Below, piece after piece: positions 1 to 35,016 of a stretch of DNA of 35,016 nucleotides. The notes beneath the pieces were generated by a model. It searched no databases. It saw only the letters and a list, made by a program, of their open reading frames with translations, and had not been told where the DNA came from. The stretch's first letter is position 1, and each line of letters opens with the position of its first letter. The stretch covers positions 1-35,016 of IMG/VR virus record IMGVR_UViG_3300042883_001898; one strand, written 5' to 3'. The stretch comes from a virus. A program made the position numbers and the translations under genes.

Positions 1-1
1 C

Positions 2-742
2 ACCTACAACAATGGTGACAAAAACGAGGGTATCTTCTTCAAGACTCCTCGGATGGTCATCCTCCACTGCGGTTTCCGTAAGGACGTCACCTTCATCGAG
101 AACTCCGACAAGGGTGGCATCGACGGGATCTACCCCAGGGATTCGTATCTGTACGACGACTTCGAGGCTGCTAACCCCGGTAAGCCCTCGCCTTACAAGC
201 GTCGTCGCCTGATGTTGATGTTCCTGGTGAACAAAGATGGCCTGGCTGTCCACAAGAAGCCGGTGATCCTGTCGGTCCATGGCGGTGCCTCGAACCTCTT
301 CTGCGACGCCTACGCCACCTTCATCGAACAGCTGGAATCAGCCTTCGCAGATCGCATGGGCCTCAAGTCCGCTGCAGGTTTCGACCCCAAGCAGGCCGCT
401 GCTGCTATCTTCACCCCGACCTTTGGCGCTCAGCTGTACGGTGGTGAGAAAGCCAAGAGCTGGATCGCTTACCCCGAGAAGTGGGTGGTGCCAACCGCTG
501 AAACCGTGGAAGACTTCTTCCCGAAAGACGCTGAGGACATCGATTTTATCGAAAACGTCTGGGAGACCTGCCCTCCCACCGTCTATGCCGCTACCTTCTT
601 CAAGCAGTGTGAGAAGGAGATCGGCTACCACGCGATCAAGCCTGGTCTGGACTTCACCCTGCCTCCCGTGGAAGGTGGTCGCGGTTCCAAAGCCCTGTTC
701 GGTGCTCGCGATGAAGAGACCGGCGAGGTTGTCCTCGACTGA
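2..742 (+). CDS. DUF5895-like protein, 5'-truncated by window edge
   Basis: The frame is open from base 2, so the gene starts upstream of the window; only the last 246 residues are seen. The protein is acidic and soluble, with no membrane segment or signal peptide. The order of features, a segment FFKTPRMVILHCGF, a basic KRRRLMLMFLVNKDG stretch, then an alternating alpha/beta region ending in an acidic tail, resembles the DUF5895 family of cyanobacteria and cyanophages. That family has no established function. The stop is followed about 30 nt later by a strong terminator, so this is the last gene of its transcript. Codon use is notably GC-rich at third positions compared with the tail-fibre genes, which suggests high expression. 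Family call is from memory of the pattern and is moderate; function is unknown. Confidence 0.7.
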   Translation, partial: TYNNGDKNEGIFFKTPRMVILHCGFRKDVTFIENSDKGGIDGIYPRDSYLYDDFEAANPGKPSPYKRRRLMLMFLVNKDGLAVHKKPVILSVHGGASNLFCDAYATFIEQLESAFADRMGLKSAAGFDPKQAAAAIFTPTFGAQLYGGEKAKSWIAYPEKWVVPTAETVEDFFPKDAEDIDFIENVWETCPPTVYAATFFKQCEKEIGYHAIKPGLDFTLPPVEGGRGSKALFGARDEETGEVVLD

Positions 743-770
743 TCCTGTAGACTAGACCTGGACGGACTGA

Positions 771-796
771 GCCACTCCTTCGGGGGTGGCTTTTTT
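771..796 (+). terminator. Intrinsic terminator of the DUF5895-like gene
   Basis: Eight-base-pair stem (GCCACTCC against GGGGTGGC, one T:G pair) closed by a stable TTCG tetraloop and followed directly by six T residues. It lies 28 nt after the stop of the upstream gene. Read on the minus strand it lacks a following T-run, so it should stop only plus-strand transcription. The convergent minus-strand gene ends inside the T-run. Confidence 0.92.
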
Positions 797-1040
797 AGTC
801 AGGATAATATTTACGGATAGCGTCAGCTTCCAGGTTGGCCAATCGCCTTACAAGGTTACGAATAATAGCTTGTCGTTGAACGGCTAGTTGAAGTAATTTT
901 TTGGCACCTTCACGAAGACTGGCTGGATCCGTCGCTTTATCTAACTCAGTAGATAATCGTGTTATTTGAAATTCATCTTCCAGACTGAGGCTGAAATCGT
1001 CTTCTTCAAATGCGAACTCAACAATCTCGAAGCTGGACAT
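795..1040 (-). CDS. NblA-like small helical protein (81 aa)
   Basis: An 81-aa protein with an acidic N-terminus, then SLSLEDEFQITRLSTELDK, a short turn, and a long amphipathic helix ending in RNLVRRLANLE. NblA proteins are about 60-residue helix-turn-helix hairpins beginning with a similar 'SLEQ.F.IR' segment; they tether phycobilisomes to the ClpC protease for degradation. The first helix (LEDEF.I) fits well, while the second is diverged and the N-terminus is about 15 residues longer. It could instead be a related cyanophage helical-hairpin protein without the adaptor role. The gene is convergent with the DUF5895-like gene and divergent from the promoter at 1124. A second, better NblA match lies at 18648-18863. 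Functional call is an inference. Confidence 0.6.
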   Translation of the reverse strand: MSSFEIVEFAFEEDDFSLSLEDEFQITRLSTELDKATDPASLREGAKKLLQLAVQRQAIIRNLVRRLANLEADAIRKYYPD

Positions 1041-1123
1041 AGAATCCGAGCATGATTTTTAGTCTAACGAGATACAATTTTGGATGGGTAGTAGATAATA
1101 CAAATACAATCTTAAGAATTGGG

Positions 1124-1151
1124 TTGACAAATCCCAAAAAGACCGTAAAAT
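1124..1151 (+). promoter_or_regulatory. Sigma70-type promoter for the 46-aa basic protein
   Basis: Perfect -35 box TTGACA (1124-1129), 16-nt spacer, -10 box TAAAAT (1146-1151). The predicted transcript start near 1158 gives a leader of about 18 nt before the GTG at 1176. The same geometry, with TTGACA about 50 nt before the start codon, recurs at 11369. Confidence 0.75.
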
Positions 1152-1175
1152 CCAGTCGCCCACTTAATTCCCACC

Positions 1176-1316
1176 GTGGCAAAGAAAGCTGCTACCGCTA
1201 CCGTCATCCACAAGGAGCCCGTCAAGAAGCGCACATCCATCGGTCATGGCCTGCGCAAGCGCAGCTCATTTAAGAGGCACGGCGAGAAACCATATGGCGG
1301 TCAGGGTAAAGGTTAA
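1176..1316 (+). CDS. Small highly basic cyanophage protein (46 aa)
   Basis: GTG start, 46 residues, about one third Lys/Arg/His. It contains KKRTSIGHGLRKRSS and ends GGQGKG. The pattern (basic, RTSIG motif, C-terminal GQGK) matches a family of tiny conserved proteins I recall from cyanophage genomes, which have no known function. A strong promoter sits 25 nt upstream and a structured terminator region follows, so it is likely a monocistronic, well-expressed early gene. The basic composition suggests nucleic-acid or ribosome binding, but this is inference. No clear Shine-Dalgarno precedes the GTG. No other frame across this stretch gives a protein-like composition. Confidence 0.75.
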   Translation: MAKKAATATVIHKEPVKKRTSIGHGLRKRSSFKRHGEKPYGGQGKG

Positions 1317-1470
1317 TTCATTTAAGATTGTTCGGTAGTCGTCAGGCAGACAGCCTGGAAAGACGCTGGGAGTTTAGGGGGATGTTGCTGTTAGGCACTT
1401 GATTCCCCCACTCGCCACCTGTTTTGGTTCCATGACAGCCCTGGCCTAACCGCCGGGGCTTGTTATTATT
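1317..1470 (+). other. Structured non-coding 3' region of the basic-protein transcript
   Basis: No credible reading frame here. The stretch carries three hairpins in a row: CAGGC/GCCTG (1343-1357), GGGGGA/TCCCCC (1377-1382 with 1404-1409) enclosing a 21-nt loop, and a terminator (1437-1470). This is more structure than a simple 3' end needs, so a stable small RNA processed from the transcript is possible. The 3' portion superficially recalls a tRNA T-arm, but no acceptor partner could be found. Confidence 0.4.
1437..1470 (+). terminator. Intrinsic terminator
   Basis: Nine-base-pair stem AGCCCTGGC/GCCGGGGCT (one T:G pair) with a 6-nt loop, then a T-rich TGTTATTATT tail. It closes the transcript starting near 1158 and lies 22 nt before the next start codon. 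Confidence 0.75.
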
Positions 1471-1491
1471 GAGTGCCCAACGGACCACGCA

Positions 1492-1804
1492 ATGTCCGAC
1501 TACTGCACCGAAGACTTCGAGACTTACTCAAGACTCTTTGAGCTCAAAGCCGAAAAAACGGTCGAGTTGATGCGAATCCTCGACGAAAAGATTTGTAATG
1601 AGCTTCAAATGCCGACCATGCGGCCAAAAGACCTGTTCCGCATGGTTATGGACATGGGTTATGAAGTCGATCGTATGTATAAAAAATATCGAAGAGCAAT
1701 CTATTTTTGTAGACACTTTCATAACCAAAGATGAAACCATTTCTAAGATGCGCACCATGCTCCAAGATGAATTTAAACGTTACCTTGGTGAGGGAGATGA
1801 ATGA
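1492..1804 (+). CDS. Hypothetical protein interrupted by a one-base frameshift
   Basis: Read straight from ATG 1492, the frame gives 80 residues and loses protein-like character after MGYEVDRMYKK. Shifting by one base at the A6 run (1681-1686) continues into IEEQSIFVDTFITKDET and ends RYLGEGDE with TGA at 1802-1804. That stop overlaps the start of the AbrB-like gene at 1797, as expected for a translationally coupled pair. The restored product would be about 103 residues, acidic and helical, of unknown function. The shift needs one A fewer in the DNA or a +1 ribosomal slip. A homopolymer sequencing error or a real mutation are the simplest explanations. Without the shift, the gene would end at 1734. 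Confidence 0.6.
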
Positions 1805-1997
1805 AGAAGCCACTGAAGCCAACACCTGGAACTTACTTGTTGATGAGGACGGTGTTCTCACCCTCCCTGATGAAGTTTGGCAAACCCTTGGATGGATGGA
1901 AGGTGACAGCCTTGAATTCATCGAAAACGATGATGGTTCGTTCCAAATTGTGAAAGTCGATGAAACTCCCAGTGATTCGCGAGAGGTTAGTTCGTAG
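1797..1997 (+). CDS. AbrB/SpoVT-like DNA-binding protein (66 aa)
   Basis: Start chosen at ATG 1797, overlapping the previous stop by 8 nt; ATG 1770 in the same frame is an alternative. Residues about 12-55 read NLLVDEDGVLTLPDEVWQ, then LGWMEGDSLEFIEN and SFQIVKV. This is the strand-turn-strand 'DG.l.LP.e.....GW..GD.le' pattern of AbrB/MazE swapped-hairpin domains. Such proteins are transition-state regulators or antitoxins. No toxin gene is adjacent, so in a phage an orphan regulator of host or phage transcription is more likely. Part of a tight run of small genes with overlapping ends. Family call is good; the role is inferred. Confidence 0.7.
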   Translation: MNEEATEANTWNLLVDEDGVLTLPDEVWQTLGWMEGDSLEFIENDDGSFQIVKVDETPSDSREVSS

Positions 1998-2133
1998 GTT
2001 GTGTGTAAACTACGTCGCCTACATGGGCCAAAAAGACTGCAACCAAGATTGGTTAGCCGGTTACTTCCAGGCCAAAAAAGAGGCTGAAGAATTTCTTCGT
2101 CAACAAGAAATCTATGAACCCTACGATGGATGA
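1960..2133 (+). CDS. Small hypothetical protein (57 aa)
   Basis: ATG at 1960 lies inside the end of the AbrB-like gene (38-nt overlap) and the frame runs to TGA 2131-2133. The product starts MKLPVIRERLVRRLC, contains YMGQKDCNQDWLAGYFQAKK and ends EIYEPYDG. The composition is protein-like, with an N-terminal basic amphipathic helix and a helical middle. No known domain recognised. The overlaps on both sides (with the gene before and the 54-aa gene after) indicate a translationally coupled operon. Too short for most gene callers. Confidence 0.65.
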   Translation: MKLPVIRERLVRRLCVNYVAYMGQKDCNQDWLAGYFQAKKEAEEFLRQQEIYEPYDG

Positions 2134-2278
2134 AATGATCCGCAATGCCAAGCTCCTACAAGAGGAGGAATTGGCCTGGGTTAGTAATTTGTACCGCCAA
2201 CGGCTGCAGTACCTTCAGGAAACTGAGGTTCTCCGCCAGGAATGGCTCAAAGAACAAGGGAACCAAATTAAAGATTAA
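2114..2278 (+). CDS. Small helical hypothetical protein (54 aa)
   Basis: ATG at 2114 overlaps the preceding 57-aa gene by 20 nt and the frame ends at TAA 2276-2278. The product is strongly charged and almost entirely helical, with Leu/Glu/Gln-rich LLQEEELAWVSNLYRQR and YLQETEVLRQEWLKEQ, suggesting a short coiled coil. No family recognised. Position and coupling support a real gene in the same operon as the AbrB-like protein. Another frame here (about 2145-2339) gives a less protein-like composition and was not chosen. Confidence 0.6.
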   Translation: MNPTMDEMIRNAKLLQEEELAWVSNLYRQRLQYLQETEVLRQEWLKEQGNQIKD

Positions 2279-2335
2279 ACATCTTGTCAGAGGGTTGACA
2301 CTCGGTAAGCTGACATCGTTGTTTCTGCTTCACCA

Positions 2336-2572
2336 ATGAAGCCCCGCAAAGTCAATTACCGAGGCACCGCTTCGGAGATCCTCGAACCCATCGAATTTGA
2401 GGGTTACCAGATTCAGAGCCTGAAACACGGTAATACCAAACACGTTCTGTACCGCTTCCCAAGTGAAGCCCATGACTGGGAAGGTTGCTGGACCATGGAT
2501 CTCGAAACCGCCAAAAAAGGGGTCGGTAAATACAATCAGCATCTTAAGGAGAAGGGTTCGGTACCAGAGTGA
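2336..2572 (+). CDS. Hypothetical protein (78 aa)
   Basis: A 78-residue soluble protein with a mixed alpha/beta pattern: FEGYQIQSLKHG, VLYRFPSEAHDWEGCWTMD and a C-terminal helix ETAKKGVGKYNQHLKEKG. The regularly spaced aromatic residues and W-x-G-x-W near the middle suggest a small beta-sheet core. No family recognised. A TTGACA hexamer (2295-2300) lies 41 nt upstream but I cannot see a convincing -10 box at the right distance, so promoter status is open. Confidence 0.7.
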   Translation: MKPRKVNYRGTASEILEPIEFEGYQIQSLKHGNTKHVLYRFPSEAHDWEGCWTMDLETAKKGVGKYNQHLKEKGSVPE

Positions 2573-2648
2573 GGTACCCGTAGAATCAGCTTTGTATTAT
2601 TGACAGGCGTAGACAGTGGTTCGGCCCGCGTTTCGACATAGCGATTTA

Positions 2649-2882
2649 ATGGATGACCTGGCGATGGATATCCACGCCTATCTCCTTGAAATTTCTACTG
2701 AATTTGATGGGAATCGGTTCGTGCTGATCCCCATCACGGACGTGGTGAAGAAGTTCGAACGCAATCACCGAACCATTCAGCGCCGTCTGAGTGCGCTTAA
2801 AGATGAAGGTATCTTGGTTCCGGTAATCAAGAAAAACACCATCACCCTTTACAACGTTAAGGATCTCGGGGATGAGCCATGA
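2649..2882 (+). CDS. Winged helix-turn-helix protein (77 aa)
   Basis: Start taken at ATG 2649; an in-frame GTG at 2616 would add 11 residues that look unlike the domain. The sequence contains VLIPITDVVKKFERNHRTI, then QRRLSALKDEGILVPV and TITLYNVKDLGD. This is the helix-turn-helix plus beta-wing layout of MarR/GntR-type winged helices, with RTIQRRLSAL as the recognition helix and EGILVPV...ITLY as the wing. Likely a small phage DNA-binding regulator; its target is unknown. The stop TGA overlaps the ATG of the next gene by 4 nt (ATGA), so the two are translationally coupled. Confidence 0.68.
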   Translation: MDDLAMDIHAYLLEISTEFDGNRFVLIPITDVVKKFERNHRTIQRRLSALKDEGILVPVIKKNTITLYNVKDLGDEP

Positions 2883-3190
2883 CAGACGACAAAGCCACTG
2901 GTCACCTTGAGGCACTGGCGTTTCTCGTCAGCTCATTCACCGACAATGGCCGGAGCCTGAGGGCATTCACTTCGAACCCACAAGAGTTGGCCATTACAAT
3001 CCTGACCGCTGGCCTGCTGTCGAACAGCAAGCTGATGCTGCAACCGGAAGAAGCAGTAAAAGCGGCATTTGACATCCACGCCAGGATTCAAAAGCACGTT
3101 GGCAATTTTCAGCAGATGACCTTCGCGTCAAATATTGAGAATTGCTTTAACCAGCAACACCCTGAAGTTGGTGAAGTGGAAGGTGATTGA
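2879..3190 (+). CDS. Hypothetical helical protein (103 aa)
   Basis: Coupled to the winged-helix gene through an ATGA overlap. All-helical and soluble, with a hydrophobic middle (LAITILTAGLLSNSKLML) that is too polar for a confident membrane helix, followed by EEAVKAAFDIHARIQKHV. No family recognised. Its last 44 bases overlap the end of speD on the opposite strand, so the two genes converge without a spacer. Confidence 0.7.
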   Translation: MTDDKATGHLEALAFLVSSFTDNGRSLRAFTSNPQELAITILTAGLLSNSKLMLQPEEAVKAAFDIHARIQKHVGNFQQMTFASNIENCFNQQHPEVGEVEGD

Positions 3191-3551
3191 AGGCTGGGCC
3201 TTCTCTCCTCAGCAGCCGAATTGATCCGTGGGTTGCTTCAAAGGCGTACTTCAGACTGTGGCACGCAGATTCTGGATCGGTGTGATCACCACAGGTGAAC
3301 GCATCAATCGAGGCATATCCGTATTCCGGCCAGGAATGGAAGCTGAGATGAGATTCCGAGAGTAGGGCAACTGCAGTCACGCCCTGAGGTTGGAATTTAT
3401 GAGTGATCAGGCCCAACAAGGTTGCGCCAGCGGCTTCTGCGGCAGCGGTCAGTGCTTCTTTAACGAAGTCTTCATCATCTAGAAGGTGGGGATTGCCGCC
3501 TAGCAACTCGTATATCGCGTGTTTTCCTACAACCTTAGGGACCTCATACAC
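3147..3551 (-). CDS. speD: S-adenosylmethionine decarboxylase proenzyme
   Basis: Removes the carboxyl group from S-adenosylmethionine to give the aminopropyl donor for spermidine synthesis. At 134 residues it is the length of the bacterial class-1B enzyme. The self-cleavage site is visible as LLSESHLSFHSWPE: cleavage between Glu66 and Ser67 would make the pyruvoyl group, His72 is the processing histidine, and Cys87 in AFTCGDH is the catalytic acid. All key residues are present, so the enzyme should be active. The start is GTG at 3551, just after an in-frame stop; no upstream ATG is possible. It lies alone on the minus strand between replication genes. Viral speD is known from cyanophages as an auxiliary metabolic gene, thought to keep up polyamine supply for phage DNA and host photosystems. 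Confidence 0.93.
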   Translation of the reverse strand: MYEVPKVVGKHAIYELLGGNPHLLDDEDFVKEALTAAAEAAGATLLGLITHKFQPQGVTAVALLSESHLSFHSWPEYGYASIDAFTCGDHTDPESACHSLKYAFEATHGSIRLLRREGPAFNHLPLHQLQGVAG

Positions 3552-3656
3552 TGCTGCAGACCATTAGTTTTCACCCATTGTACGTAAGGTTTACCCGCTA
3601 AGAACCTAGACAGCAGCAGGGAAATTCGTTACTTTGCCGGAAATCGTGTTCCCCTC

Positions 3657-4562
3657 ATGCCCCCTGCAGTGCTTGAAAAAGGTGCAAAAATTCTGGCAAG
3701 AGAGGAACTAAAAAGCAAAATTCATACAAAGTATGCTGCCGACAAAGATTATCGGCAGTTCGTGGATTACAGATCTGAAGGTGATACACGTCTCACGATT
3801 AATGGCTCTCGTCACTACAAGACGCCATACGGAGCATTACCGTCAGTCACCACGATCTTGTCAGCGACTGGTGGAAACAAGGCTGCATTAGAACGTTGGG
3901 CTAAGAAAAATCCCGGTGGCAGAGAGGCTGCGGCAGCTCGAGGTACCAAAGTCCACTCCTTGATGGAGGAGTACCTTCTCGGCATCAATAAGAATCCGGT
4001 GATCGAGGATGAGGAGATTGCGCAGTTCTGGAATGGTCTTCCCGAGAATCTCGACAAACTGGGTCGAGTTATCTGGGCGGAAAATCCCGCAGGCGATGCA
4101 TTCCCCTGGACGATGGGAGGTGACGGAATCAGCCGGGTTTGGCATCCAGGAGTAAAAGAAGGCGAGCAGTGGGGCTGGGCTGGAGCCCCAGATATAGTGG
4201 CCGAATATAAGAATAAGGTGGTTCTTGGTGACCTGAAAACGTCGAACGGCCTCTATTTTTCCCGCTGGCCCGGACCCGAAACGCTGAAATCGGAGTACGG
4301 GATGAAGCGGGCGGGTTTCATGAAATATCAAAAATGCATGATGCAGATGGGTGCTTACGCCCTGGCCCTGGAGCACACTGTCGGTATCATCCCTGAGATA
4401 TTGATGATTTTTGTTGCGACTCGAGAGCGTTCTCAAGTTTTTGCTGTACAGGGCGGAACCATCGAGAAGTACAAGCAGAAATGGTTGGACGCAGTTGAGA
4501 AGTACTACAGCGAAATTCTGCCTGCAATGGACGCTGAAACAGGCTCAACAGACTCAGATTGA
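3657..4562 (+). CDS. PD-(D/E)XK family nuclease (RecB/Cas4-type exonuclease)
   Basis: A 301-aa protein with the conserved order of the PD-(D/E)XK superfamily. Motif I is GTKVHSLMEEYLLG (residues about 98-111). The catalytic core is GAPDIVAEYKN followed by VVLGDLKTSNG, where the D of GAPD and the D-x-K of GDLKT form the metal site (about 180-200). The QxxxY-like motif is KCMMQMGAYALALE near 233. Such nucleases degrade or process DNA ends in phage recombination and replication. The gene sits directly upstream of the primase-helicase on the same strand, with a 130-nt gap. Family is confident; whether it degrades host DNA or processes phage ends is not visible. Confidence 0.87.
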   Translation: MPPAVLEKGAKILAREELKSKIHTKYAADKDYRQFVDYRSEGDTRLTINGSRHYKTPYGALPSVTTILSATGGNKAALERWAKKNPGGREAAAARGTKVHSLMEEYLLGINKNPVIEDEEIAQFWNGLPENLDKLGRVIWAENPAGDAFPWTMGGDGISRVWHPGVKEGEQWGWAGAPDIVAEYKNKVVLGDLKTSNGLYFSRWPGPETLKSEYGMKRAGFMKYQKCMMQMGAYALALEHTVGIIPEILMIFVATRERSQVFAVQGGTIEKYKQKWLDAVEKYYSEILPAMDAETGSTDSD

Positions 4563-4632
4563 GACAGGTTCAGCGTAGATGTATCCGCTATACGGTTGAA
4601 AGACAGGAAGACTACAGGATTGAGAGTAGGCA

Positions 4633-4647
4633 GGTCAGCTTCTGACC
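4633..4647. repeat. Perfect palindrome ahead of the primase-helicase
   Basis: Six-base arms GGTCAG/CTGACC around a 3-nt centre, 46 nt before the GTG start of the primase-helicase, in an otherwise non-coding 130-nt gap. Could be a repressor site or a short RNA hairpin. Chance occurrence cannot be excluded. Confidence 0.35.
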
Positions 4648-4692
4648 GCTACTTTGGCCCTGGCGTCTCAAAACGCTTGAAATAACAGGAAA

Positions 4693-7281
4693 GTGACGAC
4701 TGCCACCCCGGAACCACAACGACCCAGAAAGCACCTGAGAGCGGGACAGATTGACCTCGATCTGATCCCGATCGACTGGGCGTTGACCCCGCTGAACGGT
4801 AAGCGTGCATATGTCGCAGGTTGGACTCAATCTCCGCATTCGATTGATCAGATCCAGCGAGAACTAGAGGAAGGAAGAGCAACCGGTATTGGCCTGCTGA
4901 CAGGACAATGGAGTAATGAAGGCGGTCTGATTTGGGCAGATATTGATGGTCCTGAGGCGATTCCGGCTTTGGAAGAGCTGGCCGGCGGACCGATTGATGT
5001 TGTCTTCCCACCGACGCTGACGATCTCATCCGGTAAGGAAGGTCGCATGCGGATGCTATATAGCGTCCCTGCGGCGAAAATGTCGTTGCTGCCAGACAAG
5101 GCGACGATCAAGATTGGGATTCCGTCGTTTGAAATCCTGTTCCGCTCCAGGCAGGGGGCGATCATGGGCTCCCACCCGGAAACCGAGGGCTATTTCACCA
5201 CTGCCCATGGTGGATTTGAGTACGCCAAAAACCCGCCGGAGATGCCGGATTGGCTTTACCAAGCCATCGCCAAAGCCTTTCCGACCAACAAATACCGTAA
5301 ACCTGTGACCGGTGGGATTATCACCCAACAGGTCAACATCAGCTACGAAGAGGGATCTAAATTCCAGGTTGAAGAGATCCTGAACGAGGCGCGGGTCTAC
5401 TTAGCCCACCTTGATCTTGAGCGGGCTGTCGATTACGAAGAGTGGCTGGCCATCGGTATGGCCCTCCATCAGGTTGACGATTCTCTCCTTCCGGATTGGG
5501 TGGAGTGGTCTGCGCAGGCTCCCAACTTCCAGTCTGGTGTTTGTGAGGATAAATGGCGGACATTTGAGCGTCTGCCTGGTGGCCCCAGCCCCGAAGGTGC
5601 TCGTGGCCTGCAAACACTGCGGGCAAAGGCCAAAGAGGACGGCTTCCTTGAGCTGGGCGGCTTTGTTGTGGAGTCACCAGAAGTTCTGGCGCAGCGGGCT
5701 GCTCAACTCTTTTCGGACGATAACGAGATGCCTCCCATTAACCGGGGGATGTCCGTTCAAGATGTGGTCCGCCAGCTCGTCGGTGAACCTGACGAAGAGG
5801 ATCGCCGCGAAATTCAGCAGCGGGCAGGTGGTAAAGGACAACCGAAGACCCCACCAGCGTCCTACTTGGCCGAGCAGGTCACCGGGATGATGATGGAATG
5901 GGGTTGGCTGTATGACCCCAAGTTTGATACCTTCATGTACTACGAAGATGAGAACGGTACGTGGCGAAAGGAAAGTCATCCAAATGAATACCGGCATGCC
6001 GTTCAGGACCTTTTTGTCACCGAACGTGGGATCCAGACTCCAGGGGGCTTCACCTCTCATTTGATCGCTGACGTCACCAACTTGACCAAGGCGTACCTCT
6101 GCCACAGCTATTGGGATGATGATTCTGATCGGCTGGCCTTCCGTAACGGCGTACTGGAAGTCAGCACTGGTGAATTCCTGGAGCACGACAAGGAGTACTA
6201 CATCACCTGGGGTCTGGACTTTGAGTACGATCCCAGCGCTGATCCTGGTCCAATCATCGATTGGCTGAACCGGACCCAGTATGGCGACCATGAGAGGGTT
6301 CAGGTGTTGCGGGCGTGGCTCCGGGCCTGCCTCTTGGCTCAAGGTCATGAACTCCAGCGGTTCCTCGAGGTGATTGGCCCCGGCGGTCGGGGTAAGTCCA
6401 CCTTCGCCAACCTGTGCTGCGCCATGGTCGGCAGCGGGAACTACGCCAGCACCACCCTCAATCAGCTCGAACAGAGTCGGTTTGAGGTGGCTTCCATCAA
6501 GGGTAAGCGCCTGACGCTGATCAACGATTCGGAGCGTTACGGTGGTTCCGCTCAGATCTTCAAGGCCCTGACCGGTGGTGACAATCTCCGCTTTGAGGAG
6601 AAGAACAAGAATGTCGGTGAACCGTTCGTGTACACCGGCATGGTCATGGTCTGTGCTAACGAGCCGATTCAGACTACGGACAACACCTCCGGGTTGAGCC
6701 GCCGTCGCCTTACCCTCGAATTTAATCGCCCGCTTTACGACAAGAGCTCGGACGCCAAGGAGATGATTAAGCTCGATCAGGGCATCGTAAAGGGCTTATG
6801 GAAGAATTATTTACCCGGCTTGGTGAACTGGGTACTGCAGATGAGCGAGCAGGAAATGCGCGAATACCTGCTGGATACTTATGAGAAGGTGCCGTCGCTT
6901 AAGCGGGTGCGCAATGAAATCTTACTGAACAGCAACAACCTGGTCGAATGGCTGCAGTCAGAGGTTGTTCTTGACGATAAGGCCGTGACCGCTGTCGGTA
7001 AGAAGATTCCCGCTGCTAAAGATGCTCAAGAACGGTACTGCAACAGCAAGTATCACCTCTATGCCAGCTACTGCTCCTATTGTGAGGACACTGGTTCGAA
7101 GCCAGTGGGTCAGAAGCGGTTCATCGCGCTGGTGATGGATTGCTGCAAAAACCAGTTGCAGCTTGAAGGTGTTCGTAGCTTCTCGAAAGGAGGGCGACCG
7201 TTTGTTAAGGGTCTTGCAATCCGAGCGTCTGATGCGAAATACGAGAAGTATCCGACGGTGCTCCCAGAGGGGGCAGATTAG
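4693..7281 (+). CDS. Prim-pol primase / D5-type SF3 helicase fusion
   Basis: An 862-aa replication protein. Residues about 25-200 form a prim-pol (AEP) primase-polymerase domain with the acidic pair in GLIWADIDGPEA (about 80-90). Residues about 225-315 resemble PriCT-2, with EEWLAIGMALH and DWVEWSAQ. A D5_N-like linker follows, then an SF3 helicase: Walker A GPGGRGKST (about 562-570), Walker B LTLINDSE (about 606), motif C MVMVCANEP (about 650) and the arginine pair LSRRRL. It likely makes primers and unwinds DNA at the phage fork. The start is GTG 4693 with AGGA a few bases upstream; the frame is closed just upstream. This replicase type is more typical of plasmids, satellites and NCLDV-like systems than of T4- or T7-like cyanophages, which use separate gp41/gp61 or T7 gp4 types. 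Confidence 0.92.
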   Translation: MTTATPEPQRPRKHLRAGQIDLDLIPIDWALTPLNGKRAYVAGWTQSPHSIDQIQRELEEGRATGIGLLTGQWSNEGGLIWADIDGPEAIPALEELAGGPIDVVFPPTLTISSGKEGRMRMLYSVPAAKMSLLPDKATIKIGIPSFEILFRSRQGAIMGSHPETEGYFTTAHGGFEYAKNPPEMPDWLYQAIAKAFPTNKYRKPVTGGIITQQVNISYEEGSKFQVEEILNEARVYLAHLDLERAVDYEEWLAIGMALHQVDDSLLPDWVEWSAQAPNFQSGVCEDKWRTFERLPGGPSPEGARGLQTLRAKAKEDGFLELGGFVVESPEVLAQRAAQLFSDDNEMPPINRGMSVQDVVRQLVGEPDEEDRREIQQRAGGKGQPKTPPASYLAEQVTGMMMEWGWLYDPKFDTFMYYEDENGTWRKESHPNEYRHAVQDLFVTERGIQTPGGFTSHLIADVTNLTKAYLCHSYWDDDSDRLAFRNGVLEVSTGEFLEHDKEYYITWGLDFEYDPSADPGPIIDWLNRTQYGDHERVQVLRAWLRACLLAQGHELQRFLEVIGPGGRGKSTFANLCCAMVGSGNYASTTLNQLEQSRFEVASIKGKRLTLINDSERYGGSAQIFKALTGGDNLRFEEKNKNVGEPFVYTGMVMVCANEPIQTTDNTSGLSRRRLTLEFNRPLYDKSSDAKEMIKLDQGIVKGLWKNYLPGLVNWVLQMSEQEMREYLLDTYEKVPSLKRVRNEILLNSNNLVEWLQSEVVLDDKAVTAVGKKIPAAKDAQERYCNSKYHLYASYCSYCEDTGSKPVGQKRFIALVMDCCKNQLQLEGVRSFSKGGRPFVKGLAIRASDAKYEKYPTVLPEGAD

Positions 7282-7330
7282 GTCCAGGATCTCGACCCGT
7301 TTTTAGAATCGTTTCCGCTCTGTGATAAAA

Positions 7331-7380
7331 GGGTAAGTCAGTTTTACCGGCGCTTTTGAGGGCGTCTCTGACTTTCACCC
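7331..7380 (+). terminator. Long hairpin downstream of primase-helicase
   Basis: GGGT-AAGTCAG (7331-7341) pairs with CTGACTT (7368-7374) and ACCC (7377-7380), leaving a 2-nt bulge; the inner part can pair GGCGC with GCGTC. It starts 49 nt after the stop codon. There is no T-run after it, so it may act as a processing or attenuation structure rather than a classical terminator. The left arm can also pair with a second CTGACTTTACC at 7406-7416. Confidence 0.45.
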
Positions 7381-7420
7381 AATTATCGTAAGTATGTGAG
7401 TCGATCTGACTTTACCGTAT

Positions 7421-7467
7421 AACAACTCCATAAATTTAGATCGCTATCTTTAATTTATAGAGTTGTT
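7421..7467. repeat. 47-nt near-perfect palindrome
   Basis: Arms AACAACTC/GAGTTGTT (7421-7428, 7460-7467), then ATAAATT/AATTTAT (7430-7436, 7452-7458), then AGAT/ATCT around a 4-nt tip. Only one mismatch and one asymmetric loop interrupt it. It lies between convergent genes and is symmetric, so it could end transcription from both sides. The high AT content also allows cruciform extrusion. Confidence 0.6.
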
Positions 7468-7488
7468 GATACTTTTGTCAGGATTAAC

Positions 7489-7659
7489 TCATTCAGCAGC
7501 CTCTTCAGCCTCTTCTTCAGTTTCCGGAGCAAACTCCAGGCTGTCGACTGCAGTCTGAACAAGCTGGGCCGACATGGCGATCAGGTTGCCGTCGCCGGTA
7601 GCACGGGCAGCAGCAAAAGAGTTGATGGCTTCAACGAGTTCGCGTTTGGTGCAGGGCAT
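7489..7659 (-). CDS. Small acidic-tailed hypothetical protein (56 aa)
   Basis: ATG at 7657-7659, stop TGA at 7489-7491. The product begins MPCTKRELVEAINSFAAARA, continues GDGNLIAMSAQLVQTAVDSL and ends with a Glu/Ala-rich tail. The pattern is a two-helix bundle with a disordered acidic end. It resembles small conserved cyanophage proteins I recall but cannot name, and has no known function. Convergent with the primase-helicase and separated from the tail-fibre gene upstream of it by 90 nt. Confidence 0.72.
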   Translation of the reverse strand: MPCTKRELVEAINSFAAARATGDGNLIAMSAQLVQTAVDSLEFAPETEEEAEEAAE

Positions 7660-7732
7660 TGCTCTATTTGATTTACACCAAAGTTAGCATATTTACTGCC
7701 CAACACAATTACGGTCAACCGTTCAAACTGGA

Positions 7733-7748
7733 TTAGTGAGTAGGACTA
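7733..7748. repeat. 16-nt repeat at tail-fibre gene end, copy 1
   Basis: The sequence TTAGTGAGTAGGACTA here is identical to 24367-24382. Each copy lies at the 3' end of a minus-strand tail-fibre gene (stops at 7750 and 24380). Here it also forms part of a 7-bp hairpin GATTAGT/ACTAATC (7731-7751). Confidence 0.7.
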
Positions 7749-7749
7749 A

Positions 7750-9393
7750 TCAGCAGGCCATTAGCACGCAGGGCACGCAGTAGCTACCATCTTCGTAAGT
7801 GCAGGTGACGTGAGTGCTGGTCACTTTGGCAACGGTCTTACTGCGGATGATGTCGTCGTCCTGAGGCTTGGCAGTGCCATCGCCAGCGGACATCAGTAGA
7901 TCGCCGCGCTGCACCGTGACGCCTTCTGCAATGCGGATAATGAAGTCACCCGTCATCGCGCAGTAGAAGTCGTCGGTGTAGGTGTCGTCGTCATCGTCCC
8001 AGCTGATAAACACACCGGCCACATTTGGGTCTCCGTCCACGTCGGAGATTTTCATACGATTGAGCTGCTCGTTGGCTTCCTCGCCCCACTCGCACATTTC
8101 ATCAAGATTGCTCAACACTGACCCACGCAAAATGTCTACACGTTGCGCTCCGTTTGCAAGCTGTGACCAACGCGCTAAGTGTGCGCCATTAAAGAAAACA
8201 GTTGTTCCAGAAACCGAAATGTTTCCTTCTAATGCTGAATCTTGATAGAAATCAACAAGACCGCCGTCACTTGCAAGTCGGTTTACATTTAACGCAGTTC
8301 CGCCAGACCGGACAAATTCGGCTAATCCAGCAGTGTAAAAAGTGAAGCCAACAGTATTTAGGCTGCCGGTTGTTTTTGCAATGTGGAGGTTGCCGGAGCT
8401 GTCAATGCGGGCGCTTTCTGAAAATGTTGCAGTATTGCCAGCAGTCCCACCTGCGGCTCTTGACCACACGTGAGTACCATCTCCAACAACATACAAACTG
8501 GCTGCGTTATTTGCTTGATAAATCCAATTTGTACCGTTATAAAAAGCATTTGCTGCCAAATATGCGGCGCCAAAGCTTCCCCAGGAAAAAAGATTGGCGC
8601 CGCCTACTAACTGCAAGCCGCCTACAATCGGGGATCCGGTTACATTGGGAGTTTTGCCAATCCCTACACGGCCTGAGGAGTCAATCCTCATCCGCTCCGT
8701 CGGGCTGCTCGCTCCATCGGCGGTAGTGGAGAACACTAATCTTGTCGGAAGGTCATTCGCTCCACTGGTACCATCGACCACGGCAGTGATTCTTGCGCCG
8801 TCAACAAACTCGCTTCCGTCATTACCTTGGAACGAGATTTCGCCTAGATAGTGGCCATCAGTAACAGCCGTATTTGAGCCAACGGACGAACCGGCAGATT
8901 TACCAAACACTAAAGACGGGTAGCCGCCAGTTCCGCTTGCGTTGTTGTTGACGATGGACAGAGTTGAAGTGCTATATGTGGTTCCTTCAACCTGAAGCTG
9001 TGGCGCAACGGTGCTTGTGTTGTAGAAGTTGCTACGCGCAGAAGACGTGCCAACTAACAGCCTGCCGGAGCTGTCGATGCGGGCGCGTTCTGTGGCAGCG
9101 GTACCCAGAATTATTGACGCACTTTCGCGTTGCCAAATATATCCATCACTACCGCCCTGTTGAAGAATAATATCAAATCCATCAGTCGCAGTGGATCCCG
9201 TTGTGCTATTTGTGAGTCTCACAGCAGGACCATTTGCGCCACCATCAAGGTGCAAGCCCGTGTAACCAGCAGCAAAGGTAGGACTAGTAGTGCCAATCCC
9301 ACATCGCCCTGAGGCGTCAATATTAAAAGCTGTCGCAGGCGCAGATGCGTTAATACTTAAACCAGAAACTAATTGTGCCTTCGTCTGAGACAT
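7750..9393 (-). CDS. Tail fibre with G2/IMC-like C-terminal domain
   Basis: A 547-aa receptor-binding fibre protein. The first 350 residues hold repeated segments of the type ERARIDSSGRLLVGT and SSGRVGIGKT, the usual beta-strand repeats of phage fibre shafts. The last ~120 residues (from about LDEMCEWGEEANEQLNRM) resemble the autoproteolytic intramolecular-chaperone (Peptidase_G2/IMC) domain, with GDFIIRIAEG, VQRGDLLMSAGDG and a Cys-containing end YCVPCVLMAC. Such domains fold trimeric fibres and may then be cleaved off. AAAGG precedes the ATG at 9393. Long stretches of DNA are shared with the fibre at 24380-26140, although the C-terminal domains differ. Fibre role is confident; exact receptor unknown. 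Confidence 0.85.
   Translation of the reverse strand: MSQTKAQLVSGLSINASAPATAFNIDASGRCGIGTTSPTFAAGYTGLHLDGGANGPAVRLTNSTTGSTATDGFDIILQQGGSDGYIWQRESASIILGTAATERARIDSSGRLLVGTSSARSNFYNTSTVAPQLQVEGTTYSTSTLSIVNNNASGTGGYPSLVFGKSAGSSVGSNTAVTDGHYLGEISFQGNDGSEFVDGARITAVVDGTSGANDLPTRLVFSTTADGASSPTERMRIDSSGRVGIGKTPNVTGSPIVGGLQLVGGANLFSWGSFGAAYLAANAFYNGTNWIYQANNAASLYVVGDGTHVWSRAAGGTAGNTATFSESARIDSSGNLHIAKTTGSLNTVGFTFYTAGLAEFVRSGGTALNVNRLASDGGLVDFYQDSALEGNISVSGTTVFFNGAHLARWSQLANGAQRVDILRGSVLSNLDEMCEWGEEANEQLNRMKISDVDGDPNVAGVFISWDDDDDTYTDDFYCAMTGDFIIRIAEGVTVQRGDLLMSAGDGTAKPQDDDIIRSKTVAKVTSTHVTCTYEDGSYCVPCVLMAC
8683..8738. repeat. Fibre-shaft block shared with 24905-24960
   Basis: 56 bases match 24905-24960 with one mismatch. 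They encode the TTADGASSPTERMRI segment of both fibres. A second shared block is 9031-9090 with 25253-25312 (about 90% identical), encoding the ERARIDSSGRLLVGT segment. The same order and orientation in both genes fit gene duplication or recombination between fibre genes. Confidence 0.85.
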
Positions 9394-9405
9394 TTAAATG
9401 CCTTT

Positions 9406-9585
9406 CTACTTGCTCTTATCACTCATTTTACAAGAGCAAGACTCACATTTGCCGCACGATTTTTTCGCCCACGTTTTATCTCCAGGGATTGGCTCCATGC
9501 CTCGCTCCCAATCATCGTATGAATCGTCGTTTCTTAACCAACGTGCAACTTCTTCAAGGTACTTTTTGATGAGTTGCGTAGGCAT
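9406..9585 (-). CDS. Cys-rich small protein (59 aa)
   Basis: ATG at 9583-9585, 2 nt after the stop of the gene upstream of it (junction TGA-TC-ATG). N-terminal amphipathic helix LIKKYLEEVARWLRND, then an acidic middle and a C-terminal SCGKCESCSCKM cluster with four cysteines that could bind a metal ion. No family recognised. The tight spacing in a minus-strand virion-like operon supports a real gene. An in-frame TTG at 9591 would add two residues. Confidence 0.6.
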   Translation of the reverse strand: MPTQLIKKYLEEVARWLRNDDSYDDWERGMEPIPGDKTWAKKSCGKCESCSCKMSDKSK

Positions 9586-9587
9586 GA

Positions 9588-9914
9588 TCAAAGGAAACTA
9601 GGAAGTTGCGGGCCTTTGGGTCTTGGTGGTGTTAGTGGTTGGAAGCCACGCTTGATTAATTCATCCATATATGGGGAATCAAGAGCTGGCGCTTTGATTA
9701 TAGCGTTTGGTGGGGTGTAGCGAATTGTACGGGAAATCAAAGGTCCGCCCTGTCCTTGTGCATAGTCGCTGCGGACACCAAAATCAGGAACATCTGTTCC
9801 ACCTTGTTGGTACTGGTCCATCCCAGCAATGTATTGCTGTAGATAGCCGAGACCAGCAGAATTCTTCACAGGACTATCCTTGGTGATCATCGGGAAGTCG
9901 TTGTCCATCATCAT
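9588..9914 (-). CDS. Hypothetical virion-type protein (108 aa)
   Basis: Starts with three consecutive ATG codons, 2 nt after the stop of the 322-aa gene (TGA-TC-ATG). Rich in Gly, Pro, Gln and Asp with little predicted order. It contains KNSAGLGYLQQYIAGM, which is mirrored by DNSAGKAFLNSYISRM in the 76-aa protein at 16920-17150. This suggests both belong to the same family of small, partly disordered virion or scaffold proteins. No function established. Confidence 0.65.
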   Translation of the reverse strand: MMMDNDFPMITKDSPVKNSAGLGYLQQYIAGMDQYQQGGTDVPDFGVRSDYAQGQGGPLISRTIRYTPPNAIIKAPALDSPYMDELIKRGFQPLTPPRPKGPQLPSFL

Positions 9915-9916
9915 GA

Positions 9917-10885
9917 TCAGAACATCCCACGATCACGCTTAACAGAGCTGATCAGTTGCTCAGCCCGCTGATTGAGAGTGGTCTGAAACTGAGGCATACC
10001 TTCGCCTGTGGTTTTAGCAGCCTGGAAAGGCATAACATCAGCAAATTCACCGGACACCTTGGCACCTTGTGTATTCCAGGGGGCGGGAACAGAATTAGCA
10101 GCCACGGAGAAACTCTCATCTCCGAGGGGCTGAGGAGCCGCACCCGCATAAGTAACGCCGGGGGTTACTTGACCTGCAGCTTCCCGCTTGCCCATTTCCT
10201 TCGCGTAGAGACGCTGAGCAAGCATCGGATTGGCTTCAGCCCACTTGGCCAGATCAGAACCCTTCCCGTAGCGAAGGGCTTGCTGAATCTGCGGCATCTG
10301 GGCACGACCCATAGCGCTCTCAGCACGGTAGAAGGCGGAGAGCTCTTCAGGGGTTTTACCAGGAGCCACAGTTTTCCCCGCCAACGCCTTCATCGCTTCG
10401 ACATCCTTCGGGGCAGCAGCACCACGAGAAGCGGTACCGAAGTACTGATCCATCTCGGGGGTCTTGAAGTAGCGCTCGAACTGACCTTCGGGAGTGAAAG
10501 CAAATGGTTTCGGAGCGTATTGGGAAGCAAGGGCACGCGCTTCATCGCTACGACCATCACCACCGATGTCGGCTCCTGAAATGCCAACAGCACGAGCACT
10601 CTGGAGGAGATCCGACATCGTGACTTGCTTATTCGGATCAAACCCTGGAGGGTTGTATTGCGTCAATTCACCCGCTCGAGCGGCAGCAGGACGTCCGAAA
10701 ACAGGAAGTTGGCCACTCACAAGTTTAGTGTAATCTTGGGCGGCTTTTTCGCTACTGAGGTATTTACCGGTGCGGCCAAGATTTCGGCCGATTCCTTGAA
10801 GTGTTTCCCAGAATTGCCCTGGTAAACGCTCTACGTATTCAGCAGACTGCCTTGAAAAGGGGCCCGTCTGTTTGAAATCAGCCAC
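9917..10885 (-). CDS. Hypothetical protein, probable virion component (322 aa)
   Basis: GTG start at 10885 with AAGGA about 12 nt upstream. The 322-residue product is low in Cys, has no membrane segment, and consists of short helices joined by Gly/Pro/Ala linkers, such as RAAARAGELTQYNPPGF and YAPKPFAFTPEGQFERYFKT. This is a composition typical of phage internal or structural proteins, not of enzymes. No domain recognised. It heads a tight minus-strand operon with the 108-aa and 59-aa genes and, further on, the tail fibre. Virion role is an inference from composition and context. Confidence 0.68.
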   Translation of the reverse strand: MADFKQTGPFSRQSAEYVERLPGQFWETLQGIGRNLGRTGKYLSSEKAAQDYTKLVSGQLPVFGRPAAARAGELTQYNPPGFDPNKQVTMSDLLQSARAVGISGADIGGDGRSDEARALASQYAPKPFAFTPEGQFERYFKTPEMDQYFGTASRGAAAPKDVEAMKALAGKTVAPGKTPEELSAFYRAESAMGRAQMPQIQQALRYGKGSDLAKWAEANPMLAQRLYAKEMGKREAAGQVTPGVTYAGAAPQPLGDESFSVAANSVPAPWNTQGAKVSGEFADVMPFQAAKTTGEGMPQFQTTLNQRAEQLISSVKRDRGMF

Positions 10886-10934
10886 TTGATTACAACATTC
10901 CTTTCTTACAATATTAATAGAGCTGAATAGAGCA

Positions 10935-11123
10935 ATGGAAGTTATTCAAACGTTTCCGAAAGGTACAACGATTGAATTTGGAGAAGATGCACACGGTAAT
11001 CAAGTTCATCGTGTGTGTACACCCAGTGGGTCGATGTGTCAGTTCGCTGAATCAAACCATGTAGCCCAGGCCTACGCCCACCACTTCGAGGAGAACTACT
11101 GCGTTAAACCGGAATCAGTATGA
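10935..11123 (+). CDS. Small hypothetical protein (62 aa)
   Basis: Divergent from the 322-aa gene across a 49-nt AT-rich spacer that must hold both start regions. Contains KGTTIEFGEDAHGN, VHRVCTPSGSMCQFAESNH and a C-terminal helix. Two Cys and several His could bind a metal ion, but no known motif is matched. Its stop lies within a 7-bp hairpin (11121-11139), TGAGTCT/AGACTCA. Confidence 0.55.
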   Translation: MEVIQTFPKGTTIEFGEDAHGNQVHRVCTPSGSMCQFAESNHVAQAYAHHFEENYCVKPESV

Positions 11124-11194
11124 GTCTTATTGAGACTCAGTTAGGGTTAATGGCCGATTTTTGCGGTTAGGGGGCGAAAAGCATTGGGGTGCAG

Positions 11195-11368
11195 CGGAGT
11201 TCATGTACGACCAGTCTGACCAAGTGAACGGTGCTAGAGCTTAATCTCTTGTCAGTTTGGGTTAGGAATTAGGTGTATAAAAAATATACAGGCAATTCTT
11301 AACCCAAACTCATAAGAAAATAATAAAAACGGCGGAATTTTGGTCAGATTGGTAGTACATGAAAACCG
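11195..11368. repeat. Outer inverted repeat (28-nt arms, about 118 nt apart)
   Basis: The left arm 11195-11222 and the reverse complement of 11341-11368 agree at 24 of 28 positions. The core 11202-11222 (begins CATGTAC, ends CTGACCA) agrees at 19 of 21. The right arm ends at the -35 box of the next promoter. This could be a structured RNA, a protein-binding site or the ends of a small mobile element. Confidence 0.75.
11254..11310. repeat. Inner 57-nt inverted repeat
   Basis: AGTTTGGGTTAGGAATT (11254-11270) pairs with 11294-11310 over 17 bp with one G:T pair; the loop can pair further as GTATA/TATAC (11274-11278, 11285-11289). It is centred inside the outer inverted repeat. There is no T-run on either side, so a simple terminator is unlikely. 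Confidence 0.85.
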
Positions 11369-11397
11369 TTGACATCACTGGCTTCTTGGGCTATGGT
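11369..11397 (+). promoter_or_regulatory. Sigma70-type promoter of the nuclease-like gene
   Basis: Perfect -35 TTGACA (11369-11374), 17-nt spacer, -10 TATGGT (11392-11397). It places the transcript start about 17 nt before ATG 11421 and supports that start over the TTG at 11397. The geometry matches the promoter at 1124. Confidence 0.65.
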
Positions 11398-11420
11398 TGC
11401 TTCAAAAGCACCTCCACCCT

Positions 11421-12569
11421 ATGAACATCACCACGCTCTTCCGCAATTTCGACCTGGAACCAGCAGATCAGATCGCCTTCGTCCAGGCGTTGCAGATTGG
11501 TCTCAAACTGTTTCCGAGTAACGAGTGTTGGCCGATGGACCAGGTGCGTCACATCGCGTTCGAGGGCTTCAACACCTCCAGGAAGACAACCCTGATCTAC
11601 CGAGGCGTCGATGCCAGACCGCTTCTTCTGGCGCTATCGGGTCAATTCCAAGGGGATGATGAGATCGCGATCCGCCGTCACATCTGCTCCTCCCCCTACT
11701 GTTTGAACCCCACGCACTACTTCTGGGGGACGAAAAGCCAGTTGATGCTGCAACAGCAGTCCAACCGCAAAAAGGGTTCCCTGTCGGTGGACCTGATTCA
11801 GAAGCTGCGGGTGGGGCGGCAGGAAGGGAAGCGGGTTTTGGATTTAGCGCGGCAATACAAGGTTCCCTACCACACGGCGAGGCGGATCTGTGCGGGTGAG
11901 ACTTATGAGAATCTAAATGAGATCAAAGAGGAGCTGCCGACCGAGGCGACGTGGAATCTCATCAATGAAATTTGCGCTTACATCATTAATTGCTACCCTG
12001 AAGAAGCGAAAGAGTACAGCTTGGCCGTGCAGGTCTCCAATACACTCGAATGCCCCTGGCATCGAAACGGCTTCCCAGGCCACAAGGGCAACTTTGGACT
12101 CATGGGAGAATGCTTGGACTGCATGGAAGAACTGAAAAAAGGTCGCTGCTCTGTCGACGTCACCAACTTTGACGTCAACTGGTACTGGCAGGTCAAACGA
12201 TTCTGGGAACAGGTCGACATCAAAGGTGAAGATGAGTGCTGGCCTTGGCTCGGCGCCACGCGAAAAGACAACACCGAATCCACCGCCTACTTCCCCAGCC
12301 CCTTCCACTCCGGCAAGGTTCATTCTGCTTCCAGGGTGGCTTTTTGGTTAAGCCGTGGCTACACCGGAAAGTACAGGGTTTTTGCTCGCCCAGAGTGCGA
12401 AAAGTTTTGTTGTAATCCTAAACATTTACACATTCGGGAGATTAAGGATCTAGCTGAACCCGCTAGTATGGGGGAAATAAAGCTGACCCATGGAAACATC
12501 TTCGAGTCCTATCGAAAAAATCTGTCAGAAAAACAGTCAAGTCCTCCCAACCAATTACCATCTTCCTGA
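11421..12569 (+). CDS. HNH-like protein with two zinc/HNH modules and an HTH
   Basis: A 382-aa protein of three parts. Residues about 30-110 hold NECWPMDQVRHIAFEG, then RRHICSSPYCLNPTHYFWGT. The last ~120 residues before the tail hold EDECWPWLGATRK, SASRVAFWLSRG and CEKFCCNPKHLHI. Both follow the 'eCW.W.G ... R..y....G ... C.NP.Hl' order of HNH_3-type homing nucleases, the second more closely. Between them, DLARQYKVPYHTARRICAG reads as a helix-turn-helix like those used for DNA recognition. A Cys pair with CPWH near 215 may be a third zinc site. The catalytic His pair of HNH is not clearly present in either module, so activity is uncertain. Start set by the promoter at 11369. Confidence 0.7.
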   Translation: MNITTLFRNFDLEPADQIAFVQALQIGLKLFPSNECWPMDQVRHIAFEGFNTSRKTTLIYRGVDARPLLLALSGQFQGDDEIAIRRHICSSPYCLNPTHYFWGTKSQLMLQQQSNRKKGSLSVDLIQKLRVGRQEGKRVLDLARQYKVPYHTARRICAGETYENLNEIKEELPTEATWNLINEICAYIINCYPEEAKEYSLAVQVSNTLECPWHRNGFPGHKGNFGLMGECLDCMEELKKGRCSVDVTNFDVNWYWQVKRFWEQVDIKGEDECWPWLGATRKDNTESTAYFPSPFHSGKVHSASRVAFWLSRGYTGKYRVFARPECEKFCCNPKHLHIREIKDLAEPASMGEIKLTHGNIFESYRKNLSEKQSSPPNQLPSS

Positions 12570-12807
12570 GCGGTCATATTATGGTTGTGTGAAGCTCGGA
12601 AGTGACAACCACTACACGCCTTTCTACGATACGTTTGAAGAAGCACTCCTTGAGCTGCGTTGCCTGGAAAAGCGACTCAGCTATGAGACGGTCGAAACCA
12701 TTGAAATGGAAGGGTATTATCCTCAGCGGGCAATCCTGATCGAGGAAAAATACCAAGCATCTGGTCGCACCAATGGGCTGTATTCTGGTCTAACTACTGT
12801 AAACTAA
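12490..12807 (+). CDS. Hypothetical protein (105 aa)
   Basis: Starts at ATG 12490 inside the end of the HNH-like gene (80-nt overlap in another frame). The first ~25 residues, which fall in the overlap, are low-complexity, so a later start is possible. From about residue 24 the protein reads HLPERSYYGCVKLG, DTFEEALLELRCLEKRL and VETIEMEGYYPQRAILIEEKY, a regular beta-alpha-beta pattern that looks real. No family recognised. Confidence 0.62.
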   Translation: METSSSPIEKICQKNSQVLPTNYHLPERSYYGCVKLGSDNHYTPFYDTFEEALLELRCLEKRLSYETVETIEMEGYYPQRAILIEEKYQASGRTNGLYSGLTTVN

Positions 12808-12819
12808 TAAAAAGTTAAA

Positions 12820-12846
12820 GGGCAGCGAGGCGGCAACCTCCTGCCC
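12820..12846 (+). repeat. Hairpin before the HNH-AP2 gene
   Basis: GGGCA/TGCCC with inner GAGG/CCTC around a 6-nt loop, in the 62-nt gap before ATG 12870. No T-run follows. It may be a terminator remnant or limit expression of the nuclease gene. Confidence 0.4.
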
Positions 12847-12869
12847 ACGGCAACCAAGCACCTGGTCAC

Positions 12870-13403
12870 ATGAAAATCTTACCACTTCCTCCGTTGGAGT
12901 TTCTGGAGGAGTACTTCAAAGTCGACAAAACCTCACCAAGTGGTTTGAGGTGGAAAAAATTGCAGGCTCCCTGCCAGAAAAAACCCGGAGATGTGGCCGG
13001 TGGACACTCTCATAAAGGGTACTGGAAGGTCTCAATAACATACAAAGGCGTCAAATATTCATTGAGAACTCATAGGATTGTTGTATTTTTAAAGACAAAA
13101 ATAGACCCAGGACAAAATCAAGTAGATCATATTATCGGCAAGTCCGATAATACAGAAGTGCGCACAGCAACCCCATCTCAAAATGGTGCAAACTCAAAAA
13201 AATGGAATAAAAAGACGAGCAGCATCTACAAAGGAGTGTATTGGAATACGGGATGCAATAAGTGGTTGGTCAAAATTGGCGTCAACCGAAAGCGGATACA
13301 TTTAGGGGTATTTGCATGCGAAAAAGAAGCCGCAAAAGCCTACAACAGGGCCGCGATTAAGTATTTTGGCGAGTTTGCTAGACTTAACAATATTGAAGAC
13401 TAA
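12870..13403 (+). CDS. HNH homing endonuclease with AP2 DNA-binding domain
   Basis: A 177-aa free-standing homing nuclease. The HNH_3 part (about 55-110) holds YSLRTHRIVVFL, VDHIIGKSDNTEVRTATPS and QNGANSKK, with the catalytic His in VDHI. The C-terminal AP2 domain (about 117-175) reads SIYKGVYWNTGCNKWLVKIG, then LGVFACEKEAAKAYNRAA and YFGEFARLN, a classic AP2 signature. These elements cut intron-less or intron-containing alleles and spread with flanking DNA. Codon use is more AT-rich than in the neighbouring replication genes, fitting recent acquisition. It directly precedes the PPC-like gene with an 11-nt gap. Confidence 0.93.
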   Translation: MKILPLPPLEFLEEYFKVDKTSPSGLRWKKLQAPCQKKPGDVAGGHSHKGYWKVSITYKGVKYSLRTHRIVVFLKTKIDPGQNQVDHIIGKSDNTEVRTATPSQNGANSKKWNKKTSSIYKGVYWNTGCNKWLVKIGVNRKRIHLGVFACEKEAAKAYNRAAIKYFGEFARLNNIED

Positions 13404-13414
13404 GCAGGCTTGAC

Positions 13415-14086
13415 GTGGCAAGATTCTTAACTACAATTCCATCAAACCTGGGATACTACAATCTTGGTACCGTTGAAAGCTACCCTGTTGGCGGTACAGG
13501 GCCTACAGCCTATGGCGCAACTTCATACTTTGGAAGTGATCCGCTGCCTGCAACTCCTGGAGATAGCGTTAATAACCCTATCGATCTGGGGGATTTTTCA
13601 AGTGTATTCAAATCGATCACGATAAGCAATACTCACGGTGGTTTATCTCGCCGTCAAAGTACGTTTTATCGGATCAAATTAACTCGCCCCAGGTCCATCC
13701 AATTTGTACAAAATTTTAGCCAGTTTGCATATACCGAAAACACAAATCGCAACACCTTATTAGCTTTTTACAGGGTTGAAGAAGGTACCAAGCGGGTTGA
13801 GTTGCCGATTAACGACAGTGGGTACGTGTTTAGTTCCACTGGAGTCGATGACGACGAATATGAGACAACAAACGGCGATTACCCCAGCACCAAATTAGAT
13901 CCAGGGAACTACATGTTCCTAATCACCAACGATATCCGTTATTTAGAAACAACCTACTCCATCACCGTCGGCGTCTCAATTACCGACTGGCGATTTGTTG
14001 CAGAAACAGTTGAAGATTCCCTGGATTTCGACCTTGTGACGGAAGGCGTAGAGGAGGTTATCGATTTCGGCTCCCTTGCAGCCTAA
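13415..14086 (+). CDS. PPC-like beta-sandwich protein, possible virion protein (223 aa)
   Basis: GTG start, 11 nt after the homing nuclease. Residues about 50-185 resemble a bacterial pre-peptidase C-terminal (PPC) domain: DSVNNPIDLGDFSS, STFYRIKLTRPRSIQFVQ, TLLAFYRVEEG, then LDPGNYMFLITND and TTYSITVGVSI. PPC domains are beta sandwiches found at the end of secreted proteases and in some surface proteins. The N-terminus is Gly/Tyr/Pro-rich, and the C-terminus is acidic (VEDSLDFDLVTEG). No catalytic domain is present, so it may be an adhesion or decoration protein. Virion role is inferred. Confidence 0.65.
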   Translation: MARFLTTIPSNLGYYNLGTVESYPVGGTGPTAYGATSYFGSDPLPATPGDSVNNPIDLGDFSSVFKSITISNTHGGLSRRQSTFYRIKLTRPRSIQFVQNFSQFAYTENTNRNTLLAFYRVEEGTKRVELPINDSGYVFSSTGVDDDEYETTNGDYPSTKLDPGNYMFLITNDIRYLETTYSITVGVSITDWRFVAETVEDSLDFDLVTEGVEEVIDFGSLAA

Positions 14087-14089
14087 TAA

Positions 14090-14102
14090 GTTAGCTGCTA
14101 AC
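14090..14102. promoter_or_regulatory. Palindrome upstream of the Phd/YefM-like gene
   Basis: Perfect 13-nt palindrome GTTAGC-T-GCTAAC, 24 nt before ATG 14126. Phd/YefM antitoxins bind palindromes near their own promoters, so this could be an autoregulatory operator. No clear -10/-35 pair is visible. Confidence 0.35.
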
Positions 14103-14125
14103 CTATTGATACCGTTTAAATAACC

Positions 14126-14365
14126 ATGAAAGTCATCACCCTACAGCAATTGATGGATGATTTTGACAACATCATGGATGACGTTGGAGACAACAAACAG
14201 TATTACCGAATTCAATCTGATCAGGGTGATTGCATCCTGATGCCTCACGATGAATTTGATGTTCTACGTGATACCTACCAGGAATGGGTAGAGGAACCAC
14301 AAATCGACCCCTTTCCTCTCCCGGTTGAATACGTCGGAGACGCCGAACCGGAGCCGCTTCAGTAA
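14126..14365 (+). CDS. Phd/YefM-type antitoxin-like protein (79 aa)
   Basis: The N-terminal 50 residues read MKVITLQQLMDDFDNIMDDV, YYRIQSDQGDCILMPHDEF and VLRDTY. This matches the Phd/YefM fold: 'M.vit..el..n....ld.v' helix, then an extended strand 'yrIqsd.Gd.iLmp.deF..L.dty'. In type II systems these proteins neutralise a RelE/Doc toxin and repress the operon. The C-terminus is acidic and Pro-rich (PQIDPFPLPVEYVGDAEPEP) rather than a typical toxin-binding tail. No toxin gene is adjacent. An orphan antitoxin that counters a host toxin, or a plain regulator, is possible. Confidence 0.78.
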   Translation: MKVITLQQLMDDFDNIMDDVGDNKQYYRIQSDQGDCILMPHDEFDVLRDTYQEWVEEPQIDPFPLPVEYVGDAEPEPLQ

Positions 14366-14383
14366 TTTATTTTCTGGAGCGTA

Positions 14384-14824
14384 TCAGCTCACATTGGTAA
14401 TGGTCCGCTGAGCCCAAGACGGAGTTTCATCAATCGTCGGAGTCGGTCTTTCACCGATTTTCTTAAGGGCTTCAGCGTATTCTTTTTGTGCTTCGCTCAG
14501 TTGCTGCTCAGCAGCTTTTTTCAGCGGCTCAAACTGATTTTTCCTACCGGTCGATTCTTCGACGTATTTATCACCAAGAGGGACAGTCGCTAAATAAGAA
14601 GCAGCTTCAAGTTGACGGCGGGCAGCCTGGCGAGCACCAAGTTCAGCAGGTGTGCCAACCTCTTGATACCGCTGCTCTGCGATCTTTCCGGTCTCTTCTT
14701 GAATACTGCGCAACTGACCGGCAAGATCTTGGTAGCTCTCCAGTGGGGTCGTCGATTGATACGTGGTCGGTGCCGTCGGTGATGGCATGATCACACTTGG
14801 AGGAGAAGGCCTGCTACCACCCAT
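14384..14824 (-). CDS. Hypothetical coiled-coil protein, possible virion protein (146 aa)
   Basis: The N-terminus is low-complexity Pro/Ser/Thr (SRPSPPSVIMPSPTAPTT), followed by ~90 residues of charged helix such as LEAASYLATVPLGD and PLKKAAEQQLSEAQKEYAEA, likely a coiled coil. The composition resembles the 322-aa and 108-aa virion-type proteins at 9588-10885. No family recognised. Divergent from the operon beginning at 14880, with 55 nt between the start codons. Confidence 0.68.
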   Translation of the reverse strand: MGGSRPSPPSVIMPSPTAPTTYQSTTPLESYQDLAGQLRSIQEETGKIAEQRYQEVGTPAELGARQAARRQLEAASYLATVPLGDKYVEESTGRKNQFEPLKKAAEQQLSEAQKEYAEALKKIGERPTPTIDETPSWAQRTITNVS

Positions 14825-14879
14825 TGTCTTACTTAAATTTTACTTCTACACTGATTCTATCCGTGACAAACCCGTACAA

Positions 14880-15284
14880 ATGTTGAGCTCCGATCCAACC
14901 CAGGGGTCCGAGAATGAGAATCAAGAAAAGTTCGGCATACGTAAGAGTACGCTTCATGGTCAAAAATATCCCTATATCGAAGAGTTTAGCGAGTTCTTAG
15001 CCAGTGTGTCCACTAAAGCGCTCAAATACCAACTGATGACCTCCCAACAGCGTTTAATGGCTAAGGCCCTTTGGGAGGCTACCAATTTCGGCGGCTCTAA
15101 AGAGAAGTGCATAGAGCATCTTACCAAGATATACGGACCACGGTGGCGTCAGGTCACCACGTTCGAAGAACACATGGAAGAAGAACGCGCTTACTGCGAG
15201 TATGTGCTGATTCTGGATCACATGAGGCAGTGGGACAAGCATCAAAAATTAGCTACACTTTGCGAAAGGCAGCCTAATCAATGA
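14880..15284 (+). CDS. Hypothetical protein (134 aa)
   Basis: Start set at ATG 14880; the frame is open further upstream but that part overlaps the divergent gene and is unlike a protein. Contains KYPYIEEFSEFLASVSTKAL, QRLMAKALWEATNFGGSKEK and EEERAYCEYVLILDHMRQWD. All-helical and charged. No family recognised. The first gene of a tight plus-strand operon; its stop overlaps the next ATG by 4 nt (ATGA). Confidence 0.68.
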   Translation: MLSSDPTQGSENENQEKFGIRKSTLHGQKYPYIEEFSEFLASVSTKALKYQLMTSQQRLMAKALWEATNFGGSKEKCIEHLTKIYGPRWRQVTTFEEHMEEERAYCEYVLILDHMRQWDKHQKLATLCERQPNQ

Positions 15285-15877
15285 CGGAGAACAGGGTCGA
15301 AGACTGGCTCGACATTCTTGACAAAACTGAATTTGAGCTAGACGCAGACGCTGGGAATACCTACCAGAGCTACCGGTTCGCTTCTCTGGACATCAATGAG
15401 GTGACTGTCGACAATTATAAAGACAAGCTGGTTAATTCCCTGGCGGAACAGGTTGAGATCTTTCTACCACCCTCCGGTAGCTTTGAAACACTGGATCTTC
15501 GGCGGTACCTTGAGCTCGTCTCCAGTTATGAAACCAGTACAACGGACCTGATGATGGGCCTGTCGCTGGCTGATCAAATCCGACTGACGTTCAGCGATAT
15601 GAAAACCAGCACCATCTGCGACCGCTACCCGGACATTGGCTTGGCTGAGAAACGGAGGTATCGTTGCGTAGCCGAATATCTTATCCGCCAGGGGGAACTG
15701 ACGAAGCTACGGGATGAGCACGGGAAACTGATTAAAAAAATTGGTAATATGCAGAAAGCTGTGGTTTTATACAAACCACTACCCAAGTTATTGGAGACTC
15801 TCAAGCGCTCTGGATTGGGACATCTCGTCAAAAAGAGTCAGGAAACCCAACCAAGCGAATCACAACAAGCGCAGTAA
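15281..15877 (+). CDS. Hypothetical protein (198 aa)
   Basis: Coupled to the previous gene by ATGA overlap. A 198-residue helical protein with segments DLMMGLSLADQIRLTFSDMK, ICDRYPDIGLAEKRRYRCV and KLRDEHGKLIKKIGNMQKAV, and a low-complexity Gln/Ser end. The middle resembles a small helical bundle that could bind nucleic acid, but there is no match to a known family. Its stop is 22 nt before the next start. Confidence 0.7.
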   Translation: MTENRVEDWLDILDKTEFELDADAGNTYQSYRFASLDINEVTVDNYKDKLVNSLAEQVEIFLPPSGSFETLDLRRYLELVSSYETSTTDLMMGLSLADQIRLTFSDMKTSTICDRYPDIGLAEKRRYRCVAEYLIRQGELTKLRDEHGKLIKKIGNMQKAVVLYKPLPKLLETLKRSGLGHLVKKSQETQPSESQQAQ

Positions 15878-15899
15878 ACTTAAACAACCGGAGAAAACC

Positions 15900-16307
15900 A
15901 TGACTGAACGCCGTAACAAGATGATTAGCAGGCTCATGTTGTCTGCACCCAATGAAACTGAGCAAACCATGATGAAGCTTGTGGTGGAACGAATTTGCAT
16001 CGACATGTGTGAATTTTTTTCCAAGTTTTACGCTTTACAAGGTCCTGGCGCAGTAATTTATATTCCGGATGCTGAGGATCCCAAAGATTCGATGTTTTAT
16101 CTGCCCCTCGAAGCGTTAATGAACGCACTTAATGACTTCAATAGTCGAGATATGGAGGGGCCTGCAGACGTGATGAAGAAGGCTATTGTCCGAGCAGAAA
16201 CAGTTGATCCCAGTAAGGAATCCTTGTTTATCATCCAGGACAAGGACCAAATGTCACTAATTCACTATAAACACGAAAACCCGGACAATTCGTTTCTTCG
16301 GATGTGA
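15900..16307 (+). CDS. Hypothetical protein (135 aa)
   Basis: Start at ATG 15900, preceded by a good GGAG site at 15890-15893. Contains RICIDMCEFFSKFYALQGPG, VIYIPDAEDPKDSMFYLPLE and SLFIIQDKDQMSLIHY, a mixed alpha/beta arrangement. No family recognised. Its stop overlaps the start of the methyltransferase-like gene (GTGA), so it is translated in the same operon. Confidence 0.7.
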   Translation: MTERRNKMISRLMLSAPNETEQTMMKLVVERICIDMCEFFSKFYALQGPGAVIYIPDAEDPKDSMFYLPLEALMNALNDFNSRDMEGPADVMKKAIVRAETVDPSKESLFIIQDKDQMSLIHYKHENPDNSFLRM

Positions 16308-16930
16308 ATACACCTCAGCAGCGGTTTTTAGTACGCGAAAAGTACTTCAGCCGAATTCGTCATATCCGTGACGATTGGGTGACTCCAGTTGAATACGTAC
16401 CTTATATTGATGCCCTGCTGGGTGATATCGATTTAGATCCCTGCTCGACCCATCGGGCCAATAGCGAGTTCATCAGAGCAAAGCGGATCTATACGCTGGA
16501 TGATGATGGGCTCAATATCGAGGAGCCATGGAAGGGAGTCACCTACCTGTTCCCACCAACCTACGGGCGCTGCTCTTTTAATAAGGAGCGTGGGACCTGG
16601 CGGTGGAGCCTGAAGGCTGGTCACGGCGCCAAAGCCCCGTCCGTGATCTGGTTCCGACGCCTTTATAAAGAGTGGAAGCTGCGCAATATCCCCGAGGCTT
16701 TGTTCTTCACGATTTATCCGGAAATGATGAGGGTTTGCCCGGAAATTTGGGATCTACCGATGTGTATTCCTACGGATCGGGCCAACTTGATCCATGGCGC
16801 CAGGTTTTACCGTCTGGATACACCAATTCACTGGGGGTATTTTATTTACCTACCTCCCCTTACATTTGATTTAGACCCTGTCGAAAAATTTAGAACTATT
16901 TTTTCGAATCTTGGTCGAATTATTGTGTAG
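16304..16930 (+). CDS. Phage Dam-like N6-adenine methyltransferase with altered motif IV
   Basis: GTG start coupled to the preceding gene by a GTGA overlap. The N-terminal half follows the phage Dam (PF05869-type) pattern: DDWVTPVEYVPYIDALLG, DIDLDPCSTHRANS, YTLDDDGLNIEEPWKG. The segment where the catalytic (D/N)PPY should be reads YLFPPTYGRCSFN, so the acidic/Asn residue and the aromatic after the prolines are replaced (FPPT). C-terminal motifs for target recognition remain, such as RANLIHGARFYRL. The enzyme may be inactive, use a variant mechanism, or bind DNA without modifying it. Its last 11 nt overlap the convergent 76-aa gene. Confidence 0.75.
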   Translation: MNTPQQRFLVREKYFSRIRHIRDDWVTPVEYVPYIDALLGDIDLDPCSTHRANSEFIRAKRIYTLDDDGLNIEEPWKGVTYLFPPTYGRCSFNKERGTWRWSLKAGHGAKAPSVIWFRRLYKEWKLRNIPEALFFTIYPEMMRVCPEIWDLPMCIPTDRANLIHGARFYRLDTPIHWGYFIYLPPLTFDLDPVEKFRTIFSNLGRIIV

Positions 16931-17150
16931 CTCGGAAGGCGTTACGGAAGCTATAGCTAGCACTGCCTGGTCCGTTCACAATAAATTTATCTTCATTCCC
17001 AAGATCAGAACCATAACCAGGCTTTTGCTCCTCGCGCATTCGGCTGATGTAGCTATTTAAAAATGCTTTACCGGCTGAATTATCGAGTGCTCCTTTGCCA
17101 GCCGTGTAGCGGGCATCAACATCGTAAGTTTGGCTAAACTGTGGTTTCAT
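16920..17150 (-). CDS. Small virion-type protein with NSAG motif (76 aa)
   Basis: Start chosen at ATG 17150 because from there the protein is coherent; a longer frame up to 17204 adds an unlikely Cys-containing stretch. Contains FSQTYDVDARYTAGKGALDN, SAGKAFLNSYISRMREEQKP and SASYSFRNAFRATQ. The NSAG..(F/Y)L..YI..M segment recurs in the 108-aa protein at 9588-9914. Disordered, Tyr/Gly/Asn-rich. Its start faces that of the Nmad1-like gene (17175), and its end overlaps the methyltransferase-like gene. Confidence 0.65.
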   Translation of the reverse strand: MKPQFSQTYDVDARYTAGKGALDNSAGKAFLNSYISRMREEQKPGYGSDLGNEDKFIVNGPGSASYSFRNAFRATQ

Positions 17151-17174
17151 GTAGGTATTCTGACAGCCCTGAAC

Positions 17175-17486
17175 ATGACTCAGTTCTTCAACACGCAAGC
17201 CCACATCGCGGTAATCTGTGACGAGGTGAAAGAGCTTCTAATTGAGAAGAATAAGAAATATGGTGATTCGGCTTTAAATCCATCACGAATCTTTAGTAAG
17301 GCAAATGCTGTCGAGCAGATCCTTGTTCGGATTGATGATAAACTAAGCAGAATAAAGTCCGGGGCTGGTCTTCTCGCTAATGACGAAGACGTGATAATGG
17401 ATCTTATGGGCTACTTAGTGCTCCTTAAGATCGCCCTGAAACGCGAATCAACAACAGAAGTCGAATGCAATACGACGAATTTATAG
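17175..17486 (+). CDS. DUF1599/Nmad1-like protein (103 aa)
   Basis: Start at ATG 17175; upstream in-frame sequence overlaps the divergent gene. Contains ICDEVKELLIEKNKKYGDSA, EQILVRIDDKLSRIKSG and DEDVIMDLMGYLVLLKIAL. This order (N.KYGdS, lvRidDKl.Ri, dE....DL.GY..L) is the signature of the DUF1599 / nucleotide-modification-associated-domain-1 family, an all-helical fold related in shape to MazG-type pyrophosphatases. Those proteins are often next to nucleotide-modification genes in phages. It lies directly after the Dam-like gene, which fits that context. Biochemical function is not established. Confidence 0.83.
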   Translation: MTQFFNTQAHIAVICDEVKELLIEKNKKYGDSALNPSRIFSKANAVEQILVRIDDKLSRIKSGAGLLANDEDVIMDLMGYLVLLKIALKRESTTEVECNTTNL

Positions 17487-17668
17487 ACAATTACTCGCTG
17501 GAACTGCAGTTAATCGATGCGCTAGATCAAATCAAGGATCTATCCCCGGACGCGGCGGAGATCCTAGACCGCTGGGTTTCTCATTCCAAAGACGAAAAAA
17601 ATGCTTCAGAGCATGTCCAGACGGATCCCAGCTCAGTATCTTCCCTTCCAGATACTCAATCGCCTTGA
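17465..17668 (+). CDS. Small hypothetical protein (67 aa)
   Basis: Starts at ATG 17465, 22 nt inside the Nmad1-like gene. Acidic, helical first half (DNYSLELQLIDALDQIKDLS, AAEILDRWVSHSKDEKN) and a Ser/Pro-rich second half. The last 137 nt are antisense to the C-terminus of the lysozyme-like gene, so one of the two may be shorter than annotated. The first ~45 residues look like a real protein. Confidence 0.5.
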   Translation: MQYDEFIDNYSLELQLIDALDQIKDLSPDAAEILDRWVSHSKDEKNASEHVQTDPSSVSSLPDTQSP

Positions 17669-18302
17669 TTTGATTATGGACTCCCGTGTAAGTCTCGGGT
17701 AAGTTCAACAGACAAACCTTGAGTTTGCAGTTGTGTTCCGTGAAGGTGGGAATCTCCCTGTCGGGAGCTAAAAACGTATCCAGTTCTGCCCGCCGTCGGT
17801 TGACAATTGATTCACCGCCAGAAAGCCACATCTTATTGATGTATGGACTCCACTCACGAATGATCTCTTTTTTGCTGGCGTGAGAGTTAATCAGAGCCAG
17901 CAGGCGCGATTCCTTAAAGCCCGTCACTCCTAAGTTGTGTGCGAATGACATGATGGCCGCCTTTCGGTTCTTATTTAAAGGCACAAAAATATACGGTTCG
18001 ATCTGTTTGGTAAATTCTTTTAGATCCTCAATCAGCTGCTCTTCAATCTGTTTTCGGGTCGCGACTTCGTGGTATCCAACCCAGTGCTTGTTTATTTTCT
18101 TGCTACCGTATCCAATGCGCCAGATGTCCTCTCCGTATTCTTTGTATGAACCAAAACGCCCCATACCTAAATTGGTACGGGGCTGCGTGTGGCGTTTAAT
18201 TAGTTCAACTCCTTTCGGAGTGAGCAGCGGGTACTCACTCCAATCTTCAGTATTCTTACGGGACGACGACGCTGCCAGTGTAGGAAACTTCAGAATAGCC
18301 AT
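17532..18302 (-). CDS. Lysozyme-like (GH24-type) protein lacking the catalytic Glu
   Basis: A 256-aa protein. The first ~170 residues keep the GH24 layout: LLTPKGVELIKRH, DIWRIGYGSKKI, RKAAIMSFAHNLG, FKESRLLALIN and VNRRRAELDTFL. In active GH24 enzymes the first helix ends in (F/Y)EG; here that position reads IKRHTQPRT, so the catalytic Glu is missing, while the true endolysin at 22824-24071 has KLIKSFEG. The C-terminal ~80 residues end in a basic Pro/Gly tail. I recall similar proteins in cyanophages, some called lysozyme. A structural or baseplate role, or a changed catalytic centre, is more likely than host lysis. It starts 47 nt inside the gene ahead of it. Confidence 0.8.
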   Translation of the reverse strand: MAILKFPTLAASSSRKNTEDWSEYPLLTPKGVELIKRHTQPRTNLGMGRFGSYKEYGEDIWRIGYGSKKINKHWVGYHEVATRKQIEEQLIEDLKEFTKQIEPYIFVPLNKNRKAAIMSFAHNLGVTGFKESRLLALINSHASKKEIIREWSPYINKMWLSGGESIVNRRRAELDTFLAPDREIPTFTEHNCKLKVCLLNLPETYTGVHNQIKAIEYLEGKILSWDPSGHALKHFFRLWNEKPSGLGSPPRPGIDP

Positions 18303-18642
18303 CCAAAGTTAGCAGCACCACGTAGTCTTTGGCAGCGTTGGTCACAGTAACGGCCACAGCGCCCTTACCAGAACCGTTCTTCACGATATTGCTGTACTTG
18401 GTGTAGCCAGTCGGAGCATTACCAGCGGTGTACGCGTCCTCTTGGAAGATCTCCATCGTGTTAATGCCGCTGGTTTTATCCAGCTTGACGATGATGTCGC
18501 CAGTGTTGCCGGGGTTCACCCGGAATCCACGGATGTTCAGACCACCAGTGGAACCGGCAGAGGTGTTGCCCAGATAGGTGACGTCGGAACCGCTGTCAAC
18601 TTGGAACGTGTCGAGGGTACCTTTGATCGTGCGGGTGGCCAT
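18256..18642 (-). CDS. Hypothetical beta-rich virion protein (128 aa)
   Basis: Gly/Thr/Val/Asn-rich, no charged clusters. Segments: DSGSDVTYLGNTSAGSTGGL, DIIVKLDKTSGINTM and KDYVVLLTLDGYSEVSYTGS. This alternation of hydrophobic and polar residues suggests an all-beta fold like phage decoration or fibre-tip proteins. No family recognised. It lies 5 nt after the NblA-like gene (upstream on this strand) and overlaps the lysozyme-like gene's start. High third-position GC suggests strong expression. Confidence 0.72.
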   Translation of the reverse strand: MATRTIKGTLDTFQVDSGSDVTYLGNTSAGSTGGLNIRGFRVNPGNTGDIIVKLDKTSGINTMEIFQEDAYTAGNAPTGYTKYSNIVKNGSGKGAVAVTVTNAAKDYVVLLTLDGYSEVSYTGSVVVP

Positions 18643-18647
18643 GGTGG

Positions 18648-18863
18648 TTAGGAAATCTGTCCGAGCGTGGAGTAGTTGAAATTGATATCGGCGTCGATGC
18701 CGTGGTCTTTCAAGATGCCCAGGAACATTTGACGGTCCAGGGCTTTCTGGTGGAGCATCTCGATGAAAGCCTCTTCCAATTCGTCCCGGTCCAGGTTTTG
18801 AATGGCTAGGGCGGCAGCGTGGATTGAAAACTCCACGTCCATCGGAAGATCTACGGCATCCAT
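18648..18863 (-). CDS. nblA: NblA-like phycobilisome degradation adaptor (71 aa)
   Basis: 71 residues folding as a helix-turn-helix hairpin. The N-terminus VDLPMDVEFSIHAAALAIQN and second half ELEEAFIEMLHQKALDRQMF plus LGILKDHGIDAD align position by position with cyanobacterial NblA ('elSlEqqFsIr.fa.qvqnms...a.dFlvkLYeQmv.re..y.elLKhqwgld'). NblA brings phycobilisomes to the Clp protease, releasing amino acids for the phage and lowering light harvesting. NblA is known in freshwater cyanophages such as Ma-LMM01. This suggests the host carries phycobilisomes. The last ~12 residues are unlike NblA. It is the first gene of a short minus-strand operon with a beta-rich virion protein. Confidence 0.75.
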   Translation of the reverse strand: MDAVDLPMDVEFSIHAAALAIQNLDRDELEEAFIEMLHQKALDRQMFLGILKDHGIDADINFNYSTLGQIS

Positions 18864-18913
18864 GGGTGATCTAAACCTTACAGATATCCTAACAGCGCTG
18901 AATTAATCGTCAA

Positions 18914-19066
18914 TCACACGCGGTACGGGGGTTCATCCAGGGGTTTGGTGCGTTGATCCGTCGTAAATGACGGCAGGTCAACACCCTCCTCAAAAACGGC
19001 CGGAACCAGCTCTGCTAAATGCTCGGTGACGTAATTTTTTAAGTGTTCGTGGGGAGTTGGATTCAT
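18914..19066 (-). CDS. Small hypothetical protein (50 aa)
   Basis: ATG at 19064-19066, TGA at 18914-18916. The product begins MNPTPHEHLKNYVTEHLAEL, goes on VPAVFEEGVDLPSFTTDQR and ends DEPPYRV. Amphipathic helix then an extended Pro-rich part. No family recognised. Partly overlapped (77 nt) by the frame at 18990-19154. The stretch 18864-19204 otherwise holds only these frames and the promoter for the oxygenase gene. Confidence 0.6.
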   Translation of the reverse strand: MNPTPHEHLKNYVTEHLAELVPAVFEEGVDLPSFTTDQRTKPLDEPPYRV

Positions 19067-19154
19067 GGCTCTCGATCTCTTGTCCCAAAATAATCGTCGT
19101 TAAGCTGTAGATGCTTCCAAAAACCAAGCCAAAGGTTAAGATAACAACTTCCAC
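18990..19154 (-). CDS. Putative single-span membrane protein (54 aa)
   Basis: GTG at 19154, stop TGA at 18990-18992. The first ~24 residues (VVILTFGLVFGSIYSLTTII) form one hydrophobic helix; the remainder is basic and polar. This gives a small inner-membrane protein with its charged tail probably in the cytoplasm. It overlaps the 50-aa frame by 77 nt, so only the N-terminal part may be functional. No family recognised. Confidence 0.4.
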   Translation of the reverse strand: MEVVILTFGLVFGSIYSLTTIILGQEIESHESNSPRTLKKLRHRAFSRAGSGRF

Positions 19155-19183
19155 TTGAAAAACAATGGCTTAACTAATACATT
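19155..19183 (+). promoter_or_regulatory. Candidate promoter of the 2OG oxygenase gene
   Basis: -35 TTGAAA (19155-19160), 17-nt spacer, -10 TACATT (19178-19183), giving a leader of about 15 nt before ATG 19205. Spacing is ideal but the -10 is only 4/6. The distance of 50 nt from the -35 to the start codon matches the promoters at 1124 and 11369. Confidence 0.4.
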
Positions 19184-19204
19184 GTACAGACGACAAACCG
19201 ACCA

Positions 19205-19999
19205 ATGATCAGCAACCAACTCGTCGCGGAATTTATGAAATCAGCGGTTGGTGGCGTGAGCAGGACGCAACTGATTAGGACCATGAGGGAGCGCCATGGA
19301 CTGGGGGATGGCGAAATTGATCAGGTCATCCACCTGTGCTCATTTAGAAGTCGGCCGTCCAACATTAATTACAAAAATTTCTACGGCGCCAAGATCACCA
19401 AAACGGGGAATCGGATTTTTTATCCGTTTACTCAAATTTATACTTACGACAACATTTTAACCAAAGATGAATGTGAGGCCTTGATAAGGCTCATTGATAC
19501 TCGCTTGAGACCTTCAACTGTCTCCGATGACGCAGATTCATGCTTGGTTTCAGACTACAGAACTAGCCAAACCTCAGACCTGCACTACTTTGACGACCCT
19601 CTTTACCTGGAGCTAGACAGGAAAATTGTAGACACTTTAGGGCTCTATAGTTTTCTCGGTGAGATTATGCAAGCACAAAAATATGAGCCTGGTCAATACT
19701 ATAAAGAGCACTGGGACTTCTTCATGCCCACCACAAAGGAATACAAAATTTACTGCGAATGGATGGGGCAGCGAACTTGGACCGCTATGGTCTATCTCAA
19801 TGATGTTGAAGAGGGTGGTGAAACGTATTTCAAGCACCTAAATCTTCATGTAAAGCCCAAACAGGGAATGCTGGTCGTCTGGAATAATCTCTATAAAAAT
19901 GGACTACCCAATCTAAAAACTATGCATGAGGCGTGCCCGCCCCTCAGTGGAAACAAATATGTAATTACTAAGTGGTTCCGCAGCTGGAGTTTAATTTAG
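19205..19999 (+). CDS. 2OG-Fe(II) oxygenase, prolyl-4-hydroxylase type
   Basis: A 264-aa protein whose C-terminal ~180 residues form a double-stranded beta-helix dioxygenase. The iron ligands are His169 and Asp171 (YKEHWDFF) and His241 (KTMHEACPP); the 2-oxoglutarate-binding basic residue lies just after in YVITKWFRSW. The region RTWTAMVYLNDVEEGGETYF is the typical strand before the distal His. These enzymes hydroxylate a proline or other side chain using oxygen and 2-oxoglutarate. Cyanophages often carry such genes, though the substrate is unknown. The first ~60 residues look like a small helical adaptor region, VSRTQLIRTMRERHG. It ends in a 4-nt overlap with the convergent gene. Confidence 0.9.
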   Translation: MISNQLVAEFMKSAVGGVSRTQLIRTMRERHGLGDGEIDQVIHLCSFRSRPSNINYKNFYGAKITKTGNRIFYPFTQIYTYDNILTKDECEALIRLIDTRLRPSTVSDDADSCLVSDYRTSQTSDLHYFDDPLYLELDRKIVDTLGLYSFLGEIMQAQKYEPGQYYKEHWDFFMPTTKEYKIYCEWMGQRTWTAMVYLNDVEEGGETYFKHLNLHVKPKQGMLVVWNNLYKNGLPNLKTMHEACPPLSGNKYVITKWFRSWSLI

Positions 20000-20340
20000 T
20001 TAGCGGCAATACTAAATTTAACGACGGCATCCGTGCCGCCGGTTTCGTGATAAAAATTAGCGCGTAAATGACCAACCGGAAATCCGTTAACGTAATAGAG
20101 ATAAGTTCCGTTCTCAATAATTGTGTTTGAGATTAGCGGACCATAATTAATACCATCAATGCTGCCATCAAGGCGTACCACAACAGAAGTGTTGATGTTG
20201 GTTACGGTCGCACTCAGCGTGTAGTTGCGGGTCGACAGGTAATTGGCCACCAATACGTCGATTGTATCGGTCAAACCGGGGGCTGTAAGCTCAGGAAAGT
20301 TCTGTACCAGCGTCTGCTGGTAACCCTCAAAGAAACCCAT
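19996..20340 (-). CDS. Hypothetical beta-rich virion protein (114 aa)
   Basis: 114 residues, Asn/Thr/Ile/Val-rich: DTIDVLVANYLSTRNYTLSA, TVTNINTSVVVRLDGSIDGI and YLYYVNGFPVGHLRANFYHE. An all-beta fold like tail-associated or fibre-tip proteins is likely, with a short helical N-terminus. No family recognised. Ends in a 4-nt overlap with the convergent oxygenase gene. Confidence 0.68.
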   Translation of the reverse strand: MGFFEGYQQTLVQNFPELTAPGLTDTIDVLVANYLSTRNYTLSATVTNINTSVVVRLDGSIDGINYGPLISNTIIENGTYLYYVNGFPVGHLRANFYHETGGTDAVVKFSIAAN

Positions 20341-20363
20341 GGGTTAAACCAATTTTGCTTATT

Positions 20364-20828
20364 CTAAGCGTCCAGGTTGGCTTTGAGAAGCCACTGGAAC
20401 TTCTTGTGGACCCGCCCACGCTCAACGGCCAAGTCAAGCGTCAGTTGATCGCCAAGGGTCTCAGCCATAGCTGCTAAATCCTGGAAGCGGTCAGCCAGCG
20501 CGTTTTGATTGGCGGCCAACTGGCTGATGATCACCTCTTGCTTGAAGCAGTCTTCCAGAGGGACGGCGGGGAGATTGGAATAGGTTAGGTCTTCGACGGT
20601 CTTAGGCGTCGCAATGTCCAGAGAGCGGATATGTTCCGCGATTACGTCGAGAGCTTCCTGCATCTCTTCGTAAATCATTTGAGTCAGCGTATGGATTTGG
20701 TAAAACTTGCTACCCATCAAACCCCAATGGACAAGCAGGGTTTGCTGATACAGGTGCATCGAATCGCGCAGGCACTGAACCAAGTGGGAGTAGCAGGCGC
20801 TCGTCTTGTTTGTTTGGGGTTTTGCCAT
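20364..20828 (-). CDS. Dps-like ferritin-family protein
   Basis: 154 residues from ATG 20828 (an in-frame GTG at 20840 would add four and overlap the next gene). The Dps ferroxidase pattern is seen with exact spacing: His34 in LLVHWGLMG, His46 in KFYQIHTLTQ, Asp61 and Glu65 in LDVIAEHI, matching E. coli Dps H51, H63, D78 and E82 offsets of 12, 27 and 31. The variable position (E. coli D67) is Gln50. Four long helices follow the Dps plan. Dps oxidises iron with hydrogen peroxide and many members bind DNA; the N-terminus here is short and only mildly basic. It may protect the infected cell or phage DNA from oxidative damage. Adjacent to the DUF6321-like gene on the same strand. Confidence 0.83.
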   Translation of the reverse strand: MAKPQTNKTSACYSHLVQCLRDSMHLYQQTLLVHWGLMGSKFYQIHTLTQMIYEEMQEALDVIAEHIRSLDIATPKTVEDLTYSNLPAVPLEDCFKQEVIISQLAANQNALADRFQDLAAMAETLGDQLTLDLAVERGRVHKKFQWLLKANLDA

Positions 20829-20833
20829 GGGTT

Positions 20834-21133
20834 TTACCACTTAACTTTGTCGGCCCAATATGCGGCTGAGCCTTTACCTTTTGCGATATTTTTTGCGTGC
20901 CTAGCCTTAAAACTAGCACGTTTTTTCTTCATTCTTTCCGATTCACCTTCTTTAGGTTTACCAGCCGTTTCAGCTCCTTGTTCACCGAATCTAATTATCT
21001 TTTCTCCTCCAGGTACATCATCACCACACGCTCGAACAACGTGTGATTTTGTTGGATGATCTGGTGTTCGTACGGGCTTGTTACATTTTAGCCGTTCAAC
21101 AGCCAGCCGCTTAGCCTTCGCTCGGTCAGCCAT
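20834..21133 (-). CDS. DUF6321-like basic protein (99 aa)
   Basis: Start ATG 21133, 2 nt after the stop of the 59-aa gene (TGA-TC-ATG). Strongly basic. Contains NKPVRTPDHPTKSHVVRACG, EKIIRFGEQGAETAGKP and a C-terminal KARHAKNIAKGKGSAAYWAD, which matches the DUF6321 pattern (P.rtp.HptKSHvV, iRFG.qG, FkaRHaknia.Gk.sa.yWa...kw). The family occurs in phages and cyanobacteria and has no established function. Its charge suggests DNA or RNA binding. It ends 6 nt before the Dps-like gene and probably shares a transcript. Confidence 0.8.
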   Translation of the reverse strand: MADRAKAKRLAVERLKCNKPVRTPDHPTKSHVVRACGDDVPGGEKIIRFGEQGAETAGKPKEGESERMKKKRASFKARHAKNIAKGKGSAAYWADKVKW

Positions 21134-21135
21134 GA

Positions 21136-21315
21136 TCAAACAATAATCTCTCGATTCATCGCTTTAGTTTTAATATCAGTTGCCTCTTCTCCTTGCGCCA
21201 AGCGCTGGAAACCTGAAGGGATTCGCGCACGCTGAAGCTCCTGAATGGCTTTTTCTACGTAGCCATCCAGAAACTCTTTTCCGTTAGGTCGCGACCCAGC
21301 CGATGTAGAAATCAT
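21136..21315 (-). CDS. Small hypothetical protein (59 aa)
   Basis: ATG at 21313-21315 lies within the end of the HNH gene (32-nt overlap), and the stop TGA is 2 nt before the DUF6321-like start. The protein reads STSAGSRPNGKEFLDGYVEK, AIQELQRARIPSGFQRLAQG and ends TKAMNREIIV. It looks helical and soluble. No family recognised. Translational coupling with the flanking genes supports it. Confidence 0.65.
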   Translation of the reverse strand: MISTSAGSRPNGKEFLDGYVEKAIQELQRARIPSGFQRLAQGEEATDIKTKAMNREIIV

Positions 21316-21694
21316 TGGAGATGTAAGGAACCGCCTGTTCCGTCGATGGGAGCTTGATGGAACAAGGTTTTTGCTCCATCCATTTATTTAGTTTATCAAG
21401 TCTTTTCTCGCAATAAATTGGTAAATCTGGAGTAAACCAAACGTTGACTAACGTACTGGCTTTGGATCGATTGCAGTTTGAACAGGCTGCGGCCATGTTC
21501 CAGCGAACATTTTGACCGCCCTTGTGTTTGGGGATAATGTGATCGATTGTGGCTGTATGTTCACTGAGTTGTTTATCGCAATAAGCACAGCGCCATCCCC
21601 AGGCTTCAAAGATGTGCTGCCTAAATTTGCGACGCGCAAGTTTCGGAGTTAAAACAACGAGATTGACCAGGAGATCATCTTCGCAGTTGAACAT
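21284..21694 (-). CDS. HNH endonuclease (McrA-type)
   Basis: 136 residues. Core: FEAWGWRCAYCDKQLSEHTA, TIDHIIPKHKGGQNVRWNM, ACSNCNRSKAS. Two CxxC pairs bind zinc, and the DHIIPK and N..N positions give the catalytic His/Asn set. This is a standard small HNH nuclease, either a homing-type mobile gene or a packaging-associated nicking enzyme. No terminase or portal is nearby, and its position next to a tRNA cluster and a second HNH favours the mobile-gene view. Confidence 0.88.
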   Translation of the reverse strand: MFNCEDDLLVNLVVLTPKLARRKFRQHIFEAWGWRCAYCDKQLSEHTATIDHIIPKHKGGQNVRWNMAAACSNCNRSKASTLVNVWFTPDLPIYCEKRLDKLNKWMEQKPCSIKLPSTEQAVPYISNDFYIGWVAT

Positions 21695-21717
21695 GGATTG
21701 TCACGAACCCATGACAG

Positions 21718-21744
21718 AAATGTAGAGTGCAAACATCTACATTT
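21718..21744 (+). repeat. Inverted repeat upstream of the tRNAs and HNH gene
   Basis: Nine-bp arms AAATGTAGA/TCTACATTT around a 9-nt loop, lying between the divergent HNH gene and the tRNA genes. Could be an operator or an RNA hairpin in the tRNA precursor leader. Confidence 0.5.
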
Positions 21745-21765
21745 TGAGCTATGCTGCCCTGGCAA

Positions 21766-21840
21766 GGGAACGTAGCCCAATCGGAAGCAGGCAAGCGACT
21801 TAAAATCGCTACAGTGTGGGTTCAAATCCCACCGTTCCTA
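21766..21840 (+). tRNA. tRNA-Leu (anticodon UAA), class-I-shaped
   Basis: Acceptor GGGAACG/CGTTCCT (one G:U pair), anticodon stem AGCGA/TCGCT with loop CTTAAAA (anticodon UAA), T-arm GTGGG/CCCAC with loop TTCAAAT, discriminator A. All stems fit. The variable region is only 5 nt (ACAGT), whereas bacterial tRNA-Leu usually has a long extra arm. CCA is not encoded. The anticodon reads UUA/UUG. Confidence 0.88.
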
Positions 21841-21843
21841 CTA

Positions 21844-21918
21844 CGGGGTGTAGCTCAGCTTGATTAGAGCGGTCGCTTTGGGAGCGACAGGCCGAAGGTT
21901 TGAATCCTTCCACTCCGA
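21844..21918 (+). tRNA. tRNA-Pro (anticodon UGG)
   Basis: Acceptor CGGGGTG/CACTCCG (one G:U), anticodon stem GTCGC/GCGAC with loop TTTGGGA (anticodon UGG), T-arm GAAGG/CCTTC with loop TTTGAAT, discriminator A. Lies 3 nt after tRNA-Leu and ends exactly one base before the stop of the convergent HNH gene. CCA is not encoded. Confidence 0.92.
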
Positions 21919-22290
21919 TTATGAGGCGTGTTCAATTGCGTGGCAGTTGGCGCACAAAACAATGCACTTCGCGGCCTCTTTCTGGATCGTATCGATTCCA
22001 GCTCCGTTTGAGACTAGGTCGGCAATATTGGCTTCTTTATTACCGTCGTGGTGATGGAAGTGGAGGGCTCGATGGTCGTCAAAGCCACACTTGGAGCAGG
22101 TTAACGTTTTCTTCCACTCAACAAAAATGGCGCGAATGACAAGCCTCCGCTCGTTCACGTTCTTCCCGTGGCAACTGCGGCAAATATGGCGGTAATACGA
22201 TTTCCCTCCCTTCACTCCGGCATTGGCGAAATTCTTGATGTCGAAGGTCTCTAAACAGCTTTTACACTGTCGCGTATGGCTATTAGACAC
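21919..22290 (-). CDS. HNH endonuclease with zinc knuckles
   Basis: 123 residues with four CxxC-type elements: CKSC, CRSC, CSKC and CANC. The HNH core is FDDHRALHFHHHDGNKEANI and CIVLCANCHAIEHAS. This is a typical phage homing-type HNH with an N-terminal zinc-binding part (CKSCLETFDIKNFA). It ends exactly at the tRNA-Pro 3' end, so insertion next to the tRNA may be how it spread. The rich His cluster suggests an active metal site. Confidence 0.9.
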   Translation of the reverse strand: MSNSHTRQCKSCLETFDIKNFANAGVKGGKSYYRHICRSCHGKNVNERRLVIRAIFVEWKKTLTCSKCGFDDHRALHFHHHDGNKEANIADLVSNGAGIDTIQKEAAKCIVLCANCHAIEHAS

Positions 22291-22341
22291 CGATGCCGTT
22301 AATTTTGTTGCAATGTATCAGCTACACACCGATCTGCAACA

Positions 22342-22581
22342 TCAGTCGGTCAAACCAATATTCCGAAGGAAGGCTTCCTCTTCATCCTCGGCTGGATCAT
22401 AGTCAGCATCCTCGAGGAGGCGGAGAGTGAAGTGGTGCATCCGATCCGAAACCCAACGGAGGTCCTCGTCGGAAACGTTGCAGACAATGGCGTTTAAGCG
22501 TAACTCCCGGGACGGTTCACGCAAATAATCAGCGATCAGCTCAAGGGCTCGATATCGTCCTCGGTTTAGTTCGCCCAACAT
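22342..22581 (-). CDS. Hypothetical protein (79 aa)
   Basis: 79 residues: a basic helical first half (RGRYRALELIADYLREPSRE), then SDEDLRWVSDRMHHFTLRLL and an acidic tail with EDEEEAFLRNIGLTD. Probably a small helical bundle. No family recognised. Starts 1 nt after the stop of the 67-aa gene (TGA-C-ATG), so the two are co-translated. Confidence 0.68.
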   Translation of the reverse strand: MLGELNRGRYRALELIADYLREPSRELRLNAIVCNVSDEDLRWVSDRMHHFTLRLLEDADYDPAEDEEEAFLRNIGLTD

Positions 22582-22582
22582 G

Positions 22583-22786
22583 TCAATCCATCACTGCTGC
22601 CAAACTGGCTGCGTCATCCTGTTCGATTTTTTTCTTAAGGATATCTAAAATTTCAAGGGCGCCTTGGACTTTAAGGTACCCCTCTTTAGTGGTAATGAGC
22701 GAGGACTCGGCGGCGCGAATGTCTTTGGCCAAGCTTTCCTGCTGAGCCCGCAGACCCTTTTCAAGTTCAGTGATTGAGTCGATCAT
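22583..22786 (-). CDS. Small coiled-coil protein (67 aa)
   Basis: 67 residues, almost wholly helical with heptad-like spacing: ITELEKGLRAQQESLAKDIR, LKVQGALEILDILKKKIEQD. No cysteines. Resembles small coiled-coil proteins common in cyanophages, of unknown function. Forms a pair with the 79-aa gene downstream on this strand. Confidence 0.7.
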   Translation of the reverse strand: MIDSITELEKGLRAQQESLAKDIRAAESSLITTKEGYLKVQGALEILDILKKKIEQDDAASLAAVMD

Positions 22787-22823
22787 GCGTCTTCAAATCT
22801 GCAATCAAAGTATACAAGCAGCT

Positions 22824-24071
22824 TCACTTTAAACGTTTAAAGTCGTACCAACACCAGCCAGAGCCTCCCCCACCAACAAAAAATCGGGGGTTTAAGTTCT
22901 TGAAGCTGTAGCGAACATTGCGACCGTCAACGGCACCGGTTGAAGCCCAGCCGCCGTTCACCAGGTCCTGTTCACCGTAGGGGTCTTGGACTAGCCAATA
23001 ATCCCGGCCATAACCAGTAATAACCACAAAGTGGCCGCCACCAGAAGGGTCAGAAACAGTTCCATGATGAAGAATGCCGGCAACAACAGGGAGGCCCGAG
23101 TCAATTTGTTTTTTAACGTCATCCGAGTCTGCAGTTTGAGTAAACTTAGCGGATACACCTAACTCTGCCAAGGCTTTAAAATGAGGGTTGCGATAAATGG
23201 TGTCTCCGTACTTATTAACGATCTTCAAGTAGTCAGTATCGTCGTTAATACCGGGCGTATCTAAGTACTTCAGACACATTGCAATACTGCTCGTCTGACA
23301 CTGGCGCCAGCCTTCAGGGCCGTTATCCTTTTGATGAAAGTATGGGAAGTTACGGAGATAACGGAGATCACCGTCAATCGCGTAAGGATGGATCGTTGTC
23401 TTAGTGACAAGTCCGTCCCAGTGATCGTCGTAGATCCACCACTTACCAAGCCCGAAGCCCATTTCTACGTAGCTATGCTTGTCCTTACGATCAATAACAA
23501 AGCAATTTCGAATTGTTCTGCCTTTGTAAATATTGGCTTTTTCGTCACGACCTAACTCGACGGAAGGAACGAGTCGTTTTTTGAGCCAGGTATTAAATTT
23601 AGAAGTTATATCAATTAATCCAACCTTTACTTTCGGGGCTTCGCTGCAAAATAATTCAACCTCTGCGGAACGGCGGCGGCTCAAGCCCTCAAGGACTTTT
23701 CCGTCACCTTTATTCCACCTTGGCAGCTCTTCGGCAGCGACAATATTAGGGTTTTCTCCATTATTAAGACGTTTAACTAACGTTGAACCTTTAAAAGCCT
23801 GGGTTCCGACGTTAAAACAGAAGGAGACAAGTGCATCAAATTGATTTTGATTTAAATCAATGGTGACGTAATTTAATACTGCTTGCTCGAATTTAATGAG
23901 ATCTTGCTTGAGAAGTGCGTCGGCTTCTTTCTCGGTGATTTTTGTTCCAGCAAGCACGTTTCCGGTGTGACCGTAGCCAATGGTAAGTACACCGACAGGA
24001 CAGAGGTAGCTGGTGAGGCTTAGTCCCTCGAAAGATTTAATTAATTTGATGCCAGTGGGCGAAATTTTCAC
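22824..24071 (-). CDS. Bifunctional endolysin: GH24 lysozyme + C39-like peptidase
   Basis: 415 residues. The N-terminal ~145 residues form a GH24 lysozyme with the catalytic Glu15 in KLIKSFEGLSL, TIGYGHTGNV and LSRRRSAEVELF; a Cys replaces the usual Asp before the TIGYG motif, as in P21-like enzymes. A linker follows. The C-terminal ~180 residues form a papain-like C39-type domain: Cys258 in WRQCQTSSIAMCL, His347 in GGGHFVVITGYG, Asp363 in VQDPYGE. The enzyme could cut both sugar and peptide bonds of peptidoglycan. There is no signal peptide, so release should need a holin. The 84-aa membrane protein just upstream on this strand is the likely holin. Confidence 0.92.
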   Translation of the reverse strand: MKISPTGIKLIKSFEGLSLTSYLCPVGVLTIGYGHTGNVLAGTKITEKEADALLKQDLIKFEQAVLNYVTIDLNQNQFDALVSFCFNVGTQAFKGSTLVKRLNNGENPNIVAAEELPRWNKGDGKVLEGLSRRRSAEVELFCSEAPKVKVGLIDITSKFNTWLKKRLVPSVELGRDEKANIYKGRTIRNCFVIDRKDKHSYVEMGFGLGKWWIYDDHWDGLVTKTTIHPYAIDGDLRYLRNFPYFHQKDNGPEGWRQCQTSSIAMCLKYLDTPGINDDTDYLKIVNKYGDTIYRNPHFKALAELGVSAKFTQTADSDDVKKQIDSGLPVVAGILHHGTVSDPSGGGHFVVITGYGRDYWLVQDPYGEQDLVNGGWASTGAVDGRNVRYSFKNLNPRFFVGGGGSGWCWYDFKRLK

Positions 24072-24105
24072 AATACTGATACCTGCTTACACTAAAGTAG
24101 CAGAT

Positions 24106-24360
24106 CTATTCAGCGTTGCGAGATAAACTGATTAACGTCGTTAAGACGCCCATCATTACAGCAATAGTTCGCGAATCGACGTCGGTGCAGCCCATTGGAG
24201 CCGGATCTATTTTGTCGCCTTCTGGAGTGCCTACGTACCTTGCGTACCAAGGCCAGATTGTAGGCAGCACGTAAAATCTACAGGCTGCCCACTGGAAAGT
24301 TGATACAACCATGATGGCTGCAGCGGTCCCGACAATTGATCGCCAGAGCCAGTTGGTCAT
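24106..24360 (-). CDS. Putative holin (84 aa, two membrane helices)
   Basis: 84 residues with two hydrophobic stretches: IVGTAAAIMVVSTFQWAAC (about 9-27) and TIAVMMGVLTTLISLS (about 65-80), separated by a Pro/Tyr-rich loop (YVLPTIWPWYARYVGTPEGD). Size, topology and position, 34 nt ahead of the endolysin on the same strand, fit a class II holin. Holin sequence families vary greatly, so the call rests on topology and neighbour. It could also be an unrelated small membrane protein. It follows the tail-fibre gene at 24380. Confidence 0.65.
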   Translation of the reverse strand: MTNWLWRSIVGTAAAIMVVSTFQWAACRFYVLPTIWPWYARYVGTPEGDKIDPAPMGCTDVDSRTIAVMMGVLTTLISLSRNAE

Positions 24361-24366
24361 CTACGG

Positions 24367-24382
24367 TTAGTGAGTAGGACTA
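24367..24382. repeat. 16-nt repeat at tail-fibre gene end, copy 2
   Basis: Identical to 7733-7748. Covers the stop codon of the S74 tail-fibre gene. Confidence 0.7.
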
Positions 24383-26140
24383 CGACGCCTCAAGGGCTGC
24401 AACTTTGGCTTCCAGAGCCTCGATGCGCCCGATTGCTTCCTGCAGCGCAGCGGTCAGCAGCGGCACCAGCTTCGATTGGTCGATGCCCTGGTAGACGGGG
24501 TATCCTTCTTCGTCTACTTCGTCTTTGGTTCCTATGACGCACTCAGGAACGATCTCCTGGGCTTCGTGGGCAAGAAAACCGTCTACAACATTGTCCGGGT
24601 CCGCAATGAAGTTAAAGCGGTGAACTGGGATCTGTTGAAGTCGATCAATGGCGCCAGTCAGGGGGATGATGTTTTCTTTGAGGCGATAGTCGGATGAAGT
24701 CGCATACGCCGTTGCTGTCGTCGTGGTGTTTATGTTTCCAACTTGTACACCGTTCGAGAAGAATCTGAAATGTTGGCCGCCAGACGAAGCAGACGTATCG
24801 TTGCTGCAGAAAGCAGAATTAGTGCTTGCGCTGAAAGCAACGTTGATAAAAGGAGCCCCGCTTAAAACAGATGTTGAATTTACAAGGATTGCTCCACTAT
24901 TTGTAATCCTCATCCGCTCCGTCGGGCTGCTCGCTCCGTCGGCGGTAGTGGAGAACACTAGGCGCCCCGGCATGTCGTTAGCGCCAGGGGTGCCGTCTAC
25001 AAATGCCGTTATCTCGGCAAGCGCTACAAACTCTGTACCATCGTTACCCTGAAAAGATATGGAACCAACAGCATTGGTGTTTGCAACAACAGTATTGTTT
25101 CCAATCGCAGTGCCGCCGCTACGTCCAAGAACAAGCACGGGCTGATCAAACTGTTCTGCAGTCGATCTATTTGAGACTAAAGACAGGCTGGAGCTTACAG
25201 AAGTGGTGCCTTCTAATTGAATTGATGTTGCAAAAGTGGTATTAAAGAAATTGCTACGCGCAGTAGACGTGCCAACTAACAGGCGTCCCGAGCTGTCGAT
25301 GCGGGCGCGTTCGGAGGCGTTGGTCGTAAACGCAACGTGCGACGTGTTTATGTCGAGCTTGCACGTAGAATTTGCAGAAACATCAAGCGGGAACTTAGCG
25401 TTAGTGACATCGTAGAGATACCACTTCCCTCCACTCACGACATTGCTGCGCCATGTCTGCGCGCCTGTGACCCATTCCAGTTGACTGTCCTCAGTTGAAC
25501 TTAGTCGCAGTTTGCCATTTACGTCTAGCGATGCCCCTGGGCTAGTAGTGCCAATCCCTACGTTGCCTGAACTATTAACAAACAACCGCCCCTGGCTATT
25601 AGTTGAGATAGCTACATTATTTGCCGAAGGAAGATAAACCCCGTTAGTGGGGACAGTACTGCTGGTGGGAATAAAACTCGGCGCCGTTAAAGAAGTAGTT
25701 GCTAATATTGCAGCCTGAACCGAATTACTTGAGAACGAAACAACACCAGATCCGCTGCGATAGAATCCAGTGTCCGTATCCTGGTCAAAAGTAATGCTGG
25801 GAACTGCAGCACTACCATCTGGATATGTAGCACCTGCATTGACGTAATCAGCGCCAGCAAGAATTACACCAAAAAAATCAGCACCAGTTGCTGGAGCCGA
25901 ACTAAAAACAATATTGCCGCCACTAAGACGAAAACCTTCAGCACCGGTATCGTCAGGTCGTTGAAGAACACCTGCAACGGAAATAAGACACTGTTGCGAG
26001 TTTAACGGTAGCGGTACAGGAGCTGCACCACTAACAAGGAGAGCGAAGGATGTGGTAGAACCATTGAAGGACCCACTGATGTCGTCAATGTTGACATAAG
26101 TGGGATAAGCAACCTTTAGGTCATTACCAAGATAGGCCAC
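24380..26140 (-). CDS. Tail fibre with peptidase_S74 intramolecular chaperone
   Basis: 586 residues. Residues 1-140 resemble cyanophage fibre attachment segments (FNGSTTSFALLVSGAAPVPL, GVLQRPDDTGAEGFRLSGGN, SITFDQDTDTGFYRSGSG). The middle carries SSGRLLVGT-type shaft repeats shared with the fibre at 7750. The last ~105 residues are an endosialidase-type chaperone: TSSDYRLKENIIPL with the cleavage Ser near 483, FNFIADPDNVVDGFLAHEAQ, PECVIGTKDEVDEEGYPVYQ and the final helix EAIGRIEALEAKVAALEAS that forms the trimeric coiled coil. The chaperone folds the fibre trimer and cuts itself off. The fibre probably binds the host surface. Confidence 0.92.
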   Translation of the reverse strand: MAYLGNDLKVAYPTYVNIDDISGSFNGSTTSFALLVSGAAPVPLPLNSQQCLISVAGVLQRPDDTGAEGFRLSGGNIVFSSAPATGADFFGVILAGADYVNAGATYPDGSAAVPSITFDQDTDTGFYRSGSGVVSFSSNSVQAAILATTSLTAPSFIPTSSTVPTNGVYLPSANNVAISTNSQGRLFVNSSGNVGIGTTSPGASLDVNGKLRLSSTEDSQLEWVTGAQTWRSNVVSGGKWYLYDVTNAKFPLDVSANSTCKLDINTSHVAFTTNASERARIDSSGRLLVGTSTARSNFFNTTFATSIQLEGTTSVSSSLSLVSNRSTAEQFDQPVLVLGRSGGTAIGNNTVVANTNAVGSISFQGNDGTEFVALAEITAFVDGTPGANDMPGRLVFSTTADGASSPTERMRITNSGAILVNSTSVLSGAPFINVAFSASTNSAFCSNDTSASSGGQHFRFFSNGVQVGNINTTTTATAYATSSDYRLKENIIPLTGAIDRLQQIPVHRFNFIADPDNVVDGFLAHEAQEIVPECVIGTKDEVDEEGYPVYQGIDQSKLVPLLTAALQEAIGRIEALEAKVAALEAS

Positions 26141-26167
26141 AGCGTCTCTTTATTAACTCAATTATGT

Positions 26168-26548
26168 TTATTCTACTGGAGTGCTGTTTGGACCGTCAGT
26201 AAATGGTTGTTTTGGCCAGACCACAGATTCTGGACCAGCTTTAGCAAAGGTTTGAGGAAGATCACGCAGAATCTGACGGTACGCAGCCCACTGTGCTTGA
26301 TCGACTGAAGCATCCGGAGTCATGGTCCAGTCTGTGTCACGGATGATTTGATCACGTTTTTCGCGGATTGAATCCCAGGTGACGGGGGCTACGGGTGCAG
26401 GCTCGGGGGTGTTGCCGGCTTCCAGCCACTCCAGGTAGGCCTGGTAGTCGGTGTTGGCGGGGTCGAAGGGGATGGAGATCGTGCTGCCATCAGTTCCTTG
26501 TTTAAGCAATGACTGCAGTTGGTCATTGTGTGAAATGAGCTGGTACAT
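26168..26548 (-). CDS. Tail fibre assembly chaperone-like protein (126 aa)
   Basis: Start at ATG 26548 with GGAG about 9 nt upstream; a longer frame to 26581 overlaps the next gene. Residues: YQAYLEWLEAGNTPEPAPVA, TWDSIREKRDQIIRDTDWTM and WAAYRQILRDLPQTF ending in SVVWPKQPF. This is the '(Y)leWla.Gn.p.p..... Rd..l..tDWt..pD......aW..YRq.LRdlP' pattern of phage tail fibre assembly and tail assembly chaperones. Between two fibre genes, so it likely helps fold or attach one of them. Confidence 0.85.
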   Translation of the reverse strand: MYQLISHNDQLQSLLKQGTDGSTISIPFDPANTDYQAYLEWLEAGNTPEPAPVAPVTWDSIREKRDQIIRDTDWTMTPDASVDQAQWAAYRQILRDLPQTFAKAGPESVVWPKQPFTDGPNSTPVE

Positions 26549-26550
26549 AA

Positions 26551-27588
26551 TTAAAGCTCCGAGGAAAACGTAAGCGACCAAGTGGTGCTGTTATTAACTC
26601 TTACGCACGATAAAGCGCCGAATCCAGTAAATGCTCCACTCGATGGAGTGAAAACGGTAAGTCCGTAGGATCTATTTCCAGCATCACTAGAAAGCGCAAC
26701 GGAAGTTCCAGAAGGCGACGTTGGTGAGTTGTTAATAATTTCCTGCCAATTTATGTTTGCAGCAAGAGACGGTGTTGATCTCATTTCGACGGGGTAGGGG
26801 ATGTTTGTTACGGTTGTGCTTGAACCAGCTGTATAACCAGTCGGGAACCTGAAATAAGCCTCTCCCGCGCTGTAAGTACGCATCACATAGGCATACCGCT
26901 GACAGAGCTGAAGCTCCTGCCCGTAGCTCCTGCGCTCAAAGGCGGTTGCCGAGGAGCCTGCTTCTAATTGGACATCCCCAATTGTCCATGTGCCAGAAGT
27001 TTGCGCCCCTACTGTAAATACAATTTCAATTCCAGTAGTGGCTGCAGCAGGTATGCTGATGCTCGCACTGTAACGAGTGACCGTGCTAGTAACGGTAAAC
27101 GTTCCGGTAGCAATCTGCGTTCGCGTAGGACTGGCTAATGTTCCAAACGTATCTGCGGTGTTGGCATAAAAAGCCGTCCAAGTGACAGACGTAAGAAGAG
27201 AGTTGGCGAGGTCAACGCTCAGTGTTGCTGTGGTTGTATTAAGGTCGTAGCTGTTTAACTGTTCAATTCGTTGCGCAAAACCAATTGCCGTTACGCTAGA
27301 GGCGCCAGTAAATCGATAACGATATTGATCTGCTCCGGTGCCTGCTACTCTTTGGCCTGTAACATTGGCGCCAGTGCAGTACCCGTACCAACGATCTACA
27401 GCATAAGCAAGCGCAGCACCTGCGGTAAAGGTTTGAGAGGCCCCAGCATTCCGCTGGTCCACCGCCATTGCGCCGTTAATGATTTTATTTTTAAACGGAC
27501 CTGTCTGAGAAAAAACGTTACCAGTTGTGGAGTTACTGGATGCACCAGATCCACTGAGGCCACTTGTTTCAACCTGTGTTAATGGCAT
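26551..27588 (-). CDS. Tail fibre with carbohydrate-binding-like domain (345 aa)
   Basis: 345 residues. After a Ser/Gly-rich start the protein reads FKNKIINGAMAVDQRNAG, AYAVDRWYGYCTGAN and QRIEQLN, then WTIGDVQLEAGSSATAFERR and YGQELQLCQRYAYVMRTYS. This is a widespread phage fibre-tip module ('NKiiNG.m.v.QR......avDrW', 'qlE.Gs.aT.FE.Rs...El.lCqRY') with a jelly-roll carbohydrate-binding fold. It probably contacts host surface sugars. A perfect AGGAGG site lies 8 nt before the ATG. Followed on the same strand by the assembly chaperone. Confidence 0.88.
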   Translation of the reverse strand: MPLTQVETSGLSGSGASSNSTTGNVFSQTGPFKNKIINGAMAVDQRNAGASQTFTAGAALAYAVDRWYGYCTGANVTGQRVAGTGADQYRYRFTGASSVTAIGFAQRIEQLNSYDLNTTTATLSVDLANSLLTSVTWTAFYANTADTFGTLASPTRTQIATGTFTVTSTVTRYSASISIPAAATTGIEIVFTVGAQTSGTWTIGDVQLEAGSSATAFERRSYGQELQLCQRYAYVMRTYSAGEAYFRFPTGYTAGSSTTVTNIPYPVEMRSTPSLAANINWQEIINNSPTSPSGTSVALSSDAGNRSYGLTVFTPSSGAFTGFGALSCVRVNNSTTWSLTFSSEL

Positions 27589-27596
27589 TATCTTGA

Positions 27597-27602
27597 CCTC
27601 CT
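27597..27602 (-). promoter_or_regulatory. Consensus ribosome-binding site of the 345-aa fibre
   Basis: AGGAGG on the minus strand, 8 nt before ATG 27588. Full consensus is rare in this window, where most genes have weak or no Shine-Dalgarno, so this gene may be strongly translated. Confidence 0.75.
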
Positions 27603-27603
27603 A

Positions 27604-27945
27604 TCAGGTTTGCTCAAGGTAGCTGACGGCAATGTCCAAAGCAGTGGCTGTATCGGCGCGAGCCCTCAGTACATCACTGGACTCCATGATGATCTTGTTG
27701 CCGCTGATGATCTCAAGGGAAGAGCCGGCAGGAACTGGAGCATTACGGATCAAATAAACATCATCACCAGTATTAGTTACTAAATAAACATCAACGTTGG
27801 CACTGCTTCCGGTTTTGTTTGAAACCATGGCACTCAGCAGAATGAGGGTCGCAGATGCACCTGCACTTAATACGTTGGTCGTCGAAAGACTGACCGCGTC
27901 TGTAACCAAGCTAGATTTGGTGTCAATCTTAAAGGTATTGGCCAT
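27604..27945 (-). CDS. Beta-rich virion protein (113 aa)
   Basis: 113 residues with alternating hydrophobic pattern: KIDTKSSLVTDAVSLST, ILLSAMVSNKTGSSANVDVY and AGSSLEIISGNKIIMESSDV, ending LDIAVSYLEQT. Similar short beta-sandwich proteins lie among phage fibre genes and act as tail-fibre or head-decoration subunits. No enzyme motif. Starts 1 nt after the stop of the tropism-type gene (TGA-T-ATG), so the two are co-translated. Confidence 0.75.
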   Translation of the reverse strand: MANTFKIDTKSSLVTDAVSLSTTNVLSAGASATLILLSAMVSNKTGSSANVDVYLVTNTGDDVYLIRNAPVPAGSSLEIISGNKIIMESSDVLRARADTATALDIAVSYLEQT

Positions 27946-27946
27946 A

Positions 27947-28351
27947 TCAGCTCAAAGCAACAATAAGTGCGAGGTTTTCAGTTGAATTAAAGTTCCCTGT
28001 CAGCGTCAAACTACCAGTAATAGCGACGTTGCCAGGAATGGTGACTGCACCAGATGAATCTATTGTAAGTCTAACAACACCACCTGTCACCAAGGCAATT
28101 TGATCAGCACCAGGACTAATAAGCCCTGTATTGAAATCATTGGCAAATTTTAAAGCACAGCTACTGAGAGAACCCAGAGAAAAAGCAGAGTTACTGCCAT
28201 CTTCCCGGAGGAGAGGATAACCACCTGCTTGACTAGCATTGTGGACAACACAAGTTTGCTTAACAGTATCAACGGTAACTTCACCTACGGCACCTATAAA
28301 AGTTGCGGTTTCAGCAGATGTACCACGCCGGAATTGTACTTGAGTTGCCAT
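27947..28351 (-). CDS. Fibre protein with tropism-determinant-type N-terminus (134 aa)
   Basis: The N-terminus MATQVQFRRGTSAETATFIG, VGEVTVDTVKQTCVVHNASQ and GGYPLLRED matches the 'QfRRGT...... aF.Ga.GEv.vDt....lvvhdg...GG.pL' module found at the start of phage tropism-determinant (Mtd) and tail fibre proteins, where it trimerises or attaches the tip. The C-terminal half is a short shaft (LTIDSSGAVTIPGNVAITGS). At 134 residues it is a very short fibre, so it may join to longer partners. Lies 4 nt after the 686-aa fibre gene on this strand. Confidence 0.83.
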   Translation of the reverse strand: MATQVQFRRGTSAETATFIGAVGEVTVDTVKQTCVVHNASQAGGYPLLREDGSNSAFSLGSLSSCALKFANDFNTGLISPGADQIALVTGGVVRLTIDSSGAVTIPGNVAITGSLTLTGNFNSTENLALIVALS

Positions 28352-28355
28352 AATC

Positions 28356-30416
28356 TTATCCTAATGCAATTGCAATTGCAGTGGCAAAGTCTTGTGTAGC
28401 AACAGTGCCAGTTTCATCCGGCAATGTCACGGTTCGATTAGCGGTTAGTGTTGCAGGGGTAATTGAAGCGGAAAATGAACCCGAACCCCCCGCTCGTCCA
28501 GTGATAACAATTCCATCCTGTGTTGCGGCCCGGCGAAAAACTTGTCCCGTTGCATTTGTAAATGTATTTGCCCCGGTAAAGGCATTGTTAGCACCTAAAT
28601 AAGCAACAGTGCCACCAGCTCCGAATGCAACCGACGATGCATCCGTACCTGAAAAAGTTAAAGTATTAGATACAGTAAGAGTTTTACCATCTGCAATGGT
28701 TAAAGTGGCACTAGTAGCTGGTGCTGTAATTGCAACTTTATTAATTGATGTCGCGCTAGCAACACCCAAAGATGGAGTCGTAAGTGATGGTGACGTTGCA
28801 AAAACAAGCAAGCCGGTACCGGTTTCATTGGTTACAGCGGCTGCTAAGTTAGCGCTAGTTGGCGTTGCAAGAAATGTTGCAATACCTGTAGCAAGGCCAG
28901 AAATGCCGGTAGAGATAGGCAATCCAGTGCAGTTTGTTAATGTTCCAGACGCCGGTGTTCCTAAAACAGGGGTGATAAATGTAGGTGAATTATTAAAAAC
29001 AAGCAAGCCAGTACCGGTTTCATCGGTTACAGCGGCTGCCAAGTTGGCGCTAGTTGGCGTTGCAAGAAATGTTGCAATACCTGTAGCAAGACCAGAAATA
29101 CCGGTAGAGACAGGCAATCCAGTGCAGTTTGTTAATGTTCCAGACGCCGGTGTTCCTAAAGTAGGGGTGATAAATGTAGGTGAATTATTAAAAACAAGCA
29201 AGCCAGTACCGGTTTCATCGCTAATAACCCCAGCCAATTCCGCTGAAGTTGTCGCCGCAAAAAACGATAATTTATTACCACTTAAGGCAATTGTTCCGTC
29301 TAAATCCTGTACGGTTAGTGTTCGTGTGGTTGCAGCTGTAATACTTGAGGCACTAAAAGCAATTTGCTTTGTAATATCAGTCGTATTACGAATCCGGAAT
29401 CCGCTGTCATTAGTGGTAATTCCAGTGGAAGTTACCGATGTCAAACCAGTGAGTGTCGTCGAGCTGCTGCCAAGTGCAATAGCAGTGCTTCCAACAGTAA
29501 TTGAGCTATTTGCTAATTGAGAGTTGGGGATTGCGCTGGTACCGAACTGACCCGTGGTGCTGTTGTAAGTTAATCCCGAACCAACTGCGACACTAAGTGC
29601 GCCGCGAATATTGGCGTCGGTAACAACAGCAAAATCATAATTACCGGTGGTACTGTTATACGTTAAAGATCCGTAACCCGTACCAGTTGTAGAGGCACTT
29701 AATGCGCCTCTGATGTTGGCATTTGTAACAACAGCGTAACTAAAAGCTCCGGTAGCACTGTTGTAAGAAAGCGAACCATAGCCAGTGCCAGTATTTGCAG
29801 CACTGAGGGAAGTCAGAAGAGCAACGGTACCAGCGGCATCAGGAAACGTAATAGTTCGATCAGCTGTTGGGTTGGTAACAGTAAGAGTTGTTTCAAAAGC
29901 ATCAACTCCAGAGCCTTCAAAAACAATGCCAGTGCTATCCAACTGGATGGTGTTTGCGGCTCCAGCAGCACCTCCAGCAATCAGTGTTGTAGAACTGAGA
30001 CTCGTAAGGCCTGCAACGGTGGTTGCTGTGCCTCCAAGAGAAACAGAAGTGGATCCAATCGTAACTGAACTATTGGCCAGCTGGGAGTTGGGGATGGCAC
30101 TGGTGCCAAAAACCCCGGTGCTGCTGTTATATGTAAGTCCCGAACCAACTGCGACACTGAGTGCCCCACGAATATTGGCGTCGGTAACAACAGAAAACGT
30201 AATGACGCCCGTAGCGGAACTATAAGAAAGTGCTCCATATCCTGTACCGCTTGTGCTTACGGAGATGGCACCACGAGCGCGAGCATCCGTGTAATAAAGA
30301 CGGGTTCCTTCCGCTAAATCAGTTGTAGAGTTACCAGCAAAATCAAGCTTATCGGTAGGAGTATTGACCTCCTCAAATAAACCGCTAACAAGACAAAGTG
30401 CTTTTCTAGTTGCCAT
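28356..30416 (-). CDS. 686-aa repeat-rich tail fibre
   Basis: 686 residues made almost wholly of repeats. The N-terminus includes LAEGTRLYYTDARARGAISV, a common fibre start. Next come repeats of GTGYGSLSYNSATG and VTDANIRGALSVAVGSGLTY. A second repeat type (ETGTGLLVFNNSPTFITP, ISGLATGIATFLATPTSANL) appears in near-identical 65-residue copies at 28801-29240. A GRAGGSGSFSASITPATLTA end closes it. No enzymatic domain. Probably a long, flexible fibre or adhesin. The perfect internal repeats make unequal recombination likely, so length may vary between strains. The plus strand carries long open frames here that are only shadows of the repeats. Confidence 0.85.
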   Translation of the reverse strand: MATRKALCLVSGLFEEVNTPTDKLDFAGNSTTDLAEGTRLYYTDARARGAISVSTSGTGYGALSYSSATGVITFSVVTDANIRGALSVAVGSGLTYNSSTGVFGTSAIPNSQLANSSVTIGSTSVSLGGTATTVAGLTSLSSTTLIAGGAAGAANTIQLDSTGIVFEGSGVDAFETTLTVTNPTADRTITFPDAAGTVALLTSLSAANTGTGYGSLSYNSATGAFSYAVVTNANIRGALSASTTGTGYGSLTYNSTTGNYDFAVVTDANIRGALSVAVGSGLTYNSTTGQFGTSAIPNSQLANSSITVGSTAIALGSSSTTLTGLTSVTSTGITTNDSGFRIRNTTDITKQIAFSASSITAATTRTLTVQDLDGTIALSGNKLSFFAATTSAELAGVISDETGTGLLVFNNSPTFITPTLGTPASGTLTNCTGLPVSTGISGLATGIATFLATPTSANLAAAVTDETGTGLLVFNNSPTFITPVLGTPASGTLTNCTGLPISTGISGLATGIATFLATPTSANLAAAVTNETGTGLLVFATSPSLTTPSLGVASATSINKVAITAPATSATLTIADGKTLTVSNTLTFSGTDASSVAFGAGGTVAYLGANNAFTGANTFTNATGQVFRRAATQDGIVITGRAGGSGSFSASITPATLTANRTVTLPDETGTVATQDFATAIAIALG
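28801..29240. repeat. 195-bp tandem repeat inside the 686-aa fibre gene
   Basis: Two full copies (28801-28995 and 28996-29190) and a partial third (from 29191) with a period of exactly 195 bp (65 codons), differing at few positions. Identity at the DNA level implies recent duplication or ongoing homogenisation. Confidence 0.88.
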
Positions 30417-30491
30417 TTTTAGCTCTACTTGACTCCTCTTAGAATCCTAAGATTGCGCCTTTAGTTATACCCATCCTACCAACAGTACCGT

Positions 30492-30956
30492 TCACGCCAG
30501 TAAGATGGGTGGTTCCAGCTGAACAGTTAACTCTGCTGCACTTGCGGCCTCGCCAACGCGAGTAACATAGTGACCAGCAGTCGATGGTGGCGTAGAGGTG
30601 ATTGTACCTGCGCTGACCGCTGATAAATAATAAATAGCCCCTGGGGACAGGCCAGAATTTGGTGCAACACCGACGATTGAAACGCGAACCAGTTCTCCAG
30701 AGAGCTTTGTTGTTTGGGCAAAACCGATGACATTGGCCTTATCAAATGTATCGTTTGCAATTGCACGCCCCACTTTACCGTCACTAGAGCGGGCGTAAAG
30801 AGCCTCTCCCTGATTAATATTTTCAAATGCCAAAGCCTGAAAGCCAGCAACTGAGTATGGGATTTTTTCGGCCATTGTTGACTTTAGATCAATCAATGCC
30901 TCGGTCAGTCCCTGATTATTTGGAGCGTAAGGCTCGTAATTACTAATCCCAGACAT
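30492..30956 (-). CDS. Fibre-associated protein A (154 aa), paralogue of 30956-31483
   Basis: 154 residues. Shares with its neighbour NYEPYAPNNQGLTEALIDLK, VAGFQALAFENINQGEALYA, RSSDGKVGRAIAND, IYYLSAVSAGTITSTPPSTA, GHYVTRVGEAASAAELTVQL and EPPI. The repeated YEPn..GL..A.iDLK... then a small beta domain resembles phage capsid or fibre decoration modules (the 'GD.y.ls...g.it...P...g.yvt.vG' segment is common in phage fibres). Its start overlaps the stop of protein B by one base (TAATG). Confidence 0.8.
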   Translation of the reverse strand: MSGISNYEPYAPNNQGLTEALIDLKSTMAEKIPYSVAGFQALAFENINQGEALYARSSDGKVGRAIANDTFDKANVIGFAQTTKLSGELVRVSIVGVAPNSGLSPGAIYYLSAVSAGTITSTPPSTAGHYVTRVGEAASAAELTVQLEPPILLA

Positions 30957-31483
30957 TAAGACAGCCGAATAGGTGGTTCTAATTGAATACTAAAATCAGC
31001 TGCGGTAGCACCTTCTCCGACACGGGTAACATATTGTCCCGCAACGGCTGGTGCTGTCGTTGTAATTACTCCTGCTGTACTACTTAAAAAATAAACATCT
31101 CCAGGGTCAACAACAAATGGCATCGTTTTAACACCTGCAACCAAAACCTTGACAATTTCTCCAGTATTTGCGGCAGTATTAGCAAAGCCAACAACCAATG
31201 CTTCATCCGCTGTACCATCAGCTTGTGCCAAACCAACTTTTCCATCACTACTGCGCATATAAAGAGCTGCTCCGTCGGTCACTGGTTCAAATGTAAGCGC
31301 ATTAAAACCAACACGGGAAGGTGCAAAAACAGGAAAGCCGTCCTTGAGATCAATAATTGCATCAACCAAACCACGATAATTTGGTTCATACGGTCGGCGA
31401 GTCATCGTAAACTCATTGGCCGTCATTAAATCAACCAAAACGGCAATTGCGCCCTCTATATTCGGTTCGTATCCGGTTGACAT
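30956..31483 (-). CDS. Fibre-associated protein B (175 aa), paralogue of 30492-30956
   Basis: 175 residues with an extra N-terminal copy of the YEPN..G motif (TGYEPNIEGAIAVLVDL) before the second (RPYEPNYRGLVDAIIDLKDG). The rest matches protein A: GFNALTFEPVTDGAALYMRS, SDGKVGLAQADG, VYFLSSTAGVITTTAPAVAG, QYVTRVGEGATAADFSIQLE. The two genes form a tandem duplication. Head of a minus-strand operon running into protein A and the long fibre. Function inferred only from location and repeats. Confidence 0.8.
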   Translation of the reverse strand: MSTGYEPNIEGAIAVLVDLMTANEFTMTRRPYEPNYRGLVDAIIDLKDGFPVFAPSRVGFNALTFEPVTDGAALYMRSSDGKVGLAQADGTADEALVVGFANTAANTGEIVKVLVAGVKTMPFVVDPGDVYFLSSTAGVITTTAPAVAGQYVTRVGEGATAADFSIQLEPPIRLS

Positions 31484-31554
31484 CGACTTCTACCTTCGTA
31501 AACACATTCTAAGTTGGTAATTACTTTAGAATAAAGAAAAAATATACAGTAAAA

Positions 31555-31803
31555 GTGTCGCCAGAATTAATCGCGGCTGTCCTATCTGGTAGTATCGGCG
31601 CTTTTGCTGGTCTGTCCAGGGCTTTAAGCAATTTTAATCGCCGTATTGAACGTCGATTTGAAATAATTGAACGGAACTTGGATAGTTTCCAAGACCGGGT
31701 GATCCGTGATTATGTACTGAAAGAGGACTTTCTTAGAGAGGTCCAGGCGGTACATATAAAATTAGATCGGATCCTGGACCATATCCTTAACCATCCTCAC
31801 TAA
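31555..31803 (+). CDS. Small membrane-anchored coiled-coil protein (82 aa)
   Basis: GTG start. Residues 5-22 (LIAAVLSGSIGAFAGLSR) are hydrophobic and could be one membrane helix; the rest, NRRIERRFEIIERNLDSFQD, RVIRDYVLKEDFLREVQAVH and IKLDRILDHIL, is a charged coiled coil. The DYVLKEDFL...VH.KLDRIL.. pattern is one I recall from many cyanophages, with no established function. It is the only plus-strand gene among the fibre genes and abuts the convergent gene with no gap (TAA then TTA). A spanin-like or membrane-organising role is possible but not shown. Confidence 0.78.
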   Translation: MSPELIAAVLSGSIGAFAGLSRALSNFNRRIERRFEIIERNLDSFQDRVIRDYVLKEDFLREVQAVHIKLDRILDHILNHPH

Positions 31804-32229
31804 TTAAATAGCAATCCAAGCAGCAGTAGCCGCGTTATACATAAACAATCCGGGGATTAGCTGGTCGTAGTGAAGTTGCCCATCGGTTGGGTTGACCGGC
31901 TTTCCGTTGCTATTAGAGACTACTGCTTTCGGCGTTCTCCACGTAGTACCGTCATACAGTTTGAAGATATAGGTGCTTGATGTATCGAGCCAGGACTCTC
32001 CTTTACTAAATAAGGTAAAACCAGCCGCTGGGGTGTTCGGTGATGTGGCGCCGATAAATGTTGGACCAACCTTGATTAAACCAGTAGAGGGGGTCGCTGT
32101 ATTGTCAGCAAAATACAATCCAGGATCGCCGGGATTATTATTAACGGCTAACTCGGCTACACCCAATCGAATCGGAAATGGTCTGTCGTAAAGGACCGAC
32201 GACCTACGAGACAAGATCTGAACAGCCAT
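31804..32229 (-). CDS. Virion protein with Mtd-type N-terminal module (141 aa)
   Basis: 141 residues. SVLYDRPFPIRLGVAELAVN and PGDPGLYFADN with GLIKVGPTFIG resemble the 'r....p....l..GElavN....pgLyfad......l.kvGp' module found at the start of fibre and tropism proteins. The C-terminal part (SWLDTSSTYIFKLYDGTTWR, DGQLHYDQLIPGLFMYNA) has paired Trp/Tyr typical of fibre connector domains. Adjacent to the 766-aa virion gene on this strand (2-nt gap), suggesting a tail or baseplate component. Confidence 0.75.
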   Translation of the reverse strand: MAVQILSRRSSVLYDRPFPIRLGVAELAVNNNPGDPGLYFADNTATPSTGLIKVGPTFIGATSPNTPAAGFTLFSKGESWLDTSSTYIFKLYDGTTWRTPKAVVSNSNGKPVNPTDGQLHYDQLIPGLFMYNAATAAWIAI

Positions 32230-32231
32230 CG

Positions 32232-34532
32232 CTATGAATTAATATACAAACCGCCATCAACAACAGTATCCTGGGCGGTTAAAGGCGAATATGTTTCACA
32301 GTCTATCAGACTCGTCTGCGAAGCGGGTTCGACGGGAACACCGTTTAGATAGGTGCCTCCAATAATCAAACCAAATTCAAAATCGGGTACATAGTTCACC
32401 AAGGGCTCATCCAACATCCCCAGCTTTGTATCCTGAATCAAAGTTGGTTGGATATTAAATAATTTGCTCATCATCGTGAGCATCCGGTTCGCTGTATTGA
32501 CTTCAGTACCACTACGGTCCAATTCACCGTCAATACCACGACGGATGCTATCGGTCATCATCATGGTGACTAATTCTGTGTTGTAATTTGCAACTTGTTC
32601 TGGTTGGTTTCGCGATCCAGTAATTGAAGTACCCCCAACCCAGGGCATACCCTGCTGCATCATTGCAAGTCGTTCGGCTGCCTGCCTTAGCCTCTCATTC
32701 TCTTTTTCAAAATTACGATAAAAAACATCGAGCCCATTGCCAATTGGTTTATCACTCGGCTCTAAAATCCAAGAGCTGACAAAATCATGCTCTCTTAAAT
32801 TACTGACCGTTACATAGCCGCCGGTAACTTCGCTAAAAGGATAAACAACAACAAACGTATTTTTATCCGGTACGCTTGTAATCGTATAGCGACCCGACAA
32901 AGCATTTCCACTAGTGAAATCTAGCTGAATTTTAGTGTTTGCAATCAACCCGTGATCTGGTGCGGTGATTGTAATATTTGGACCCGACTGTGTATATGTG
33001 GCGGCAATGGCAATTGGTTCATTTCCTTCATCATGAACAACAGAAAACATTGACGCATAAATGTGTTTACACCAGCGGATTTGATAATAATAGAGATTTG
33101 GATATGAATACTCACTGGTGTCCTGATAATCAGGAAGCCCGTAAAAGTTATTGATTACAGAGTAACCAAGATCAGCAAAGCTACCGGGAATATCTCTCTC
33201 ATTACTTAAAGTATTGTCGTCATTTTGAGTCTGTCCAGGCTTTGTGGATGAGATAGTGGTAACCGGAAACCTTTGGCTGGTTTTATCTTTGTATAAGTTA
33301 AAGCCCTCGCGGCGCATAAAATCTTGGCAGGAACACTGCCACCGTAGTTCCGTGGTCAAAAAGCGGCCAACAATGAATCCGCGTTGAGCCGGAACTGTTG
33401 TTACGTATTTATTGTCAACAAGAATACTTCCGTAGCTATCTTCTTTTTGGAAAATAATCTCATTGGTTGTAACATCAACGCCAGTAACGGTATATCCTAC
33501 ATAATCGTCATACCGGAATCCAGGGATTAACCGGCTAAGAATTAAATTGCCGCTTGTAACACCGCTGTCAATAGTAGTAATTCTTAACTGCGTAGGACTA
33601 GTAACTGTCACATCGTATTGACCAGATGAGACTAGCCCACTGGTAACGGCAATAAATATTCGATTTCCAGTGGATAAACCGTGGGGGGATGTGCAATTAA
33701 TTGTTACGAGAGAGCCCGTCCTGGTATACGTAGAGAAGATTCCAGGATCTTTCTCGACCACACGATCAATTAAACGCTCACCAGCAAAAAACCTGACTGG
33801 TACAGGAATAGAACGCAGCCGAACACGAGACGTTGTCCAACGTGGGTCAGAAAAAGATGTGGTCAAATAGTAAAGCAAATTACCACTTGTCGTAAGGGGA
33901 CTACCCGCTGTTACCGTAAAAGTATTCTGAGTTGTAGAGACAACGGTTAGAGTTGCATCAACACTTGCTCCGGTGAGTACATCTAAATAAACACTTTCAC
34001 CAATCAACAAATTGTGATCCGGGGACGAAACTGTCAAAGTAGTACCGGATTGAGAATATGTTGCTGTAACTGGATCTGCTAAATAGCGAACAGCAAGAAT
34101 AGGTAAGCCGAAATTGTAAAAATTAAAAGCATTTGCATCCCGCATCCCAACAACCTGCTCATTGATCTCTTTATCTGTTGTTGGGAACGTGAAAACACGG
34201 CCAGGGATAAACACGCCTGGGAACTGCTGGAAAGCGCAGTACATGCGGAAATCGCCCCGTCGGCGTCGTTCGTTCGCGAAGGACCCCAGAACACTCTGAG
34301 TGATGGTATACAGCTCATATCCGCGACGCCAACGCGTCCACAAGGAATCGTAATCGTAGAAACGAACACGACTCTTTAAATCTTTATTTTGCGGTAAAAA
34401 ATTAAATTTCTGTGTTTCTTTTGCGTAATCTTCTACAGCTCGAAACTGATTTGGATCCTCAAAATTACCAAATGTCTTGCCACTAAAAGTTTTTTTCGAC
34501 GGGGGATCAAATCCACCAGCGGCGAATGGCAT
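32232..34532 (-). CDS. 766-aa virion protein with SWIM-like motif and inserted beta modules
   Basis: A large structural protein without a recognised enzyme core. Three copies of a ~65-residue beta module are inserted: residues about 156-222 (TATYSQSGTTLTVSSPDHNL), 267-332 (YTRTGSLVTINCTSPHGLST) and about 511-575 (ATYTQSGPNITITAPDHGLI). Between modules 2 and 3 the protein shows C400-x-C402 (RWQCSCQDFMRREG) and C488-x-H490 (RWCKHIYASMF), the CxC...CxH pattern of a SWIM zinc finger but with 85 residues between pairs. The end is helical (FEKENERLRQAAERLAMMQQ). Its place at the head of the fibre block suggests a tail or baseplate protein that may need zinc. A module of the same kind occurs in the next partial gene. 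Confidence 0.8.
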   Translation of the reverse strand: MPFAAGGFDPPSKKTFSGKTFGNFEDPNQFRAVEDYAKETQKFNFLPQNKDLKSRVRFYDYDSLWTRWRRGYELYTITQSVLGSFANERRRRGDFRMYCAFQQFPGVFIPGRVFTFPTTDKEINEQVVGMRDANAFNFYNFGLPILAVRYLADPVTATYSQSGTTLTVSSPDHNLLIGESVYLDVLTGASVDATLTVVSTTQNTFTVTAGSPLTTSGNLLYYLTTSFSDPRWTTSRVRLRSIPVPVRFFAGERLIDRVVEKDPGIFSTYTRTGSLVTINCTSPHGLSTGNRIFIAVTSGLVSSGQYDVTVTSPTQLRITTIDSGVTSGNLILSRLIPGFRYDDYVGYTVTGVDVTTNEIIFQKEDSYGSILVDNKYVTTVPAQRGFIVGRFLTTELRWQCSCQDFMRREGFNLYKDKTSQRFPVTTISSTKPGQTQNDDNTLSNERDIPGSFADLGYSVINNFYGLPDYQDTSEYSYPNLYYYQIRWCKHIYASMFSVVHDEGNEPIAIAATYTQSGPNITITAPDHGLIANTKIQLDFTSGNALSGRYTITSVPDKNTFVVVYPFSEVTGGYVTVSNLREHDFVSSWILEPSDKPIGNGLDVFYRNFEKENERLRQAAERLAMMQQGMPWVGGTSITGSRNQPEQVANYNTELVTMMMTDSIRRGIDGELDRSGTEVNTANRMLTMMSKLFNIQPTLIQDTKLGMLDEPLVNYVPDFEFGLIIGGTYLNGVPVEPASQTSLIDCETYSPLTAQDTVVDGGLYINS

Positions 34533-34539
34533 GACTACA

Positions 34540-35016
34540 TCAATAGAATCCGGCTTGAACGCCGATGTAAAAACCGTTGGTCAGAGACGTTGCCCCACTT
34601 GCGGCAACATACAGAGCCTGCCCCCGCTGGAGGATCAAACCACGAGTTTTAGGGGATGTCGTACTGTTGGTACTAGTAAAGTTGGCGCCAGCTTGAACGA
34701 CGGGATGGTTGATCAAGGGCAAAACATTATTGAGGGTCAAACTGTAAGTTTGGTTTTCGTAAACAGCCGGAATACTGGAAACAAACAGGGGGAAAAATTG
34801 GTTGGTATTGGTGATCGTTCCGGTATTTACCAGGTAGAAACAAAAGTCCAAGGGGAGACGGCAGCTGACGTTACCCGTAATAGGGCCAGAAATGCTAGGA
34901 ATGGTGCCCGTGAAAGTTGTTGGCGTGACAGCCGTTACCGTAACAGCCTGGTCAATTGGAGTAGTGCCAGAGCTATAGGAAGTGAAGTCAAGCCAGACTT
35001 TTTGACCAACTTGAAC
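34540..35016 (-). CDS. Virion protein, 5' part outside window
   Basis: The frame is open to the window edge, so the N-terminus is missing; 158 residues remain. The visible part starts VQVGQKVWLDFTSYSSGTTP and AVTVTAVTPTTFTGTIPSIS, one copy of the beta module also found three times in the 766-aa protein. It ends with a Thr/Asn/Val-rich beta domain (FTSTNSTTSPKTRGLILQRG, QALYVAASGATSLTNGFYIG). Probably a virion protein of the same tail assembly. Ends 7 nt before the 766-aa gene on the same strand. Confidence 0.82.
   Translation of the reverse strand, partial: VQVGQKVWLDFTSYSSGTTPIDQAVTVTAVTPTTFTGTIPSISGPITGNVSCRLPLDFCFYLVNTGTITNTNQFFPLFVSSIPAVYENQTYSLTLNNVLPLINHPVVQAGANFTSTNSTTSPKTRGLILQRGQALYVAASGATSLTNGFYIGVQAGFY

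Follow-up and report, generated by a model that had tools for sequence, protein, structure and literature searches.

Dps proteins carried by phages have been published before, in Lactobacillus phages (PMC6669764) and in gut Gratiaviridae and others (PMC8008677), and the copy described here is therefore an advance in scale, lineage and context, not in kind. In Gratiaviridae, Dps was proposed to reduce iron and oxidative damage in infected hosts (PMC8008677), which is close to what we suggest below, although those phages infect anaerobic Bacteroides and the function is likewise a proposal there. PHROG 3636 holds members of the same fold family from the Lactobacillus phages Iacchus, Bromius and Semele and from the Synechococcus phages S-SRM01 and S-EIVl, all at about 29-31% identity to the protein studied here; Dps is annotated in both of the latter, which infect Synechococcus and in this respect agree with the likely host of our virus. 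The best match in the PDB, in sequence as well as in fold, is the Pseudomonas aeruginosa Dps PA0962 (PDB 8ff9-8ffd), whose crystallographic iron ligands are H37, H49, D64 and E68 and whose residue Q138 holds iron in the pore; it oxidises Fe2+ with H2O2, not with O2, and shields cells from H2O2 (PMC10002758). In Listeria Dps, a Trp/Tyr pair (W32/Y50) forms a radical trap (PMC10002758).

The window (the whole stretch of DNA that was analysed) comprises one virus record of 35 kb. An alignment covering 98% of its primase was obtained with Synechococcus phage S-EIVl, the sole phage record to reach that coverage, and S-EIVl shares further genes with the window, which by sequence comparison is a fragment of an S-EIV1-like cyanophage. 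Among 16 large contigs of the lineage, six carry psbA, 11 a ferritin-family gene and three both. Because of the S-EIVl kinship and the psbA genes in these contigs, the host is likely, as judged from the relatives, a cyanobacterium or oxygenic phototroph, and the photosynthetic host that the earlier note had assumed is thus probable. The lineage also has a good marker gene in the window, at 15281-15877 (+), whose 198-aa product has no Pfam or PHROG match, is 64-98% identical across the lineage and occurs in 269 or more stretches of viral contigs.

The Dps gene occupies positions 20364-20828 on the minus strand, with its ATG at 20828 and a stop codon ending at 20364, and encodes 154 amino acids; translation could also begin at an in-frame GTG at 20840. 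Translation confirmed these coordinates, as well as the positions of His34, His46, Gln50, Asp61 and Glu65 as first read from the letters. The protein matches the Pfam Ferritin family PF00210 (E=2.4e-12, 47.4 bits against a cut-off of 24.5) and shows a full-length match to the PHROG 3636 profile (E=3e-18, residues 13-152 on positions 9-147 of 149), and a phmmer search of the PDB matched 69 distinct sequences with E values of 1 or below, PA0962 coming first (E=1.6e-15) at about 29% identity. The Dps subfamily models of NCBIfam match only under their equivalog cut-offs. An AlphaFold model, built as a single chain together with 19 viral homologues (pLDDT 87), has helices at residues 8-36, 42-70, 78-81, 97-125 and 128-153, i.e. 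four long helices and a short BC-loop helix, which is a Dps-type layout with no fifth C-terminal helix. When this model was compared with the PDB by Foldseek, PA0962 ranked first (probability 1.00, TM 0.84, rmsd 2.0) in a top list made up of Dps-family proteins throughout. The family resemblance to Dps is far above chance, and the Dps-like ferritin originally proposed is upheld by the Pfam, PHROG and PDB searches and by Foldseek alike: the gene encodes a Dps mini-ferritin of an S-EIV1-like cyanophage. A role as a defence gene was also considered and rejected, the PADLOC match for Dps being weak and partial.

The metal site consists of a His-x11-His and an Asp-x3-Glu motif with Dps spacing (H34, H46, D61 and E65, spaced H-12-H-15-D-4-E), conserved in homologues, and the spacing that the earlier note had recognised as that of Dps proves identical to that of the crystallographic ligands of PA0962. 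The Trp beside Fe1 in PA0962 is conserved as well. H34, W35, H46, D61 and E65 are invariant in 67 of 67 distinct viral sequences, a set that was fetched by motifs partly covering the metal site. Since those motifs contained the site, the ligand test was repeated on an independent set of 19 Dps copies (14 of them distinct) that had been picked solely by their proximity to an unrelated marker gene, and all four ligands and W35 were again invariant in the 14 distinct sequences. Both features that the earlier note had singled out as decisive, a four-helix ferritin bundle in the predicted structure and the four ligands in homologues, were thus found.

At position 50, Dps proteins of the Listeria and E. 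coli type have an Asp, whereas the window protein has Gln50 and therefore no additional carboxylate four residues beyond the second His. The suggestion that one ligand had been replaced by Gln50 therefore holds in comparison with Dps of that type, but not with PA0962, in which the aligned residue, a Glu, is not among the ligands. The position is also variable, being Q, E, G or N across the phages of both viral sets and Met in a Sphingomonas Dps, and in the tree E and Q interchange between near relatives, so that we do not regard Gln50 as a meaningful exchange of a ligand. As the bacterial set had been drawn with a motif fixing position 50 to Q, G or E, it was left out of this argument, and the position was judged from plasmid matches and PA0962 instead. 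Given that the PA0962 equivalent is not a ligand, a carboxylate at position 50 does not appear to define the PA0962-like subgroup and its absence is not to be taken as the loss of a ligand. The missing carboxylate might have a small effect on the second iron site, which could be weaker if Listeria Dps is a closer model for the protein than PA0962.

The pore acids D129 and D134 of PA0962 align with D127 and D132 of the window protein, and Q138 with E136. D127 is present in all viral sequences and D132 in nearly all, while position 136 is usually E or D, and alignment to the pore residues of PA0962 points to an acidic, ferritin-like three-fold pore. The Listeria radical-trap residues W32 and Y50 correspond to W35 and Y53, the latter being kept in 62 of the 67 viral sequences but in 6 of the 14 in the marker-selected set, where Gln replaces it in a divergent clade. 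The network of ten Tyr residues in PA0962 is partly present at best.

Because the protein is homologous to PA0962 and these residues are conserved, its most likely role would be H2O2-driven oxidation and storage of iron, which would limit Fenton damage. Taken as a whole, the best explanation, to which we give a probability of roughly 0.8, is that the phage Dps acts as a peroxide-dependent ferroxidase and iron store during infection. Its subunits would assemble into a 12-mer, in which interface sites formed by H34 and H46 of one subunit and D61 and E65 of the other would bind two Fe2+, and the bound Fe2+ would be oxidised, preferentially by H2O2. Iron would enter via the acidic three-fold pores (D127/D132/E136) and Fe3+ would be stored in the cavity, with W35 and Y53 quenching stray radicals. 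In an infected oxygenic phototroph, Fenton chemistry could in this way be held down, and phage and host DNA and machinery protected until lysis. The 12-mer, the ferroxidase activity, the preference for H2O2, the timing and the benefit to the phage are the parts of this explanation that we infer.

In regards to its genomic context, the gene order in Dps-positive relatives is HNH endonuclease, PHROG 7595 protein and Dps, although one clade has the last two in reverse order. In the window, the HNH endonuclease gene (21284-21694, minus strand; PF01844 and PF14279) forms the conserved outer boundary of the slot and is followed by the PHROG 7595 gene (20834-21133, minus strand), which encodes a small basic protein of 99 aa with a net charge of about +14 and stops 5 nt short of the Dps ATG. 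Directly downstream of Dps lies a gene for an uncharacterised protein of 114 aa (19996-20340, minus strand), which accompanies Dps in the majority of relatives, though not in every one, and then a 2OG-Fe(II) oxygenase gene (19205-19999, plus strand), which is convergent with the Dps strand and forms the slot boundary in many relatives; the oxygenase is itself iron-dependent. Further out, a tRNA-Leu (TAA) and a tRNA-Pro (TGG) lie back to back at 21766-21918 (+), opposite to the late-gene strand and between two HNH endonuclease genes, and the region is flanked by two separate phage lysozymes at 17532-18302 (-) and 22824-24071 (-), the second of which is a fusion with a C39-like peptidase domain. 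An unrelated marker was used to pick 72 contigs spanning the slot; Dps is present in 19 of them and absent from 53. In the Dps-less relatives the slot usually just closes up, and no replacement ferritin or catalase was seen in about a dozen such slots read by eye. Since 53 of the 72 syntenic relatives do without it, Dps is an optional, accessory gene that the lineage can dispense with, and where it does occur its genomic position is fixed.

The same absences bear on the suggestion that DNA binding or compaction is the main function of Dps, or that virions contain it as a means of shielding or condensing phage DNA, possibly with its basic neighbour as a partner; we consider this unlikely. Some observations do favour such a function, since the basic PHROG 7595 protein lies next to Dps in almost every Dps-positive locus whose flank is long enough, in either order, and a basic cluster (R137/R139/K142/K143) at the end of helix D is conserved and in part virus-specific, a conservation that is partly owed to the HKK motif used in the search. 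Moreover, three proteins of uncultured Caudovirales annotated as 'Prohead protease' have a Dps-like domain (BFVD A0A6J7XDU5, A0A6J7WPK9 and A0A6J7WIS1), which suggests natural Dps fusions that could reach proheads and would place Dps in the proheads of other phages. However, the window Dps has a net charge of -6, two Lys within its first 15 residues and no C-terminal tail, and DNA compaction by such an acidic protein with short tails appears less likely; a core part of the virion is disfavoured by its absence from 53 of 72 slot-spanning contigs, unlike what would be seen for a structural protein. We found no report of virion-packaged Dps in the literature searched. The compaction or virion packing envisaged by the earlier note is thus not supported, given the acidity of the protein, the lack of a convincing basic tail and the absence of the gene from most close relatives.

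As for the DNA-binding pair that had been thought conceivable, the near-constant adjacency stands in its favour, but PHROG 7595 is missing beside Dps in several contigs and is also present in many Dps-less relatives. It occurs in 47 phage records, among which S-EIVl alone has a Dps match, far off in the genome; these records span marine podo- and siphoviruses, and the protein is mostly unannotated in them. An obligate pair was rejected, given that each gene is found without the other, and the DNA-binding pair is weakly supported. The neighbour is indeed basic, but its description as DUF6321-like is less apt: the window copy has no Pfam match, PF19846 included, and its homologues fit DUF5754 better (found in 6 of 10 members, best 6e-12) than DUF6321 (3 of 10, best E 0.007). 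The structure prediction for this neighbour was poor (pLDDT 62).

A ferroxidase-impaired Dps put to another use, such as iron withholding or as a metal-dependent nuclease, seems to us quite improbable. It could account for the changing residue at position 50 (Q, E, G or N) and for H66, R139 and K142, which are virus-specific in comparison with bacterial relatives, and DNA cleavage in vitro was an unexpected property of PA0962, the nearest relative of solved structure (PMC10002758). Nevertheless, the gene is intact and under strong purifying selection (median dN/dS 0.028, maximum 0.10, in 119 comparable pairs), this selection has preserved all four crystallographic ligands as well as the pore acids, and no nuclease motif was identified.

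In the tree, all viral copies of this Dps group fall into a single clade (support 100/100), which a long branch separates from bacterial Dps. The closest cellular relatives found are chromosomal and plasmid Dps of alphaproteobacteria (Roseobacter group, Sphingomonas), which share the same ligands at 30-37% identity and differ in having AER where the phages have AEH and in the end of helix D (R139, K142 and Q145 in the phages). The best bacterial matches, alphaproteobacterial and pseudomonad, reach at most about 37% identity in a search that was motif-limited and may have missed cyanobacterial Dps, and for this reason the phage gene may still have come from a cyanobacterium. That Dps is a recent host-derived passenger without a selected function in the phage, as its patchy presence in a single slot might suggest, is extremely improbable in view of a dN/dS of about 0.03, the deep virus-specific clade so distant from any bacterial match and the identical slot across divergent contigs. 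S-EIVl (L023) carries at 11908-12462 a different, very divergent Dps, in which the equivalent of W35 is Leu; unlike the window gene, it adjoins sulfate adenylyltransferase, outside the PHROG 7595 slot, implying what would be a separate acquisition within the same broad lineage.

The notable feature of this locus is an old virus-specific Dps lineage at one fixed genome position. A broader reading is that in S-EIV1-like cyanophages, some with psbA, this long-diverged Dps, which has a conserved basic patch of its own in helix D, is a module devoted to the time of infection. Perhaps with the basic PHROG 7595 protein as a partner, it would detoxify the iron and peroxide produced by the photosynthesis that these phages keep going, or would even be loaded into virions; in this full form we regard the reading as doubtful. 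What the data do present is a mini-ferritin kept under strong selection, beside psbA in some genomes, in a lineage of cyanophages for which most sequences come from metagenomes. Near relatives with and without Dps in one slot are natural comparisons, by which the management of iron and reactive oxygen species by phages in phototrophs becomes testable.
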